NCBI RefSeq assembly: GCF_026242195.1
Contig: NZ_RKLV01000005.1
Span: forward strand, 124,001-188,000
Direction of reading: 5' to 3'
Length of the DNA stretch: 64,000 bases
From: Halorutilus salinus
GTDB lineage: Archaea > Halobacteriota > Halobacteria > Halobacteriales > Halorutilaceae
Shown here: one piece after another, positions 1-64,000 of the stretch
Layout: the number at the start of each line of letters is the position of its first letter
Numbering within the stretch: position 1 is the first letter of the stretch
Position numbers and translations under genes: made by a program
The notes under the pieces: model-generated
What the model was told of the DNA's origin: nothing
Databases searched by the model: none
Seen by the model: only the letters and a program-made list of their open reading frames with translations

Positions 1-1
1 G

Positions 2-919
2 ACACTCGGTGCTTTCCTGCTCGCGAACCGCTGGAAGACGAACACGCCGGAAGAACTCGCAGGCTTCACAGACGAGATAGCCGCGCGCTCCAAGGAAGGC
101 GTTCCGAATGCTGACCCCGTCGACTGCGGAGCCAACTACGACGGAAAGACAGAAACCGCCCTCCTGAGCGTCGCCGCAGGCGTCACGGCAGCGGCGGCAG
201 GAACTCCCGTGGCGACACACTCGGGCGACCGCGTTCCGATGAGTATGGGGTGTGCGTACAGACACGTCCTCGGCGAACTCGGGGTGCGTACGGATCTCTC
301 GCCGGAGGAAAGCGCAGAACTCCTCGACGAGACGGGCTTCGGCTTCTACTACCAGCCGCGCTTTTCACCGGAAGTCGCCGCTCTGAACGACAGACGGTAC
401 GAGATGGGTGTACGCACCTTCGTCAACACCGTCGAGACTCTGGTCAACCCCGCCGATGCCGACGTACACATGGGTTCGTTCTACCACCTCGCATTTGCGA
501 AACGCGTCTGTGATACGCTCGATAGGTCGGAACACCACGACGTGAACCGTGCCGTCATGTTTCAGGGACTCGAAGGCTACGACGAGATACGCCCTGGGTA
601 CACGAAGGTCGCTGAGTGGAACGACGGTGAGTTCGACGACTACGAGATAGAGACGGCGGAGTACGGAATGGGCTTCGAACGCGAAGACCTACGCGTCGAC
701 GACGTACCGGGTGACTCGGCGCGCATCACAGAAGAGGTTCTCAACGGTGAGCGCGACGACCACTTCGCCGATGCAGTCGCGCTCAACGCCGCCATCCGCG
801 TCTACGCCCGCCGTGACGCGGAAACACTCGACGAGGCGCTCTCGGAGGTGCGCGAAGTCCTGCTCGACGGCAAACCGCGTGAGGTTCTCGAATCCGTCCG
901 TGAGGTGACTACGCGGTGA
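2..919 (+). CDS. TrpD-like glycosyltransferase family 3 protein (5' truncated)
   Basis: The frame is open from the window edge, so the N-terminus is missing. The visible part resembles the anthranilate phosphoribosyltransferase fold: an early GAFLLANRWKT segment, then NYDGKTETALLSVAAG and GTPVATHSGDRVPMSMG. True TrpD has a glycine-rich GTGGDG-type PRPP loop; here the equivalent place reads CGANYDGKT. I therefore infer a TrpD2-like paralogue whose substrate is unknown rather than the tryptophan enzyme. The stop codon overlaps the GTG start of the next gene (GTGA), so the two are translationally coupled. An ATG at 209 lies inside the conserved core and is not the start. Confidence 0.75.
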   Translation, partial: TLGAFLLANRWKTNTPEELAGFTDEIAARSKEGVPNADPVDCGANYDGKTETALLSVAAGVTAAAAGTPVATHSGDRVPMSMGCAYRHVLGELGVRTDLSPEESAELLDETGFGFYYQPRFSPEVAALNDRRYEMGVRTFVNTVETLVNPADADVHMGSFYHLAFAKRVCDTLDRSEHHDVNRAVMFQGLEGYDEIRPGYTKVAEWNDGEFDDYEIETAEYGMGFEREDLRVDDVPGDSARITEEVLNGERDDHFADAVALNAAIRVYARRDAETLDEALSEVREVLLDGKPREVLESVREVTTR

Positions 920-1182
920 CAGCACCCGACATCGAAGAGAAGCCGTACAAGATCATCTTCGAGGGCAAAGGCTGTATAGGTTCGGGCAAATGCGCCGAAG
1001 TCTCTCAAAACTGGGGGATGAATCTTGAAACCGGGTTAGCGCAGGCGGGTTCGCACTACATAGACGAAAGCGAACTGGAGCACAACATAGAGGCGGCACG
1101 CGTCTGTCCTGCGAGGAACGGCGACGGCGTTATAACAGTCGTCGACAGGAGGACGGGCGAGGAACTCGACACCGAACCATGA
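916..1182 (+). CDS. Small ferredoxin, probably 3Fe-4S type
   Basis: An 88-residue acidic protein. It carries CIGSGKC near residue 20 and a later RVCPA, giving C-x5-C...C-P. Only three cysteines are placed as in single-cluster 3Fe-4S (or incomplete 4Fe-4S) ferredoxins, so it should carry one low-potential electron in the cytoplasm. It starts with GTG inside the stop codon of the TrpD-like gene, and no better start exists before the first cysteine. Overlap with a PRPP-type transferase paralogue suggests a joint function, but the partner reaction cannot be read from the sequence. Confidence 0.8.
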   Translation: MTAPDIEEKPYKIIFEGKGCIGSGKCAEVSQNWGMNLETGLAQAGSHYIDESELEHNIEAARVCPARNGDGVITVVDRRTGEELDTEP

Positions 1183-1238
1183 GGCTTTGAAAAGTCCATC
1201 CTCGAACATATCTCGCTGTAACGACGCCGAACCGGACT

Positions 1239-1901
1239 CTATACACCGGTACGCGGGTCGTTCTCCTCAGGTATCTCCGCGCCCGCAAGGCTTTCGGCGC
1301 TTGCTAAGTTCTCCTTCTCCGTCTCGACGCCCGAAAGATCCGCGCCGTCCAAGGTAGCACCCCTGAGGTTTGCTACGAGGACGGCGTCGGTCAGGTCGAC
1401 GTCGGAGAGATCCGCGCCGGACAGGTCTGCGGCGTACAGGTTCGCTCCCGAAACGTCGGCGCGCCGTAGATCCGCCTCCGAGAGGTTCGCGCCGTACAGA
1501 ACGGCGTCGTTGAGCGACGCGTTCCTGAGGTCAGCCCCCGAAACGTCGGCGTATCTTAACGTTGCCTCCGACAGATCGGCGTCTGTGAGACACGCACCGG
1601 ACATGTCTGCGACATACCCTTCGTCCTCGGCTGTCATATCCGCGCCCGAAAGGTTCGCGCCGGTCAGGTCTGCGTCGGCGAACCTCGCAGACGCCTCCGA
1701 ACCGGACAGGTCGGCGTTGTAAAGCTCCGCCTCTGTGAACTCAGCGCCTCTAAGATCTGCGTGGCTAAGATCGGCGCGCCGGAGGTTAGCCCTCTTCAGG
1801 TTAGCCTCGGACAGGTCAGCGCCGCTCAGGCTCTCGCCCGCGAGGTCGGCGTCGACCATCACCTCACCGTTCAGATTCCTGTCGTTTTTTTCTTCATCCA
1901 T
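1239..1901 (-). CDS. Pentapeptide-repeat protein
   Basis: 220 residues. From about residue 15 to 200 the chain is a continuous run of A(D/N)LSX-type pentapeptides (ADLSGADLS, ANLRRADLS and similar). Such repeats fold into a right-handed quadrilateral beta helix. No signal peptide, membrane segment or extra domain is visible. Some family members mimic DNA and protect gyrase, but most have no known role, so I give no function. It is transcribed divergently from the primase-like gene, about 180 bases from that gene's start. Confidence 0.85.
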   Translation of the reverse strand: MDEEKNDRNLNGEVMVDADLAGESLSGADLSEANLKRANLRRADLSHADLRGAEFTEAELYNADLSGSEASARFADADLTGANLSGADMTAEDEGYVADMSGACLTDADLSEATLRYADVSGADLRNASLNDAVLYGANLSEADLRRADVSGANLYAADLSGADLSDVDLTDAVLVANLRGATLDGADLSGVETEKENLASAESLAGAEIPEENDPRTGV

Positions 1902-2081
1902 GCCTAAGCTACGTCACCGACGGTCTTATTCGCGACGGTACCGCTCCTGTTTCTGAGTCCGACGTACGTCATACGAACGCTTTTGCTACGAGGGGAACTC
2001 GTACCCTTAGAGAACGATGGGACGCATCCGTACTGTGTAGAGCTACATACCCGCGGTTCTCATAGACATGAGCTTATACAT

Positions 2082-4664
2082 ATGACTCCTGAACCCGTAC
2101 CCGAAGAAGACGACGAGATAGATCCCGTTGAAGCCGTCCGAAACGCCGTCGGTGCGGTCGATAGGGACGAGTTCGACGACGGACACGAGCTAAAACAGCT
2201 TATCAAGAACCGGAACGGTGTGACGCTACCCGACGCGGGCAGGTTTCTGCTCCAAGCCCTCCGTGCCGACGACCCGCCGTTGCGCAGGGACGGCGAAACG
2301 TTTGTGACGACCGGGGGAGCCGGGTCGGACACCGGTGACGAAGACGGCGGTGAAGAGGACGAGGGCACGGACGAGGATCCGGTCGAAGGAAGCGTGAGCA
2401 CCGGTGGAGGGGATGAGAACACGGTCAACGAGGACGAGGACACCGTCGAAGAGACACCCGAACCCCCTCACGAGCTAACCCAACGCGACGTCTGGGCTGT
2501 CCGTTACACGGACGGCACCGTCGAGCGCGGTCTAAGCTACGACGAAGCCGTCAACGAGGCGAACGCCTCCGAAGCCGAGGTCGGTTACGGTTACGTTCTA
2601 ACCGTCGATATCAAGGCTGACACAGACTCCGCGTTCAAGAACTCGGTTCCCAAGACCCCTTTCGACGGCGCTTATGTCGAGTACCTCCCGACCAAGGACG
2701 GCTGGCGTATACCTGTCGCCGACTACGACGAACCCGGCTGGTGGTTCGATACCGACGGCGAAGTTACCGTCAAACTCTCCGACACGGGGTTCCGGAAGAA
2801 GGGCGAACTAGCCGACGTACCACAAGACGCGTCCGTCTTCCGCGGCGGACGCGCCCTTGACGAGTGGCTCGCCGATGTCGCACGCGAAGCCGACGTGACC
2901 GTGTTCGACGAAGCCCCCGACGACGTACCCGACGTTGACGGTGCGATTCTGACCGACGACCGTGTTGAGGAGGCGCTCGAACATATCGACCCCGACCTAC
3001 CGTACACCGACTGGAGAAGGATAGGCTCGGCGCTCGTCGACAACTACGCCGACGGTGAAGGAGCCGATAAGGCGCAGGAGGTCTTCGACGGCTGGAGCCG
3101 CAAAGGCTCCAAGTACACCGACCGTGACGAGCGTTTCGTACGTGATCCTGAGGACGCGGTTCCCGACAACGGCGTCGGCTATCTCGTGCATAAGGCGTGT
3201 CTCGAAGGCTGGGTCTGGGAAGCCGACGACGATTCCGGGAAGACCGCCGACGAGGACGACCGTACGGTGCCGGAGCCGGCGCGTGCGGAGGCTGTAAGCC
3301 AAGACGGGACGGAAAACGGAACCCGCGCCGTCGAAGATCCATCCGCCGATGCCACGGACATCGAAACCACCTTCGTAGAGCGCGAGGGGGGATACGGATA
3401 CGAGAGCGAGGACGGATTCGACCGCGTTACGAACTTTACACTCGAAACGAATCGACGTATAGTCTGCGACGACGTGCGTCTCATCGAACTCACCGTCCGT
3501 CCCTGTAACGAGGAGCCGTACGAGGTAACCGTTGAGACGGGCGCTCTAAACACCGTCGACGGCTTCGAGAGCGAGGTAGTGACGGGCTTCTCGACGTGGT
3601 TCGACGGCGACGAGGACGCGCTCAGCCGTATACGTAGCCGCGTCGGCACCGAGGGGACGCGTGTACATGGAACCGGTGCCGTCGGTCTCTTCGGCGACGA
3701 GTTCGTGACGCCCGCCGGAAGCCTGACCGACGAGGGCTGGACGGACGAAGCCGATACCGTCTTTGTCGACCGTCTCGCGGGGGCGGGTGTAAACGACACA
3801 TGGACGGTTACGGGCGGTTACGACGAGGAAGAAGTCGCCGAGATACTTGAACACCTCCCCGGTATACACCTATCGGGTGAGTTCCTCACCGTCTTAGGCT
3901 GGTTCTACGCCGCTCCGCTCAAGACTTTCGTCGTCGAGCGCGCCGAATACTTCCCTTCGCTCCGTCTCACGGGCGACGTAGAAGCCGCGAAGCCCAAGCT
4001 CCGCGTCTTAGGGTGTGCGTTCGGAACCGACGGCGAACCTTTTCGCCCCTCCGAAACGTCCGATGTCTTCGACGTTCTCCGCGGCTCGCGCTCCGTCCCC
4101 GTCTGGTACGACGGCTACCGCCGCGGCAGGATCGACGACGGTACGGTCGACAGTTTCGACGACTACTGCCTCAAGACCACACGGTGCGTGGACGCGCGAT
4201 GCGACGGCACCGTCGATGGTCTCACAGCCCCCGTCGTCGTAACCGGCGACGCCCCACGTAACCCTTCTCTTGACGACCGTTCGGTGGACGTCGACTTTGT
4301 GGGTGCAGGCGGCGACGTGACCGCTTCCTACGCCCAACTCGCGGGAAGGAGCTACCGCGAGGACGGTGAGGTACGCCACCCCGACGGCGTCGATCTCGGC
4401 GCACACGCAATGGCGTACTACTCGTGGATAGCCGGTGTCGGTACAGAGACGCTCGAAGAACTCTGGGACGACTGTCTACATAGCTCTGCCGACGTTATGG
4501 GTTCACGCGACACCGACGACCTCGGCGGTTTACACGACGTTCGCGTGACGCTGTTCGGTCTACGTCTCTACCAACGGTTCGCCGAGGAGAACGGTGTGGA
4601 ACCCGAGATAAACCGAAAACGTCGGCAGAACGAGGGTATAGCCGCGTCCACCGACGCCGGGTAG
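2082..4664 (+). CDS. Primase/helicase-like protein with PriCT-2-like domain and degenerate ATPase motifs
   Basis: 860 residues from the ATG at 2082; the frame is open upstream to a TTG at 1983, but that stretch is not convincing. Residues about 30-125 are an acidic low-complexity linker. Residues about 295-376 resemble the PriCT-2 domain of mobile-element primases (DWRRIGSALVDNY, FDGWSRKGSKY). The C-terminal half resembles the D5/DUF927-type helicases of archaeal plasmids and viruses. The expected Walker A reads TGDVEAAKPKL (630-640), without the second and third glycines or the Ser/Thr. The expected Walker B reads VPVWYDGY (672-679), with Gly in place of the catalytic Glu. I infer a protein that keeps its fold but has lost ATPase activity. 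No integrase or other mobile gene adjoins it. Confidence 0.55.
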   Translation: MTPEPVPEEDDEIDPVEAVRNAVGAVDRDEFDDGHELKQLIKNRNGVTLPDAGRFLLQALRADDPPLRRDGETFVTTGGAGSDTGDEDGGEEDEGTDEDPVEGSVSTGGGDENTVNEDEDTVEETPEPPHELTQRDVWAVRYTDGTVERGLSYDEAVNEANASEAEVGYGYVLTVDIKADTDSAFKNSVPKTPFDGAYVEYLPTKDGWRIPVADYDEPGWWFDTDGEVTVKLSDTGFRKKGELADVPQDASVFRGGRALDEWLADVAREADVTVFDEAPDDVPDVDGAILTDDRVEEALEHIDPDLPYTDWRRIGSALVDNYADGEGADKAQEVFDGWSRKGSKYTDRDERFVRDPEDAVPDNGVGYLVHKACLEGWVWEADDDSGKTADEDDRTVPEPARAEAVSQDGTENGTRAVEDPSADATDIETTFVEREGGYGYESEDGFDRVTNFTLETNRRIVCDDVRLIELTVRPCNEEPYEVTVETGALNTVDGFESEVVTGFSTWFDGDEDALSRIRSRVGTEGTRVHGTGAVGLFGDEFVTPAGSLTDEGWTDEADTVFVDRLAGAGVNDTWTVTGGYDEEEVAEILEHLPGIHLSGEFLTVLGWFYAAPLKTFVVERAEYFPSLRLTGDVEAAKPKLRVLGCAFGTDGEPFRPSETSDVFDVLRGSRSVPVWYDGYRRGRIDDGTVDSFDDYCLKTTRCVDARCDGTVDGLTAPVVVTGDAPRNPSLDDRSVDVDFVGAGGDVTASYAQLAGRSYREDGEVRHPDGVDLGAHAMAYYSWIAGVGTETLEELWDDCLHSSADVMGSRDTDDLGGLHDVRVTLFGLRLYQRFAEENGVEPEINRKRRQNEGIAASTDAG

Positions 4665-4705
4665 AACCCCAAGCTCTCTTTGCTCACCCCTACCTTAGCT
4701 AACCT

Positions 4706-4897
4706 ATGCCGGAGTACGACTGTCCGAGGTGCGGTGCGGTTCTCGACGAGTACGCGACCGACGACAAGCAGGAGTACGTCTGTTCCGACTGCGGATACGT
4801 CGGCGTACCCGTCGAACACACGAGCGATTCGGACGAGACGGAGTCTTGGGACGAGGCTTTCGAGAGGTTCGACGAAAGGAAAGGCGACGACGGGTAG
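4706..4897 (+). CDS. Small zinc-ribbon protein
   Basis: 63 residues with two CxxC knuckles (CPRCG near residue 6 and CSDCG near 31), followed by an acidic tail. The spacing fits a single zinc ribbon of the kind common in haloarchaeal microproteins. Partner and function are unknown. It follows the primase-like gene by 41 bases on the same strand and ends 4 bases before the convergent actin homologue. Confidence 0.7.
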   Translation: MPEYDCPRCGAVLDEYATDDKQEYVCSDCGYVGVPVEHTSDSDETESWDEAFERFDERKGDDG

Positions 4898-4900
4898 ACG

Positions 4901-6010
4901 TCAGTCCTCGCTCGAACGTCTGGCACGTCGCCGTCGACCTTCGTTTCTCTCTACCTCTGCGTCGCGTCCGTTCGTCGCCTCCTCGGTCTCCTCTGTCGAT
5001 GACGAACCGCTCTCCGACGAACCGCCCGACTCTTCCTCGTCCGAACGCGCCGCAACGAGAGCGCCGCGCGAGACGCTGTACATCGGCTCCTCGGCGTGCG
5101 TAACGCCGCTGATCGAGAACGGTATCTCGGCGTCTTCGAGATGGTCGCGGAAAAGCTCCTCGAAGCCTTCGGGCGACGACGTACCTCCCGTGACGACGAC
5201 GGGTACGTCGAGACCTTCCTCGATATCCTCCTCGTCGACCTCCTCGGCGAGCTTCTCTATGACGTAGTCGAGCAGGTTTTCGTAGTAGATCGAGAGCGCG
5301 CCTTCGACGCCGCCCACATCCGTCTCGAAGTCGAGGTCGAAGTCGTCCTCCTTTACCGACGTGACCTTGTCGACGGGCGTACCCGTCGCTTGCGCCGCCT
5401 GCTGGTCTATCCAGTCGCCCCCGCGCGCGACCGAGAACTTTGTGACGGGTACGGCGTAGTACGAAAGGCAGACGTTCGTCATCCCCGCACCGAACGAGAT
5501 ACCGAGACCCGTGAAGCTGTTGTCGGCGAGTTCGGAGTAGACGACCGCCATACCTTCGTTGACGGGTTCGGCGTCGTAGCCCTGATCGTCAAGGAACGAC
5601 TCCAGCGTCTTCTGGTGGTACAACGTCGACAGGTCGCTGTCGATGGGGTCGGCGGGCGTCGAGAAGTAGAGCTTCTCGCCCTCGTGATCGGGTTCGTCGA
5701 CGACCTGCTCTATGATCAGCTTCATCATCGGTATCGCCGACTGCTCGTCGCTCGAAAGTATACCGTTCTGCATCGGTCGGCGTGTCTCCTTGTTGAAGAC
5801 GTTGGCGAAGTTGAGCGCGTCGTCGCCGACGACGTAGACCTTGTCGTCCTTCCGTATATGGAGTACCTCGCTCTGCGACAGCATCCTCTCCGCCATCTCC
5901 GAGTACTCTATCTCCACGAAGGAGTTACGTTGTTGTGCGAAAACTGTGCTGTTCCCATCCTGTTCCGAACACAGGATGTTCATCGTTCCGACGTCGAGTC
6001 CTTTTGCCAT
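4901..6010 (-). CDS. Salactin-type archaeal actin homologue
   Basis: 369 residues. The N-terminus ([12 protein letters not shown]) holds phosphate-1 loop [19 protein letters not shown], near residue 170, is the phosphate-2 loop, and [12 protein letters not shown] is the adenosine loop of the actin/MreB/Hsp70 fold. The sequence is very close, from memory, to salactin, the dynamically unstable actin homologue described in Halobacterium. Residues after about 325 form a Ser/Glu-rich tail ending in a basic GRRRRARR patch, which could bind membrane, DNA or a partner. The upstream membrane-protein gene ends 39 bases before this start, so the two probably share a transcript. Confidence 0.85.
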
Positions 6011-6049
6011 TGTTGTGTTTCTGTGGTTACCGTTCTGTCTGTACGCGCT

Positions 6050-6943
6050 CTACCTCATACCTACCTTGCCGAGTAGCCACGACACGACCGTCCGGCTCTC
6101 GGCTGTTTCGACGGAGCCTTCGTCCGTGTTACCGCTCTTGATATCGCTAAGCGCCGCGGCTTGGTTGTCGACGGTTGTTGAGGAGGTTTGCTTCTTCGAC
6201 TCCCCCGTCTTCATGCTCCGAAGACCCTGCACCTGTGTGTCGACGCCCGCGCTAACCGTCTTCTCCGGCTCCTTCGCTGTGCCGCCTCTCATCTCGTCGG
6301 TGGAGACATCGGTGCTAAACGTCAGGTTCCTGCCCTCCGACCGTTTGACGCCGCCAAGGTTGAGGTCAACGTCCTCCATCGCCTCATCTATGTCGCTCTC
6401 AACGTCTTCCATCGTAACCTCGTCGCCGTCCTCCGACGACCCGTCGTCCTCCTGTACGACCGTTCCGTTCGCACGCTCAAGCTGGTGAGCGATAAGCGCG
6501 GCGGCTGTGGCGGCGACGACGACCGAGACGCCGACGGCGTACGTCCCCATGACTGCGAGCATACGTCCGACACCCGCCTCCGCCCAGTGATTAGGGTACG
6601 AGACGACGAAGCCGACCGTGGCGACGCCCGTCAGGACGCTACCTCCCACAGCGCCGTAGACCGCACGGCGTTCGACGGGAAGGAGAACGACGATAGACAG
6701 CATCGTGACGGGCGCGGCGAGGAGCGCAAACGTATACGGTATCTGAGCCGTGGCGAAGTAGCCACCCTCCCTGTATCCGTACATCGCCACGACGACGACG
6801 AAGCCGATAAGGGCGACAGCCGCGAACGCTACGCCGACGAAGAACAGACCGAAGCCGAGGTAGACATCCGTCTCTGTCTCAGGCTCCCCTATGTAACGCT
6901 CGTACAGGTCGAACAGTATGTTGTCCGGCGTGCTCTCGGTCAT
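6050..6943 (-). CDS. Four-helix membrane protein upstream of the actin homologue
   Basis: 297 residues. The N-terminal half has about four hydrophobic helices (residues about 28-55, 65-88, 92-115 and 125-150). It is followed by a long acidic, Ser/Thr-rich, probably disordered cytoplasmic region and a conserved-looking hydrophobic C-terminus (TVVSWLLGKVGMR). This layout, N-terminal membrane bundle plus long linker with a terminal motif, is like haloarchaeal CdpA/DUF7139 proteins that tether cell-division filaments, but I cannot confirm the family. Position just upstream of salactin supports a membrane anchor for that filament; this is inference. Confidence 0.6.
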   Translation of the reverse strand: MTESTPDNILFDLYERYIGEPETETDVYLGFGLFFVGVAFAAVALIGFVVVVAMYGYREGGYFATAQIPYTFALLAAPVTMLSIVVLLPVERRAVYGAVGGSVLTGVATVGFVVSYPNHWAEAGVGRMLAVMGTYAVGVSVVVAATAAALIAHQLERANGTVVQEDDGSSEDGDEVTMEDVESDIDEAMEDVDLNLGGVKRSEGRNLTFSTDVSTDEMRGGTAKEPEKTVSAGVDTQVQGLRSMKTGESKKQTSSTTVDNQAAALSDIKSGNTDEGSVETAESRTVVSWLLGKVGMR

Positions 6944-7317
6944 ACGGTCACCTCCTCTCTACCGCCCGCATCCTCTCCGAGCGCACCCGCCGGGGTAGCT
7001 CCACCGTAGGGTAAAATCTTCGTTTTAGTCATTTCTATCATACAGCGCGGCTCTCGCGTAAGCCGCTCTTTCTGCTACTCCGTCTCGGTCGGTACTCGCG
7101 TGGTGTTTGTCGTGCATGGGGCGGTTCTTGTCGGTATCTATCTGGCTACGTATAATGTTAGAGAAGGGGTTGCACAAAAACCTCAGTCAGACCGGAGTCA
7201 GACGGACGTATGACAGAACGCCGTGCGCCGGTACCCGACGTTTATGCGTACGTGGTAACGGTGCGTCAGAACGGCACTGCACCTAAGGCTTATTACCTGC
7301 GAGTGATACCTCTATAC
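6944..7317. other. Intergenic region between divergent genes
   Basis: 374 bases without a supported gene. It must hold the start signals of the membrane-protein/salactin transcript (leftward) and of the secreted protein at 7318 (rightward). A TATA-like TATAAT lies near 7151, and the heptamer GTCAGAC occurs twice about 7193-7210. An ATG at 7210 opens in frame with the next gene and is the alternative start. I see no RNA gene here. Confidence 0.4.
7290..7295 (+). promoter_or_regulatory. TATA-like box for the gene at 7318
   Basis: TTATTA lies 23-28 bases before the ATG at 7318, the spacing expected for a leaderless haloarchaeal transcript. It favours the inner ATG over the one at 7210. Confidence 0.4.
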
Positions 7318-7875
7318 ATGCCTATCGACGGTCGTACGGTGACCGCGACGCTCGGCGGCTCTTTACTCGCCTTTGTTCTCGTCTCGTACGCGGTCACCGC
7401 CGCGGGCGCACCCCTGTCGGTGGCGACGGAGTCTGTCGACGGCGTACACCTCGAAGCCGAGTACATCGAAGGCTCGTCCGTCGATATGGTTCCCAAGTTT
7501 AACGCCGTAGACGGCTGTAACAAGACGATCGCGGTTTCGTTTCACGACGCGAAGGTGTCGGGCGTCAGGATGTACGCCGAACTACCGAAGCCGATCGAGG
7601 GAGGCGTAGCCGAGGTAGGGTTCGAACTCGCCGACGACTACCACGTCGGCTCCTTACAGCTGATGGTTAGCAGGCTGGGCGTCGACGGTGAACAGGGGTT
7701 CGGCGGTACGCTGTCGGCTGGTGAAGACGGGTTCATCTTCGAAGGTGACGAAGAGTTCCGTCTCGAAAACGTGACGACGCACGTCTACGGCTTCGGAAGC
7801 GGATGGCTAAACGCGCCTTTCGTACGTACAGGGTACGAACCCGACGCTGAGACGGTCGAGAGCTACAGATGCTAA
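7318..7875 (+). CDS. Membrane-anchored or secreted protein of unknown function
   Basis: 185 residues from the ATG at 7318. The first 30 residues form one hydrophobic segment (TVTATLGGSLLAFVLVSYAV) acting as signal peptide or anchor; the rest is acidic and beta-rich. I chose this start because it places the hydrophobic segment at the N-terminus and a TATA-like box 23-28 bases upstream; the ATG at 7210 would add 36 residues with no recognisable feature. The body (VDGCNKTIAVSFHDAKVSG and following) has a faint resemblance to the DUF6230 secreted proteins of actinobacteria. That likeness is from memory and weak. Confidence 0.6.
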   Translation: MPIDGRTVTATLGGSLLAFVLVSYAVTAAGAPLSVATESVDGVHLEAEYIEGSSVDMVPKFNAVDGCNKTIAVSFHDAKVSGVRMYAELPKPIEGGVAEVGFELADDYHVGSLQLMVSRLGVDGEQGFGGTLSAGEDGFIFEGDEEFRLENVTTHVYGFGSGWLNAPFVRTGYEPDAETVESYRC

Positions 7876-7890
7876 CGTTTTTCGAGAAGG

Positions 7891-7896
7891 TTTAAC
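7891..7896 (+). promoter_or_regulatory. TATA-like box of valS
   Basis: TTTAAC lies 23-28 bases before the valS ATG, consistent with a leaderless transcript. Confidence 0.4.
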
Positions 7897-7918
7897 TACT
7901 GGATACCGTTTTCGTACC

Positions 7919-10540
7919 ATGGACATACCCAAGTCGTACGACGCCTCCTCCGCCGAGGAAAGGTGGTGCGAGGAGTGGGACGACGACCTGTACGCGTTCG
8001 ATGAGGACGACGACGCTCCGGAGTACGTTATCGACACGCCGCCGCCGTACCCGACAGGCAACCTGCACATCGGAAACGCTCTCGGCTGGTGCTACATGGA
8101 CTTCGCGGCGCGGTACAGGCGTCTTCAGGGTTACAACGTACTTTTCCCACAGGGATGGGACTGCCACGGTCTTCCGACCGAGGTCAAGGTCGAGGAGAAC
8201 AAAGGTGTCAAGAAGTCCGAGGTACCCCGCGACGAGTTCCGCGGGATGTGTGTCGATCACACGTACGAGATGATAGACGAGATGAAGGAGACTATGGAGA
8301 CGCTCGGCTTCTCTCAGGACTGGGGTCACGAGTACGTTACTATGGAACCCGAGTACTGGGGTGAGACACAGCGGTCTTTCGTCGAGATGGCGGACGAAGG
8401 GTACGCCTACCGTGACCACCATCCGGTAAACTGGTGTCCGCGGTGTGAAACCGCGATCGCCGACGCCGAGGTTGAGCGCGAGGAACGTGACGGTACCCTC
8501 GTCTACCTTACGTTCCCCGGTGTCGACGAGGGGGGCGAAGGTATAGAGATAGCGACTACACGTCCCGAACTCCTGTCGGCGTGCGGTGCCGTCGCCGTCG
8601 AACCCGGCGGTGAGTGGAGCGACCACGTCGGCGATACGGTTGAGGTTCCGTTGTTCGGACAGGAGGTCGACGTAATAGAGGACGAGGAGGTCGACTCCGA
8701 GTTCGGTACGGGTGCTGTCATGATATGCACCTTCGGTGACAAGCAGGACGTCGAGTGGTGGCTTGAGTACGACCTCGAACTCCGTGAGGCTTTCACGCGC
8801 GAAGGGACGCTGACGGGACTCGCCGACGCGTACGAAGGTATGACCGTCGACGAGGCGAAGGAGGCGATAACCGACGACCTACGCGACGAGGGCTACGTCT
8901 ACGACTCCGAAGCCGTCGATCAGAGCGTCGGCGTCTGCTGGCGCTGTGACACGCCTATCGAGATACTCGCCGAGGAGCAGTGGTTCATAGAGGTTCGCCA
9001 AGAGGAGATACTCGAAAAGGCGCGCGAGGTCGACTGGATACCCGATCACGCCTACACGCGTTTCGAGGACTGGACCGAGGGCATGGAGTGGGACTGGGTT
9101 ATCTCGCGCCAGCGCGTCTTTGCAACCCCGTTCCCCGTCTGGTACTGCGACGACTGCGGAGCGCCCTACGTAGCCGACGAGGAAGAGCTACCCGTCGACC
9201 CGACCGAGGAAGAACCCGCCGGTGACTGCGCCGACTGCGGCGGCGACGCTTTCACGCCGGAGGAAGACGTCATGGATACGTGGATGGACTCGTCGATCAC
9301 GGCGATGTACGTCGGCGGATGGGCCGATGGCTTCCGTGAGGACGCCGACTTCTCCCCGACACAGCTACGTGAGCAGGGACACGACATAATACGGACATGG
9401 GCTTTCTACACAGTCCTGCGAACCACAGCGCTCGAAGACGAGATACCGTGGGAGGACGCGCTCGTAAACGGCATGGTCTTCGGTGACGACGGAAACAAGA
9501 TGTCAAAGTCGCGCGGAAACTTCGTACAGCCTGAGGAGGTCGTCGACGAGTACGGTGCGGACGCGTTCAGACAGGCGATGGCGTCGGCGGGGCGTCCGGG
9601 AAGCGACATACAGTTCCAGTGGAAGGAGGTCGAACGCGCATCCAAGTTCCTTACCAAGACGTGGAACATACACCGTTTCGCCGTCCCGCACGTCGCAAAG
9701 GATGTCTACGACTACGACCCCGACGATCCGCCCGAACTACGTCTCGCCGACAGATGGATACTGTCACGTCTCACACGCGTCCTCGACGGCGTCGAGGAGG
9801 ACATGGACGCGTACAGGTACGACTCGGCTCTACAGGCGATCCGTGAGTTCACGTGGAACGAACTCGCCGACGACTACCTCGAACTCGTCAAGGGACGTCT
9901 GTACGAGGAGGACGGCGAAGGCAACCAAGCCGTCCGTTGGACTCTCCGTACCGTCCTCGAAGCTGTCGCGGTCTCCGTCTCACCTTTCGCGCCGTTCTTC
10001 GCCGAGGAACTCTACGACGCCTTCTACGACGGGAGCGTCCACACCGCCGACTGGCGCGACGTCGACATGCTAGACGAGTCCGCGGAGGAGAAAGGCGATG
10101 TTCTCGCCGGTGTCGTCGCCTCCGTACGGCGTTGGAAGAGCGACGAGGGTATGGCGCTCAACGCCGAGATCGGACGTGTCGAAGTGTACACCGACGGTGG
10201 CTTCGACGGTTCGGACGCCTCGAACGCACTCAACGCCGACGTCGTCGTCAAGGACGGCGAACCCGAACTCGAAGAGGTTCCCGTCGAACTCGACCCCGAT
10301 ATGAGCATTCTGGGTCCCCGGTTCCGCGACTCGGCGGGCGAGGTCGTCGGTGCGCTCAAGAAACGCGACCCCGCCGAGGTTGCGCGCGAGAAGGAAGACG
10401 GCACCGTCGGCGTGGAGGTCGACGGCGAGACGGTCGGGATAGACGCCGACGCCGTCGAGGTCGTAAACGAACTCCGTAGCGGCGGCGAGGAGGTTGAGGC
10501 TGTCGAGACGGAGGGAGCGACCGTACTCGTCTTCAGGTAG
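7919..10540 (+). CDS. valS: Valyl-tRNA synthetase
   Basis: 873 residues, the usual archaeal length. This class I synthetase charges tRNA-Val with valine in the cytoplasm. The HIGH signature is HIGN (50-53) within PPPYPTGNLHIGN, and KMSKS is at 527-531 followed by RGNFV. GTGAVMICTFGDKQD in the editing insert, together with DWGHEYVTM and ATTRPELLSAC, marks valine rather than isoleucine or leucine specificity and the CP1 editing domain. Cysteine pairs around residues 180 and 400-440 look like zinc knuckles. The anticodon-binding domain starts near 610. The gene ends overlapping the convergent small membrane-protein gene by 8 bases. Confidence 0.95.
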   Translation: MDIPKSYDASSAEERWCEEWDDDLYAFDEDDDAPEYVIDTPPPYPTGNLHIGNALGWCYMDFAARYRRLQGYNVLFPQGWDCHGLPTEVKVEENKGVKKSEVPRDEFRGMCVDHTYEMIDEMKETMETLGFSQDWGHEYVTMEPEYWGETQRSFVEMADEGYAYRDHHPVNWCPRCETAIADAEVEREERDGTLVYLTFPGVDEGGEGIEIATTRPELLSACGAVAVEPGGEWSDHVGDTVEVPLFGQEVDVIEDEEVDSEFGTGAVMICTFGDKQDVEWWLEYDLELREAFTREGTLTGLADAYEGMTVDEAKEAITDDLRDEGYVYDSEAVDQSVGVCWRCDTPIEILAEEQWFIEVRQEEILEKAREVDWIPDHAYTRFEDWTEGMEWDWVISRQRVFATPFPVWYCDDCGAPYVADEEELPVDPTEEEPAGDCADCGGDAFTPEEDVMDTWMDSSITAMYVGGWADGFREDADFSPTQLREQGHDIIRTWAFYTVLRTTALEDEIPWEDALVNGMVFGDDGNKMSKSRGNFVQPEEVVDEYGADAFRQAMASAGRPGSDIQFQWKEVERASKFLTKTWNIHRFAVPHVAKDVYDYDPDDPPELRLADRWILSRLTRVLDGVEEDMDAYRYDSALQAIREFTWNELADDYLELVKGRLYEEDGEGNQAVRWTLRTVLEAVAVSVSPFAPFFAEELYDAFYDGSVHTADWRDVDMLDESAEEKGDVLAGVVASVRRWKSDEGMALNAEIGRVEVYTDGGFDGSDASNALNADVVVKDGEPELEEVPVELDPDMSILGPRFRDSAGEVVGALKKRDPAEVAREKEDGTVGVEVDGETVGIDADAVEVVNELRSGGEEVEAVETEGATVLVFR

Positions 10541-10862
10541 AGTCGTCCGACCGCGTCGCGGACGCGCGCAGAACGAGGTAGTAGACGCCTACGACAGCGC
10601 CTACGACGGGCAACGTACACGCCGCGATCAGGCGGAACGAAGGTCCCCAGAGGTAGTTCTTCGCCGTAAGAACTTCCGCCTGTCTGTAGACACCGTACGG
10701 TACGAGGAACTGACCCACCGCACCCGTTACGAGCGCGACGTAGAAGGGCGTCCCTCCACCCCATGTGACGATGACGGTAGGGAGCGCGACGGCGATCAGG
10801 AGAACGCCGGCGGCGACGGAGGTAAGCGACGCGTACTCGTCCCTTCCGACGGGATACGCCAT
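10533..10862 (-). CDS. Small integral membrane protein
   Basis: 109 residues with three hydrophobic segments (about 15-36, 42-62 and 76-100) and short charged ends. I do not recognise the family. It is convergent with valS, overlapping it by 8 bases, and stands alone on its strand. Confidence 0.6.
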   Translation of the reverse strand: MAYPVGRDEYASLTSVAAGVLLIAVALPTVIVTWGGGTPFYVALVTGAVGQFLVPYGVYRQAEVLTAKNYLWGPSFRLIAACTLPVVGAVVGVYYLVLRASATRSDDST

Positions 10863-10943
10863 GATCGAAACCGTGCGTGTCGCGTATTAAGGCTTCCGTC
10901 GTTCCGTAACAGATATACGGGACGTTGGCATAGCACGGGTACA

Positions 10944-11018
10944 GGGATCGTGGGGTAGCCTGGCCCATCCTCGGCCGCTGGGGGCGGTCGGACTCGAGTT
11001 CAAGTCTCGACGATCCCA
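10944..11018 (+). tRNA. tRNA-Pro (anticodon GGG)
   Basis: The acceptor stem GGGATCG pairs with CGATCCC at the 3' end, and the discriminator base is A. The anticodon stem GGCCG/CGGTC closes loop CTGGGGG, giving GGG at positions 34-36. The T arm TCGAG-TTCAAGT-CTCGA is intact. CCA is not encoded and no intron is visible. A TATA-like GATATAC lies about 30 bases upstream (near 10911). A second proline tRNA, TGG, occurs at 58070 with the same GGAC variable loop. Confidence 0.93.
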
Positions 11019-11063
11019 TGCTTTCTGCACAAGACGTAATAGCTCTCATCCCCGATTTTAACC

Positions 11064-11969
11064 ATGAACGTTGTTTCGCTCCTACCCTCGGCAACAGAGA
11101 TGGTGTACACCGTCGGTGCTGAACCCGTCGGTGTCTCACACGAATGCGACCATCCGCCCGACGCGCGCCGGAAGCCTTCGGTAACCTCGACGCGCGTCGA
11201 CACCGAGGGAACGAGCGCCGAAATAAACGAGGGTGTCGCGGAAGAGAGTGACGGCGACGGCATCTACTCCGTGGACACCGGTACGCTCGATGAACTCGAC
11301 CCCGACGTGGTTCTGACGCAGGAGGTCTGCGATGTCTGCGCAGTCGGAAACAGGACGGTCAGTGAAGCCGTCGAAGACATCGACGCGTCGCCGCGTGTCG
11401 TCTCCTTGCATTCACACACCGTCGACGGTGTTCTCGACGACATCCGCACCGTCGGTGAGGCTGTTGGACGGGAGGAGGAAGCCCAAGAAGCCGTCGCAAA
11501 CCTCCGTGAGAGGCTCGACCGTCTACGCGAAAGAGCCGAACCGCTCCCCGACGAACGCACCGTCGTACTCGACTGGCTCGAACCACCGATGGTCGCGGGA
11601 CACTGGGTACCCGAACTCGTCGAGACAGCGGGCGGTGACTACCCGCTCGCATCGCCCGGAGATGTCTCTACAGTCCGCGACTGGGACGAGATAATCGACA
11701 CCGCACCCGAGACGCTCGTCGCCGCCCCGTGTGGTTTCGATCTGGCTCAGACGGTCGAGAACTTCGATGAGATAGCCGAACGCGACGGCTGGAGGGAGAT
11801 ACCCGCAGTCGAACGCGGGCGCGGTTACGCCGCCGACGGTAACGCCTACTTCAATCGTCCGGGACCGCGTCTCGTCGACACAGCCGAGGTTCTCGCGTGC
11901 TGTCTCCATCCCGACGAGTTCGGTAGCCCGCCCGCGGACACGGCGGCGGCACCTGTGCGTATACGTTAG
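11064..11969 (+). CDS. BtuF-like cobalamin-binding periplasmic-fold protein
   Basis: 301 residues of the helical-backbone (class III) metal/B12-receptor fold: N-terminal RVVSLLPSATE-type motif (here NVVSLLPSATEMVYTVGA), VGVSHECDHPP, and PDVVLTQEVCDVCAV. It belongs to the BtuF/FepB group but lacks a signal peptide or lipobox, so it is probably cytoplasmic, as in related haloarchaeal cobamide-binding proteins. No ABC permease or ATPase adjoins it. It follows tRNA-Pro by 45 bases and overlaps the convergent cupin gene by 4 bases. Confidence 0.75.
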   Translation: MNVVSLLPSATEMVYTVGAEPVGVSHECDHPPDARRKPSVTSTRVDTEGTSAEINEGVAEESDGDGIYSVDTGTLDELDPDVVLTQEVCDVCAVGNRTVSEAVEDIDASPRVVSLHSHTVDGVLDDIRTVGEAVGREEEAQEAVANLRERLDRLRERAEPLPDERTVVLDWLEPPMVAGHWVPELVETAGGDYPLASPGDVSTVRDWDEIIDTAPETLVAAPCGFDLAQTVENFDEIAERDGWREIPAVERGRGYAADGNAYFNRPGPRLVDTAEVLACCLHPDEFGSPPADTAAAPVRIR

Positions 11970-12337
11970 GCGTCTTCGAGTATCACGCCGTCGTCCTTCA
12001 CGGGCGGAGCACCGACGATGAAGACGCGCGAAGCCTCACGTGCGACGAGTCGGCGCGGTTCGTCGGGCGAGACGGAGACGAAGCCGCCTTCATCGACGAC
12101 GAACGTATCCGCCTCATCCGCTTCACCGACCTCGAACCCGACTCTCCCTTCTACGACGTGGTAGATCTCCTCCTGTTCGCCCTGTCTGTGTCTGAATACG
12201 GCGTCGCCTTCGTCGAGAACCCAGAGGTTCGACCTCGTCTCTTCGGTTTGGAGATGGTAGCCTACGGGAAGAACCTCGGCGTCGGTGGCTTCGAGACCTG
12301 CAGGCTCTACCTCGTCGGCGTTGACCTTTCGGTACAT
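11966..12337 (-). CDS. Single-domain cupin protein
   Basis: 123 residues with a cupin_2-type core: EEIYHVVEGRVGFEVG followed by DEGGFVSVSPDEPRRLVA. The usual first-motif histidines are only partly kept (FRHRQGEQEEIYHV). Metal binding is therefore uncertain, and no substrate can be assigned. It is convergent with the BtuF-like gene and divergent from mqnE, 81 bases away. Confidence 0.7.
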   Translation of the reverse strand: MYRKVNADEVEPAGLEATDAEVLPVGYHLQTEETRSNLWVLDEGDAVFRHRQGEQEEIYHVVEGRVGFEVGEADEADTFVVDEGGFVSVSPDEPRRLVAREASRVFIVGAPPVKDDGVILEDA

Positions 12338-12418
12338 ACATGCTCTACGTCGACGGGCGGTGAATTACTTTCGGTCGTCTTCAGGAAGGTATTTGGGGAA
12401 AGAGAACGTATACAGAGT

Positions 12419-13549
12419 ATGAAAGCCGTCCGCGACCCCCGTCTCGAACAGGTCGCCGAGAAGGTCGAGAACGGTGACCGTCTGACACGCGAAGACGGTG
12501 TCGCTCTGTACGAAACAGACGACCTGCTCGGTCTTGGACGTATCGCGGACGAAGCGAGACGTGAACGCGTCGGCGAAGAGGTCTACTTCTCTGTCAACAA
12601 GAAGCTATACCACACCAACGTATGCGCCCTTGACTGCGACTTCTGCGCATTCTACGAGAACCCCGGCGACGAAGACGCTGAGGAACGTACCCCCGAAGCG
12701 ATGGCGGAGGAGGTCGCGGAGTACGCCGACGTAATCTCGTCGGTTCATATCGTAGGCGGTCAGCATCCGGCGTGGCAGATAGGCTACTTCGAGGATCTGT
12801 TTAGCGCAATAAAACGCGAGGCACCCGACGTACATATCAAGGCTCTGACCGCCTCCGAGATAGCGTGGATAGCCAAGCTAAGCGAACTCACCGTCGAGGA
12901 GGTACTCCGTAGACTCAACGACGCCGGACTCGACTCGATGCCCGGCGGAGGCGCTGAGATATTCGCCGAGGAGGTACGTGAGGAGATCTGCCCCAAGAAG
13001 GACTCCGCGGATCGCTGGCTCGACGTTCACAGAACGGCGCACTCGCTCGGCTTGAACACGAACGCCACTATGCTGTACGGACACGTCGAGGAAGCCGAAC
13101 ACCGCGTCGACCACCTACTACGCCTGCGCGACCTACAGGACGAGACGGGCGGCTTCCGGTGTTTCATACCCCTGTCGTACCAGATGGACAACAACGAACT
13201 CGGTGACCGTGTCGAGCACGGCGCGACGGGTAGGCTTGACCTCAAGACCATCGCGGTGGCGCGTCTACTCCTCGACAACTTCCGCGGTGTACGCGCCTAC
13301 AGGATGGTGATTGGCGAGAAGCTATGTCAGGTGGGTCTCGACTACGGCGCGAACGACGTTGGCGGGTCGCTGATGGAGGAACGTATACAGAAGAAGGCGG
13401 GTAGCGGGACACGTCAGGACGTAGGACGATCCGAGATGGTTCATATGGTACGTGACGCAGGACGCGTTCCCGTAGAGCGCGATGAGATGTACGGTGTCGT
13501 CGAACGTTTCGACAGAAACGAAAACGAGACCGCCACCGCCGACGACTGA
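12419..13549 (+). CDS. mqnE: Aminofutalosine synthase MqnE (radical SAM)
   Basis: 376 residues from the ATG at 12419; upstream in-frame sequence runs antisense through the cupin gene and is not coding. The radical-SAM cysteines are C69, C73 and C76 (NVCALDCDFCAF). HIKALTASEIAWIAKLS, DSMPGGGAEIF and NATMLYGHVEEAEHR match MqnE rather than MqnC, CofG or CofH. MqnE joins 3-((1-carboxyvinyl)oxy)benzoate to SAM in the futalosine route to menaquinone. The next gene starts 2 bases after this stop, so the two form an operon. No other mqn gene is visible in the window. Confidence 0.85.
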   Translation: MKAVRDPRLEQVAEKVENGDRLTREDGVALYETDDLLGLGRIADEARRERVGEEVYFSVNKKLYHTNVCALDCDFCAFYENPGDEDAEERTPEAMAEEVAEYADVISSVHIVGGQHPAWQIGYFEDLFSAIKREAPDVHIKALTASEIAWIAKLSELTVEEVLRRLNDAGLDSMPGGGAEIFAEEVREEICPKKDSADRWLDVHRTAHSLGLNTNATMLYGHVEEAEHRVDHLLRLRDLQDETGGFRCFIPLSYQMDNNELGDRVEHGATGRLDLKTIAVARLLLDNFRGVRAYRMVIGEKLCQVGLDYGANDVGGSLMEERIQKKAGSGTRQDVGRSEMVHMVRDAGRVPVERDEMYGVVERFDRNENETATADD

Positions 13550-13551
13550 CG

Positions 13552-14892
13552 ATGGAGGGGTTCGATGTAGCGGTTGTCGGGGGCGGACCCGCCGGTTCAT
13601 CGGCGGCGCGTGAGGCGGCGAAGACCGAGAACGTCGTCGTCTTTGAGAAGGGCGTACGCCGCGAAGACCGCGACGGTATAGGCGCGGACTCGACCGACGC
13701 CGCGGGCTTCCTCGACTACTGGTTCGAGGTCGCTGACTTCGACCCTGAGTTTCTCGAAGAGATGCCCGTCCTGCGCGAGATAGACCGCGCCGAGTTCATC
13801 GGTCCGACGGTCAGAACGAGTATGCGTGACACAGGTATCGACTCGTGGTACGACGGCTTCGGTGTAACCTTCGATCGCGTCGCCACCGACGATCTTCTGC
13901 GCGAACGCGCCGAGGAACGCGGTGCCGAGTACAGGATCGGCGGGACGGTACGCGGCGTGGAGACGCGGCGCACGACGGACGGTTTCGTTCACGAACTCAC
14001 GGTTGCGGGAGGTGAGAACGTCCGCGCCGACTACCTCGTTCTCGCTGACGGACCGTCGAGGCGCGTTACGCTACCGACGCTCGCGCAGTTCGGTGATACA
14101 GGCGTCAAGGACGCTCTTAACCCCGCGGAGGCGAACCATATCGCGTATCAAGAGCACAGGCGTTTCCCCGACGAACTGTTCGAGGACGACGTACTGCGTT
14201 TCTGGTGGGGTGCCATACCCGGCGAGACGGCGTACCCGTGGTACTTCCCCAACGACGGTAACGTCGCACGCGTCGGCGTCACTGTGCCACGCGACGTGGC
14301 GGTTGACGACGGCGACGCGTACGCCCTCCTCAACGACGACGAAACAGCCAAGCCGAGCGAGTACGTCCACCGTCTCTTGGAGAACGAGTACCCGGAGTAC
14401 GGATTAGACGACTTCCCTTTAGTCGAGAACCGCGGTAAGGACGGTGGTGTCGAAAGCTACCCTATATCCTCGGCGTCCCCTATCGAGTCACCGACACGCG
14501 CCGGCGTCCTCGTCACGGGCGGCGCGATGGGTACGACGAGCGCCTTCCACGAGGGCGGATACCATCTCGCCGTACGGACGGGAAAGATAGCCGGACGCGT
14601 AATCGCCGAGGACCGCGTCACGGAGTACAACGACGACTGGCGCGAAGCCGTCGGCGACGAGGTGTCACGTAACGTCGGCTTGTCACGTCTCGTGAGCGGG
14701 TACACCCCCGACGACTGGGACACGATCATCGGACACGCGAAGGCGGCGCTTGAAGGCGGCTGGCTGAAACGCCTCCGACACGTCCCCGCTATACTCCTTC
14801 TCCAGCGCAGGTATTCGCGTCTGCGTTCCGACTACGTCGCCGTACATGAGGAGGAGTACGAACCGGGTTCGGTTCCAATGGCGACGAAGTAG
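13552..14892 (+). CDS. Geranylgeranyl-reductase-family flavoprotein
   Basis: 446 residues. The N-terminal FAD-binding motif is VAVVGGGPAGSSAA. YPWYFP near residue 225 matches the aromatic/PxWFP motif of geranylgeranyl reductases, and VLVTGGAMGTTSAFHEGG is the second FAD contact. The family reduces prenyl double bonds of archaeal lipids, chlorophyll or menaquinone side chains. Because it abuts mqnE with 2 bases between, I infer that it saturates the menaquinone tail; a role in archaeol synthesis remains possible. Confidence 0.75.
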   Translation: MEGFDVAVVGGGPAGSSAAREAAKTENVVVFEKGVRREDRDGIGADSTDAAGFLDYWFEVADFDPEFLEEMPVLREIDRAEFIGPTVRTSMRDTGIDSWYDGFGVTFDRVATDDLLRERAEERGAEYRIGGTVRGVETRRTTDGFVHELTVAGGENVRADYLVLADGPSRRVTLPTLAQFGDTGVKDALNPAEANHIAYQEHRRFPDELFEDDVLRFWWGAIPGETAYPWYFPNDGNVARVGVTVPRDVAVDDGDAYALLNDDETAKPSEYVHRLLENEYPEYGLDDFPLVENRGKDGGVESYPISSASPIESPTRAGVLVTGGAMGTTSAFHEGGYHLAVRTGKIAGRVIAEDRVTEYNDDWREAVGDEVSRNVGLSRLVSGYTPDDWDTIIGHAKAALEGGWLKRLRHVPAILLLQRRYSRLRSDYVAVHEEEYEPGSVPMATK

Positions 14893-15067
14893 ACGACGCC
14901 TATACCGCCCACGGTGGGTCGAGGTGAAAGCCGCTGTCGGTGAGACGGCGTACCGACGAGGAATGCCGTAGGACGGAACACTCAACCCTACGGCGGTCAG
15001 GTCACCGACGGAAGCGGGGAGGTGACGGAGAGAGCTACGCCCCGCGTTCCTAACTTCTTACGGGAGG
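14893..15067 (+). other. Hairpin-rich gap, possible IS200/IS605 right-end remnant
   Basis: No gene fits here. The gap contains GTCGGT...ACCGAC (14936-14941 with 14952-14957), then GAGGAAT followed by an 8-bp perfect hairpin GCCGTAGG/CCTACGGC with a 14-base loop (about 14965-14994), then GGTCAGGTCA. A second inverted repeat GTCACC/GGTGAC follows at 15001-15026. The order GAGGAAT, hairpin, AGGTCA recalls right ends of haloarchaeal tnpB-carrying elements, where the transposon end also forms the guide RNA scaffold. No TnpA or TnpB coding sequence remains. An unrelated structured RNA is also possible. Confidence 0.3.
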
Positions 15068-15074
15068 TTTTTAT
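15068..15074 (+). promoter_or_regulatory. TATA-like box of purD
   Basis: TTTTTAT lies 23-29 bases before the purD ATG at 15097, as for a leaderless transcript. Confidence 0.4.
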
Positions 15075-15096
15075 CCCCTGCAACGTAGTTACGCGT

Positions 15097-16485
15097 ATGA
15101 AGGTACTCGTGATCGGCTCAGGAGGTAGGGAGCACGCGATAACACGTGCGCTCGCCGCGTCCGATGTCGTCGAAGAGGTACACGCCGCAGTCTCTAACCG
15201 AAATCCGGGAATCGTCGAACTCGCCGACTCCGTACGAGAACTCGATACCAACTCGCCGGACGAGGTCGTGGGGTATGCAAACGAGGCGGATGTTAGCTAC
15301 GCCGTCGTCGGTCCCGAAGCCCCTCTCGAAGCGGGCGTCGTCGACGCTCTCGAAGAAGCGGGCGTCTACGGCTTCGGTCCGCGCGCCGCCGACGCACGTA
15401 TAGAGACCGACAAGGCGTGGGCGCGGCGTTTCATGGGCGAGAACGGCGTAGACGGCACGCCCGACTTCGAGGTCTTTGACGACGCCGACGAGACGGCGGA
15501 GTACGTCGTCGCACAGGACGACGACGTCGCTGTCAAGCCCCACGGTCTGACGGGCGGAAAGGGCGTACGCGTCACGGGCGACCAGATGACACACGACGAA
15601 GCCGCCGAGTACGTCCGCGACAGCGACTGGGACGACTGGGTTGTTGAAGAACGTCTCGTGGGCGAGGAGTTCACGTTACAGGCGTTCGTGGCGAACGGTG
15701 AGATACGTCCCTCGCCCGCCGTACAGGATCACAAACGCGCCTACGAGGGCGACGAGGGTCCGAACACGGGCGGTATGGGTAGCTACAACGACGCCGGACG
15801 CCTGCTTCCGTTCATGGACGAGGAAGAGTACGACGACGCCCTCGGTATCATGGAACAGGTCGTCGAAGGTCTCGACGACTACCGCGGCGTCCTTTACGGA
15901 CAGTTCATGCTGACCGACGAGGGTCCAAAGGTCGTCGAGTTCAACGCGCGTTTCGGCGACCCCGAAGCTATGAACGTCCTGCCCTTGCTCGAAACCGACT
16001 TCGGCGAACTCGTACGCGGCGCGAGCGAAGGCGAGATGCCGCCGGTTACGTTCGCCGAACGTGCGACCGTCTGTAAGTATATCGTTCCCGACGGCTATCC
16101 GACCGACCCGGAGGCGGGAGCTGAGATAGATATCGACGTAGAGGGCGACGACGGTACGCTCGTCTTCTACGCGAGCGTTGATGGGCGAAGCCCATCCGCA
16201 GGTCAGAACACAGGAGGTTCTGACGACGTTGATGAGCGAAGCCCATCCGCAGGTCAGAACACAGGAGGTTCTGACGACGTTGACGCGCGTGACGGGAAGC
16301 TGTACACCACCACGTCGCGCGCCGTCGCCGTCGTCGGACTGGGCGACACCATCTCGGAGGCTGAGGAGCGCGCAGAGACGGCGCTCGACGACGTTGGCGA
16401 AGGTCTCCGAGTCAGGCACGACATAGGGAAGCCCGACGTCGTACAGAAACGCGTCGACCATATCCGGGAACTGCGGGGTGAGTGA
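15097..16485 (+). CDS. purD: Phosphoribosylamine-glycine ligase with an in-frame repeat insertion
   Basis: 462 residues from the ATG at 15097. PurD joins glycine to phosphoribosylamine with ATP in purine synthesis. The N domain begins MKVLVIGSGGREHAI; the ATP-grasp core shows PHGLTGGKGVRV, GPNTGGMGSY and VVEFNARFGDPE. In the C-terminal domain, between ASVD and RDGKLYTT, sit two tandem 17-residue repeats (starting GRSPSAGQNT and ERSPSAGQNT) encoded by 51-bp DNA repeats. They are not part of the family and probably form a surface loop. The reading frame is kept. The stop lies 1 base before the ATG of the nucleotidyltransferase. Confidence 0.93.
   Translation: MKVLVIGSGGREHAITRALAASDVVEEVHAAVSNRNPGIVELADSVRELDTNSPDEVVGYANEADVSYAVVGPEAPLEAGVVDALEEAGVYGFGPRAADARIETDKAWARRFMGENGVDGTPDFEVFDDADETAEYVVAQDDDVAVKPHGLTGGKGVRVTGDQMTHDEAAEYVRDSDWDDWVVEERLVGEEFTLQAFVANGEIRPSPAVQDHKRAYEGDEGPNTGGMGSYNDAGRLLPFMDEEEYDDALGIMEQVVEGLDDYRGVLYGQFMLTDEGPKVVEFNARFGDPEAMNVLPLLETDFGELVRGASEGEMPPVTFAERATVCKYIVPDGYPTDPEAGAEIDIDVEGDDGTLVFYASVDGRSPSAGQNTGGSDDVDERSPSAGQNTGGSDDVDARDGKLYTTTSRAVAVVGLGDTISEAEERAETALDDVGEGLRVRHDIGKPDVVQKRVDHIRELRGE
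16177..16278 (+). repeat. Two tandem 51-bp double-hairpin repeats inside purD
   Basis: Units are 16177-16227 and 16228-16278 and differ at one base. Each has GATGGGC-GAA-GCCCATC (16180-16196; one mismatch in unit 2) and GTCAGAAC-7 bases-GTTCTGAC (16202-16224). The length is a multiple of three and adds 34 residues to PurD without breaking it. Two adjacent inverted repeats per unit indicate a palindromic element that entered coding DNA. Confidence 0.85.
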
Positions 16486-16486
16486 G

Positions 16487-17449
16487 ATGGAAGCCGTCGT
16501 CCTCGCCGGAGGCTACGCGACACGTCTCTGGCCCATAACACGACACCGCGCGAAGCCCCTCCTTCCGCTCGCGGGCGAACCGATCATAGACCGTATACTC
16601 CGCCCGCTCGACGAAGAGCCGCGGATTGAGACGGTCTACGTCAGCACCAACCAACGTTTCGCCGACGACTTCCGCGAGCATCTCGACGACCGTGGCTACG
16701 AAAAGACGCGTCTCGTTGTCGAACCGACGCGCGACGAGGACGAGAAGCTTGGCACGGTCGGTGCGCTCGCAGAACTCATCGACTCCGAGGAAGTCAACGA
16801 GGATCTTCTCGTCGTCGCGGGCGACAACCTGTTCTCGTTCGACCTCTCGGAGTTCGTCGACTACTTCGACGAACGCGGAACACCGTGCCTCGCGGCGTAC
16901 GACGTCGGTTCGCGCGACGAGGCTACGGAGTACGGTATCGTGGATATCGACGGCGACCGAGTCGTCGGCTTTGAGGAAAAGCCCGACGACCCGCCGAGTT
17001 CCCTCGTCTCCATCGCGTGCTACGCCTTCCCCGCGGACTCACTCGGTGCTCTCGACGACTACCTCGCGGGCGACGGAAACCCCGACGCCCCCGGATACTT
17101 CGTAGAGTGGCTTCACGACCGCGAGAACGTCGGCGCGTTCACGTTCGACGGCGGTTGGTTCGACGTGGGCACGCCGGGGTCGTACATCGATGCGAACGCA
17201 CACGCGATGGACGGAAGCCGTATCGAGGACGGCGCGACCGTCGAGGACACCGATGTGGGCGAAGACGTCTACGTGATGGAGGGGGCGACTGTCGCCGACT
17301 CGTCCCTCGAAAGTACGGTCGTCTTCAACGACGCCACCGTACGTGACTGCACACTCCGGGGTTCCGTCGTCGACTCCGACGCATACGTCGAGGATCTCGA
17401 CCTAAGCGGCGCTCTCGTCGGCTCTCATACGCATATCAACGGACGGTAG
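16487..17449 (+). CDS. Sugar-phosphate nucleotidyltransferase with C-terminal beta-helix
   Basis: 320 residues from the ATG at 16487; a GTG at 16478 would add 3 residues. N-terminal LAGGYATRLWPITRHRAKPLLPLAG is the nucleotide-binding signature of glucose-1-phosphate thymidylyl/uridylyltransferases. VVAGDNLFSFDL carries the metal-binding Asp, and EEKPDDPPS is the EKP motif. After residue 240 hexapeptide-like repeats (IEDGATVEDTDVGEDVYV) suggest a short left-handed beta helix. Sugar specificity cannot be read. It follows purD directly and is probably cotranscribed. Confidence 0.8.
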   Translation: MEAVVLAGGYATRLWPITRHRAKPLLPLAGEPIIDRILRPLDEEPRIETVYVSTNQRFADDFREHLDDRGYEKTRLVVEPTRDEDEKLGTVGALAELIDSEEVNEDLLVVAGDNLFSFDLSEFVDYFDERGTPCLAAYDVGSRDEATEYGIVDIDGDRVVGFEEKPDDPPSSLVSIACYAFPADSLGALDDYLAGDGNPDAPGYFVEWLHDRENVGAFTFDGGWFDVGTPGSYIDANAHAMDGSRIEDGATVEDTDVGEDVYVMEGATVADSSLESTVVFNDATVRDCTLRGSVVDSDAYVEDLDLSGALVGSHTHINGR

Positions 17450-18092
17450 CCTCGACGACGCGCAGAGAGCCGCGGACGCCGTCCCAGTCCTTCTCCCAGT
17501 CGAGTTCGAGGCTTCCCTCCATATGCGGTCCGGCGACCGCGAGCGTCTCGAACTCGCCGCCCTCCCCCATCGGATGCACACCCTTCTCATCGCGTAACGC
17601 GAGAAGCTCGTCGACAGCCGACTCGTCGACCGTACGTCCGAGCCACGATGCATCGAGACCGTCGGCGGCTACGGCGGTTATTACTACCTCGAACTCGTCG
17701 ACGACACGCCGCAGACCCTCCTCAGGATCGACGCCCCAGAGCGGGGCGTAGACCTCGACACCGAACTCCTCGGCGACGGTTTCGACGCGCGAACGCTGGT
17801 ACTCGCTCGCAACCGCGCCGACTGAGACAACGTCGGGTTCGAGATCCGCGAATGCTTCAGCCAACGGCTCCATCTCGTCGTCGTCCTCGGTATAGACGGC
17901 GTGCTCCTTACACCCAGCCTCGGCTATGAGCGAGGTTAGCTCTACGGCGGGGACGTGGTACATCTTCGAGGCTTCGCGCGCCTCAACGGTCACGACCGTC
18001 TCTACGCCGAACTCCTCGTCCGCACGCGCGAGGGCGTACGACGAGTCTTTCCCTCCCGAAAACAGCGCGATGGCTTCCTTAGCCTCGCTCAT
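17436..18092 (-). CDS. dph6: Diphthine-ammonia ligase
   Basis: 218 residues from the ATG at 18092; upstream in-frame sequence overlaps the DUF357 gene. The PP-loop ATPase motif ALFSGGKDSSYAL is at the N-terminus and the family motif GEGGEFETL is near residue 185. Dph6 amidates diphthine on elongation factor 2 to make diphthamide. Its start overlaps the stop of the upstream DUF357 gene by 4 bases (ATGA), so the two are coupled. The 3' end overlaps the nucleotidyltransferase gene by 14 bases. Confidence 0.85.
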   Translation of the reverse strand: MSEAKEAIALFSGGKDSSYALARADEEFGVETVVTVEAREASKMYHVPAVELTSLIAEAGCKEHAVYTEDDDEMEPLAEAFADLEPDVVSVGAVASEYQRSRVETVAEEFGVEVYAPLWGVDPEEGLRRVVDEFEVVITAVAADGLDASWLGRTVDESAVDELLALRDEKGVHPMGEGGEFETLAVAGPHMEGSLELDWEKDWDGVRGSLRVVEATVR

Positions 18093-18358
18093 GCGGCGAA
18101 AAGCTCCTCGTGCTCTGCGTCGGTCTCGTAGAATCCCATACGCATCCCGGCGTCGAGCCACGCGTGCCCGTACGAGAAAGCCGCGAGCGCGTTCACCTCG
18201 TCACCTTCGTCGAGAAACCGGCGTCCGTCTTCGAGATACGACTCCGCCTGCCGTAGGAAGCCGTCCGCCTCGTCGGAGTCGTCGACGACCTCAACCGCAC
18301 CGACGGCGTCGGCGAGCATACGTCCGTATCTCGAAGCCTTCTCGGATAGCTCTGCCAT
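18089..18358 (-). CDS. DUF357 family protein
   Basis: 89 residues from the ATG at 18358. It is all-helical, with FLRQAESYLEDGRRFLDEGD and AFSYGHAWLDAGMRMGF, the tetratrico-like helical pattern of DUF357. Length and motif match the family, and it is coupled to dph6 by ATGA overlap. Its function is unknown; the linkage suggests a link to translation-factor modification. Confidence 0.75.
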   Translation of the reverse strand: MAELSEKASRYGRMLADAVGAVEVVDDSDEADGFLRQAESYLEDGRRFLDEGDEVNALAAFSYGHAWLDAGMRMGFYETDAEHEELFAA

Positions 18359-18423
18359 ACCGTAAAACGGTCGCCGGGTTACTTTACGGTTCTGAGAACG
18401 TCGCGCATCCACGAAAGACAGGG

Positions 18424-18454
18424 TTATATGTCTGTATCCCTAACTTACAGTTAG
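18424..18454 (+). promoter_or_regulatory. hsp20 promoter with a palindrome at the start site
   Basis: TATA-like TTATAT (18424-18429) lies 27-32 bases before the ATG. The inverted repeat CTAAC-TTACA-GTTAG (18440-18454) sits between the TATA box and the ATG, ending 1 base before the start codon, where RNA polymerase should start. This is the position of a repressor site. Confidence 0.5.
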
Positions 18455-18455
18455 C

Positions 18456-18935
18456 ATGACACGAAGAGACGATTCTTTCGACGACGACAACTTCGACGAT
18501 ATCTTCGAAGAGATGTTCGAACAGATGAACGAGATGATGAAGAACATGGGTGCGCAGGGTGGCTTCGGAGGCTTCCGTATGACGCGCGGACCCGGCGAGG
18601 AGCCGAACTTCGAGAGCTTCGGCGACGCAAACCCGTTCGGCGAGGGTGGTTTCGAGGACACGGGTACGCACGTCGACGTTCTCGACGAGGGAGACGAGGT
18701 GCGCGTTGTCGCCGACCTCCCCGGTGTGGAGAAGGACGAGATACACGTCGCTGTGTCGGGCGACAAGCTCAAGATACGCGCGTCCGGGGACGAGCGTGGG
18801 TACGACGAACGCGTCAGTCTTCCCGCGGAAGTTGACGACGAGACGGGCGAAGCGACGTACAACAACGGTGTCCTTGAGATACTGTTCAAAAAGATCGACG
18901 ACACGGAAAACGATAAGGAGATTGAGATAGAGTGA
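18456..18935 (+). CDS. Hsp20/alpha-crystallin small heat-shock protein
   Basis: 159 residues. The first 60 residues are acidic, Met/Phe/Gly-rich and probably disordered. The alpha-crystallin domain runs from about 64 to 150 (THVDVLDEGDEVRVVADLPGVEKDEIHV ... YNNGVLEILFKK). It ends in an acidic tail in which IEIE may serve as the I-x-I oligomerisation motif. It should hold unfolded proteins during heat or salt stress. A palindrome overlaps the predicted transcription start, suggesting repression under normal growth. Confidence 0.88.
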   Translation: MTRRDDSFDDDNFDDIFEEMFEQMNEMMKNMGAQGGFGGFRMTRGPGEEPNFESFGDANPFGEGGFEDTGTHVDVLDEGDEVRVVADLPGVEKDEIHVAVSGDKLKIRASGDERGYDERVSLPAEVDDETGEATYNNGVLEILFKKIDDTENDKEIEIE

Positions 18936-18940
18936 CGGGC

Positions 18941-19060
18941 ATGGAAGAGCTACCCGACCCGCGCGGCACGCTGACGCAGGAAGAGCAGGAACGGCTACGC
19001 GAAGCGTTCGACGAATGGCTCATAGAGACGGAAGGCGTCACGCCCCACGTGGCGAGTTAG
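18941..19060 (+). CDS. 39-residue acidic microprotein
   Basis: ATG at 18941, TAG at 19058-19060. The product, beginning MEELPDPRGTLTQEEQERLR, is acidic with one amphipathic helix (EEQERLREAFDEWLIET). It starts 5 bases after the hsp20 stop and overlaps the convergent hmgA stop by 4 bases. Codon use matches its neighbours, and the tight packing supports a real gene. No function can be assigned. Confidence 0.6.
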   Translation: MEELPDPRGTLTQEEQERLREAFDEWLIETEGVTPHVAS

Positions 19061-20262
19061 GCGTCTCTTCCTAAACGCGTATGCGCCTCTTCGAGATGCC
19101 GGGACGCGAGCGCCGCGTGTAAGCTTAGCTCCCCCGCGAGTACGCCGCCCGCGACGACCTCGGCGAGTTCGCGCGCGTTCGCACCCGCCGGTTCGCCTCC
19201 ACCCGCGACGCCGAGTAGTTCGAGAGCCTCGTTCTGCGTCGGTAGACGCGTTCCGCCGCCGACGGTTCCGACTTCGACCGCCGGGACGGTCGTCGATACG
19301 TAAAGGTCGCCGTCGCGCACCGAAGCCGTGGTGTACGCCGACGAGCCTTCGACGACCTGTGCGGGATCCTGTCCGGTGGCGACGTAGACGGCTGAGAGGA
19401 CGTTGGCGGCGTGTGCGTTTGCACCGAGCGTTCCCGCACGTGCGCTACCGACGAGTGTCTTACGTTCGTTGACTTCTGCGACGGCTTCGGGCGTCGTCTT
19501 CAGCTTCTCACGGACGACCTCACGCGGTAGGAGTACGTCAGCGGCTACCGTACGTCCCCGCCCTTCGACGGCGTTTATAGCCGCCGGCTTCTTGTCGGCA
19601 CAGACGTTTCCCGAAAGGGCGACGAGTTCGGCGTCGGTTTCGTCTTCGACCACCTCGGAAGCCGCGCGCGTCGCCACCGTAGCCATGTTCATCCCCATAG
19701 CGTCGCCCGTCGAGTACGTGAAACGTACGTAGACGTTGTCGCCCGCGACGTACGGCTCGGCGTCTGTGAGTTCTCCGTGTCCCGTGGTCTCCGACGCTGA
19801 GTCACGGAGCGCGTCGAAGTTTTCGGCGAGCCAGTCAGTGAGTTCCGCGGCGGCGTCGACACCGGAGACACGGAAGACGGGTGCGCGCGTCATACCGTCT
19901 TTCAGGACGCGCGCCGTTGCTCCGCCCGCCTCGGTTATCGCCGAACATCCCCGGTTCGTCGATGCGACGAGAGCGCCTTCCGTCGTCGCCATAGGCAGAC
20001 GGTACTCACCCGACGCGTACCCCCCTTTGACGCCGAGAGGACCCGCGACGCCCAACGGTATACGTGTCGCGCCGACTGCGTTCTCGACGTTCGTCGCCGC
20101 CTCCTGTGCATCGTGTACCTCTCCCATCTCGTCGAGCGTCACGCCTTCTAAATCGGCGACGTACCGTCGGCGCGCGTCGGCGGCTTCGTCAGGAGGGAGT
20201 TCGTCCTCAAGCTCATGCAGTGCGAGTTCTCCGTCGCGTAGACGTTCGACGGCGTCTTCCAT
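19057..20262 (-). CDS. hmgA: Class I HMG-CoA reductase
   Basis: 401 residues, the archaeal class I length. It reduces HMG-CoA to mevalonate with NADPH, the committed step to isoprenoid lipids. Signatures are ENAVGATRIPLGVAGPL, TTEGALVASTNRG, DAMGMNMATV (NADPH-binding loop) and VGTVGGGTRLPTQ. The catalytic Lys is in CADKKPAAIN and the catalytic His in ELSLHAALASRHL. In haloarchaea this is the statin target. It has no membrane anchor. Confidence 0.95.
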   Translation of the reverse strand: MEDAVERLRDGELALHELEDELPPDEAADARRRYVADLEGVTLDEMGEVHDAQEAATNVENAVGATRIPLGVAGPLGVKGGYASGEYRLPMATTEGALVASTNRGCSAITEAGGATARVLKDGMTRAPVFRVSGVDAAAELTDWLAENFDALRDSASETTGHGELTDAEPYVAGDNVYVRFTYSTGDAMGMNMATVATRAASEVVEDETDAELVALSGNVCADKKPAAINAVEGRGRTVAADVLLPREVVREKLKTTPEAVAEVNERKTLVGSARAGTLGANAHAANVLSAVYVATGQDPAQVVEGSSAYTTASVRDGDLYVSTTVPAVEVGTVGGGTRLPTQNEALELLGVAGGGEPAGANARELAEVVAGGVLAGELSLHAALASRHLEEAHTRLGRDA

Positions 20263-20286
20263 GCCGTAAGTCGTACCGCCGTGTAA

Positions 20287-21774
20287 TTACGCCTTCCGGT
20301 GAACGAGGGGTTCACCCGTCATCTCGTCGGGCTTCTCTATACCCAACAGAGACAGAACCGTCGGCGCTATATCGCGTAGCTCGCCGTCCTCCGCTTCGCC
20401 CTCTCCGTCGACATGTATGAACGGCGCGGAGCTGAACGTATGCGCCGTATGCGGCTCCTCCGGCGTCCCCATCTCTTCGGCGTTCCCGTGATCCGCCGTC
20501 ACGATGACCTCCGCGCCCTCGTCGCGTAGTGCTTCGACGAGCCTTCCTGCACAGTCGTCGACCACCTCGCAAGCCTCCACCGCCGCGTCGTAGTCGCCCG
20601 TATGACCTACCATGTCAGGGTTTGCGTAGTTGATAACGATAACGTCGTGTTCGCCGACCGCCCCGACGGCGCGTTGGGTGACCTCGTACGCCGACATCTC
20701 AGGCTTTTCGTCGTACGTCGGCACGTCGGGCGAGGGTACGATCCGGCGCGTCTCGCCCTCGAACTCGTCCTCGCGCCCCCCGTTGAGGAAGTAGGTGACG
20801 TGTGCGTACTTCTCCGTCTCTGCGATACGGAGCTGTGTCAGACCCGCGTCGGAGACAACACGTCCGAGTACGTTCGCGGGCTTTTCGGCGGGATACGCCA
20901 CGGGAAGGTCGTACCCTTCGTCGTAGGATGTCATCGTAGCAAACTCTACGTCGAGTTCCTTGTCGCCCTCCCACTCCGGCTCTATACCGTTCACCATACG
21001 TGTCATCTGGCGCGCACGGTCGCCGCGGAAGTTGAAGAAGAAGACGGAGTCACCGTCTTCGAGCGCCGGAGCCTCGTCGATAACCGTCGGCTCCACGAAC
21101 TCGTCCGTCTCACCGCGTTCGTAGGCGGTCTCAACAGCCTCGACGGGATCGGATGCGCCCCGACCCTCACGGTTCACGATCGCGTCGTACGCGGTGCGCG
21201 TGCGCTCCCAGTTCTCGTCGCGGTCCATCGCATAGTACCGTCCCGAAACGGTGGCGACGGTTGCGCCCGTCTCATCCACCTTCCCCACGAGGTCACGTAC
21301 GTAGCCGACGGCGCTCTTAGGCGGTGTGTCACGTCCGTCAAGGAATGCGTGGACGACGGTTTCGTCGCCGCGTCCCCTCTCGTCGGCGAGTTCGAGAAGC
21401 GCGTGCAGATGGCGTTGCGCCGAATGTACACCGCCGTCGCTCACCAGCCCCATGAGATGGAGACGGTCGCCCGACGCGACGGCGTTGACGAGTACGTCTT
21501 TTTCGAAGAAGGAGCCGTCGTCGATACCGTCGTCTATACGCGCGAGCGGCTGTTTGACTATACGTCCCGCACCGATGTTGAGATGTCCGACCTCGCTGTT
21601 ACCCATCTGTCCCTCGACGAGACCGACCGAGCGCCCGTGGGTACGGAGCGAAGACGTCGCGCCCTGTTCACGCCACCGGTCGTAGTTAGGCGTGTCAGCG
21701 TCCGCGACGGAGTTCCCTTTTCCTCCGTCACGTTCGCCCCATCCGTCGAGTATAACTAACGCGGCTTTGGTCAC
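20287..21774 (-). CDS. gpmI: Cofactor-independent phosphoglycerate mutase
   Basis: 495 residues starting with GTG. It interconverts 3- and 2-phosphoglycerate using two Mn ions. ALVILDGWG holds the first metal Asp; MGNSEVGHLNIGAGR contains the phosphorylated Ser60; ITADHGNAEEM is the second metal site. Length and motifs match the bacterial-type alkaline-phosphatase superfamily enzyme (about 510 residues), not the shorter archaeal ApgM. It lies 24 bases upstream of hmgA on the same strand. Confidence 0.93.
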   Translation of the reverse strand: MTKAALVILDGWGERDGGKGNSVADADTPNYDRWREQGATSSLRTHGRSVGLVEGQMGNSEVGHLNIGAGRIVKQPLARIDDGIDDGSFFEKDVLVNAVASGDRLHLMGLVSDGGVHSAQRHLHALLELADERGRGDETVVHAFLDGRDTPPKSAVGYVRDLVGKVDETGATVATVSGRYYAMDRDENWERTRTAYDAIVNREGRGASDPVEAVETAYERGETDEFVEPTVIDEAPALEDGDSVFFFNFRGDRARQMTRMVNGIEPEWEGDKELDVEFATMTSYDEGYDLPVAYPAEKPANVLGRVVSDAGLTQLRIAETEKYAHVTYFLNGGREDEFEGETRRIVPSPDVPTYDEKPEMSAYEVTQRAVGAVGEHDVIVINYANPDMVGHTGDYDAAVEACEVVDDCAGRLVEALRDEGAEVIVTADHGNAEEMGTPEEPHTAHTFSSAPFIHVDGEGEAEDGELRDIAPTVLSLLGIEKPDEMTGEPLVHRKA

Positions 21775-21860
21775 GCACCGCGGTACGTACGTTGCCGGAT
21801 TAAGGCTGTCGTTCGGTTCCCGGCGGTAACTGAAACGCGGGTTTTAGTCTACGTAAGGCA

Positions 21861-21866
21861 TAATAC
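21861..21866 (+). promoter_or_regulatory. TATA-like box of the propeller/halocyanin gene
   Basis: TAATAC lies 23-28 bases before the ATG at 21889. Confidence 0.4.
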
Positions 21867-21888
21867 GATAGCTTTTCTATCCGTACAT

Positions 21889-24414
21889 ATGCAAAAAACG
21901 TCGGTAGTCCTCGTCCTCCTCGTCGCAGTCGTCACCGTAACGGCTGTCGGTGTCATACTGACCGACAGCGGGGAAGCCGAACCCCGAACGTCCGTTTCGA
22001 CGTTCTCGTCCGCAGAGGAGTTCAGAACGCACCTCGCGTCCGCGCAGACGGATGATGGCGTAAACCTCCGCCAGCCGGTGCGTGACACGGGACGCGACCC
22101 GAACGTGGAACGTATACAACAGCTTACGCGTGAGCTTCGGACGGTCACCGAACGGATAGAGGAGACGGAGCGGGGTATAGGGGAAGGTGAATTAAACAGG
22201 TCTGAGGCTGAGGATGAACTCGCGACGCTTGAACAGAGAAGATCACAGATCCGAGACGCACTCGAAGAGCAGAGGGAACAGGTTAACGAAACGGTGGATG
22301 CGGGCGAGCGGGCGAGCGCATCCGTGGCGACCGACGCTGAGGGCGGTGGGGGCGGCGCTGTGTCGGTCAGCCGCGAGTCGGACACCAACGTACAGGTCGC
22401 GGGGATAGACGAACCCGATATACTCAAGACGGGCGGTGGACGACTGTTCTACTCAGGCGGGGGCGAGACGAAGGTTATCGACGCACTACCGCCGTCGGAT
22501 ATGTCGGTGTCCGCGAACCTGTCGGGCGCGGGTGAGATGCTCCATGAGGACGGAAGGCTCGTCTCCCTAAGAGAGGACGAGATAGTCGGGTACGGTGTCG
22601 ACGGAACGCCCGAACGCGACTGGACGGCTTCGCTAAACTCGTCCGTCTTCGAGGCACGTCTCCACAACGGCACCGTCTACGCCGTCCTTTCGGACGGTGT
22701 CGACCGCGACGAACCGTGCCCTATACGCCCCATGTCAGCCCCGAACCGTGATGTCGTCGTTCCGTGCGAGGATATACACAGACCCGACGAACCGACGAAC
22801 GTCGACACGACATACACCGTCGTCGCACTCGACGCGTCCGACGGTGATGTCGTTGACCGCACGTCCTTCGTAGGCTCCGCGGCGGAGTCGGTCGTCTACG
22901 TCTCGCGCGACGCCGTCTACGTCACGTACACGCGTTCGGACAGCGAGGCGGACGTTCTACTTGACTTCGCCCTATCCGACGGACGCGATATCTTCAACGA
23001 CGCAACGCTCGAACGTTTCGAACGTCTCGACGGGTACGAACTCTCCGACCGTGCGAAACGCGTCGAACTCGAATCTATAATCGAAGACTGGCGCGGGTCG
23101 CTCGACGGCGACGAACGCATAGAGGCGCGTAACGAACTCGAAAACCGGATGCGCGAGTACGTCGATCGGAACCTGCGCGACTTCGAGACGACACAGATCG
23201 TCCGCGTGAACACCGACACGTTCGGGATCGACGCGACGGGTTCGGTTCCGGGCGTTCCGCTCAACCAGTTCGCGCTCGACGAACACGACGGTGAACTACG
23301 TGTCGCCACGACGGTCGGCGAGTCGGTTTCGCTCTCGTCCGTAGGGTCGGAGAACGACGTCTACGTCCTCAACGAGAACCTCGAACGGACGGTGTCGGCG
23401 CAGGGCATGGGTGAAGGTCAACGCGTCTACTCCGTCCGTTTCACCGGCGACACGGGGTACGTCGTAACTTACAGACAGATCGATCCGTTCTACGTCCTCG
23501 ACCTTTCGGACCCGTCGAACCCGACGATCGAGGGCGAACTCAAGCTTCCCGGTTATTCGTCCTACCTCCATCCGCTCGGAAACGACCGCGTTCTGGGTAT
23601 CGGCGAGGAGAACGGACGCGTCAAGGCTGTCGTCTTCGGTGTCTCCGACCCTACCGATCCGACTGTACACGACGACTACATCCTCGACGAGTACTCGTCC
23701 GCGGCGGTCGAAAACCACCGCGCCTTCCTACACGATGAGCGCCACGGCGTCTTCTTCCTGCCGGGTTCGCGCGGCGGTTACGTCTTCTCGTACGACGACG
23801 GTCTCGAACTCGAAAAGGCGGTCAACGTCACGGATGCGAAACGCGCCGCCTACATCAACGACTACATGTACGTCGTCTCTGACCACGAGGTCGTCGCCCT
23901 CGACGAGAACGACTGGACGCGTACCGGACGTGTCGAGATAGGTGACCGTGTCCCACAGCCGTACCCGCGGCGTCCCGTCGAGCCTATGCCGCAACCGACG
24001 CCGACGCCTGACGTTGAGAGGGAAAGCGGTGCGAGCGGTGACGGTGTTTCCGCACCGACGGTCGGTCAGGACGGTGAGGCGACCAGCCTCACAGGACGGG
24101 AAGATGTGACCGTCGAAGTTGGTGCGGGCGCACAGGGCTTCAGGTTCGAACCCGCCGACATCGTTGTAGACGAGGGCACGACCGTACGGTGGGTCTGGAA
24201 CGGACGCGGCGGACAGCACAACGTCGTCGAGTCCGACGGCGAGCAACCTCTCGGAAAGCCGTCCTTTGGGAGCGAACTCGCCGACGGCGAGAACGAGTTC
24301 ACGCATACCTTCGGCGAACCGGGTAGCTACGACTACGTCTGTGCGCCTCACATCGCTCAGGGAATGGTCGGTACCGTCGAGGTCGTCGAGAACGGCGGTA
24401 ACTCGTCGGCGTAA
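21889..24414 (+). CDS. Secreted beta-propeller protein fused to a halocyanin copper domain
   Basis: 841 residues. One N-terminal hydrophobic segment (4-24) is signal or anchor. A coiled coil follows (about 70-145). The central 550 residues resemble the Beta_propel family of archaeal surface proteins (VQVAGIDEPDILKTGG, VYVTYTRS, GRVKAVVFGVSDPTDP). A proline-rich linker (about 700-712) leads to a cupredoxin domain with type-1 copper ligands His777, Cys818, His821 and Met826 (QHNVV ... YVCAPHIAQGM), as in halocyanin. I infer an extracellular electron-transfer or copper protein tethered by the propeller. The propeller alone is common in haloarchaea; the fused copper domain is the odd part. Confidence 0.8.
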   Translation: MQKTSVVLVLLVAVVTVTAVGVILTDSGEAEPRTSVSTFSSAEEFRTHLASAQTDDGVNLRQPVRDTGRDPNVERIQQLTRELRTVTERIEETERGIGEGELNRSEAEDELATLEQRRSQIRDALEEQREQVNETVDAGERASASVATDAEGGGGGAVSVSRESDTNVQVAGIDEPDILKTGGGRLFYSGGGETKVIDALPPSDMSVSANLSGAGEMLHEDGRLVSLREDEIVGYGVDGTPERDWTASLNSSVFEARLHNGTVYAVLSDGVDRDEPCPIRPMSAPNRDVVVPCEDIHRPDEPTNVDTTYTVVALDASDGDVVDRTSFVGSAAESVVYVSRDAVYVTYTRSDSEADVLLDFALSDGRDIFNDATLERFERLDGYELSDRAKRVELESIIEDWRGSLDGDERIEARNELENRMREYVDRNLRDFETTQIVRVNTDTFGIDATGSVPGVPLNQFALDEHDGELRVATTVGESVSLSSVGSENDVYVLNENLERTVSAQGMGEGQRVYSVRFTGDTGYVVTYRQIDPFYVLDLSDPSNPTIEGELKLPGYSSYLHPLGNDRVLGIGEENGRVKAVVFGVSDPTDPTVHDDYILDEYSSAAVENHRAFLHDERHGVFFLPGSRGGYVFSYDDGLELEKAVNVTDAKRAAYINDYMYVVSDHEVVALDENDWTRTGRVEIGDRVPQPYPRRPVEPMPQPTPTPDVERESGASGDGVSAPTVGQDGEATSLTGREDVTVEVGAGAQGFRFEPADIVVDEGTTVRWVWNGRGGQHNVVESDGEQPLGKPSFGSELADGENEFTHTFGEPGSYDYVCAPHIAQGMVGTVEVVENGGNSSA

Positions 24415-24450
24415 CGTAGCGCATTTGATACGCGGCGACGCCTGTTCCCC

Positions 24451-25047
24451 ATGCGAATAGACGCCGACTTTGTTGAAAAGTACCTCGAACTCTACGACGA
24501 GACACAGGGCGTCCTGCCCGAACGTCTCGAAGGCTTCGGCGAGACGTACCGCGAACAAGGGCATCTGACACAGGACGACCTGTACGAGATAGCGTACGAG
24601 TCGTCGACACGTAGCGCGCACCACGTACGGCGCAACCCGCCCGAGTTATGCGTCGAGGTTACCGAGAACGTCCTCGCTCTCGAAGACGAGGGCGACGACT
24701 TCTCACAGATCGCCCTCGTTTCGGCGCTCCACGGCTTCAAAGCCGCGACGGCGTCGTGTGTCACCGCGGCGCTCGCACCCGAAAGGCATGCCGTCGTCGA
24801 TACGCGCGTCCGGGCTTCGCTCGAACGCGCGGGACGCCTCAACGGTGGGAAGGAGACGTCCGACGTTCGTGAATCGGGAGATTCACGAGCCAGCGAGGAC
24901 TCAAAGAGTCCTCGTGACGCCTTCGACTACTGTAAGATGGTGGACGAGATACGTCGTATCGCGGATAAGACGGGGTACGCGCCCGTCGACGTTGGATACG
25001 CCCTTTTCGCCTATGACTACGACGTGCGCGAAGGAACACTACATTAA
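24451..25047 (+). CDS. Conserved-looking helical protein carrying a double-hairpin insertion
   Basis: 198 residues, mostly helical. The segment HAVVDTRVRASLERAGRL recalls the helix-hairpin-helix side of DNA glycosylase-like folds, but I cannot confirm this. Residues about 138-156 (DVRESGDSRASEDSKSPRD) are low-complexity and are encoded by two adjacent perfect hairpins, so they look like an in-frame insertion between two helices. It starts 36 bases after the propeller gene. Function unknown. Confidence 0.6.
   Translation: MRIDADFVEKYLELYDETQGVLPERLEGFGETYREQGHLTQDDLYEIAYESSTRSAHHVRRNPPELCVEVTENVLALEDEGDDFSQIALVSALHGFKAATASCVTAALAPERHAVVDTRVRASLERAGRLNGGKETSDVRESGDSRASEDSKSPRDAFDYCKMVDEIRRIADKTGYAPVDVGYALFAYDYDVREGTLH
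24868..24914 (+). repeat. In-frame double-hairpin element
   Basis: CGTGAATC-GGGA-GATTCACG (24868-24887) and CGAGGACTC-AAA-GAGTCCTCG (24894-24914), separated by 6 bases. Both stems are perfect. The element sits inside the open frame at 24451-25047 and has the same two-stem layout as the repeats in purD, although the sequences differ. Confidence 0.75.
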
Positions 25048-25104
25048 GCCGATCCGAGCCGCGAACCACAACCGGTTTGTCAACCACCCGCATACGCCGA
25101 ACCG

Positions 25105-26067
25105 ATGGAAGCCGACGACGTCCACCGTCTCGATCTCAGCATGGAGTGGAAACCCGGTCAGGTCGCCGTCTACCTCGTCGAAGGAACCGACGGAGCCGTT
25201 CTGATCGACGCCGGGGTTGCGACCGACGAAGGCGTCGACGAACTCCGTTCTGAGGTCGAGGCGGTGGGCTACGGATTCGCTGATATAGAAGCCGTTCTGG
25301 TCACCCATCCCCATCTCGACCACGACGGCGGTGTCCGTGCGCTCGCCGACGGGTCGGACGCGACCGTCTACGCGTACGAGACGGTCCAACGTTCCCTGAG
25401 AGCCGACGACGACCCCGAACGTATACGTTCTAACGTACACGAGGCGGGCATGCGCGGCGACGCCGTCGACGAGGCGCTCGAACGTTGGCTCGACAGCGTC
25501 CGCGAAAACCGCGAGTACCTACAGCCCGACTCCATCGACGTACTCGTCTCCGACGGCGAAACATTCGAAGCCGGCGGCGAAACATTCGAGGCTGTCCACA
25601 CGCCGGGACACCAGCGCGACCACGTCTGCTACGTCTCAGAAGGCTTCGTCTTCGCTGGCGACGCCGTCGCCGAGTCGTTCCGTCCTGTCATCTACCACTC
25701 CGGATTCGACGACGGGATGTGGGAGGCTGTCGAGGCGTCCCACCGAACACTCGACCGTCTCGGTTCGCGCGCCCCTGAGGTCGACCGTGTCTTTCCGGGA
25801 CACGGTGCCGTATTCACCGACCTCGCCGACGCCGTCGAAGGCGCGCGTACGAGCCTCGATGCGCTCGTTGAGGATGTCCACGCACAGGTCGAGGCGCTCG
25901 AATCACCGACAGTCCTCGACGTCACCCTCGCGCGGAAGAAGCCCGGACACGAGGTCGGCTACGTGATCTTCGACAACCTCGGAGCACTCGGCTACCTCGA
26001 CGCCGCGGGGCGCGTAGAGTCGCGCCTCGACGACGGACGCCGGCGTTTCGAGGTAACGGAAGCCTGA
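25105..26067 (+). CDS. Metallo-beta-lactamase-fold hydrolase
   Basis: 320 residues. HPHLDHDGG is the HxHxDH metal motif. The third-histidine segment is EAVHTPGHQRDHVCY, the bridging Asp is in FAGDAVAES, and the last His is in VFPGHGAV. All zinc ligands are present, so it should be an active hydrolase. The C-terminal 80 residues form a helical cap. The substrate is unknown; glyoxalase-II-like or lactonase activities are possible. A second MBL gene follows 25 bases later. Confidence 0.8.
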   Translation: MEADDVHRLDLSMEWKPGQVAVYLVEGTDGAVLIDAGVATDEGVDELRSEVEAVGYGFADIEAVLVTHPHLDHDGGVRALADGSDATVYAYETVQRSLRADDDPERIRSNVHEAGMRGDAVDEALERWLDSVRENREYLQPDSIDVLVSDGETFEAGGETFEAVHTPGHQRDHVCYVSEGFVFAGDAVAESFRPVIYHSGFDDGMWEAVEASHRTLDRLGSRAPEVDRVFPGHGAVFTDLADAVEGARTSLDALVEDVHAQVEALESPTVLDVTLARKKPGHEVGYVIFDNLGALGYLDAAGRVESRLDDGRRRFEVTEA

Positions 26068-26092
26068 TACGCGGTCACCCCCTGTTTACAGT

Positions 26093-26980
26093 ATGCCGGA
26101 ACACGTCGAAGGCTCCGACGGCGTCTACGTCGTCGACACACTCATGTTCGGTATCGAGGAACAGACGGCGGCTTTCGTAATCGACGCCGACCGTCCCGTC
26201 GTCGTCGACACGGGACTCGAATCCGACGCCGGACGCGTCGTCGAGGCTGTCGACGAGATAGGTATCGACCGCGAGGATATTGAGTACGTCATCGTTACAC
26301 ATGTCCATCTCGACCACGCGGGAGGCGTCGGTACCGTCGCAGAAGCGTTCCCGAACGCCACAGTCGTCGTCCACGACCGTGGAGTCAAGTACCTCACCGA
26401 CGAACGGAGCGCCGACCGTCTCGTAGAGAAGGTACACGAGGCGGTCGGCTCCCTTGCCGACGCGTACGGCGGTATCGAGACGGTCGACCCCGGACGCGTC
26501 GTCGGCGTCTCACCGCCCGACTCGCTCGATCTCGGCGACCGTACAGTCGAACTCGTAAAGGCGGAGGGTCACGCTCCCCATCATTTCGCACTCTACGAAG
26601 ACGCGTCGCGCTCTCTCTTCGTGGTCGACGAGGGCTGTGCGTACATCGACGGGCGCGAGCTACCCACGACACCTCCGCCCGACTTCGATCTCGAAACGAC
26701 GCTCGAAAGCTTCGAACGTTTCGAGGGCTACGACGTCGACGCGCTCCTGTACGGACATTACGGCGTCAACCACGACGGTGGCGACGCGGTAAGCCGTCAC
26801 CGCGAGGCGCTCACCGACTGGGTCGAAGAGATACGCACAGCCGACGAGGAACACGACGGTACCGACGACATCATCAGCGCCGTCGTCGGTAACCATCCCG
26901 AAGCCGCCTCCGACGGGGTAACGCGTCAAGTGATGGAGCGCGATGTCCGTGGCGTTCTCGGCTACCTCGACGCCACGTGA
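26093..26980 (+). CDS. Second metallo-beta-lactamase-fold hydrolase
   Basis: 295 residues. THVHLDHAGG carries the HxHxDH site, KAEGHAPHHFAL the next His, and FVVDEGCAYIDG an Asp-Glu pair where the bridging Asp is expected. YGHYGV supplies the last His. It diverges clearly from the MBL protein immediately upstream, so the pair is not a recent duplication. They are probably cotranscribed. Substrate unknown. Confidence 0.8.
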   Translation: MPEHVEGSDGVYVVDTLMFGIEEQTAAFVIDADRPVVVDTGLESDAGRVVEAVDEIGIDREDIEYVIVTHVHLDHAGGVGTVAEAFPNATVVVHDRGVKYLTDERSADRLVEKVHEAVGSLADAYGGIETVDPGRVVGVSPPDSLDLGDRTVELVKAEGHAPHHFALYEDASRSLFVVDEGCAYIDGRELPTTPPPDFDLETTLESFERFEGYDVDALLYGHYGVNHDGGDAVSRHREALTDWVEEIRTADEEHDGTDDIISAVVGNHPEAASDGVTRQVMERDVRGVLGYLDAT

Positions 26981-26996
26981 CGCGTCGGTTAGATCC

Positions 26997-27458
26997 TCAC
27001 CAGCCGTACTCCTGATGGAGCCGAAGACCCTCCTCGTTCAAAACCCCGCCGACGACCTCGCTGGTTCCTTCCAGAACCTCCGCGGATCGAACCGACGGCT
27101 CACCGCCTGTAAAGGACGTGAGTTCGTCAGCTCCGACGCTGTAGACAACGCGTCCGAAGCCGGCTGTCGCCATACCGCCCGCACACATCGGGCACGGCTC
27201 CGTGCTCGTATACATCACCATCTCAGCACGATCGTCGGCGTCGTACTCCAGGCACGCACGGTACGCGAGATGAAGCTCGGGATGGCGCCGTATGTCGTCC
27301 TCCGTAACCTCGCGGTTCGAACCCTTCATTACGACCTCATCATCACGTACAAGCACGGATCCGAACGGTTCGTCACCACGATCGACAGCCTCACGCGCGA
27401 GTTTGAACGTTTCGCGCATATGTGCCTCATCGCCGAACCCGTCGAAGCTGGGTGCCAT
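26997..27458 (-). CDS. Cytidine/deoxycytidylate-type zinc deaminase
   Basis: 153 residues from the ATG at 27458; the frame is open to 27584, but that extension overlaps the divergent membrane-protein gene. The zinc site is HPELH (HxE) plus TEPCPMC (PCxxC). The layout matches guanine deaminase or tRNA-adenosine deaminase-like enzymes; GDEPFGSVLVRDDEVV is the usual N-terminal strand. Specificity between guanine, adenosine and pterin substrates cannot be read here. It is convergent with the second MBL gene. Confidence 0.75.
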   Translation of the reverse strand: MAPSFDGFGDEAHMRETFKLAREAVDRGDEPFGSVLVRDDEVVMKGSNREVTEDDIRRHPELHLAYRACLEYDADDRAEMVMYTSTEPCPMCAGGMATAGFGRVVYSVGADELTSFTGGEPSVRSAEVLEGTSEVVGGVLNEEGLRLHQEYGW

Positions 27459-27562
27459 ATCCACGATACCGTCTGTGAAGGCATACCTGTTTGGAACGTC
27501 ATCTCTTTCAGACAGGATGCGCCCGACGCACCCCTTATTACCCCAAGGGTCGTAGACCGGAC

Positions 27563-27892
27563 ATGGGAGTAGCAGATGTCGCAAAGAGGCAGGCTACTAT
27601 ACTCGGATTCGTCGCCGTAGTCATAGCCCTACTGTTCGTAGCTGTCGCACTCGTCCCTTTCAGCCTCCTCCCTTTCTACATCGGCGGCTGGCTACTCGCC
27701 CTCCTCAGCATAAGCATGAAGGAGACACGTATCGCCGAAGGGCGCGCGGGCGCTGTGCCGTTCGTGCTTAACGGCGTCGCGCTGTTCGCGTTCGTCGCCG
27801 TCTCGTTCAGAAGCCTCGACTTCGGTAACCTCTCGGCGACAACCGCGGGACTCGTCGGCGTCACAGCGGTTGTCTACAGCATGAGCCTCTGA
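27563..27892 (+). CDS. Small integral membrane protein
   Basis: 109 residues from the ATG at 27563, with three hydrophobic segments (about 12-30, 35-50 and 65-105) and a conserved-looking KETRIAEGRAG turn. An A/T-rich TTATTA about 25 bases upstream fits a leaderless promoter. No family is recognised. It is divergent from the deaminase. Confidence 0.6.
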   Translation: MGVADVAKRQATILGFVAVVIALLFVAVALVPFSLLPFYIGGWLLALLSISMKETRIAEGRAGAVPFVLNGVALFAFVAVSFRSLDFGNLSATTAGLVGVTAVVYSMSL

Positions 27893-27941
27893 ACCGCATC
27901 GCAGAGGTTTTTACGGTGGGTGTGCTACGACGCCTGAACGG

Positions 27942-28568
27942 ATGACAGAGAAGGCAGTAAAGAAAGAGTTCGATGGCTACGTGAAGTCCGTCTCTCTGAA
28001 GGCGCTCGACGAACTCGACCCGACACAGGTCGTCGATGTCAACCTCCCGCCCGACAGGATAAAGTCGCTTCTTAGGGACGAGATAAGACAGGAGATGGCG
28101 CGCGTCAAGACGGGTTTTCAGGAGCAGTCCGACTTCATCGTTGAGACGGCGGCGAACGGCGAGGTCACCGAAGACGCAAGGTCGAAGTTCCTCGAACTTG
28201 ACCTGTACTACTCGAACTACTTCGGCGACGAGGAGCGGAAGGCGAAGTTCGGCGACGAACTCGGCGACTACTTCGAGAAGACGGTTACGGACGTAGCCCC
28301 TCTCGCTGAGTCGGACGAGGAAGACTTCTGGGACTCGGTTGAGGAGACGTACGACAAGGAAGAGGCTGTAGAGGTTCTACAGGGCTACTTCAGCCGGTCG
28401 GAGATACTCGAAAGGTACACCGACGAGATGGTTCTGACGATGGCTCTCGACACGGGTCTGCCGATAGAGGAGGTCGAGTACACGGAGGAGAGCGTCCGCG
28501 TCTTCGCCGAGGGCGAGGCTGAGATGCGCGACAGGGTCGAGGAGCAGGCGGATCTCGTCTACGACTGA
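27942..28568 (+). CDS. DUF2150-like cytoplasmic protein
   Basis: 208 residues, highly acidic and helical, without membrane segments. VDVNLPPDRIKSLLRDEIRQEM and the overall length resemble the archaeal DUF2150 family, which has no assigned function. It stands alone between a membrane-protein gene and the convergent coiled-coil protein, which ends 2 bases after its stop. Confidence 0.55.
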   Translation: MTEKAVKKEFDGYVKSVSLKALDELDPTQVVDVNLPPDRIKSLLRDEIRQEMARVKTGFQEQSDFIVETAANGEVTEDARSKFLELDLYYSNYFGDEERKAKFGDELGDYFEKTVTDVAPLAESDEEDFWDSVEETYDKEEAVEVLQGYFSRSEILERYTDEMVLTMALDTGLPIEEVEYTEESVRVFAEGEAEMRDRVEEQADLVYD

Positions 28569-28569
28569 G

Positions 28570-28758
28570 CTACAGATCTACGTTCGAAAGGCTCGACTCT
28601 ATCTGTTCGAGTTCGTCGTCGTGGATTTCGACGCGTGACCTCATGCTTTCGAGTTCCTTCTGCAGTTCCCTCATACGGACGTACATCAGGTAGGTAAAGC
28701 CGAGCGCCACGACCAGAAGAAGCGCCAGCGCCGCGACCACCGCTGTGGTTAAAGCCAT
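28570..28758 (-). CDS. Single-pass membrane protein with a cytoplasmic coiled coil
   Basis: 62 residues from the ATG at 28758; a GTG at 28773 would add five. One transmembrane helix (about 3-25) is followed by heptad-like RMRELQKELESMRSRVEIHDDELEQIE. A TTATAC box about 25-30 bases upstream favours the ATG. It has the look of a small scaffold protein; function unknown. Confidence 0.55.
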   Translation of the reverse strand: MALTTAVVAALALLLVVALGFTYLMYVRMRELQKELESMRSRVEIHDDELEQIESSLSNVDL

Positions 28759-28819
28759 ACGCCACACAGACACCGCTCACGTATAACTTCGTCGCAAAAC
28801 GGGGGTGAGATTTACCAGC

Positions 28820-29131
28820 CTACTCTTCGAGATGCAGGATACCCTTCTTGGAGACGTTAGCCTCCGTGATCTCGTCGGGCATCCAGTCGGGCGAGTCCTC
28901 AGGAGCCTCGTCCTCCCACGACCACGCGTCGTACTTGTGCACCTTGTCGGTACCTTTCTCGCGCAGACGTACCTCTTCGGAGTTCTCCTTCGCTTCCTCC
29001 TCGCTCGACTCCGCGTTGAGGCGTCTCGCCGCCTTCAACGCCGCCTGTCTCGGTGTGTTACCCGAAAACACGCTCGTCTCTTCTCCGTTCTCTCTTAGCG
29101 CAAAGTTCCTCTTTCCGTCTTCTCTTACCAT
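28820..29131 (-). CDS. MC1 family non-histone chromosomal protein
   Basis: 103 residues. The N-terminus (REDGKRNFALRENGEET), PRQAALKAARRLN, EEVRLREKGTDKVHKYDAW and APEDSPDWMPDEI match archaeal MC1. MC1 binds and sharply bends DNA as a monomer, in place of or beside histones. Unlike most genes here it has a Shine-Dalgarno sequence, GGAGG at 29141-29145 on this strand, 9 bases before the ATG. Residues 38-55 form an acidic loop longer than in methanogen MC1. Confidence 0.92.
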   Translation of the reverse strand: MVREDGKRNFALRENGEETSVFSGNTPRQAALKAARRLNAESSEEEAKENSEEVRLREKGTDKVHKYDAWSWEDEAPEDSPDWMPDEITEANVSKKGILHLEE

Positions 29132-29140
29132 GGTTTCTTG

Positions 29141-29145
29141 CCTCC
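29141..29145 (-). promoter_or_regulatory. Shine-Dalgarno sequence of the MC1 gene
   Basis: GGAGG on the minus strand, 9 bases before the ATG. A TATA-like ATATAAAC lies farther upstream (about 29199-29207), so this mRNA probably has a leader. Confidence 0.5.
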
Positions 29146-29250
29146 GTTGGTGGGTTTCTCAGCGTCCGTAATTAAGTTAACGGCGGTCGAGGGGAAAAGT
29201 TTATATGTAGGGTTTTCCGGTCGGGCTATTTTCGCGCCCAAGACGGGTGT

Positions 29251-30279
29251 TTACAGGTACCGTTCGGCGACGAGTTCGGCGTTGAGTACGCTCGCGCCCG
29301 CGGCTCCGCGAACCGTGTTATGCGACAGGCACGAGTACTTTAGGCGCGCGTCTCCGTCGTCACGTATGCGTCCGGCTACGACCGACATACCACCGCCGGT
29401 GTTCCTGTCGAGGCGGGGTTGCGGTCGATCGTTCTCCTCGCGTACCACGATCGTCTGGTCGGGCGCTGTCGGTAGGTCGAGCGTCGTAAAGCCGCGCATC
29501 GCCTCCTTCGCGTCGTCCTCGCCTACATCTTCGTCGAACCTACACCAGAGGTTTTCGAGATGTCCGTCGACCGTTGGGACGCGGTTGCACGAGGCGGAGA
29601 TCGAGACGTCGGCTTCGTCGACGCGCGCGCCGTCGAACTCGCCGAGTATCTTACGCGGTTCGTTCTCCATCTTCCACTCCTCGCTACCGATGTACGGCAC
29701 GACGTTGTCGAGTATCTCCATGCTCGTGACACCCATGTAGCCCGCGCCGCTGACGGCTTGGAGCGTGGCGACGGTGACCTCGTTCAGACCGAGGGGATGG
29801 AGGGCGGCGAGCGTCGGCGTCATCGTGATCGCGGAGCAGTTGGGGTTCTTGATGATACCGCCGTCCCAGCCGCGTTCGTCACGCTGTACCTCAAGCAGAC
29901 CGAGGTGGTCAGGGTTGATTTCGGGGACGACGAGAGGCATATCGTCTTCGAGACGCGCCCATCCCGCGTTCGAGGCGACGATGTAGCCGTCGCGCGCGAA
30001 CTCAGGCTCCACCTCCTTTGCGGCGCTCGACGGGAGTGCGCTAAAGACGATCTCAACCTCGTCGCTCACCTCGTCGGCGCTCGTCTCACGTACGGTGACT
30101 TCGCGGACGGCGTCGGGCATCTCGTTCGGGAGCGCCCAAGCCGCGGCGTCGGCGTACGTCTTACCCGCGCTCGTCTCGCTCGCCGTGAGCGCGTCTATCT
30201 CGAACCAAGGATGGTCTTCGAGTAGCTGTACGAACCTCTGTCCTACGTTTCCTGTCGCGCCGAGTACGCCTACCTTCAT
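29251..30279 (-). CDS. asd: Aspartate-semialdehyde dehydrogenase
   Basis: 342 residues. It reduces aspartyl phosphate with NADPH, feeding lysine, threonine and methionine synthesis. The Rossmann motif is [12 protein letters not shown], the catalytic Cys is C148 in [10 protein letters not shown], and the substrate His lies in [11 protein letters not shown]. Sequence and length match the archaeal/fungal-type enzyme. It is monocistronic, with no other aspartate-family gene nearby. Confidence 0.93.
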
Positions 30280-30318
30280 ACTCTCAGGTCGGCGGCGGCG
30301 GGTAAAAACAGTTTTCTT

Positions 30319-30642
30319 TCAGAAGACGCGGGCGAGCGACAGAACCCTGTGTACGAAGATGGTTCCGAGTGCGACGAGGAGGGCGGGTACGACCGCGGGT
30401 TCGATGCCTCCGCCGTTCATGAGCGCGACGAAGACGCCGAGCGAGACGGTGAAACCCGTGGCTACGAAAAGACGCCCTTTCTCGGCTCTCGCGGCGTCGC
30501 GCCAGTCGCGTGCGTCGGAACGGTCACATACCTTCTGACCGCGTCTCGCCACGAGAAACCAGTAGAAACGGTAGACGAAGCCCGCGACGGGGACGTAGTC
30601 CACGAGGTTCGCGCGCCCCCAGTCGCGGTTTTCGACCTCCAT
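30319..30642 (-). CDS. Membrane protein of unknown function
   Basis: 107 residues with a hydrophobic first third ([17 protein letters not shown]) and two helices in the second half (about 58-75 and 80-103). No family is recognised. It follows the DUF555 gene by 11 bases on the same strand and is probably cotranscribed. Confidence 0.55.
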
Positions 30643-30653
30643 CCGGGGATAAG

Positions 30654-31151
30654 CTACAGTATGTCGTCCAGCTCCGGCAGATCCTCGTCGTCTTCGAGAT
30701 CCTCGACCTCCGCGCCTATCTCTTCGAGTTCATCATCCTCAAGATCGCCGAGATCCTCGTCGAACTCGTCGCCGTACTCGTCCTCGAAGCTCTCGCCCTC
30801 CGAACCTTCCATCTCCTCCTCGATCTCCTCGACATCTATGACCGAAAGCGGTATGTCGGAGAGGCGCTGTCCTATCTCCTTACGCGCGACACGTGACGCG
30901 TGTTCCTTGCTCTCTATGTTGAAGACCTTCATCTCAAGTTCGAGAGCGACGAGACCCTCGTCGGCGGCGATAAACGCCGGCTCTAGCTCCTCACCGTTCG
31001 GAGACGTACGAGTCCCCGTGTTTATCTCCACGTAGTTCAGGTCGGGGTTGAGCATCTCCCCTATCTTGCTTATGCCGATCCTGATAGCCTCGTCCTCTGT
31101 CTCAACGTCGTAGACCGGTACCGCGGCTTCGACTACTACTCTACAGTTCAT
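30654..31151 (-). CDS. DUF555 family protein
   Basis: 165 residues from the ATG at 31151. The first 105 residues (NCRVVVEAAVPVYDV, MLNPDLNYVEI, VALELEMKVFNIE) match the archaeal DUF555/UPF0212 family. The last 55 residues are an Asp/Glu-rich tail. No function is known; wide archaeal conservation suggests a core role. The frame is open upstream to 31475, but that stretch runs antisense to the TFE gene and is rejected. Confidence 0.8.
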   Translation of the reverse strand: MNCRVVVEAAVPVYDVETEDEAIRIGISKIGEMLNPDLNYVEINTGTRTSPNGEELEPAFIAADEGLVALELEMKVFNIESKEHASRVARKEIGQRLSDIPLSVIDVEEIEEEMEGSEGESFEDEYGDEFDEDLGDLEDDELEEIGAEVEDLEDDEDLPELDDIL

Positions 31152-31236
31152 CTCACGAAGAAGGTCGTTCTGTCGGTGTAAAAAGTTTGCGTTCAGGTCG
31201 AAGATTTTATGCGGTTCATCCCCGTAAGCCGACGTG

Positions 31237-31761
31237 ATGAGTGATTTTGACGAGCTTCTGAGCGACGATGTCGTACAGGCGTACCTCGCCGAGGTCGTCG
31301 GTGCGGAGGGGATGCCGGTTGCGATGAACCCTGTCGAGGACGAGATCGTGGACGAGGATCTTGCGGAGAAGCTCGACCTCGACCCTAAGGTCGTGCGGCG
31401 CACACTGTTCATACTGTACGAGAACGACCTCGCCTCGTACCGCCGTGACCGCGACGAGGAGAGCGGATGGTACACCTACCTCTGGAGCTTCGAGTACGGT
31501 AACATACCCGACAAGCTCAACGACGAGATGCGTAAGCTCCGTGACGCGCTGGAGGAGCGCCTCGAATACGAAAGAAGCCACGAGTTCTACATATGCGAGG
31601 TCGACGGTATACGTTTCGAGTTCGAGGAGGCTATGGATCTCTCGTTCAACTGTCCCGAATGCGGGGCGGATCTCGAACCGATGGACAACGAAGACCTCGT
31701 CGGCGGTATGGACGAACGCCACGCCGAACTCGTCGAGGAGCTTGGAAAGGTAGAGGGATGA
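31237..31761 (+). CDS. tfe: Transcription initiation factor E subunit alpha
   Basis: 174 residues from the ATG at 31237; a GTG immediately before could also serve. The N-terminal winged helix (residues about 10-90, LAEKLDLDPKVVRRTLFIL) helps open promoters with TBP and TFB. The C-terminal zinc ribbon is partly changed: the second knuckle CPECGADL is intact, but the first reads CEVD, with only one Cys. The TGA stop overlaps the ATG of the DUF2110 gene, forming a three-gene operon. Confidence 0.9.
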   Translation: MSDFDELLSDDVVQAYLAEVVGAEGMPVAMNPVEDEIVDEDLAEKLDLDPKVVRRTLFILYENDLASYRRDRDEESGWYTYLWSFEYGNIPDKLNDEMRKLRDALEERLEYERSHEFYICEVDGIRFEFEEAMDLSFNCPECGADLEPMDNEDLVGGMDERHAELVEELGKVEG

Positions 31762-32432
31762 GACGCGTTCTTAACGCCAAGATATACGTCGCGGGTGACG
31801 CACGCGAACGCGCTCTCGACTCCGCACGCGGGGTTATAGGGAACCGTGTCGCCGAACTCGAGTTCGAACACGAGGTACAGCTACGTGACGACGACCGTAT
31901 AGAGGTAAGCGGAGTGGGCGAGGACGCCGAGGCGGCGTTCGCGCTCCTCGTCGAAGAGTTCGGCGAGTACACGACGGATCCGGAGGACGGCGAGACGTAC
32001 CTCGGAACGCTCGAATCGTGGGACAACGACGGATTCACCGTCGATATCGGCGTCGACGTACGCGTTCCGCGCGAGCAACTCGAAGACCTCGGACGTGGCT
32101 CGCCCGCGGATATACGCGAACGTTACGGTCTCGTGCAACATACGCCTCTCGAAGTCGTCGCGGGCGAACCCGCGCGTCTTTCGGACGTTCAGGTCGACGA
32201 ACTCTGGTCGTGGCAGAAGGGCGAGACGGGACGCCTCAACGTAAACTCGTGTACGCGCGCGGAGGTACGTGCGACCGTAAACCGCGCTGGACACGCGAAC
32301 GACATCGTGACGGTCGAACGTCTCGGTCTTCTCGAACAGAGCGTCGTATGTGCGCCCGGTACCGACCCGCCCGGTCTGCTCGCAAGCGTCGGTAAGTATC
32401 TGGAGGGCGAGATGAAATGCGTCGTGGTGTAG
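31758..32432 (+). CDS. DUF2110 family protein
   Basis: 224 residues from the ATG overlapping the tfe stop (ATGA). Its N-terminus is RRVLNAKIYVAGDARERAL. In the middle, TYLGTLESWDNDGFTVDIGVDV looks like a small beta-barrel, possibly OB- or S1-like. Coupling to tfe is typical of haloarchaea and hints at a transcription-linked role, but none is proven. The stop overlaps the next gene's start by 16 bases. Confidence 0.75.
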   Translation: MRRVLNAKIYVAGDARERALDSARGVIGNRVAELEFEHEVQLRDDDRIEVSGVGEDAEAAFALLVEEFGEYTTDPEDGETYLGTLESWDNDGFTVDIGVDVRVPREQLEDLGRGSPADIRERYGLVQHTPLEVVAGEPARLSDVQVDELWSWQKGETGRLNVNSCTRAEVRATVNRAGHANDIVTVERLGLLEQSVVCAPGTDPPGLLASVGKYLEGEMKCVVV

Positions 32433-33097
32433 CCGTCGCTCTCGCCCTCGTCGCCGTCGCTCTCCTCACGGGCTGTCTGTCGCCTCTACCCGAGGAAGGT
32501 GAGGTCGACTACACCGACAGATGGAACACGTCGGCGGAGACGACGTACTACATAGACGACGACACCTTCACCGCCGTCGTCGATGTCGGCGGTCTAAACG
32601 GCTCCGAGTTCGAGATATGGGAACGCGACCCGTTCGGCGGCGATAGCTCCGTACAGGTCGCGGGCGTCCGTTTCAGGGACGACGGAAACGTCACCAACGT
32701 CTCTAACGTCGACACGTCGGGTGACCGTACGGTCATCGAACTTCCCGCAGAGGGAGGGCGTCTCGCATACACGGCGACCAAGAGCGGTACGTCGTTCACG
32801 CATCCCTCACCCGTCTCAGGGAGCGTCGAGGCGCACCTCCCCCCCGGCACCGACGCACGCGACTTCTTCCTCGGACGTATATCTCCCGGCGGTTACAACG
32901 TGACCTCGGAGGAACCTCTCGTCGTACGCTGGGGGGGTCTCGAACGCGGCAGGTACGTCACCGTTGAGTACTACCAACGCGGGTACCCGTACGTCCTGAT
33001 CGGGGTTCTCGTCCTCCTACTCGTCTCAGCGGTCGTCGTCTTCCTCTACTACAGGAGACGTCTGTCGGAGATGGAGGAGAAGCAGGTCGATCCTTAG
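32417..33097 (+). CDS. DUF5803-like lipoprotein with C-terminal membrane helix
   Basis: 226 residues. The signal peptide ends in lipobox LLTGC (Cys20), so the protein is probably a lipid-anchored surface protein. The body is beta-rich, and a transmembrane helix (about 190-212) with RRR on its cytoplasmic side anchors the C-terminus. The third gene of the tfe operon in haloarchaea is usually DUF5803; the match rests on position and layout. Confidence 0.7.
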   Translation: MRRGVAVALALVAVALLTGCLSPLPEEGEVDYTDRWNTSAETTYYIDDDTFTAVVDVGGLNGSEFEIWERDPFGGDSSVQVAGVRFRDDGNVTNVSNVDTSGDRTVIELPAEGGRLAYTATKSGTSFTHPSPVSGSVEAHLPPGTDARDFFLGRISPGGYNVTSEEPLVVRWGGLERGRYVTVEYYQRGYPYVLIGVLVLLLVSAVVVFLYYRRRLSEMEEKQVDP

Positions 33098-33099
33098 CG

Positions 33100-33555
33100 T
33101 CACCCCTTTTCGAGTTCGACGAGGTTCAACGACCTGTCGTAGTGGCAGTCCGCCGGGTTGTCGCCGACGACCTCGTTGATAGTGTACGACTCACCGAAGT
33201 CGAAGCCGTCGGGAACGCAGAACTTGTACGCCGGGCAGTCGGTGCGGTCGCAGGCGTCCTCCTCGATCGTGACATCGGAGCCTTCGAAAGCCTTCTTCGA
33301 CGGTACCTGACCCAGAACCGGTGATTCGGCAACATCGACTGCGCGTACGCCACCGTCGTGCACGGCGCAGTCGAGTTCCTGACCGCCGTCACGTACGTTC
33401 ATTACACGGTAACGCACACCCTCGTCGAGGTTGAGGCAGTTGTCGCTGTGCGGGCAGTCTTCGCACGCCTCAGTGCCTCCACGGAAGACAAACTCCTGAC
33501 CCACCTCGGCGAGTGATGTCCCGATGAGCGTGATGGATGTGGATGAGTCTGACAT
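33100..33555 (-). CDS. UPF0179 family cysteine-rich protein
   Basis: 151 residues from the ATG at 33555. It has many paired cysteines (ACEDCPHSDNCLNL, ELDCAVHDGGV, ACDRTDCPAYKFCVP, DCHYDRSLNLVE), the pattern of archaeal UPF0179. The cysteines probably bind an Fe-S cluster or zinc. Function unknown. It is convergent with the lipoprotein gene and divergent from egsA, 91 bases away. Confidence 0.8.
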   Translation of the reverse strand: MSDSSTSITLIGTSLAEVGQEFVFRGGTEACEDCPHSDNCLNLDEGVRYRVMNVRDGGQELDCAVHDGGVRAVDVAESPVLGQVPSKKAFEGSDVTIEEDACDRTDCPAYKFCVPDGFDFGESYTINEVVGDNPADCHYDRSLNLVELEKG

Positions 33556-33616
33556 TCTGTTTCTGGCTAAGGGACGGACGGGGATATGCCTTTCGTGGCG
33601 CGAGGAGGCGGTAGTC

Positions 33617-33622
33617 TTAAAA
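33617..33622 (+). promoter_or_regulatory. TATA-like box of egsA
   Basis: TTAAAA lies 25-30 bases before the ATG at 33647 and supports that start over earlier in-frame codons. Confidence 0.4.
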
Positions 33623-33646
33623 CCGAAACCCCCGTTTGTCAACGAG

Positions 33647-34705
33647 ATGACAGACCGGTTCGGTAAGTCGAAATGGATCAACCTGCCGCGGAACGTCGTC
33701 GTAGGGCACGACGTTCTCGAAGAGGTACCTGACGTCTTGGAGACGCGGCTTGGCTTTGAGCGCGCGCTCGTCGTCACGTCGCCGACCACACGTAACGTCG
33801 CGGGTGACGAGGTTACGGCGCACGTTGAGGACGCCGGACTCGTCGTAGAGACCGTCGTGGTCGAGAAGGCGGGGTTCGAAGCAGTCGAAAGAACGACCTC
33901 GGTCGCGCGGGAGTTCGAAGCAGACGTTCTTCTCGGTGTCGGCGGCGGCGTTCCTATCGATACGGCAAAGGTCTCCGCCGACGAGGTCGGCGCGCCTTAC
34001 GTCAGCGTACCCACCGCGGCGTCACACGACGGTATCACCTCGTCGCGCGCCTCGATCCCGGATGGGAACAGACGCCACTCCGTCGAGGCGAGCGCGCCCC
34101 TCGGCGTCGTCGCCGACACAGCGGTACTCGCCGACGCCCCCTTCCGTCTCACGGCGAGCGGATGCGCCGACATCATCTCCAACTACACCGCCGTCCTCGA
34201 CTGGCGTCTTGCTCGCCGTCTACAGAACGCCTACTACAGCAGGTACGGTGGTGCGTTGAGCGAGATGACAGCCGAGATTCTGGTCGAAAACGCCGACTCG
34301 ATACGTCCGGGGTTCGAGGAAAGCACGTGGGTAGTCGTCAAGGCGCTCGTCTCGTCGGGCGTCGCCATGTCGATCGCGGGTTCGTCACGTCCCGCGAGCG
34401 GGGGTGAGCACAAGTTCTCGCACGCACTCGACCGTATAGACGGCGACCGCGCCTTACACGGAGAGCAGTGCGGTGTGGGTTCCGTCGTCACCATGTACCT
34501 CCACGGCGGCGACTGGCGCTCTATACGCGACGCACTCGAAACCATCGGCGCTCCGACGACCGCGGACGAACTCGGCTTTTCGCGCGACGAGGTCGTCGAC
34601 GCACTCGTCCGCACCGAGGAGATACGTCCTGAGCGTTACACCGTCCTGACGGGAATAACGCGCGACGCCGCCGAGAACGCCGTCGAGGAGACGGGCGTGG
34701 TCTAA
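33647..34705 (+). CDS. egsA: sn-Glycerol-1-phosphate dehydrogenase
   Basis: 352 residues from the ATG at 33647. It reduces dihydroxyacetone phosphate to sn-glycerol-1-phosphate, which fixes archaeal lipid stereochemistry. GVGGGVPIDTAK is the NAD(P)-binding GGG motif. VPTAASHDGITSSRASI and GEHKFSHALD and LHGEQCGVGS hold the zinc ligands. Length matches the family. The frame is open from 33524, but that stretch lies antisense to UPF0179. Confidence 0.93.
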   Translation: MTDRFGKSKWINLPRNVVVGHDVLEEVPDVLETRLGFERALVVTSPTTRNVAGDEVTAHVEDAGLVVETVVVEKAGFEAVERTTSVAREFEADVLLGVGGGVPIDTAKVSADEVGAPYVSVPTAASHDGITSSRASIPDGNRRHSVEASAPLGVVADTAVLADAPFRLTASGCADIISNYTAVLDWRLARRLQNAYYSRYGGALSEMTAEILVENADSIRPGFEESTWVVVKALVSSGVAMSIAGSSRPASGGEHKFSHALDRIDGDRALHGEQCGVGSVVTMYLHGGDWRSIRDALETIGAPTTADELGFSRDEVVDALVRTEEIRPERYTVLTGITRDAAENAVEETGVV

Positions 34706-34717
34706 CCTAACTGACCA

Positions 34718-37700
34718 TCAGACGAGACGGAAGTGATCCTTCTCAGGCTCTATAAGCTCGCCGCGTCTCCGTAACGAGTCGATCTCGTCACGCGTCTTCT
34801 CCGGACTCATGTCGTGCTCCTCCGCGAAGGCTACTATCTCGTCCATCGGGGCTTTGTCGCCGTCGTTCTTATCGCAGACGGTGCTGATTATCTCCTTGAT
34901 ACCCTTGATACGGTCGCGCTGTGTCTGCGACGTACCCGACTCGATAACGTCGATATCGAACTCACCCGTCTCGGGGTCGCGCCCGACCTGATCGAGCGAC
35001 GCCGTCGTAACGTCGATAGCGCGTTCGGCGTCCTCCATCTCGACCTTGTCGCTTATACGGACGCGCGCGCTCGACTCGGCGAGACGTACGAGGGCTTCGA
35101 GCTTACGCGCTGTCACGGGCACGGCGTCGCCGTCGCTTCCCTGAGCGCGGAGGTCGACGTAGAACTCCTTTATGCGCTCGCGCGCCTCGTCGGTCATCCT
35201 CGGGTTACATTCGCGCCGTGCGTACGCCACGTACTTACGTAACGTCTCAGGCTCTATCTCGGGATCTATGCTCTCCTGCTCCTCCTCGGCGTCCTCACCC
35301 GAAGCCGCGACCTCGCCCGCGTAGTTGCTCTGTAGTATATGGCTCGCTATGTCGGCGTCCTCCTCCTCATCGATGCTGTCCGTCACGGTGAAGATCAGGT
35401 CGAAACGCGAGATAAGCGCGGGTTCGAGATCTATCTGCTCCGCTATGCCCTCGTACTGGTCGAACCTGCCGTACTTCGGATTCGCGGCACCGAGGAGCGA
35501 GCACCGTGACTTGAGCGTCGCGTTTATGCCCGCCTTGGCGATAGAGACCTGCTGTTGCTCCAACGCCTCGTGGAGGGCGCTACGGTCATTCTGATCCATC
35601 TTGTCGACCTCATCGACGCACGCTATACCCTTGTCGGCGAGGACGAGAGCGCCGGCTTCGAGCGTCCATTTTCCGTCGCCGAAGTCGTCCTGCACAGCCG
35701 CGGCGGTGTTGTGGGTCACGACGCCGTTCGCCACGAAGTTATGTGTCTCCGGAACCGTTAGGTCGAACACCTCCTTACGTCCCGACGGTTCGGAACGTAC
35801 GACGCGGCTCCACCGTATCGGCGCTTCAACGGCTTCCGCAACCGAAGGTTCGGTGTCGCCGAGTTCGATGTCCTTCGGTATCTTCTCTGCGCGTCCGCGT
35901 CCGGGGTTGCTCCCACGTGAGACGTACCTATGGTGCGCGCTTGAAGACGGTTCTGTCGACGCGAGCAGTCCGCCGACAGGAACTGTCTCGCCCTTTCTCG
36001 CGGAACCGGCTATCCCTTCCAACGCCTCTGACTTCTCCGCGACCGCGAACCCCACGCGCTCGGCGAACTCGTCGATGTCGCGTCCGTACATCTCGATATG
36101 GTGCTGGATGCTCGTCGTCTCCACCGTCCGTCCGTCCTCTGTCTCGTACTCTCCCCGTCTGTCCCGTTCGCGTCTCTTGGCGTGTACCCCATAGGTTTCC
36201 AGCATCGCCTGTACCTGCCGGGCGAGTTCTTCGCTTACCGTACAGAGATGGATACAAGAACCGCCGTCGTCGCGCGCCGAGACGGAGCCGTCGGCGTCGT
36301 ATAGACCGCGTAGGAAACCGTTGGCATGCTCGGCGATAGTGAGACGGTCGTCGAGGGCAAGTTCGTTCTTGGGCGTCCGCATACCGACGCCGTGGAACAG
36401 CTTGGCGACGGTGTACGAACCGAGACGGACGCACGGAACCCTCCCTTCCTGACGTTCTATCTCGACCTCCTTACCGAACTTCTCCTCGGTTATCCGGACA
36501 GCTTCGCGTAGAACAGACTCATCGCCGTTGGAGATACGGATGTCGCCCCGGTTCTCGCCTCTGCGCGAAACCGAGATGTTGCCGTCCCCGAAGACGAGAC
36601 CGATGAGGTACATCAGATCTTCATCAAATTCGTCAGGGATTTGGAACTCATGCCCGTGCCGCAGTGTGACCGACTCGGTTTCGAGTTCAGTTAGGGATAC
36701 GTCGACGGCGTCAAGCACGCGCCGTAGCTTCGGATACGGTACATGCCTGTTCCTGAGGGTACCGTAGACAAACGCCTCGGTCAGGTCAAGCGCCTCGGCG
36801 GCGTCGCGTAACGTTCCGTACTCGTCCTTGAGCGCCGCAACGAGACGGTCGACGGATCCGTCGCCGAGCTTGAGGCGCTCGTTCTCGAAGTCGACGAACC
36901 CCACGGGCGACGGTGCCGTACGTTCCACCGAGATGTACTTGGGGGAACCGACGTGGTCGCCCTCCTCCACGTCGGCTATCTCCTTCCATTCGAGACCGTC
37001 GGTTCCGCAGGTCAGAACCGGCGTGTTCGTCGACGCTTCGACCGTCTTACCGCGCTCCGTCTCTATCTCGTGACAGTCGCGTTCGGGCATACGCCAGACC
37101 TTCGACGCGTCTTTGAGCGTAGTCCGACGGTTCCGATGGTCGTACGTGTAGGCTTCCAAGTCAGCGTCTGTCGCCGTCTCCGTTTCGACGGCTTCGGGTA
37201 TCTTCGGCTCCACAATATCGCGTATCCTTCTGAACCCATCGCGCGTGTGTACGAGTGTGTCGCCCGCGACACAGAGACCCGCGGATGTCGCGCCCTTGCC
37301 GCTCGTGTAGATGCCACGCGGCGCTATCTTCTGGGCGTACTGAAGAAGCTGGGAGTTATGAGAGAATATCCCCTCGCTCACGTAGCTGTGAGTGCCTTCG
37401 ACTTCAAGATCGTAGACGTGGTCGTAGTCGGGTTCGACGGTTTCGATCGACTCGATTTTCTCCCAACGTACGTCTTCGTCGACAAGCCTCCGGAGACCGC
37501 GTACGTCCTCCGCGACGGACATCCCCTCGTCGAGATTACCGAGCACGTTCTCCTTTGCGTCTCCGACAACACCGCCGTCAGGCAGTACGTCATTTCGTTC
37601 GTAGTAGCTAACCGCTGTCTGTGTGACATCGGTAGAAGAGGCGAGTGCCCGTTGCGACATACCGAGTTCTTCGCGCGCTTCTTGTAGCTCTTTCCAGCCG

Positions 37701-39910
37701 CCTTCCTCAACCTTCTCACGCGTCGCACGTAGTTCGTCCAGTCTGTCCTCGAAGGCATCCACCACTCTGCGTAGGGAGTCTCTGCTTGGGTTACGGTCGC
37801 CCCTCTCGTAATGTTGGTACGTTGCTCTGGGTAAGCCACATTCGGACTGGGTGAGAACGAGCGAGCTTCTTACACGTCTGAGTTCGTCGCCTACACCGGG
37901 TACTATGTCCGTGTTCGTGTTTTCTGTGATCCCCTCGAAACCCTCCGCACGTTCTGACTTACGTTCCGTAACAAAGCCTATATCTTCAGTATATCTGACG
38001 AAGTCCTTACCGCTCACCCTGAGCCTGTAGCTACCGTTGTCCCTGCTGTTGAGGCTCGAATCAACCCTGAATGAGAGCAGGAGCGAGCGCACGTCTTCAA
38101 GAAGCTCTCGGCTCATAGATGCGACGCCTATCTCGCGCTCTTTGCGCGACACGGTAGCCTCGCCCTCGAAGTAAGCCCGCAGAAAGCCCTTTCTTATCCC
38201 TGAACCGGCTCTCTGTATAGCCTCCGGAACCGACTGTTCCGCGGACTGCCGTAGTATGTCAGGCTCAAGCTCACTCAGGAACGTGACGAACTCGCTTGAA
38301 CAGCATACCACCTCACGCGCACCCTTTCTATCGTGCGGCTCTCTTTCGAAGTAGTTCAGACCGAGACCGTCGAACGCCGACCTAACGTCTTCAATTACCT
38401 CACGGTCGTTGTTCGTCAGCGAGACGTAACCCGTGTTGTTGTCTCTGAGTTCGACGTAGCCTTCACCTACCACGTAGCCTACGAGACGCGCGAGGTGTGG
38501 CGTCCACTCGTCGGGAAGTTCGAGCCTGACAGCGTTGTTAGCCTCGGAGTTACGGTAGCCTACATCAATCCGGTCGCTACCGTCAACGGGTACCATCTCC
38601 GGGGTCGCTACGAACTCTCCTTCGTGTAACCGCTCGGCTTCTTTAGCCTCAAAACCCGTACCCGAACGGACGAAGAGAGGATGCGACGGAGTTACTTCGA
38701 GTTCCCGTCCTCTCGACGTACGGATACGGTACATACGGTCAGGTGCGTCGCGTTTCCAGACCTTGCCAGCCCTTGCTGTTCCCACCGAACCGTCGTCGTT
38801 GAGTGACGGAACTTCGAAGTCGGCCTCGTCGTAAACACCGTCGTCTACGGGCTTCGGTTCGTCAAGGTTCCGTTCGACGAGGCGGCGTATGGGTACGCGT
38901 CTTCCATCGGCGAGCGTGACCCGTGTGTCCCCGGAGACACATTTACCCGTACCCGGATCCCCGACGAGGAGTATATGCATGTCGCCGCGTATACGCGTCC
39001 CGTCGGGGAGGTTCTTCGTAACCCCCGCGAAAAGCTGGAGTATCATGGCGAGCTTCTCCTTCTCGTAGCCGTATATAGAGGGCGCGAAAGACTCGCGTAT
39101 GTTCTCGTACAGGTTCGGCGAGTTGGCTATCTCGCGTATAGCCTCAACGTCCTCCTCCGTAATCTCGAAGTCCTCGAAGTCCTGATCCTCTATCTCTACA
39201 TTGTTGCCCTCTATGAAAACCTCGAACGTCGTGGAGCCATCGTCGGGTGTCGCGCGTAGTACACCCGTCGCTGTCACGCGGTCGCCCGGCGATACCTCAC
39301 CCGTTACATCGCCCTCGATGTTGACATCTATCTTCTGGGGCGTCTGACCGCCGCGTAGACCTTCGGGCGACTCCTGAACCCTGAGCTTCTGTGCGTCGAC
39401 GAAGTCGCTCTGGTCTTCGAGAAGTCGGAAGGGTCCTTGGCGTTCACAGCCTCTGCACTCGTGCGGATCCGAGAACTCCTGCCCCGTCTGTTCTACGGTC
39501 GTGAGCGTCCCGCAACGTTGGCACTCGAAGGCGGCTTCGAGAACCTTGGGACGTACCTCGGTCGCCTTACGTACGATACCTTCGACGGCGATTATCTTGT
39601 TTACGTCGTCCGAACGTATCGAACGTATGCCCGTCTTGGGGTAGAAGCCTGAGAAACGGACGCGCGCGGATTCGAGCGAGACGTCGGCGGCGATATCGAA
39701 GTCACCGAGGGCGTTCTCGGCGGCGCGTACGGTCTCGTCGGGATGTAGCACGAGGTCGTCGGCGAGGTCAGGGTCGTACGTCTCAACGTCGGCGTAGTCG
39801 ACGGAGAGCGACGTCTTCTCGCCCTGCGCGATCTTTCCTATATCGTTCTTGTAGTAACGCCGGTAGAACTCCTCCCACCTTTCCTTTGCTTCGACGTTTT
39901 CCGTAGCCAT
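34718..39910 (-). CDS. mcm: Replicative helicase MCM with two inteins
   Basis: 1730 residues; removing two inteins (529 and 522 residues) leaves 679, the normal haloarchaeal MCM length. The extein shows the N-terminal zinc-finger region (FECQRCG ... HECRGCE), Walker A GDPGTGK-S split by intein 1, Walker B IACVDEVDKM, the SRFDL arginine finger and a C-terminal winged helix. It unwinds DNA at the replication fork as a hexamer. Only 27 extein residues separate the inteins (853-879). The SPFH gene ends 35 bases upstream on the same strand. Confidence 0.95.
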   Translation of the reverse strand: MATENVEAKERWEEFYRRYYKNDIGKIAQGEKTSLSVDYADVETYDPDLADDLVLHPDETVRAAENALGDFDIAADVSLESARVRFSGFYPKTGIRSIRSDDVNKIIAVEGIVRKATEVRPKVLEAAFECQRCGTLTTVEQTGQEFSDPHECRGCERQGPFRLLEDQSDFVDAQKLRVQESPEGLRGGQTPQKIDVNIEGDVTGEVSPGDRVTATGVLRATPDDGSTTFEVFIEGNNVEIEDQDFEDFEITEEDVEAIREIANSPNLYENIRESFAPSIYGYEKEKLAMILQLFAGVTKNLPDGTRIRGDMHILLVGDPGTGKCVSGDTRVTLADGRRVPIRRLVERNLDEPKPVDDGVYDEADFEVPSLNDDGSVGTARAGKVWKRDAPDRMYRIRTSRGRELEVTPSHPLFVRSGTGFEAKEAERLHEGEFVATPEMVPVDGSDRIDVGYRNSEANNAVRLELPDEWTPHLARLVGYVVGEGYVELRDNNTGYVSLTNNDREVIEDVRSAFDGLGLNYFEREPHDRKGAREVVCCSSEFVTFLSELEPDILRQSAEQSVPEAIQRAGSGIRKGFLRAYFEGEATVSRKEREIGVASMSRELLEDVRSLLLSFRVDSSLNSRDNGSYRLRVSGKDFVRYTEDIGFVTERKSERAEGFEGITENTNTDIVPGVGDELRRVRSSLVLTQSECGLPRATYQHYERGDRNPSRDSLRRVVDAFEDRLDELRATREKVEEGGWKELQEAREELGMSQRALASSTDVTQTAVSYYERNDVLPDGGVVGDAKENVLGNLDEGMSVAEDVRGLRRLVDEDVRWEKIESIETVEPDYDHVYDLEVEGTHSYVSEGIFSHNSQLLQYAQKIAPRGIYTSGKGATSAGLCVAGDTLVHTRDGFRRIRDIVEPKIPEAVETETATDADLEAYTYDHRNRRTTLKDASKVWRMPERDCHEIETERGKTVEASTNTPVLTCGTDGLEWKEIADVEEGDHVGSPKYISVERTAPSPVGFVDFENERLKLGDGSVDRLVAALKDEYGTLRDAAEALDLTEAFVYGTLRNRHVPYPKLRRVLDAVDVSLTELETESVTLRHGHEFQIPDEFDEDLMYLIGLVFGDGNISVSRRGENRGDIRISNGDESVLREAVRITEEKFGKEVEIERQEGRVPCVRLGSYTVAKLFHGVGMRTPKNELALDDRLTIAEHANGFLRGLYDADGSVSARDDGGSCIHLCTVSEELARQVQAMLETYGVHAKRRERDRRGEYETEDGRTVETTSIQHHIEMYGRDIDEFAERVGFAVAEKSEALEGIAGSARKGETVPVGGLLASTEPSSSAHHRYVSRGSNPGRGRAEKIPKDIELGDTEPSVAEAVEAPIRWSRVVRSEPSGRKEVFDLTVPETHNFVANGVVTHNTAAAVQDDFGDGKWTLEAGALVLADKGIACVDEVDKMDQNDRSALHEALEQQQVSIAKAGINATLKSRCSLLGAANPKYGRFDQYEGIAEQIDLEPALISRFDLIFTVTDSIDEEEDADIASHILQSNYAGEVAASGEDAEEEQESIDPEIEPETLRKYVAYARRECNPRMTDEARERIKEFYVDLRAQGSDGDAVPVTARKLEALVRLAESSARVRISDKVEMEDAERAIDVTTASLDQVGRDPETGEFDIDVIESGTSQTQRDRIKGIKEIISTVCDKNDGDKAPMDEIVAFAEEHDMSPEKTRDEIDSLRRRGELIEPEKDHFRLV
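35708..37273 (-). other. MCM intein 2
   Basis: Residues 880-1401, 522 residues. It begins CVAGDTLVH after GATSAGL and ends VVTHN before Thr1402. LAGLIDADG motifs are LIGLVFGDG and FLRGLYDADG, both with the catalytic Asp, so the homing endonuclease may be active. An extra helix-turn-helix-like segment (LRDAAEALDLTEAFVYGTLR) sits before the endonuclease. C-terminal block F is KEVFDLTVPETHNFVANG. Confidence 0.93.
37355..38941 (-). other. MCM intein 1 (in Walker A)
   Basis: Residues 324-852 of the precursor, 529 residues. It begins with Cys (CVSGDTRV) directly after GDPGTGK and ends SHN before Ser853, so splicing restores GDPGTGKS. Block B is TPSHPLF. The LAGLIDADG motifs are LVGYVVGEG and FLRAYFEGE, with Glu at both metal positions where Asp is usual. 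Between endonuclease and C-terminal blocks lie two XRE-like helix-turn-helix stretches (SLVLTQSECGLPRATYQHYE and LGMSQRALASSTDVTQTAVS). Confidence 0.93.
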
Positions 39911-39945
39911 CGGGTACGCGGGCTACGGACGACGGCTGTAAAAAC

Positions 39946-41142
39946 TTAGCTATCGTCCTCGTTGGTATCCGCTTCGAAGCCGCCCTTCGTCTCTTCGGGG
40001 TTGAAGTTCTCCTTCGTCTCCTCCGGATTGAAGTCGTCGTCCATCTCCTCCACGACCTCGTCGGGGTCGCGTATGTCGGTCGGATCCGCGCCCTCCTTGA
40101 CCGCCTGCGCGCGCTCCTCCATCTTCTCGACATCCATCTCCGCCTCCTCGTCTATCTGCCCGATAATCTCCTCTATGTCGTCGAGACCGATTAGCTCGCG
40201 CGTCTCGTCGTCGAAGTCGAGCGAGTCGAGCGTCATCTCGCCGTCGTCGATCGACGCGTCTCCGCCGGTCAGATGCTTCCCGTACCGTGAGACGAGCGAG
40301 GTTAGCTCCTGCGGCAGTACGAAGGTGTTCGACTCGCCCTCGCCCACCTTTTCGAGCGTCTCCATGCCTTTCTCGATGACGGCGCGTTCGCCCATCGACT
40401 CCGCCGACTTCGCACGCAGGACGGTCGAGATTGCGTCACCCTGCGCTTCGAGAATCTGGCTCTGCTTCTCACCCTGCGCGCGTATGATGTTCGCCTGCTT
40501 GTCACCCTCCGCTTGTTCGACCGCGGAGCGGCGTTCTCCCTGCGCTTCAAGGATCATCGCACGGCGCCGGCGCTCGGCGCTCGTCTGCTGTTCCATCGCG
40601 TCCTGAACGTCGGCGCTCGGCTTTACCTCACGTACCTCGACCGACTCGACACGTATACCCCACGCGTCGGTCGCCTCGTCGAGTTCCTGACGTATCTGTG
40701 CGTTTATCTGCTGTCTCTTGTTGAGCGTGTCGTCTAGCTCCATGTCGCCTATAACCGAACGGAGCGTCGTCTGAGCGAGGTTGGAGACGGCGTTACGGTA
40801 GTTGTCGACCTCAAGAAACGCCTTCTTGGCGTCCATCACCTTCATGTAGACGACGGCGTCGCACGTAACGGGCGAGTTGTCGCGCGTAATCGCCTCCTGA
40901 CGCGGTACGTCGACCGTCTGCGTACGCATGTCGAACGTGTACGTGTTGTTGACGAACGGCGGCACGAAGTTTATACCGGGGTTGAGGAGACGCCGGTACT
41001 CGCCGAAGACCGTGAGTGCGCGTTTCTCATACGCCTGTACGATCTCGACCGACTGCCACAGCCCTATCAGTACCAGAGCAAGACCGATTAGAACGACGCT
41101 GTTCGGTACCAGCGGCACCACCTGTAAGCTGTATGCTAACAT
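39946..41142 (-). CDS. SPFH/band-7 membrane protein (stomatin-like)
   Basis: 398 residues. One N-terminal membrane segment (about 8-30) is followed by the SPFH domain (ALTVFGEYRRLLNPGINFVPPFVN ... VPRQEAITRDNSPVTCDAVV). A long Glu/Ala/Gln-rich coiled coil (about 185-260) comes next, then an acidic tail with a duplicated FNPEETK motif. Stomatin-type proteins form ring scaffolds on membranes. The partner NfeD gene lies 23 bases upstream, the usual operon. Confidence 0.9.
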   Translation of the reverse strand: MLAYSLQVVPLVPNSVVLIGLALVLIGLWQSVEIVQAYEKRALTVFGEYRRLLNPGINFVPPFVNNTYTFDMRTQTVDVPRQEAITRDNSPVTCDAVVYMKVMDAKKAFLEVDNYRNAVSNLAQTTLRSVIGDMELDDTLNKRQQINAQIRQELDEATDAWGIRVESVEVREVKPSADVQDAMEQQTSAERRRRAMILEAQGERRSAVEQAEGDKQANIIRAQGEKQSQILEAQGDAISTVLRAKSAESMGERAVIEKGMETLEKVGEGESNTFVLPQELTSLVSRYGKHLTGGDASIDDGEMTLDSLDFDDETRELIGLDDIEEIIGQIDEEAEMDVEKMEERAQAVKEGADPTDIRDPDEVVEEMDDDFNPEETKENFNPEETKGGFEADTNEDDS

Positions 41143-41165
41143 GTACCGACGTTAGGACGCACGCG

Positions 41166-41684
41166 TTATCTATCTGCCGGTGACTTCTCGTCGCCGCCTT
41201 CGTCGTCCGAAACGGATTCGACCTGCACGACGTTTCCTCCGCCGGGGTCGACGACACGGACGCGTTCGCCCTCGGGTATCTCGTCCCCCGTCGCCGAACG
41301 TGCCATGAAGAAAGGGTCGAAGCCGCCTGAGTCGAGCTTTACCTCGCCCTCCTGCGACGTTACCGTCTGTTCGACGACACCCGTTTCGCCACGGAGCGAC
41401 TCCGCGCCGCTCGTCTGTTCGCCGCGGTCGCCGTAGAAGTCGAACCTCTTGAACCCCGCGAACGCGATCGTTCCGTAGACGCCCGTGAGCACGGTAAGCG
41501 GCAGGAGTCCGTCGAAGCCGAACACCTGTCCGGTTACGCCCGCTACCATGACGCCGACACCGAGAACCATCAGGGTTCCTCCGGGTACGAGAGCCTCGCC
41601 CATCAGGAGGAACAGACCGACGAACGCGAAGATGAGCGATAGCTCGGTTCCGGACAGGAACGTCTCGAAGAGTCCTTCGACCAT
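41166..41684 (-). CDS. NfeD family membrane protein
   Basis: 172 residues. Three hydrophobic helices (about 15-35, 37-52 and 60-77) are followed by an OB-fold domain (LRGETGVVEQTVTSQEGEVKLDSG ... VVQVESV). This is the short NfeD form without the ClpP-like protease domain. NfeD and SPFH proteins act together in membrane organisation or quality control. The SPFH gene starts 23 bases downstream. Confidence 0.88.
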   Translation of the reverse strand: MVEGLFETFLSGTELSLIFAFVGLFLLMGEALVPGGTLMVLGVGVMVAGVTGQVFGFDGLLPLTVLTGVYGTIAFAGFKRFDFYGDRGEQTSGAESLRGETGVVEQTVTSQEGEVKLDSGGFDPFFMARSATGDEIPEGERVRVVDPGGGNVVQVESVSDDEGGDEKSPADR

Positions 41685-41726
41685 TAACGGAGGTTGTCGG
41701 GCGACGGTAAAAAACCTGCTACGTCC

Positions 41727-42260
41727 TCAGTCCACAAGACCCGCGTCGTCCTTGACCACCACGTCGGCGGGGCACGGTAGCTTGGTGTAGGCGCGTCGGA
41801 GGGAGTCCTTCGCTGTCTCGAACTCCTCGATCCCCTCGGAGACGCGCGTAGTGAATATCTTCTGTCCGTTGTCGACGCGTGCCGCGGTTCCGACGGGCTT
41901 ACCGAACGACTGACGCATACCGTCGGAGACACGATCCGCACCCGCACCCGTCGCCTGCTTGTTCTCACGTATGACGTGGTGGGGATGGACACGTAGCTTC
42001 ATCTTGTAGTTCTCCTCACCGACCTGCTTTATCATGTTGCTGTTGGCGGCGACACGTGCGGATTCGAGAGCCGAGTGGCGTATCTGGCACGCCTCGTCAG
42101 CCTTTAGTGTCACGACGACGGGGTACTCCTCGGCGTCCGCACCGAGATCGCCCATGTCGAACTGCGTTATCTTCGAGCCCGGTACACCGCTGATGTACTC
42201 GCGCCGGGTGTACGCCTTCTCGTCGATGTCCCGGTACATGCTACCCGGTTTTCTTCCCAT
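41727..42260 (-). CDS. rpl10e: 50S ribosomal protein L10e (uL16)
   Basis: 177 residues from the ATG at 42260; an ATG at 42290 would add ten residues not typical of the family. A TATA-like CTTATG lies about 30 bases upstream of 42260. The N-terminus (MYRDIDEKAYTRREYI), MKLRVHPHHVIRENKQATGAGADRVSDGMR and GKPVGTAARV are characteristic. It contacts tRNA at the A site of the large subunit. Confidence 0.95.
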   Translation of the reverse strand: MGRKPGSMYRDIDEKAYTRREYISGVPGSKITQFDMGDLGADAEEYPVVVTLKADEACQIRHSALESARVAANSNMIKQVGEENYKMKLRVHPHHVIRENKQATGAGADRVSDGMRQSFGKPVGTAARVDNGQKIFTTRVSEGIEEFETAKDSLRRAYTKLPCPADVVVKDDAGLVD

Positions 42261-42308
42261 TGTTGTCGGTGCTTGACCGTTCGCGGACATAAGCCTGACG
42301 TTACGGAG

Positions 42309-42533
42309 TTACCCGTCGGCGCGTCCGTCGAGGCTCTCGACCCACGTTTCGTGTCTGTACTCGTAGACGAGGAGACCGAGCGTGAGACGTAGAAGAACGG
42401 GTACGACCACCGCCATGAAGACGGCGAAGCCGAGATGTGACCCGAAGCCGCGTGCGAAAAGCGACAGTGACAGGACGACCGCGAAGGCGTTAAGAGCCTT
42501 CTCCGTCCTGCCGTCTGATTCGTCACGTAACAA
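42309..42533 (-). CDS. Small two-helix membrane protein
   Basis: 74 residues starting with TTG at 42533. A GCTTAAAT-like box about 28 bases upstream supports this start. Two hydrophobic segments (about 14-30 and 33-56) are followed by a charged tail. No family recognised. Confidence 0.5.
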   Translation of the reverse strand: MLRDESDGRTEKALNAFAVVLSLSLFARGFGSHLGFAVFMAVVVPVLLRLTLGLLVYEYRHETWVESLDGRADG

Positions 42534-42586
42534 GATAGCTTGTATACGCGGTGCGCAAATTTAAGCGTTTGCCCGTAAAGAAAGCT

Positions 42587-43654
42587 TTACTTCTCGGACG
42601 GGTACCATGCGAGAGGATGATCGAGTTCGAGACGTACACGCACCTCGTCGCCGACCTCGAAGCTTTCGGTGTGGTTGTGCATACAGTGAACCGTATCCCC
42701 CCCTTCGAGTTCGACCCTGTAGGTGAACGAAGGACCGTCGTACGTGCGGTGTATAATACGTCCGTCACCGTCACCGTCGGGTGCGAGCGCCTTCGCGTCG
42801 TCGGGGCGCACGAGTATATCGACCTCCGCGCCCTCGTACTCCGACGTAAGACCCTCGATGTTCGCCGTTCCAACCGTGCCGAGAGGCGTCTCCACGCCCT
42901 CGTCGGTCACAGTCCCCGGTACGAAGCTTGCGTGTCCGAGGAAGTCGGCGACGAAACGCGATTCGGGCGTCTGGAATACCTTTTCGGGGTCGCCGACCTG
43001 TTCGAGGCGTCCGTCGTTCATAACACCGACGCGGTCGCTTATTGAGAGAGCCTCCTCCTGATCGTGCGTTACGGAGACGGTCGTCACGCCAGCCTCCTTT
43101 GTTATACGCCGTACCTCCTCGCGCATACGTACACGGAGACCGACATCGAGGTTCGAGAACGGTTCGTCGAGGAGGAGAACGTCGGGTTCGGGTGCGAGCG
43201 AACGCGCGAGCGCGACGCGTTGGCGCTGTCCGCCCGAAAGCTGGTCGGGCTTCTTCGCTCTGTGTTCTTCGAGACCGACGAGTTCGAGCATCCCGTCCAC
43301 ACGGTCGTCGTCGCCGTCTTCGAGACCGAATGCGACGTTCTCCTCGACCGACATATGCGGGAAAAGCGCGAACTCCTGAAAGACGAGACCGACGTCGCGG
43401 TTCTCGGGCTTGACCGTCCGTCCACCGCCTGCGACCGAGGTACCCGCTATACGTACCTCACCCTCATCCGGCGTTTCGAGACCCGCGACGAGACGGAGCG
43501 TCGTCGTCTTCCCGCATCCGCTCGGACCGAGTAGCGTGAGAAACTCACCGTCGCGTACGCGTACCGAAAGCTCTTCGACGGCGGACTCTTCACCGTACCT
43601 CTTCGTAACGCCGTCGAGTTCGAGAACGTTCTGACGCGCCGCGGTCTTACTCAT
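42587..43654 (-). CDS. ABC transporter ATP-binding protein (PotA/FbpC type)
   Basis: 355 residues from the ATG at 43654. The Walker A is GPSGCGKTT, the Q-loop VFQEFALFPHMSV, the signature LSGGQRQRVALARSL, and the Walker B DVLLLDEPFSNLD. A C-terminal TOBE regulatory domain starts near residue 245. The class serves ferric iron, polyamine, thiamine or sulfate importers. No permease or binding protein adjoins it, so the substrate is open. The frame is open to 43768, but that part is not family-like. Confidence 0.88.
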   Translation of the reverse strand: MSKTAARQNVLELDGVTKRYGEESAVEELSVRVRDGEFLTLLGPSGCGKTTTLRLVAGLETPDEGEVRIAGTSVAGGGRTVKPENRDVGLVFQEFALFPHMSVEENVAFGLEDGDDDRVDGMLELVGLEEHRAKKPDQLSGGQRQRVALARSLAPEPDVLLLDEPFSNLDVGLRVRMREEVRRITKEAGVTTVSVTHDQEEALSISDRVGVMNDGRLEQVGDPEKVFQTPESRFVADFLGHASFVPGTVTDEGVETPLGTVGTANIEGLTSEYEGAEVDILVRPDDAKALAPDGDGDGRIIHRTYDGPSFTYRVELEGGDTVHCMHNHTESFEVGDEVRVRLELDHPLAWYPSEK

Positions 43655-43745
43655 CGTTAAATATACTTTAGGTAGCCCTAATGTACCTTGCCATCTCGGT
43701 TCCTCGTCCGGTGGTCTTACACGCGACGGTCGCGTAGCACCCCTC

Positions 43746-43964
43746 ATGAAGGTACACGCGAACGTCATGAACGGTGGAACTCATGAGGTCGAACTCGCCG
43801 AGGACGCGACCTACGCGCGTCTGCTCGACGAGATAGGTGAGAACCCCCAAGCCGCCGTCGTCGTCGTTGACGGACGTCCGGTTCCGGAGGACGCCACCAT
43901 CGATACCGACGAGGTCGATGTCATGAGAACCGTTTCGGGCGGATCCGGGGCGGTCGATGCGTAG
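43746..43964 (+). CDS. SAMP2/MoaD-like beta-grasp protein with a C-terminal tail
   Basis: 72 residues with a ubiquitin-like beta-grasp pattern (EVELAEDATYARLLDEIGENPQ, VVVVDGRPVPED, VDVMRTVSGG). It is close in layout to haloarchaeal SAMP2, which must end in Gly-Gly to be conjugated or to carry sulfur. Here six residues, SGAVDA, follow the Gly-Gly. Either a protease trims it or it no longer acts as a modifier. The stop overlaps the next gene's start by 8 bases. Confidence 0.75.
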   Translation: MKVHANVMNGGTHEVELAEDATYARLLDEIGENPQAAVVVVDGRPVPEDATIDTDEVDVMRTVSGGSGAVDA

Positions 43965-45489
43965 GCGCTTTCTTGCGGTTCTCTTCGTCGTCTGTCTGAC
44001 CGCAACCGTCGCTGTCGACGCCGTTTGGGCTACCGAGAACCGTATACGTATCGACGGCGGAACCGTCGAGGCGGAGGTAAGCCTCGAACTCACCTCCGAC
44101 GAACCGATCAACTACTGGAGGGCTGAGGTTGGACTCCCCGACGGTGCGCGCGTCGAATCCGTCACCGACGGTCTCGGTGAGATAGACGGTTACGAGACCG
44201 GCGGAGGGACGTTGGGGTTCACGACGAACACGGGCGTCGCGCGCCGGACGGAGACGGTCACCGTCGAGTACGTCGTCGAAAACGCGACGGTACGGAGGTA
44301 CGCCGACGGACGGCTACGTACCGTAGACGTCGGCTTCGTGGGCTTCGGTAACGGGAACGCCCAAGAAACGACCGCGAGGGTCACCGCCGAAGAAACCGTT
44401 CTGTCCACCTCCTACGCCGACGGCTTCGATGTCGACGTGACCGGCGACGGTGCGGTCTACGACGGCGAGGGGGCGTCCACTGTACGTGTCGCAGTCGGTG
44501 GGTATGGCGGCTACGAAAACTACGCAGTCTACGGCGACGCAGACCTGTCGGAAGCGGATCGTCTGTACGGCATGCTACCCGGCGTCTTCGGCTTCGAATC
44601 CACGGCGTACAGACACCCCGTCGTCGTCCTGAACGGCACGAGGTACGACGATGTCGCCGAGGGATGGAGCGACGCACAGCACCGTACGGGAGGCGTTACG
44701 CTGTTACGTGGCTCAGCGCCCGACCACACGTCGTCGGTTCTCCACGAAACCGCACACGCTTACAACGCGGAGGCGCTCGCGTGGACGGACGCAACCGTGG
44801 GATGGTTCGAGGAAGGGACTGCGAGGTACGTCGAGTTTCTCGCCGACAGACGCCGCGGTGAGACGCGCCGCGCACTCTTCGCGGGCGACCGTATCCGCAA
44901 CGGAAGCCGCGTCGCACCGGTCAGCTCCGTCGACGCACTCCTTGACTACTACGAAGACGGCGGATTCATGCGCGTCTGGAACCCCGTTCACGACTCGGAG
45001 AACAGACGTTTCGGATACGGCTTCTCCGAACTCGTGGTACGGTCATACGTCGAGGAGAACGGCGCGACGGCGCTACGAAGGACGTACGACCATCTCCTAA
45101 GCACCGAGGGTGACGCGGCGACAGCCGAAACAGCGTCGGGCGTCATACTCGATGCTATGGGTGACGACCCGGATATACTGCGTCCGTGCGAAGCACCGTC
45201 GCGTAACGCGACCATCGACTGTCTCCGTGGTGTAAACCGTATGAGCGCCACGGTGCCGGGGTACGAGGGCGCGACGCGTGAAACGTACGCCTTCGGTACG
45301 TCGAACCTCGTAGAAGACGGCGACGGAACCGCCGAAACGGGATCCGGAACAGCGAACCGAACGCCGGGGGACGGCGACAGCCGCGAAGGGGAAGCCGACG
45401 GTGGCGTACTCTCCGCAGTACGCCAACTCCTCGCGGGTATAGCCGACTTCTTACGCGGTCTGTTCGCCTCCGTAACCGTTTCTTCTTAG
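43957..45489 (+). CDS. Secreted or membrane-anchored gluzincin metallopeptidase
   Basis: 510 residues. The signal peptide is residues 1-25. A beta-rich region (30-160) resembles the N-terminal part of haloarchaeal M1-related surface proteins. The zinc site is HETAH (263-267) with a second Glu in WFEEGTARY (about 285), a gluzincin pattern. Residues 440-480 form an acidic linker, and the hydrophobic C-terminus (AVRQLLAGIADFLRGLFASV) may touch the membrane. Its start overlaps the SAMP-like gene by 8 bases. Confidence 0.75.
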   Translation: MRRRFLAVLFVVCLTATVAVDAVWATENRIRIDGGTVEAEVSLELTSDEPINYWRAEVGLPDGARVESVTDGLGEIDGYETGGGTLGFTTNTGVARRTETVTVEYVVENATVRRYADGRLRTVDVGFVGFGNGNAQETTARVTAEETVLSTSYADGFDVDVTGDGAVYDGEGASTVRVAVGGYGGYENYAVYGDADLSEADRLYGMLPGVFGFESTAYRHPVVVLNGTRYDDVAEGWSDAQHRTGGVTLLRGSAPDHTSSVLHETAHAYNAEALAWTDATVGWFEEGTARYVEFLADRRRGETRRALFAGDRIRNGSRVAPVSSVDALLDYYEDGGFMRVWNPVHDSENRRFGYGFSELVVRSYVEENGATALRRTYDHLLSTEGDAATAETASGVILDAMGDDPDILRPCEAPSRNATIDCLRGVNRMSATVPGYEGATRETYAFGTSNLVEDGDGTAETGSGTANRTPGDGDSREGEADGGVLSAVRQLLAGIADFLRGLFASVTVSS

Positions 45490-45552
45490 ATATACGGGTT
45501 AGATGACGGTCGAAGTTTACCATTCTTTTTCATGCTCGATAACTCAGAAAGT

Positions 45553-45558
45553 ATATAC
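45553..45558 (+). promoter_or_regulatory. TATA-like box of the microprotein at 45585
   Basis: ATATAC within GTATATACC, about 27-32 bases before the ATG at 45585. Confidence 0.4.
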
Positions 45559-45584
45559 CGTTCCGGTGTGGATACTCAAACAGA

Positions 45585-45704
45585 ATGAAAGAAAACGACT
45601 CAAACAGCCAAGACAAGGAGAAGTATCTTGAGATGTACGTCGACGACGAAGGCGGTCTCAGAGAAGACGAGGAGGATACAGGGTTGGAGATAGAGATCTC
45701 CTAA
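45585..45704 (+). CDS. 39-residue acidic microprotein
   Basis: ATG at 45585 and TAA at 45702-45704. The product is very acidic (EKYLEMYVDDEGGLREDEED). It has its own TATA-like box at leaderless distance and lies between the metallopeptidase gene and the convergent aconitase gene. Function unknown. The promoter is the main support. Confidence 0.5.
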   Translation: MKENDSNSQDKEKYLEMYVDDEGGLREDEEDTGLEIEIS

Positions 45705-46034
45705 GCCGTCGTTCGGAGTCCCACCGATCCGGTACCGTCCTCGTGGTTCTGGTACCGCCTTGACGGATAACGTGTTGTCTTAGCCCGTTCCCACGTCCCC
45801 TTCTTCGTATCCGTTTTGTATCCGTTCCTGTGTTTTCTGTCTTCGTATCCGTTCCCGCGCCTTCCGTCCTTGTATCCGCCCCCATATCTTCCGTCCTCGT
45901 ATCTTCCGTCTCCGTACCCCCTGACCTCGCAATTTCAGCCTCAGTAATAGGTACGACCGTTAGCCGTTGGGACACCGCCCGCGTCAACGCCGAGGGCGGT
46001 TTACCCTCACCTACCCTTCTACCTCACTACCGCT
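45705..46034. repeat. Intergenic region with degenerate 27-bp tandem repeats
   Basis: About three imperfect 27-bp copies beginning TATCCG (roughly 45827-45905), preceded by a shorter TATCCGTTTTG and followed by a partial copy. On the minus strand they lie in a 109-codon open frame (45658-45987) with Thr/Asp/Glu-rich nonapeptides, but that frame overlaps the microprotein and has no promoter or family. I see no other gene in these 330 bases. Confidence 0.5.
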
Positions 46035-47984
46035 CTAAGCGTTCTGCTTCGTGTGGTTGAGCTTGCCGCCCGCGACGACGTACTCGCGCTCGCGCGCCGA
46101 GGCGTCGAGTTCGACGGGGATTTCGTCGCCCGTCGTCTCGTTTACCAGAGTTAGCTGTGTCGTCTCCTGCTCCGTGTCGACAGCCTCCATGACGTTTCCG
46201 AGATGGAGGTCGTCGCCCTCGTCTATCTTCTCGTAGTCTTCGTCGTTGACGAAGGTGAGCGGGAGGAGACCGAAGTTGAGGAGGTTCGCCTTGTGGATAC
46301 GTGCGAACGACTTTGCGACGACGCCCTCGATACCGAGGTACATCGGACAGAGGGCGGCGTGCTCGCGTGACGAACCCTGACCGTAGTTCTCGCCTCCGAC
46401 GATGAATCCGCCGCCCTTCTCCTCTGCGCGGTCGGCGAAGTTCTCGTCCACGCGCGAAAGCGTGAACTCGCTCAGCTTGTCGATGTTCGACCTGTACTTG
46501 AGTATGTCGCTCGTCGCGGGTATGATATGGTCGGTGGTTATGTCGTCACCGACCTTGAGAATCGTCTCGCCTTCAACAACGTCTTCAAGTTCGTCGCCGA
46601 GAGGGACGCTACCGACGTTGGGACCCTTGTCGAGTTCAACGTCGTCGGGCGCGTCGGCGGGGTCAAGGAGGTCGGGATCCTGACCGCCGAACCCGTCGGG
46701 GAGGACGATACCGGGCGCGGGGACGTCGCGTTTGTCGGCGTAGTCGCGCGGGTCGACGATCTCGCCTTCGACGGACGCCGCGGCGGCAACTTCGGGTGAG
46801 CAGAGGTAGACGTCGTCGTCCTCGATACCGCTCCTGCCCTCGAAGTTACGGTTGAACGTACGGAGCGAAACGGAGTCAGAGCCGGGAACGTGCCCGATTC
46901 CGATACATGCGCCGCACGTCGACTCCGACCAGTTGACGCCTGAGTCCATCATGTCCGCGACCTCGCCCTCGCGCGCTAACTGCTCCGCCGCCTGCTTCGA
47001 AGCCGGTGCGACGATAGAGTGCACGTCCTCGTGAACGTCGTTGTTGTCGAGAGCGCCCGCGAACGCCTTTATGTCCTCGTACGCGCCGTTGGTGCACGAA
47101 CCCACGATGACCTGTTCGACATCCTCGCCCTCGACCTCCGTGACAGGCACGACGTTGTCGGGCATGCTCGGGCACGCGACGAGAGGGACGAGTTCGTCGA
47201 GGTTGACAACGACCTCGTCGTCGTACTCGGCGTCGTCGTCTGCTTCGAGAGGCGCGAAGTCCTCCTCACGTCCGAGACGCCGGAGGTAGTCCTTGGTCTC
47301 GTCATCGCTGGGGAAGACCGAGGAGGTAGCGCCGAGTTCCGTACCCATATTGGCGATCGTACACCGCTCAGGGACGGTCAGCGAATCGATGCCCGAACCC
47401 GTGTACTCGAAGACCTTGCCGACGCCGCCCTTTACCGTCAGATCCTGAAGTAGCTTCAGTATGACGTCCTTGGCGGTAGCCCACTCGGGGAGTTCGCCTT
47501 CGAGACGGACGTTGACGACCTCAGGCATGTCGATGTAGTACGGCGAACCGCCCATGACGGTTGCTATGTCGAGACCGCCCGCGCCTATCGAGAGCATACC
47601 CAGACCGCCCTGTGTCTGCGTGTGCGAGTCCGCGCCGAGGAGCGTCTTACCCGGCTGTGCGAAGTTCTCCTTGTGAACCTGATGGCAGATACCGTTCCCC
47701 GGACGCGAGTACTGCGCGCCGTACTTCTGCGCCGCGCTCTTGAGGAAACGGTGGTCGTCGGTGTTCTTGAAGTCGAACTGGTACGTCTGGTGGTCACAGT
47801 ACTGCCCGGCGAGCTCCGTCTTCTGCTCGTCGATACCCAGCGCCTCGAACTGGAGCCAGACCATCGTGCCCGTCGTGTCCTGCGAAAGCACCTGATCTAT
47901 ATCCAGCCCTATCTCGTTGCCTTTCTCCATCTCGCCCTCGCGGAGATGGTTCGACACTATCTTTTCGGTTATGTTTTTTCCCAT
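46035..47984 (-). CDS. acn: Aconitate hydratase
   Basis: 649 residues from the ATG at 47984. It isomerises citrate and isocitrate in the TCA cycle. The 4Fe-4S cysteines are in VGSCTNG and STCGACIG. GADSHTQTQGGLG, GDDITTDHIIPA and GSSREHAALCPMYLG mark both the core and the swivel domain in one chain. At about 650 residues it is the short Aquifex/archaeal type rather than AcnA (about 890). A minus-strand TATA-like CTTTATG lies at 48009-48015. Confidence 0.93.
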   Translation of the reverse strand: MGKNITEKIVSNHLREGEMEKGNEIGLDIDQVLSQDTTGTMVWLQFEALGIDEQKTELAGQYCDHQTYQFDFKNTDDHRFLKSAAQKYGAQYSRPGNGICHQVHKENFAQPGKTLLGADSHTQTQGGLGMLSIGAGGLDIATVMGGSPYYIDMPEVVNVRLEGELPEWATAKDVILKLLQDLTVKGGVGKVFEYTGSGIDSLTVPERCTIANMGTELGATSSVFPSDDETKDYLRRLGREEDFAPLEADDDAEYDDEVVVNLDELVPLVACPSMPDNVVPVTEVEGEDVEQVIVGSCTNGAYEDIKAFAGALDNNDVHEDVHSIVAPASKQAAEQLAREGEVADMMDSGVNWSESTCGACIGIGHVPGSDSVSLRTFNRNFEGRSGIEDDDVYLCSPEVAAAASVEGEIVDPRDYADKRDVPAPGIVLPDGFGGQDPDLLDPADAPDDVELDKGPNVGSVPLGDELEDVVEGETILKVGDDITTDHIIPATSDILKYRSNIDKLSEFTLSRVDENFADRAEEKGGGFIVGGENYGQGSSREHAALCPMYLGIEGVVAKSFARIHKANLLNFGLLPLTFVNDEDYEKIDEGDDLHLGNVMEAVDTEQETTQLTLVNETTGDEIPVELDASAREREYVVAGGKLNHTKQNA

Positions 47985-48008
47985 GGGTGCGTATGCGGGA
48001 CAGAGAGT

Positions 48009-48015
48009 CATAAAG
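48009..48015 (-). promoter_or_regulatory. TATA-like box of the aconitase gene
   Basis: CTTTATG on the minus strand, 25-31 bases before the ATG at 47984. Confidence 0.4.
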
Positions 48016-48093
48016 CTTTACAGTCACGTTTAGGTCGGACAAAATCCGTCCGTTAGGACAGGCTTAATACGTCCGGGGACGCAAGATCAGGTG

Positions 48094-48984
48094 ATGAATC
48101 TGCATACAGGGTTGAAGCTAAGGATGCTCGTCGCAGGTAGCATCCTGTTCGCGTTCTACGCCGCAATCGTAGGACTCGGTATAGCTATCTGGGGTGTCGA
48201 CATCTGGCCCATCGTACTCGCCGCGACGGCGCTGTTCGGCGTCTTCCAGTACGTGATGGGGAAGAAGATGGCGCTCTGGAGCGTCGGAGCGGAGGATCTC
48301 GATGAGAACGAGCACTACCAGATACACGCCGCGGTCGAACGTCTCTCGCAGGAGATGGGTATAGAGAAGCCGCGCGTCATGAAGGCTGAGATGGGCGTAC
48401 CCAACGCCTTCGCGGTCGGACGTAAGGGTGCGGGCGTCGTCGTGATCTCGGAGGAACTGATGTCGGTACTCGACCAAGACGAACTCGAAGGCGTGATAGC
48501 GCACGAACTCGCGCATATACGTAACCGCGACGTGGTTATGATGGTCGTGGGTCAGAGCATCGCCTCGCTCGTCGGTATCGCCGTCTACTTCCTGACCGTC
48601 ATGGGCGAGCGCAACTTCGGCGCTATGATCATGGGCTGGATACTTTCATCCATCGCGCAGACGATCGTCATGATATTCGTGATGGCTATCTCGCGTTACC
48701 GCGAGTACGTCGCCGACGCCGACGCCGCGCGCGCAATCGGGCGTGGTGAGCCTCTCGCGCGTGCTCTGGAGAAGATCTCCGACTACAGCCAGCAGGCTCA
48801 GGCGCAGGCACAACAGCGCGGACGCGGCAGGGGGCGGGGCGAGCGACAGCAGGGCGGCAAGCCGGGTGTCGACGACAGCGTGCAGGCGCTCTGCATATCC
48901 GGCGGTAGCGACAGGTCGATAATGCAGAAGATATTCTCCACACATCCGCCGATGGAGAAACGTATAGACCGTCTCCGTTCGTAG
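48094..48984 (+). CDS. htpX: HtpX-type membrane zinc peptidase
   Basis: 296 residues from the ATG at 48094 (a GTG immediately before is possible). Two N-terminal helices precede VPNAFAVGRKGAGVVVISEE and the M48 zinc site HELAH (137-141). The third ligand Glu is in YREYVADADAARAIG. Two more helices lie between. A Gln/Arg/Gly-rich insert (about 230-250, QAQQRGRGRGRGERQQGG) is an unusual flexible loop. HtpX degrades damaged membrane proteins. Confidence 0.9.
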   Translation: MNLHTGLKLRMLVAGSILFAFYAAIVGLGIAIWGVDIWPIVLAATALFGVFQYVMGKKMALWSVGAEDLDENEHYQIHAAVERLSQEMGIEKPRVMKAEMGVPNAFAVGRKGAGVVVISEELMSVLDQDELEGVIAHELAHIRNRDVVMMVVGQSIASLVGIAVYFLTVMGERNFGAMIMGWILSSIAQTIVMIFVMAISRYREYVADADAARAIGRGEPLARALEKISDYSQQAQAQAQQRGRGRGRGERQQGGKPGVDDSVQALCISGGSDRSIMQKIFSTHPPMEKRIDRLRS

Positions 48985-48985
48985 G

Positions 48986-49426
48986 CTACGCGTCGTCGCC
49001 GACGCCGTCGAGACGAACCTGCTTCGTACCGCCGACGACCTCCTCGAAGTCCTCTCCGTCGCGTAGCGCGGTCTCCTTCTTGACACGGTAGTTGCCGCCG
49101 TCGGTGACGTGCAGGTCGCCCGGATGGAAGAAACGCCAGTCCTCGCGGTCGAAACGGACGCCGATCCGCGCGCGAGCGCCGAAACGGTCTGCGAACTCGA
49201 TAAGCTGTGAAACCTCGTCGCCGTCGACGTAGACGGTGTCGCTCGCGCTCGCCTTCGCCTCGACGGCGACGTATCTTTCGTCGTTACCTGCGACGAGATC
49301 GGGGAGTGCGCGGTCGGTTGCGCTCCCTGACGCGGGGGCACGGACGACGCCGAAGCCTGCGCCCCAGAACATGTCGACGAGTTCACGTTCGCGCGACGAA
49401 CCCTTCTGACTCCGCGGATTTCCCAT
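48986..49426 (-). CDS. hjc: Holliday junction resolvase Hjc
   Basis: 146 residues. [35 protein letters not shown] and VAVEAKAS give the Hjc nuclease fold with the catalytic E, D and ExK. It cuts four-way junctions in recombinational repair. The last 40 residues are less conserved. It is convergent with htpX (1-base gap). Confidence 0.9.
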
Positions 49427-49466
49427 GGACGAAAGGCGGTGGCGCGCCGTATCAGGCTTGCGGTGC

Positions 49467-50309
49467 TCAGATCATAGTGTCGTAGATACGGTCGCGCACC
49501 TCGGACGGTAGGTACCGCCCCATCGCCATCATTCTGTGAGGAACAGAGATCTTGTACCGCGCCTTCGGGTCGTCGTCCTCCACAGCCTCAACGACGGTTT
49601 CCGCAACCCTTTGGGGCGGTACGGTGATCTTCCCCATCAGATGCGTGGCTATATCGTCGCCGCCCTCGTCGCTGACCCCTTGGTTGAACTCACCGACACG
49701 TTCGTACAGGTCGGCGTACGGGCTGTCGTCGGGGCGCTCCTTGACCTTCTCCTCCGCCTTGTCACCGAAAGGCGTCCGTACGGGTCCGGGTTCTACGAGG
49801 ACGACATCGACGCCGAAACCCCGAACCTCGGAACGGAGTGCGTCGCTGAGCGCCTCAAGAGCGAACTTCGAAGCGCAGTACCCCCCAAGCCCCGGCTGTG
49901 AAAGGCGTCCGCCGACGCTCGACATGTTGACGACCGTACCTTCATGCTGTTCGCGCATGTAAGGTAACGCCGCGCGCGCGAGTCGGTGTGGACCGTACGT
50001 ATTGACCTCGAACTGCGCGTGAAGCTCCTCGACGGTCAGGTCTTCGACCGCCGCCGCCTCGCCGTACCCCGCGTTGTTGACGACACAGCCTATACCGCGG
50101 TTCTCGTCGACGACGCGCCCGACTGCGTTTTCAACATCGTCATCCTCGGTAACGTCGAGTTCGACAGTCTCCATACCACGCTCCGTGAGATCGGCGATGT
50201 CGTCCGTATCGCGCGCCGTTGCGTAGACCGTCCAGCCGTTTCGGTGGAACCTCTCCGCCGTAGCACGTCCGATACCCGACGAGCATCCGGTTATGAGTGC
50301 GGTTCTCAT
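49467..50309 (-). CDS. Short-chain dehydrogenase/reductase
   Basis: 280 residues. The nucleotide-binding motif is [10 protein letters not shown], then NNAG, the catalytic Ser in NMSSVGG, YCASK (YxxxK) and PGPVRTPFG. This is a classical SDR, about 30 residues longer than the minimum, with a C-terminal helical lid. The substrate cannot be predicted. It is on the same strand as polC, which ends 55 bases upstream. Confidence 0.88.
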
Positions 50310-50363
50310 GGTACCTCAACGTGCGGCGCGGTCTTAGTAGCTACGCCGGTTGCATCTACGCCG

Positions 50364-53300
50364 CTACATGAAGTCGGCTATACCTGACTGCGTCGACTTG
50401 TCGTCCTCGAACAGCGAGTCTATCTGTCTCCGGAGCTGTTCGAGCCTCTGCATCGTGTAGTCGGAGACGCCGTACTTTTCGCCGGTTTCGAGCGCGACAT
50501 CGAGGTACTTTTTGACGCTTCCTTTGTGAACGGTGAGGGTTACCTCGCCGCCACAGTCGCAGTCACCCGAAAGCGGCGGTCTACGGAACTTGGAGTTACA
50601 GTCGAGGCATCTAAACTCCTGCTGTGTGAAGGCGCGTAGATTGCCTATGAGGTCGGGCAGGAAATGCGACTCGACGACGCGTTCCGCAACGTCCGACTCG
50701 TCGACGGCGCGCGTCTTACGTCCTATTTCGAGCTGTGCGGTCGTCTTCTCGTCCATCGACGGTAGTATCTTGTACGCCGAGTTTTCGGGTCCTGCGTCTA
50801 TACGCGTCGTTTCGACTGTGGTTCCGAAGCCGTCGAAAGCCGCGTCGGTTCCGAGATCGTCGTCGGCTATATCCACGTCAACCTCCTTCGGATGCGCGTA
50901 CTCGCGCGCCGCCTCGTAGAACGATAGCGGGTACCGCGATACCTTGTCGACGTTGTGCGCCTCGTCGTCTATCTCGGTTGGGTCAATGCGCGACGTCATC
51001 ACGAGGGGTGCGTCCATCTGACCGCCGCGCTGGTCGGGTAGGTACTCGCGCGAGAAGTTGACGAGTGCGTCCGACATCAGCGTGACGCAGTCTTCGTCGC
51101 CGTCGCACTGCTTCGACGCGAGGTCGTTGACGACGAGCGAACCCGTGTCGGCGACGGTGAGGCAGTAGACGTAGTCGGTGTCACTCTGGACGTACTCGAC
51201 AGAGTTGACCATATCTACTTCCACGTCCGAATCCGTTTCTCTCTCAAATCCATTAGATAAGACGGTAGAAACACCACCGTCGGGAACAGTATCAAGATGC
51301 CGAGGTGTCATTAACTCGTCTCCTCTACAGATTTCCGACGCGCGTTCCGCAGTCACGCCACCCGAACCGTCCGGAATCTGCATCTCGTGGTCGGGTGTTA
51401 CGACGATATCGCGTCCGTCCCTTGTCGTAATTTTGACGAGGTGTTCGGGCGCAGGATGTCTGCTCACAGCTTCGACGGGCTTTAGCTTCATCTCCCCATC
51501 CTCGTCAAGCGACGGCACCTCAACTTCCTCGGCACCGGCAACAACCGTTCCGAAGTCATCGCGCCGGATGCCGTCTTCGTCGGTGTTTTCAAGTCTTTTC
51601 TCTACAAATGACTCGACAGTCTTGTGTCTCAGACTTCCTTCTTCGTCGATGAAAGGCATCTTCGTGTCGGGTGCGAAGCAGTTCCTACGTTTCGCGGCAT
51701 GGAAAAAGGGATGCGCGTACCCGACCGACGCGTCGGTGAAGCCGACGACACGTCCGAGAACCCCTGCGCTCGTATGCGGTGCGAGACCCATTACGAGTTC
51801 GCCGACTATATCATCCGTTCCGTCGAGTTCGTGGTACGGTTCGACGCCGTAGTACTCCGTGAGAAGATCGTCGACGAAGTCGGCGACGCGTTTCAGATGC
51901 TCCGCGGAGTCGCGGCTGAGGACGACGTCCTGCGGCTTTAGCTCGACAACCTGTTCGCCGTCGGTTAACGGCTCTCCGTCGGCGTCGTGTTCGTAACCCA
52001 TCTCGCGCAGACGGTCGACCGAGATACCCACCTCGTCGGGACGGAACGCCGTCAGAGGAAGATCTGTCATGTCGTACCTCACCGTGCCGTCCTTGAAGGT
52101 CGAAACGTCGTGCTTCGCACGCAGGACGCCCTTTTCGAGCGGCTCAGGCGTCTCGCGCTCCGACATCAGACCCTTTACGCATTTGAGTATGTCGTACGAC
52201 GGGCGTTCGCCGACGTTGTCGAGTGCGTCGCGGTACCTCTCGTCTATACGCACGTCGAAACGCCGGACGGTCGTTGTTCCGCCACCGCAACGCGGACACT
52301 CCTCGACGCCTTCGTCAACCTCTATACCGCACGACGGGCACCGTGGGACGGCTTCTGTACGTTCGCCGCAGTCGCAGACGGCTTCGTACGTCTCGTTTCC
52401 GCACGACGGGCAACGACGCCCGCCCGCGCTCACCTCTATCTCTCCTACGGTGTCACGCATCGTCTCCGCGTGCGAAGCCGCCTCGTCTATATCCCTCTGC
52501 GAACCACCCGCGTCCCCTATGGGAAACAGGCAGTGCACAGCGGGGTTCATCTCGCGTTTCTCCGACTTCTCAGGGCGTCCCATACGTGCACCGATACGTG
52601 TTGGCGCGCGTTCACGTATCTCAACACCCGCCGCCTCGCGCGCCGCAAGTAGCGCGCTGTCATTGTCCGCAAACTCGACCGAGTCGGCGTCGAGACATTC
52701 GCCGAGGACGTACGCGTGGTCGCCTTCGACACGTACCTCGTCGTCCTGTACGTGGGGGACGAGGAGGCTTCCGAGCACGGGCGCGGCGGATCCGTCGAAG
52801 ACGAGTTCGTCGTCGGTGCGTTGTTCCAACGCCTCCGTGAGCGTCGCGTACCCGTCGCGTCCTATATCGTGCCACAGATACGTGAAACGCGGGTGGAGGG
52901 GAGCCTCGTACTTCCGCGCGAGACGGAAAGCTTGGCGCGCGCCGAGTTCACGTAGGCCGAACGCCTCACGAAGCTCAGAAACGTCCGCCTCGGTCTCACC
53001 GACCTCCTGTACCCACCAGTCGTACGTGTACGAACCGGGTACGAGCGGATGGTTGTTCTCCAGAAACTCGCCGTACGGCACGGCTATCTCACCCACGTCG
53101 AGTATACGTTCGACGCCGTTACGTACGCGGCGCGCCTCCTCGGCGTCGTCTATACGCCGTACCTCGCCGTTCGACAGGACGACTGTTGGACCCTCGATGC
53201 CATCTACGGGCGCGACACCCTGCGCTTTCCCCGGACGCTCCGTCTTAATCTGCGTCCCCGCGGCGAGGAAGTCGTCGAAAAGTACCATCGTTGCGGGCGA

Positions 53301-54296
53301 GACTCCCGACGCCGCGAGACCGCAGTTACGCGCCCTTGCGTAACGGAGACGGAAGCCGCCCTCACGCGACGGATGTGAAAAGATGGGTCGCCCTGCCGTC
53401 AGGTCGTTTAGGAACTTCTTGTTGGGCTTTACCTCGACCTCCCCATCATCCTCCTCGTCGCCGTCCGAGGTATCGTGTATCAGTTCGTCTATCCAGTCCC
53501 AGCCGTCCATGTCGAGCGCGTCGACGTACTTCTTTATCTTGGGTGCTTTGAGAGCGATACCCTCGGCTGTGACGAGACACATACCTCCGCGTCCGCGGTT
53601 GGTGTCGATACGTTCGAGGTCGCGGTACCCCGAAACCTCGCGCTCCGTCGTGGGTTCGCCGTCGAGACAGATAGGACAGTTCTCGATGACGAGACGTGTC
53701 TCCTTGTCCTTCGGCGTGTACTGCAGTCCCGTCTCGTTGGCGTATAGGTTTATCTCCTCGACGTACCGTTCGACCTCGTCGTCGCGCGGACTGTACGCGT
53801 CGACGCCGAGCGACGAACCGACGTAGTCGGCGATCAGGACGCTGAGCGCCTGCGCCGTGCCGCCCGCGCTACGTATCGGTCCCGCGTACTCGACCTTGAG
53901 GTACTCGCTCCCGTCGTCGTTCGTGAGTAGGTCGACGCCGTCGATACCCTCGATAGGCGCGGCGACGACGCCCTCGGTCAAGAGTGCGACCGCCGTCCGT
54001 ATCGCCGCCTCCGCCTTGTCGTCGCGCGACTCAGGCGGGAACCCGCCGTCGGCGAACTCCTCGGCGAGACGGAGCGCCACGTCCTCGCGGCTATCCTCCG
54101 TCTCTTCGAGCGCGCGTATACGTTCGGCGACGCCTTCGACGCCTATCAGGTTCTCGACACGGTCGGCGAGATCCTTCGCTACGGGGATCTCGACCTCAGG
54201 CGTCGGGTCCGCGCCGCGTTCGCGAGCCCTCTCGGCGAGTTCAATAACGTCGTCGAGACGCGTTTCGAGGCTCTCGAAGTAGTCTTCGTCGGTCAC
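50364..54296 (-). CDS. polC: DNA polymerase D large subunit DP2 with a mini-intein
   Basis: 1310 residues; without the 191-residue intein the mature chain is 1119, normal for DP2. It is the catalytic subunit of the archaeal replicative polymerase D. A central zinc region has CPSCGNETYEAVCDCG and CPSCG/CPRCG knuckles. The catalytic motif NCDGDEDC is split by the intein directly after Asn. A second zinc site near the C-terminus is FRCLDCNSKFRRPPLSGDCDCGG. The gene starts inside the stop region of the upstream peroxiredoxin gene (4-base overlap). Confidence 0.95.
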   Translation of the reverse strand: MTDEDYFESLETRLDDVIELAERARERGADPTPEVEIPVAKDLADRVENLIGVEGVAERIRALEETEDSREDVALRLAEEFADGGFPPESRDDKAEAAIRTAVALLTEGVVAAPIEGIDGVDLLTNDDGSEYLKVEYAGPIRSAGGTAQALSVLIADYVGSSLGVDAYSPRDDEVERYVEEINLYANETGLQYTPKDKETRLVIENCPICLDGEPTTEREVSGYRDLERIDTNRGRGGMCLVTAEGIALKAPKIKKYVDALDMDGWDWIDELIHDTSDGDEEDDGEVEVKPNKKFLNDLTAGRPIFSHPSREGGFRLRYARARNCGLAASGVSPATMVLFDDFLAAGTQIKTERPGKAQGVAPVDGIEGPTVVLSNGEVRRIDDAEEARRVRNGVERILDVGEIAVPYGEFLENNHPLVPGSYTYDWWVQEVGETEADVSELREAFGLRELGARQAFRLARKYEAPLHPRFTYLWHDIGRDGYATLTEALEQRTDDELVFDGSAAPVLGSLLVPHVQDDEVRVEGDHAYVLGECLDADSVEFADNDSALLAAREAAGVEIRERAPTRIGARMGRPEKSEKREMNPAVHCLFPIGDAGGSQRDIDEAASHAETMRDTVGEIEVSAGGRRCPSCGNETYEAVCDCGERTEAVPRCPSCGIEVDEGVEECPRCGGGTTTVRRFDVRIDERYRDALDNVGERPSYDILKCVKGLMSERETPEPLEKGVLRAKHDVSTFKDGTVRYDMTDLPLTAFRPDEVGISVDRLREMGYEHDADGEPLTDGEQVVELKPQDVVLSRDSAEHLKRVADFVDDLLTEYYGVEPYHELDGTDDIVGELVMGLAPHTSAGVLGRVVGFTDASVGYAHPFFHAAKRRNCFAPDTKMPFIDEEGSLRHKTVESFVEKRLENTDEDGIRRDDFGTVVAGAEEVEVPSLDEDGEMKLKPVEAVSRHPAPEHLVKITTRDGRDIVVTPDHEMQIPDGSGGVTAERASEICRGDELMTPRHLDTVPDGGVSTVLSNGFERETDSDVEVDMVNSVEYVQSDTDYVYCLTVADTGSLVVNDLASKQCDGDEDCVTLMSDALVNFSREYLPDQRGGQMDAPLVMTSRIDPTEIDDEAHNVDKVSRYPLSFYEAAREYAHPKEVDVDIADDDLGTDAAFDGFGTTVETTRIDAGPENSAYKILPSMDEKTTAQLEIGRKTRAVDESDVAERVVESHFLPDLIGNLRAFTQQEFRCLDCNSKFRRPPLSGDCDCGGEVTLTVHKGSVKKYLDVALETGEKYGVSDYTMQRLEQLRRQIDSLFEDDKSTQSGIADFM
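51108..51680 (-). other. PolC mini-intein ending in glutamine
   Basis: Residues 873-1063 of the precursor, 191 residues, from Cys (CFAPDTKMPF) to Gln (LASKQ) followed by Cys1064. VTPDHEMQIP is block B. No LAGLIDADG endonuclease is present. The last residue is Gln, not Asn, and the residue before it is Lys, not His. Inteins at this DP2 site in Pyrococcus also end in Gln and still splice. Confidence 0.92.
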
Positions 54297-54739
54297 GTCT
54301 CCCCTATGGCTTCGAGGCTCTCGTCGACGTGTTTCTCCGCGCTCAACAGCCCCTTGGTGACACCGATGACCTCGCCGTCCTCGACGACGAAGGTCGCGCG
54401 TTTCGCCTTCTGCGAGAGACCCAGAAAGCCGGAGAGTCCGTAACGTTCGGAGAGTTCGCCGCTCCTGTCGCTCGTAAGCGGGTAGTCGAGGTCGTTTTCG
54501 TCGGCGAACCCGTGCAGACGGTCGAGGTCGTCGTTGGTCGAGACGCCGAGTACGGTGGCGTCGTGTCCGTCGAACGCGTCGAGCGAGTCACGGAACGAAC
54601 ACGCCTCCTTCGTACATACCTTGCTCCCCGCCTTGGGGAAGAAGAACAGAACCACGGGACCGTCGGCGTCGGAGAGCGTGAAACTGCCCTGCGTCGTTTC
54701 GACGGTGAAGTCAGGTGCTTCGTCGCCTTTGCTGAGCAT
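54293..54739 (-). CDS. bcp: Bcp/PrxQ-type peroxiredoxin
   Basis: 148 residues. FFFPKAGSKVCTKEACSFRD gives the PxxxSxxC peroxidatic site with the resolving Cys five residues later (CTKEAC), the atypical 2-Cys PrxQ pattern. It reduces hydroperoxides using a thioredoxin-like donor. It overlaps polC by 4 bases, so the two are cotranscribed. Confidence 0.88.
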   Translation of the reverse strand: MLSKGDEAPDFTVETTQGSFTLSDADGPVVLFFFPKAGSKVCTKEACSFRDSLDAFDGHDATVLGVSTNDDLDRLHGFADENDLDYPLTSDRSGELSERYGLSGFLGLSQKAKRATFVVEDGEVIGVTKGLLSAEKHVDESLEAIGET

Positions 54740-54778
54740 ACACGCCGTTGTTGCTCCACGTATATCTTCTTTCCGCCG

Positions 54779-56230
54779 TTACTCGCATGAACCCCGCGCC
54801 ATCCTCTCGGTTTGTATACCGTCGTCGTAACTCACGTACAGGAGGGTGACGTTTTCGAGTTCGTCTTCCCTACCCTCCGTTCTCCCGCAGAGATAACGCA
54901 AGAGGGGTCGTTCGAGGTAGACATCCCCCGAAGACCTGACGGAGTCGAGGTACTTTCGCCATCTGGCGTTCGGATAGCTGTCAGGACGCCTATCGCGCTC
55001 GAACGGCGCAAGATGTAACGGGTCGAACTTTTCGCCTGAGGGGGTCACGCCACGTGCGACGTACCATCTGTCCGTCGTCGGAGGGTACGGCGCGAACAGG
55101 CTCCATTTCGTTCCTGCGTACTCCTCGACGGCTTCGGCTTCGTCAGGGGTATCGACGTACCCCATCGCCGAGGCGTTCGTCATGAGAACGACGACGAGAC
55201 AGACCGCGGCGAACGCCGAGACGGCGCGACGACCCCATCCCGACTGTAACGGAAGACCTGTCCGCCGTACGTCGGGTAGCACACCGTCCGTCCGACGCAG
55301 TAATGTAGCCCCTGTTCCGTGTACGGACGGAAGACGGCGGCGTGCGACCTCCCAGACGACGGACGGCGTGAGAACCGCGAGCCCCGCGACCGCGACGAGA
55401 GGGAAGACGGCGAGGTTCATCGTGACCAGAAGACCCGCTTGGGCACCGACGAACAGGGTGAGGACGAATGCGCGCCGTCGCCCCGTTAGGAGTATCAGGA
55501 GGGGTGAGGCGACGAGAAGAGCCACCCAGAGATGGTTGAGCAAGACGAGGAGTTCGGCGAAACGCGTCAGACTCGAACCGAGCCACGTGGTGTACGCCGA
55601 GAGTTCGAAGACCTGTAGCACGGCGTCCCCCGACATCCATGCGTCGCTTCTCAGCTTGAAGACGGCGTTCGTCGCGTAGACGACCACCACCTGTACGAGA
55701 ACACCGACGGTGGCGACGGAGGCAACGCGTCCATACGCACCGTCGCCCTTCTCGCCGCGTCCGACGGCGTCGACCGACCACCGAGCGCCGAGAGGGAGTA
55801 GAGCGCCCCAGAACACGAGACGCGTCAGGAGCGTGTCGCCGCCGTTCATGACGAGAGGGTTCCGCGCGTTTAGGGAGAAGACGAGCACGAGAACCACGAC
55901 GGAGACGAAACGCGTCCTGTATCCGACGATGAGGGCGACGGCGAAGACGGCGGTAAGGACGAAAAGGAAGACGACGTAGAGCCACGAGTCCGAAACCGCG
56001 TACACAGAAAACGCCGAGAGAGTCGTATGCTCCTGAACCGCGGCAAGCGGTACAGCGCCGTTACGCGTGTAGAAAGCCGTCAGATCGCGTGTACGCGCCA
56101 CGAGGTTGACGAGTACGGCGACACCGAGACAGATCCGGAACGCCGCGAGCGATCGCGTGTCGACGCCGAACCTTCGGCGTAAGCCGGCACCGACCTTCTC
56201 ACGTACATCGGCGAAGGAGGGCGCTCCCAT
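54779..56230 (-). CDS. HTTM domain (gamma-carboxylase-like) membrane protein
   Basis: 483 residues with about eight hydrophobic helices. RSLAAFRICLGVAVLVNLVARTRDLTAFYT and the following pattern match the HTTM family, named for its likeness to vitamin-K-dependent gamma-carboxylase. The C-terminal 130 residues are soluble (LFAPYPPTTDRWYVARGVTPSG). The bacterial and archaeal members have no proven reaction. It lies 39 bases upstream of bcp on the same strand. Confidence 0.8.
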   Translation of the reverse strand: MGAPSFADVREKVGAGLRRRFGVDTRSLAAFRICLGVAVLVNLVARTRDLTAFYTRNGAVPLAAVQEHTTLSAFSVYAVSDSWLYVVFLFVLTAVFAVALIVGYRTRFVSVVVLVLVFSLNARNPLVMNGGDTLLTRLVFWGALLPLGARWSVDAVGRGEKGDGAYGRVASVATVGVLVQVVVVYATNAVFKLRSDAWMSGDAVLQVFELSAYTTWLGSSLTRFAELLVLLNHLWVALLVASPLLILLTGRRRAFVLTLFVGAQAGLLVTMNLAVFPLVAVAGLAVLTPSVVWEVARRRLPSVHGTGATLLRRTDGVLPDVRRTGLPLQSGWGRRAVSAFAAVCLVVVLMTNASAMGYVDTPDEAEAVEEYAGTKWSLFAPYPPTTDRWYVARGVTPSGEKFDPLHLAPFERDRRPDSYPNARWRKYLDSVRSSGDVYLERPLLRYLCGRTEGREDELENVTLLYVSYDDGIQTERMARGSCE

Positions 56231-56281
56231 CGTCCGTACTGTTCATCCGCGGAGAATAAACCTAACGAGAGAAGGGGTACG

Positions 56282-57922
56282 TTATTCGTTACGCGCTACG
56301 AGAGCCGCGGCGACGAGCGCCACGAGAGCCGCAACCGCTGTGAACCCGGGCATACCCTGTCCGCCGTCGTCGCCGTCGCCTTCGTCGGTGCCTTCGTCAC
56401 CCGTACCCTCGTCTGAGACGTTGCCTTCCATGTCACCGTCTCCTTCGTCGGTTCCGTCATCCATCCCCTCGTCGCCGTCGTCCATAGCCTCGGTGACCTC
56501 GGCGTTGGCGTTCACGACTACGTTACCTGCGGTTTCCTCCGACACCGTGTCGCCGGGCGCGTAGTCGGCGGTGCTCAGGTTGGAGATGACGTGCGCCGTG
56601 TGAGCGCCGGGGAAGCCGCCCGCGTCATCGACGGTGACCGTCAGATCGTTCGAGTCGGCGAGTTCGGAGACACCCGCGATTACGAGGCTTCCGTTGTCCT
56701 CGTACGTCACGACGAGCCAGCTACCCTGTCCGAGACCGGCATCGTTGACGGATACGTCGACACCGCCGTCCTCACCCAGCGTCTGATCCTCGAACGTCAC
56801 GGAGGGTTCGGCATCCTCTGCTCCCTCGACAGTAACCTGTCCCGCGTCCGTAACCGCTCCGCCGTCGGCTGTGTACGGACCGTCCTCGCTACCCTCGCTG
56901 TCGGCGAAGTCGTACCCCTCGTTTCCGTTCGTGTCCCTGTGCGGCATAGCGATAAGCTCCTGATCCTCGTCTATCCCATCGGGCAGGTCGACGGTCACGT
57001 CCTCGTGATCGCCTGCATCGAGGTAGTCGGAGACACCCACGACGCTACCGAGCGCGTCGCCGTCGGTCACGAGCGTCGAGTCATGCATGACGACGAAGCC
57101 GCCTTCGGGGACGGAGACGGAGTCAACCGTAACCGAGCCCCCTTCCGTACTCTGGTTGCCGAACGAGACGGTCGCAGTCTCCTCGTCGTCGGCTTCCGTC
57201 TGTCTGTCGACCGTCGGAACGATACCGAAGGCTTCGTCACCCGGCGAGCCTACGGGCTGGACGTATCCGACCGCGAAGGCGGTGTATACGGAACCCGCCT
57301 CGGCGCTCAGGTCGAGCGTGTCGACGACATCGCCCTGGTTGTCGTCCTGTGCGGCGCGAACCTGAAGGCTGTAGTTACCCTCCGGAACCGTGACGTAGCC
57401 CGAACCGCCGAAGCCGACATCCTCGAACAGCGCGTCGCCGCCCGCGGTTACGTCTACGTTAGGCGCATCTGGCGACGCGTGAACGACACGGACACGAGCC
57501 TCACCCTCCGGAGGCTGGCTGTTGTCGTCTTCGAGAACCTCAACGGTGAACGGCTCGTCACCCCTGTCGCTAACCTCTCCGAGGGCGACCGCTGTGTACG
57601 AACCCGAGCCAAGCTCTACCTCGTCCGCGAAGACGGAGGTGTCAGGCTCCCCCGCGGCTGTAACCTCGATCTCGTGACTTCCTGTCGAAAGTTCGAGGTA
57701 CTCACTAACCCCTGAGAACGAGACGTTCTCCAAGACAGCGTCACCATCAACGTACACGTCCACGTTCGGGGCATCGGGTGAGGCGTGCACGACCCTAAGC
57801 TCAGCCGTTTCGTTCATATCCTCTCCACCGGTATGCGACGAAGCGGCTACTGCGCCTGCTGAGAGAACCAACAGGACGGACAGAACGGCCGCTCCGAACA
57901 GTACTTTTCTTCTGTTAAACAT
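56282..57922 (-). CDS. Secreted surface glycoprotein: two DUF4397, two DUF7282-like domains, PGF-CTERM
   Basis: 546 residues. A signal peptide (about 8-27) is followed by two DUF4397 domains, each opening with RVVHASPDAPNVDV (about 43 and 143). Two related domains follow, with VSFGNQSTEGGSVTVDSVSV and VTFEDQTLGEDGGVDVSVND, which look like the DUF7282 type. An acidic Gly/Asp/Glu linker and the C-terminal sorting signal MPGFTAVAALVALVAAALVA end the chain. The PGF-CTERM tail should be cut by an archaeosortase and replaced by lipid. Likely a cell-surface adhesin or scaffold. Confidence 0.85.
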   Translation of the reverse strand: MFNRRKVLFGAAVLSVLLVLSAGAVAASSHTGGEDMNETAELRVVHASPDAPNVDVYVDGDAVLENVSFSGVSEYLELSTGSHEIEVTAAGEPDTSVFADEVELGSGSYTAVALGEVSDRGDEPFTVEVLEDDNSQPPEGEARVRVVHASPDAPNVDVTAGGDALFEDVGFGGSGYVTVPEGNYSLQVRAAQDDNQGDVVDTLDLSAEAGSVYTAFAVGYVQPVGSPGDEAFGIVPTVDRQTEADDEETATVSFGNQSTEGGSVTVDSVSVPEGGFVVMHDSTLVTDGDALGSVVGVSDYLDAGDHEDVTVDLPDGIDEDQELIAMPHRDTNGNEGYDFADSEGSEDGPYTADGGAVTDAGQVTVEGAEDAEPSVTFEDQTLGEDGGVDVSVNDAGLGQGSWLVVTYEDNGSLVIAGVSELADSNDLTVTVDDAGGFPGAHTAHVISNLSTADYAPGDTVSEETAGNVVVNANAEVTEAMDDGDEGMDDGTDEGDGDMEGNVSDEGTGDEGTDEGDGDDGGQGMPGFTAVAALVALVAAALVARNE

Positions 57923-58069
57923 CGCTCATACTTTGTAAAGCATATTTCATATATCTTCTGATTAAGCATATACAAACAGTCTCAGAGATATCTGCCACGT
58001 AATCATATACCGTACTCACCAAGTTCTCTTCCGTAAGTAACAAGCCATACCGTCACGAACGATGATACA

Positions 58070-58142
58070 GGGAAAGTGGGGTAGCTTGGCATCCTCGCGC
58101 GTTTGGGACGCGTGGACCGCGGTTCAAATCCGCGCTTTCCCA
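58070..58142 (+). tRNA. tRNA-Pro (anticodon TGG)
   Basis: The acceptor stem GGGAAAG pairs with CTTTCCC; the discriminator is A. The anticodon stem GCGCG/CGCGT closes loop TTTGGGA, giving TGG. The T arm CGCGG-TTCAAAT-CCGCG is intact. No encoded CCA and no intron. The DNA to its right changes in composition and gene content, as expected if its 3' end is an integration site. Confidence 0.93.
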
Positions 58143-58436
58143 TCCTCGCTTCACGCGTTTTCGTTTGATAAGACGGCGTGACGACACTTATAAACCCGAA
58201 CCATCTGTGCCGTTGGATTTGAACCGCGCTCCGGACGCGCGTCCGCGGCGTCGGGTGTTTCCGCAATGTTTGAAGATTAGCGAGACATATATAATTTCCT
58301 CTCGTGACTGTACTGGGTTAGAAAGTTTGCCAGAAGCACGACCTCAGCAAGAACTACAGATAACGTCCTATTGCCCCCGCGCGTAGTGAGTTATATAGTG
58401 TGGGTACCACGACAGACGACAGATATGAGTATAGCC
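58143..58436. other. Non-coding junction after tRNA-Pro(TGG)
   Basis: 294 bases without a supported gene. It holds a TATA-like TTATAAA near 58189, a minus-strand 14-bp copy of the tRNA T arm (58215-58228), a 14-bp perfect palindrome CGGACGCGCGTCCG at about 58232-58245, and A+T-rich boxes near 58285 and 58390. Short open frames here have no support. Confidence 0.5.
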
Positions 58437-59192
58437 CTACTCAGCCACAATATCCGCCACACGTGAGCGGGATAGACCTACAGCCTCAGCAATCTCTTTC
58501 TGGCTCATCTTGTCGTACCCGTAGATGTCCCGAATCAACCCGTTCCTAACGTCGGTCTCGACCTGCTCCCTCAGGTCAGACCTATGCTCAGCCTCCTCAT
58601 ACGCCTCCTCATCGCCGTCCAGACGCCGTTCCTTCACCTCGGACAAGCCATCGTATACCTCCTTCAGACGCTCACTCTCAAGGTCAGACCAGCCTATACT
58701 CTCTTTCTTCCTGAACAGCGGATGCTGACCATATGGGTTATAATCACACTCGTGTACCAGAGCCTTTCCGCGACGCTTCACCAGTACCCAAACGTCGAAG
58801 AGACTCTTTAGGTCGGTATCGATGACACCTGACGCGGGTGCCGTGAAAACGATGTACTTCTCCAGTATACGCCCCTGAGAGATAACGTCCCTGATAGCTT
58901 TGTTAGTGTTGCTGCTTGCCCTGTACTTGGATAGCTCCGCCTCGGCTTCGTCAAGGATGATAGACGAACCCTTCGGTAGCTCCGAGTACGCCGCCCTGAA
59001 CCTATCGGCGGAAAGTGTCGCCTTCTCAGGTACAAGCCCTTCATCGGTCCGGTCGAAACGCTCGGCGAGCTTCAACGCCAGCGTGCTCTTACCTGCTCCT
59101 CGCTCGTTGGCGTCGTCGGTGATTAGGATGCTCAGCGAGCGGTCCTGTCTCACCCGCTTCTCGTAGAGTTGCTGTAACCAGCTATCACTCAT
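58437..59192 (-). CDS. P-loop ATPase with C-terminal helix-turn-helix
   Basis: 251 residues. Walker A is NERGAGKST (29-37), Walker B SSIILDEAE (76-84). IVFTAPASGVIDTDLKSLFDVW resembles ATPases of archaeal viruses and plasmids. The last 25 residues (SQKEIAEAVGLSRSRVADIV) form a helix-turn-helix. I infer a DNA-acting motor or partition/packaging ATPase of the integrated element. Its ATG overlaps the stop of the upstream gene by 4 bases. Confidence 0.65.
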   Translation of the reverse strand: MSDSWLQQLYEKRVRQDRSLSILITDDANERGAGKSTLALKLAERFDRTDEGLVPEKATLSADRFRAAYSELPKGSSIILDEAEAELSKYRASSNTNKAIRDVISQGRILEKYIVFTAPASGVIDTDLKSLFDVWVLVKRRGKALVHECDYNPYGQHPLFRKKESIGWSDLESERLKEVYDGLSEVKERRLDGDEEAYEEAEHRSDLREQVETDVRNGLIRDIYGYDKMSQKEIAEAVGLSRSRVADIVAE

Positions 59193-59707
59193 AGCTCCAT
59201 GCCTTCCGGCAGGTCCTCGTCAATATCAGGCAGGCTGTTCAATTCGGCTAAAAAGAAGTTAGCTTCTCTGTACGCATAATGTGAAATCTCCCATGGGATA
59301 GGGATAGTAATATTTTCTGTATCTCCATTCCCCATGGGGGTCCGGACTGTTATCTCTACCACTACGTAATCCGCATAGTCAAGGAAGTTTTCAAGACCTT
59401 CTACCTTCACTTTCGCCGGCTTAACGTCGATTATCTTGTCCGAACTGCCTCCGTAATACCTCTTAGCCTTCGGGAGAGTCTCAAATTCCCCTATTTCGGC
59501 ATACTTCCAGATTCCGAGCATCGTATCCCTACCGTCTTGTCTGACGAACATCTCAATGTCCGAAACTAAGTCCCGGACGGCTGAACAGTACTCTTGAAGG
59601 TCTTCCTTACTTGCCCCGTCGTTGGCGGGTTTTGTATACTTCTTGACTTCTCTGACGTTCCTTCGTGACTCAAGTAGCTGCTTATACGTGTCCTCTGTCA
59701 CTGACAT
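59189..59707 (-). CDS. Unknown protein coupled to the P-loop ATPase
   Basis: 172 residues from the ATG at 59707; the frame is open to 59818, but the inner ATG has a TATA-like box at leaderless distance and the extension is Cys/Trp-rich and unlike the rest. It is mixed alpha/beta with no membrane segment; EISHYAYREANFFLAELN is near the end. The gene is visibly richer in A+T than chromosomal neighbours. It overlaps the ATPase start by 4 bases, so the two likely work together. Confidence 0.6.
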   Translation of the reverse strand: MSVTEDTYKQLLESRRNVREVKKYTKPANDGASKEDLQEYCSAVRDLVSDIEMFVRQDGRDTMLGIWKYAEIGEFETLPKAKRYYGGSSDKIIDVKPAKVKVEGLENFLDYADYVVVEITVRTPMGNGDTENITIPIPWEISHYAYREANFFLAELNSLPDIDEDLPEGMEL

Positions 59708-59730
59708 ATTAGACCTTACGTGGTACTCTC

Positions 59731-59742
59731 TTAATAACTTTT
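59731..59742 (-). promoter_or_regulatory. TATA-like box for the ATPase operon
   Basis: AAAAGTTATTAA on the minus strand, 24-35 bases before the ATG at 59707. Confidence 0.45.
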
Positions 59743-59793
59743 GCCAACTCCAGAATGAGCAAAACGCAAGACATAGTCGGGTTACGCGAGATA

Positions 59794-59889
59794 CTATTTC
59801 TCTATGAAATAGTTCCAATTATATAACTGTATAGTTACTTCAATAGCTACAATTTGCAGTCTTAAATTGCACCTCCTTCTTGCAAATTG
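59794..59889. promoter_or_regulatory. Cluster of inverted repeats between the ATPase operon and the restriction gene
   Basis: CTATTTC-5 bases-GAAATAG (59794-59812), TAACT-GTAT-AGTTA (about 59824-59837), and CAATTTGCA (59850-59858) facing TGCAAATTG (59881-59889) with a further AAATTGCA (59864-59871) between them. The three related octamers spaced 14-17 bases apart resemble operator or iteron sites. Confidence 0.45.
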
Positions 59890-59982
59890 TCCCTCAGAAA
59901 CTGTTCCGTGCCTAAGCTCAGTCTGTAGGTGAACTGGTCCCCGGAGGTTCAGGGGCAAAGGAGGTGTTCCAACGCGGAGGCT

Positions 59983-62900
59983 CTACCAGACCTCAAGGAA
60001 CTCGTCGATGACCTCCACATCCTCCTCATCCAACTCGTAAACCTCGCTCAGGATGATGTCGTCAAGCTCTTCCTGTAGCTCCTCAGCTTCGCTCTCAAGT
60101 CTCTCTATCTCTTCCTCGTCGTCGCGGTACTCGTCCATCAGTTCGAGCACGTCGTCCTCCGTCGGAACCTCGGTGTTCAGTATCTCCGACCTGCCAAGGC
60201 GTCTATCCTGAGCCTTGAGCAGGTCGTAGACGAAGTCACGGACGCTCTCGCTCCCGAAGTCGATGGTGTGCCCGCGTTTCATTACGACTTGGTAGACTTC
60301 CTCTGTGTCCACCTCCATCTTGTCGTTCTTGCGCATGGGGTCTTGGCGGTAGTCGTCGTCATCGAGGTCGATGGAGTCCGCGAGGTCAAGGACAGTGCTG
60401 GCGCGGTCGTAATCGGCGAGGTAGTTGAGGATGTCGGAGGTCCTGTACTGCAAGTCGGTGCGTTCCTGTCGTTTTGTCTGTATCGAGTCGGCTATCTGTG
60501 TAATCTCTTCCTCAGAGTCCCCCTCAGAGGGGAGAACAATGGGGTGAGGTTCCAAGTAGCGTTTGTTGTATGAATAGTATTTCCCGCCAAAGATAGGGGA
60601 TATATGCTTATGATAGAACTCCAGAACTTGTGAGTTGAGCAGGGCTACGTAGTAAAGGTGGTCTTCGGAAGTAGGAGCATACTCATCTGTTAGCTGAATC
60701 CCGTATCCTCCTGCGTTCCCGCCGCCGATGAAGTAGTATTCCCCATCGGTATCGGCTACGAACCTATTGTAACTGCTCATGATGTTGGTCATTATCTTAT
60801 CCGGCTCCATCTTCGACAGATTTTGGCTACGTCCAAATGCCCACCACTGCTCTTCATCTTCCCACTTACCCCCTTCTCTCGCTTTCAACTCCTCTTCGTG
60901 ACGCTTGAAGAACTCCCAGGTCTTCGGGTACTGTCGTTCGAGCTTTCTCTGTGAAAGAAGCTCTACGTCGCCGGATTCTATTTCATACGGGAACAGTAGC
61001 CAGAGACCTTCCCAGTCAGCTCCCCAGTGGTCTATTTCGTTCCCCTTGAGTAGACGACGGAGTATTTGTTTTTCAACTGGCTCTGGTTCGTCACCGCCTT
61101 CCCTGACAAAGTATGCTATCCCATCCTCTTCCTTGACAATCTCACCGACAAATACCTTGTTCCATCCGGTGATTAGACCTTGGAAAACAGAGTCCGTTAT
61201 CTCTCCAAGACGGAACCTACTGGATTCTGCGAGTTTATGATGCACCTCCCGCTCATCAGGTGGCATCGGTTTCCAACTTTTCAGGTATTCGTCCTGATTG
61301 TCCTCTCGTAGTCTTTGCTGAGGGTATTTGAATAGGTCATACTCTTCCGCTTCCTCCGAACCACTCCACTCATCGAGGTGGTAAATCTCTTCGAGAACGC
61401 CCTCCATCTCTTCCGCGAACCGCGCGCACTTCACATCCTCATCGACCTCCTTAGTCATGTCCACGCTGAGGATACACGGGTACGGCGTTGCGGCGTCAAA
61501 CACCTCCGTGTCCTTGAAGTCGATGAGATGGGTAATCGGCTCTTCACCGAGCCTGTTGCGTATCTCCTCAGCGTAGTCATTGGTGAACAGACGGTTGGGG
61601 CATATGTACGCCAACTTTCCGTCCTCGCTGAGCCAGTCCAGACCCCGCTCTATGAACGGCACGTAGATGTCGAAGTTCTTGATTGCAGTCGCGTAACGCG
61701 CTGAGTACGTCTCTTTCACGTCGTCGCTGAGGTTCTGTATACGGACGTACGGCGGGTTCGCCACTACCAAGTCGAACTCCTCATCGTCCTTGAGGCGGTC
61801 CACGGCGTCCCTGTCATCGATGAAAGACTGTGCGCGCCCGTTGTAGTCCGCGAACTGCTGTAACGATGACTGTCCCTGCTCAGGACTCTCCTCTTGCTCC
61901 TCCAGCGTGGACGGGGAGAGGGTATCCGCGACGTGTATCTCAAATCCGTCCATCGTGTAGTCGGGGTTCTTCTCCGTCACCTTGTCGTAGAGGTCGATGG
62001 TACGGAACAGGAGGTTTATCTGAGTGATGTGCGCCGCGAACGGGTTGATGTCGATGCCGTAGACGTTCTCTTCCACACGTTCGAGAACCGTGCGCGCGTC
62101 GTCCGCGCTTAGTCCATGCACGCTTCTTTCATCGAACTTCTTCAAGAAGTGGTTGATGAGCCGTTCCGTGACCTCTGTCAGGAACGTGCCGCTCCCGCAC
62201 GCAGGGTCAAGGACCTTCCTGCGTCCGATGCTCTCGGTCGCCCGGTAGCCCGTCGAGTCAAGCATGTACTGCACCACTTCGAGCGGCGTGTAGTACTCTC
62301 CGAGTTCCTTGCGCTCCTCCTTCGGCAGGTAGTCCTCGTAGACGTGTCCGAGTATATCGCGGTTGACGTACTCGAAGTCGAACCTGTTGAGGCGTTTCAG
62401 TATGGTGGCGAGTGCGTAGTTTAGCTCCTCGTCAAGCTCCTGTTGCTTCCGACGCTCCTCGTCCGAGAACTGCCCGCGCTTGTCCTTGCTCACCCACCAC
62501 CAGTCGAAGATACCGAGTTCGTAGAGGTCCGGATAGTGGTCGTCTATCTCATCGTAGGTATCAAGAAGTCCTTCAAGATAGACGCCGTCGCCGTCCATCT
62601 CAATGGCGTTAGCCATACCACGCGACGAGAGACGCGTCCGCCCGACAATCTCCTTGTCCTCGGCGATACGCGCGAACAGCGTCCTGTTCAGGACGATGTA
62701 CGCCGTCTCTCGGCAGAAGGTCTCCTTTGCGTCGTCGCTCTTCCCCGTGTACTCACGCCATTCCTGCCAGTCGGGGAAGGTCGTCTCTAAGAAGTCCTTC
62801 GGGTAGGAGCCTTCGTCCCGCGACTTGTAGTCCTCAAAGAAACGTATCATAACGTCGGTGAGTTCGTCGAGCGAGTCCTTGATAGCCTCAAGGAATATCT

Positions 62901-63486
62901 CGTACCCTTCGTCGTCCGCGCCGGTCTGGTATCCTACAGGGACCTCTTGGTACGTCTTCTGGAAGTAGTCGGCGTCTCCAAGTGCTACGTGACGGTCTTG
63001 GCGGAAGTATTCGAGTTCCCCGATGACGGTCTGTTGCTCTTCTGACAGGCTGTCCGGACCGTCCGCGTTCGCTATCCTGCCTATGTCAACGTCGCCTACC
63101 TTGGACAGTTCGAGGTCGTCGGAGTCGTACCTGTAGAGGTTGAAGGAGTGACCGTTGGTTAGGATGCCGTACTTCGCGCTACCGACACCCTTCATGTAAC
63201 CCTCTAACTGCTCTACGTCCCCGTACTGAATTTCGTGAGAAGGACGCTTAGTTTCGCAGACAACCACGGGAAACGGAGGGTCACTGTCATCGTAGCAGAG
63301 CACGTCCTTCCTGTCTTCCTCGAACTTGACGTGACCCTCACCCTCCTCACGTGTCCATCCGAGAGCGTCGGTAAACAGGTGGTCCACGAGAGAGTAACGG
63401 AAGTCGAACTCACTACCCTCTTCGTCTATCTCCTCGCTGACCTTGACAAACGCTTCATACACTTGAGATAGGAGGTCGTCGGGCAT
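59983..63486 (-). CDS. Single-chain (type IIG-like) restriction-modification enzyme
   Basis: 1167 residues. The N-terminus has a PD-(D/E)xK-type nuclease site: Asp61 followed by VVVCETK with Glu78 and Lys80. The gamma-class N6-adenine methyltransferase core has motif I VLDPACGSGTFL (about 424) and motif IV NPPYVR (about 577). After residue 740 a target-recognition region is followed by acidic coiled-coil segments. One chain should both cut and methylate. The site recognised cannot be read. A TTAAAT box near 63513 lies about 28 bases before the ATG. Confidence 0.85.
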   Translation of the reverse strand: MPDDLLSQVYEAFVKVSEEIDEEGSEFDFRYSLVDHLFTDALGWTREEGEGHVKFEEDRKDVLCYDDSDPPFPVVVCETKRPSHEIQYGDVEQLEGYMKGVGSAKYGILTNGHSFNLYRYDSDDLELSKVGDVDIGRIANADGPDSLSEEQQTVIGELEYFRQDRHVALGDADYFQKTYQEVPVGYQTGADDEGYEIFLEAIKDSLDELTDVMIRFFEDYKSRDEGSYPKDFLETTFPDWQEWREYTGKSDDAKETFCRETAYIVLNRTLFARIAEDKEIVGRTRLSSRGMANAIEMDGDGVYLEGLLDTYDEIDDHYPDLYELGIFDWWWVSKDKRGQFSDEERRKQQELDEELNYALATILKRLNRFDFEYVNRDILGHVYEDYLPKEERKELGEYYTPLEVVQYMLDSTGYRATESIGRRKVLDPACGSGTFLTEVTERLINHFLKKFDERSVHGLSADDARTVLERVEENVYGIDINPFAAHITQINLLFRTIDLYDKVTEKNPDYTMDGFEIHVADTLSPSTLEEQEESPEQGQSSLQQFADYNGRAQSFIDDRDAVDRLKDDEEFDLVVANPPYVRIQNLSDDVKETYSARYATAIKNFDIYVPFIERGLDWLSEDGKLAYICPNRLFTNDYAEEIRNRLGEEPITHLIDFKDTEVFDAATPYPCILSVDMTKEVDEDVKCARFAEEMEGVLEEIYHLDEWSGSEEAEEYDLFKYPQQRLREDNQDEYLKSWKPMPPDEREVHHKLAESSRFRLGEITDSVFQGLITGWNKVFVGEIVKEEDGIAYFVREGGDEPEPVEKQILRRLLKGNEIDHWGADWEGLWLLFPYEIESGDVELLSQRKLERQYPKTWEFFKRHEEELKAREGGKWEDEEQWWAFGRSQNLSKMEPDKIMTNIMSSYNRFVADTDGEYYFIGGGNAGGYGIQLTDEYAPTSEDHLYYVALLNSQVLEFYHKHISPIFGGKYYSYNKRYLEPHPIVLPSEGDSEEEITQIADSIQTKRQERTDLQYRTSDILNYLADYDRASTVLDLADSIDLDDDDYRQDPMRKNDKMEVDTEEVYQVVMKRGHTIDFGSESVRDFVYDLLKAQDRRLGRSEILNTEVPTEDDVLELMDEYRDDEEEIERLESEAEELQEELDDIILSEVYELDEEDVEVIDEFLEVW

Positions 63487-63511
63487 TGAGTAGAACAGTA
63501 GCCGGAGAAGA

Positions 63512-63519
63512 CTTAAATC
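63512..63519 (-). promoter_or_regulatory. TATA-like box of the restriction-modification gene
   Basis: GATTTAAG on the minus strand, about 26-33 bases before the ATG at 63486. Confidence 0.4.
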
Positions 63520-63548
63520 CCGATGCTGTACCGCTAACCCTCGCCTCT

Positions 63549-63944
63549 TTACGCGGGCACAGGAACCTCAAGGTCGAGCGTATCGTACCAGACGACCGGA
63601 CGTTTCGCGCCGCCCTCCTCTTCGAGCCTGATTAACCCGATGCGTTCCAGTTCGTCGAGGTTCTTCTTCACGTCGATAGGTGAGCGGTCGACGAGCCGCG
63701 CGGTCTCACGTATGCTCTCCGGCTCGTGCTCCGCGATAGCGTTGATGAGGTCGATGGTCGTGTCACGCGTCACACGCGTGAGGTCGTCTTTAGTGGTCAC
63801 GACGACCATCGGCGTGTCGTCCGCCTCATCCCCCTCTTTCATGCTCCTGATACCTTCGAGAGGCTGTTCAAGAGCCTCGTCCGGCTCCATGTACTTGACG
63901 TGTAGCGTCGTCTCGGTCTCGGATTCAGTTTCATTCTCGTTCAT
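63549..63944 (-). CDS. HVO_A0114-like winged-helix protein, possible antitoxin
   Basis: 131 residues. An acidic N-terminus is followed by VTRDTTIDLINAIAEHEPESIRETARLVDRSPIDVKKNLDELERIGLIRLEE, a winged helix of the HVO_A0114 type, and a short beta tail (KRPVVWYDTLDLEVPV). Such proteins are frequent antitoxins beside TumE/DUF6516 toxins. The upstream gene overlaps its start by 14 bases, the usual toxin-antitoxin arrangement, supporting that reading. It lies 62 bases upstream of the restriction gene. Confidence 0.7.
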   Translation of the reverse strand: MNENETESETETTLHVKYMEPDEALEQPLEGIRSMKEGDEADDTPMVVVTTKDDLTRVTRDTTIDLINAIAEHEPESIRETARLVDRSPIDVKKNLDELERIGLIRLEEEGGAKRPVVWYDTLDLEVPVPA

Positions 63945-64000
63945 GCTCTTTCACCTCTTCGAGGAACCTCTGGTATAGCTCCTCCATTCCTGGGAACTCT
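63931..64000 (-). CDS. C-terminal end of an upstream gene, possibly a TumE-like toxin
   Basis: Only the last 22 residues are in the window (FPGMEELYQRFLEEVKEHERE before a TGA at 63931-63933). The frame overlaps the antitoxin-like gene by 14 bases. The short helical end and the position fit a TumE (DUF6516) toxin, but the body lies outside the window, so this is a guess from context. Confidence 0.45.
   Translation of the reverse strand, partial: EFPGMEELYQRFLEEVKEHERE

Follow-up and report, generated by a model that had tools for sequence, protein, structure and literature searches.

The CGTC-tagged REP superfamily is known from five bacterial phyla; its repeats are mostly dimers, are partly intragenic, have no known transposase and include RPE-4 and RPE-6 as well as Neisseria dRS3 (Di Nocera et al. 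2013, PMC3733652). The superfamily has been reported from bacteria only. From haloarchaea, PATEs have been described, including terminal-only forms of 52 bp with a target of 4-5 nt (Dyall-Smith et al. 2011, PMC3119063). Palindromic elements inside genes had been known from bacteria, among them Rickettsia, and the present analysis extends them to archaea.

The DNA analysed (the window) is a stretch of 64,000 nt from Halorutilus salinus, in which the gene purD carries an insert of two tandem copies. Judged by sequence alone, this insert very probably represents a tandem pair from a family of two-hairpin palindromic elements (approximately 46-57 nt) in haloarchaea, which are non-autonomous and would behave as mobile DNA.

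The purD insert and its two copies

The ORF at 15097-16485 was identified as PurD by matches to the GARS_N, GARS_A and GARS_C domains. The following features were assigned, all on the plus strand:

15097-16485, +, purD, host gene (GARS_N, GARS_A and GARS_C matches; alignment with relatives)
16174-16177, +, left flanking tetranucleotide AGCG, a variant of the GACG target (the covariance-model match starts here; G002 empty site)
16178-16228, +, element copy 1, 51 nt, GACG end (R1 model, 50.7 bits)
16180-16196, +, copy 1 hairpin 1, GATGGGC-GAA-GCCCATC, 7-bp stem, GAA loop
16202-16224, +, copy 1 hairpin 2, GTCAGAAC-ACAGGAG-GTTCTGAC, 8-bp stem, 7-nt loop
16229-16279, +, element copy 2, 51 nt, GACG end (R1 model, 47.7 bits)
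16231-16247, +, copy 2 hairpin 1, one A-C mismatch (16235)
16253-16275, +, copy 2 hairpin 2

The two tandem 51-nt copies are 98% identical with one mismatch. They were placed at 16176-16226 and 16227-16277 by the repeat finder, and at 16178-16228 and 16229-16279 in the element register, which begins after the left tetranucleotide. The mismatch is a G-to-A change at 16235 in copy 2, which breaks a pair of the first stem and replaces Gly by Glu; the A is probably the later state. The reading frame of purD is preserved across the insert, and PurD has 462 aa instead of the 428 aa expected without it. The 34 extra residues (predicted reading DGRSPSAGQNTGGSD; the predicted peptide stretch also includes DGRSPSAGQNTGGSDDV) are located between the conserved motifs YAS and YTTTSR. 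The description given in the earlier note (two 51-bp two-hairpin copies in frame in purD, 34 residues, a difference of one base) was thus confirmed by repeat, hairpin and frame analysis.

The same note had proposed an alignment of PurD homologues. In this alignment, the insert position was empty in all 29 other haloarchaeal PurD proteins, including that of the congener G002 (82% identity), in which the empty site reads GCGAGCG-TCGATGAACGCG. In an AlphaFold2 model based on a 20-sequence alignment, the insert had a pLDDT of approximately 30 and most of the remainder a pLDDT above 85; on this prediction, a flexible loop that links two strands is the best reading of the insert.

Some other haloarchaeal PurD proteins possess their own, unlike inserts approximately 20 residues upstream of the Halorutilus salinus site. 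In genus g9 (L009, L051-L056; also L057-L080), the insert at this upstream position is flanked on both sides by the repeat GAGAGCG and belongs to a second, unlike family of two-hairpin elements, which are in frame and read as a peptide like SEARSASDKSSGDEPRD. That family is dispersed in many genes, with matches in 25 of 29 genomes. It was not merged with the purD-insert family, since the sequences differ. As a separate observation, the repeat finder located an array of 27-bp (and overlapping 15-bp) tandem repeats at 45818-45916 of the window.

The folding z-scores of the purD repeat were -4.3 (DNA) and -4.4 (RNA), and none of 200 shuffled sequences was equally stable. Chance or base composition as the source of the purD hairpins and of the family was ruled out by the shuffles and by Markov-3 and bacterial controls. 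As the genome of Halorutilus salinus is a draft of 17 contigs, an assembly artefact was considered, at least for the tandem copy; it is barely conceivable, given that the copies differ by one base and that similar elements and tandem arrays were present in several independent genomes.

DNA searches of the own genome, the family, 394 genomes of the class, plasmids and phages did not reveal the exact 51-nt unit at any other site. Together with the 98% identity of the copies, which makes a local duplication the probable source of the second one, this uniqueness would fit a minisatellite, i.e., a palindromic stretch of purD duplicated in place without any mobile origin. However, the sequence is missing from the purD genes of relatives, and elements at many other loci agree with the purD insert in hairpins, spacing, phase, length and the terminal GACG, so that a purely local origin is very unlikely. 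An inserted mobile element remains the preferred reading; its history in purD was probably one insertion, then a local duplication by slippage or unequal recombination, and then one substitution. Two separate insertions are less likely than a single one that was then duplicated across its ends, since the copies are near-identical, unlike those in the arrays of other genomes. The tandem duplication had earlier been taken as a sign of recent spread. Local duplication was supported, but spread of the exact unit was not, as this unit is unique.

Architecture and distribution of the element family

The family emerged only once structure, rather than sequence, was searched. A search for the 51-bp unit and for two-hairpin elements, as suggested in the earlier note, returned the exact unit from purD only; elements of the same architecture were found elsewhere. 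Their layout is a GACG followed by T - stem-loop 1 - GCCA - stem-loop 2 - (N) - GACG, with a length of approximately 46-57 nt across the family. The GCCA joint directly followed hairpin 1 in 34 exact cases; seen from the GACG side, the tail reads TGGC. Loops comprised 3 nt in 70 of 82 first and 72 of 82 second hairpins, with variable loop sequence. The second hairpin is often ATCAGAAC..GTTCTGAT family-wide, GTCAGAAC being found in purD and stems with TCC, ACC or GCC in others. Of 88 elements, 80 had GACG as their right end and 51 had it as their left flank; these counts are biased by the covariance model.

Both purD hairpins fell into the common columns of an alignment of ten elements that included purD. 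In this alignment, 98.3% of the cells were paired, 16 of 18 pairs changed on both sides, and 39 double changes were counted (0 of 500 shuffles); sliding of the partners lowered pairing to 25-43%. In two sets of model-aligned matches (40 and 150), Watson-Crick pairs made up 94-95% of the pairs and G-U pairs only 1.5-2%. The purD copies were used in building the covariance model, and their own scores are not independent. Hairpin 2 of purD (GTCAGAAC...GTTCTGAC plus GACG) resembles ATCAGAAC...GTTCTGAT plus GACG of genomes outside model building. The purD element is atypical in its left tetranucleotide AGCG and in the sequence of hairpin 1, which is unlike that of other copies.

The hairpins also fold stably as RNA, as would be expected if they were retained as an RNA or regulatory structure acting in mRNA stability, termination or translation. 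Such a role is highly improbable, because the stems change by Watson-Crick double substitutions and contain hardly any G-U pairs, the host genes are unrelated, the insertion positions differ, and the elements are absent from relatives. The compensatory changes are instead read here as a sign that hairpins of DNA are selected for or serve as templates.

At the lenient threshold of E<=0.1, the covariance model had matches in every one of the 44 Halobacteriales genomes of good quality, with high counts in three (38 in Halorutilus salinus, 76 in G013 and 40 in G021). Palindromes may match on both strands, and these counts are upper values. At E<=1e-8, matches were present in 18 of 33 genomes of the same order and in 2 of 164 others of the phylum, with 20 in the own genome. 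Bacterial control DNA did not exceed 13.9 bits, compared to 40-79 bits for the analysed elements. A 59-nt consensus matched 30 plasmid records; among the matches listed, 25 of 25 were haloarchaeal (including Natrinema, Halobacterium, Haloferax, Natronomonas and Halocatena), mostly outside annotated genes. Two adjacent perfect hairpins occurred 19 times in 464 kb of the own genome versus 1-4 times in Markov-3 controls; generic double hairpins were not enriched in a second genome sample of 387 kb (7 versus 2-8 in the control).

Insertion sites, reading frame and mobilisation

A second element is located in the window in a gene without any Pfam or NCBIfam match:

24451-25047, +, second host gene, conserved protein of unknown function, 198 aa
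24862-24865, +, left GACG target
24866-24919, +, second window element, 54 nt, in frame, GACG end (R1 model, 67.7 bits)
24867-24888 and 24894-24914, +, hairpins of this element

The orthologues of this gene in G002, G003, G012, G013 and G025 lack precisely the 18 residues of the element. The gene for RNA polymerase subunit D (rpoD) bears an exact insertion of 51 nt or 17 residues (the predicted insert peptide includes DVRQTQSDEPSNSAEV), which is absent from two congeners. Further in-frame copies were detected by a hairpin-pattern search in YjbQ (UPF0047), an intein-bearing PolB, a TnpB and an unnamed gene, together with one non-coding element pair. The in-gene elements of this genome comprise 51 or 54 nt and have the form GACG, then T-hairpin-GCCA-hairpin-GACG. 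Empty sites were demonstrated for purD, rpoD and gene 24451-25047, which shows that core genes (purD and that of an RNA polymerase subunit) carry such elements where the sites of relatives are cleanly empty.

Several further occurrences were recorded in the same genome. On contig C11 (L259 1913-9463), the ORF of a family B DNA polymerase with 2517 codons contains several inteins and one in-frame element. The TnpB genes of IS200/IS605 copies (L085 15425-16730; L255 7.0-8.3 kb; L256 7.6-9.1 kb) contain many two-hairpin elements, in either orientation, and the frame is still kept. A related two-hairpin subfamily (L255 7026-7067, L261 7672-7713, L256 7135-7176, L100 13601-13648), with ATACG as right end and GCAG or GCAA as joint, partly adjoins IS605 copies. 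One element lies beside a sequence resembling an IS605 right end in a 334-bp repeat that is present at two places of the genome with 98% identity (L236 1241-1574 and L241 1241-1574).

Insertion took place immediately 3' of a GACG-like tetranucleotide (AGCG in purD) and in fixed orientation. In rpoD and gene 24451-25047, the empty site contains GACG once, and 51 or 54 nt ending in GACG were gained; formally, this gain can also be read as a 4-nt duplication. Several genomes contain head-to-tail arrays of unlike elements, each of which begins at the terminal GACG of the preceding one, and from these arrays joined at a shared GACG it was inferred that an element regenerates its own target.

Sense-frame elements in long ORFs had a length that is a multiple of three in 15 of 17 cases, as compared to 26 of 71 others (Fisher p=2e-4), which indicates that selection filters landings in genes. 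The earlier expectation of lengths divisible by three was met for most in-gene copies and failed outside genes, where lengths of 49, 53 or 55 nt are frequent. Within genes, selection would retain only stop-free copies with a length that is a multiple of three. In the acidic ORFs of the window, 694 of 960 GACG occurrences were in the phase of a GAC codon. Because GACG is mostly read as a GAC codon plus G, the in-gene elements repeatedly yield the same polar peptide, typically DVRQTxSDEPSRSxASGD. The GACG target, the Asp codons of haloarchaea and length selection thus provide a concrete reason for the recurring peptide frame. An insert of 51 or 54 nt would be read as a polar, probably disordered peptide looping out of the protein. 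That the insert-bearing proteins are expressed and functional is inferred from indirect support only, namely core host genes, intact frames and a loop predicted to be disordered.

The elements may move as folded single-stranded DNA by means of a hairpin-binding recombinase; this is inferred. No mobilising enzyme was identified for them. Four Y1 (IS200-type) TnpA genes are present in the own genome, and elements cluster in and around its IS605 copies. The elements could thus be terminal-only remnants of IS200/IS605, like the ~52-bp PATEs of Haloquadratum, moved by an IS200-type TnpA. PATEs are described (PMC3119063) as having two near-terminal palindromes, a length of ~52 nt and a one-sided target of 4-5 nt without target duplication, and the elements were likewise inserted beside a target of 4-5 nt without net target duplication. 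Against this origin, the own IS605 copies end in GGGTAGTTNAC (TTNAC-type) and not in GACG, the hairpin at their left end (GGTTCGGTG..CACCGAACC) does not resemble those of the elements, and the elements interrupt TnpB genes, i.e., they arrived later. Moreover, the nearly complete genomes G007 and G008 have model matches and no Y1 gene, and the published 52-bp form of HqIRS46 retains one of its two 22-bp palindromes and not two hairpins. An IS200/IS605 remnant is doubtful on this balance. No ends common to the elements and an IS605-type transposon were found among the IS605 copies of the own genome, and direct derivation from these copies is unsupported by their ends.

Since the IS605 ends are not GACG and G007 and G008 lack Y1 genes, the mobilising enzyme was left open. 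A transposase of the HUH/Y1 type acting in trans would be the likeliest class of mover, as a leading guess that is unproven. It is possible, and proposed here only tentatively, that the two-hairpin elements are clade-wide archaeal minimal mobile elements which regenerate GACG and so stack head to tail, are read as harmless polar peptides through acidic-codon bias, and depend on an unknown recombinase. With GACG-to-GACG stacking, the unknown mobilisation of CGTC-type palindromes becomes testable in tractable organisms, e.g., Haloferax.

Comparison with described repeat systems

The elements share with PATEs (PMC3119063) the haloarchaeal host, a minimal size of ~52 bp, near-terminal palindromes, a target of 4-5 nt, and the lack of target duplication and of a transposase gene. 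In contrast to PATEs, whose ends are IS605 transposon ends, they have no own-genome IS605 ends; insertion in frame into genes is not described for PATEs in the passages of PMC3119063 consulted. With GTAG-tagged REPs and REPINs they have in common short, usually paired hairpin units with a tetranucleotide at the hairpin foot; they differ in the tag (GACG/CGTC), and no transposase gene flanked by elements was found, as RAYT genes are by REPs.

Like Rickettsia palindromic elements (RPEs), the haloarchaeal elements are palindromic, dispersed, in frame in unrelated essential genes, and apparently tolerated as extra peptide; in-frame copies were found in purD, rpoD, gene 24451-25047, YjbQ, PolB and TnpB. 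They differ in their size of ~51 nt (longer RPEs have ~100-150 nt), their two hairpins and a defined GACG target. The earlier suggestion of an archaeal counterpart of RPEs was borne out by in-frame elements of the same layout in unrelated genes, with clean empty sites and a haloarchaea-wide distribution. The note knew of no described archaeal counterpart, and none was found in the open-access literature searched, the coverage of which was incomplete.

Among described repeats, the CGTC-tagged REP superfamily comes closest. The reverse complement of an element is CGTC plus a stem-loop, and this tag borders a hairpin on one side in both purD copies and in 80 of 88 elements. Stems of 8-9 bp and mostly dimeric hairpins are further common traits, as are copies both between and within genes, those within genes being in frame, and the lack of a known dedicated transposase. 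In the superfamily the stem begins with complementary A/T residues; in the elements this start varies, the second stem often beginning with AT, but with GTCAGAAC in purD and with TCC, ACC or GCC elsewhere. The unpaired tail of type CCA in the superfamily compares with GCCA after hairpin 1, or TGGC from the GACG side. The loops are mostly of 3 nt instead of 4-5 nt, a fixed GCCA joint connects two unlike hairpins, the host is archaeal, and head-to-tail arrays share GACG, whereas head-to-tail dimers are negligible in the bacterial CGTC repeats. By analogy, and without a comparison to RPE sequences, the haloarchaeal elements appear to work like RPEs and CGTC-tagged REPs, as an archaeal variant and not as proven members. 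Distinguishing traits are the length of their loops, the fixed GCCA between the hairpins, arrays in which the target is regenerated, and their occurrence in archaea.
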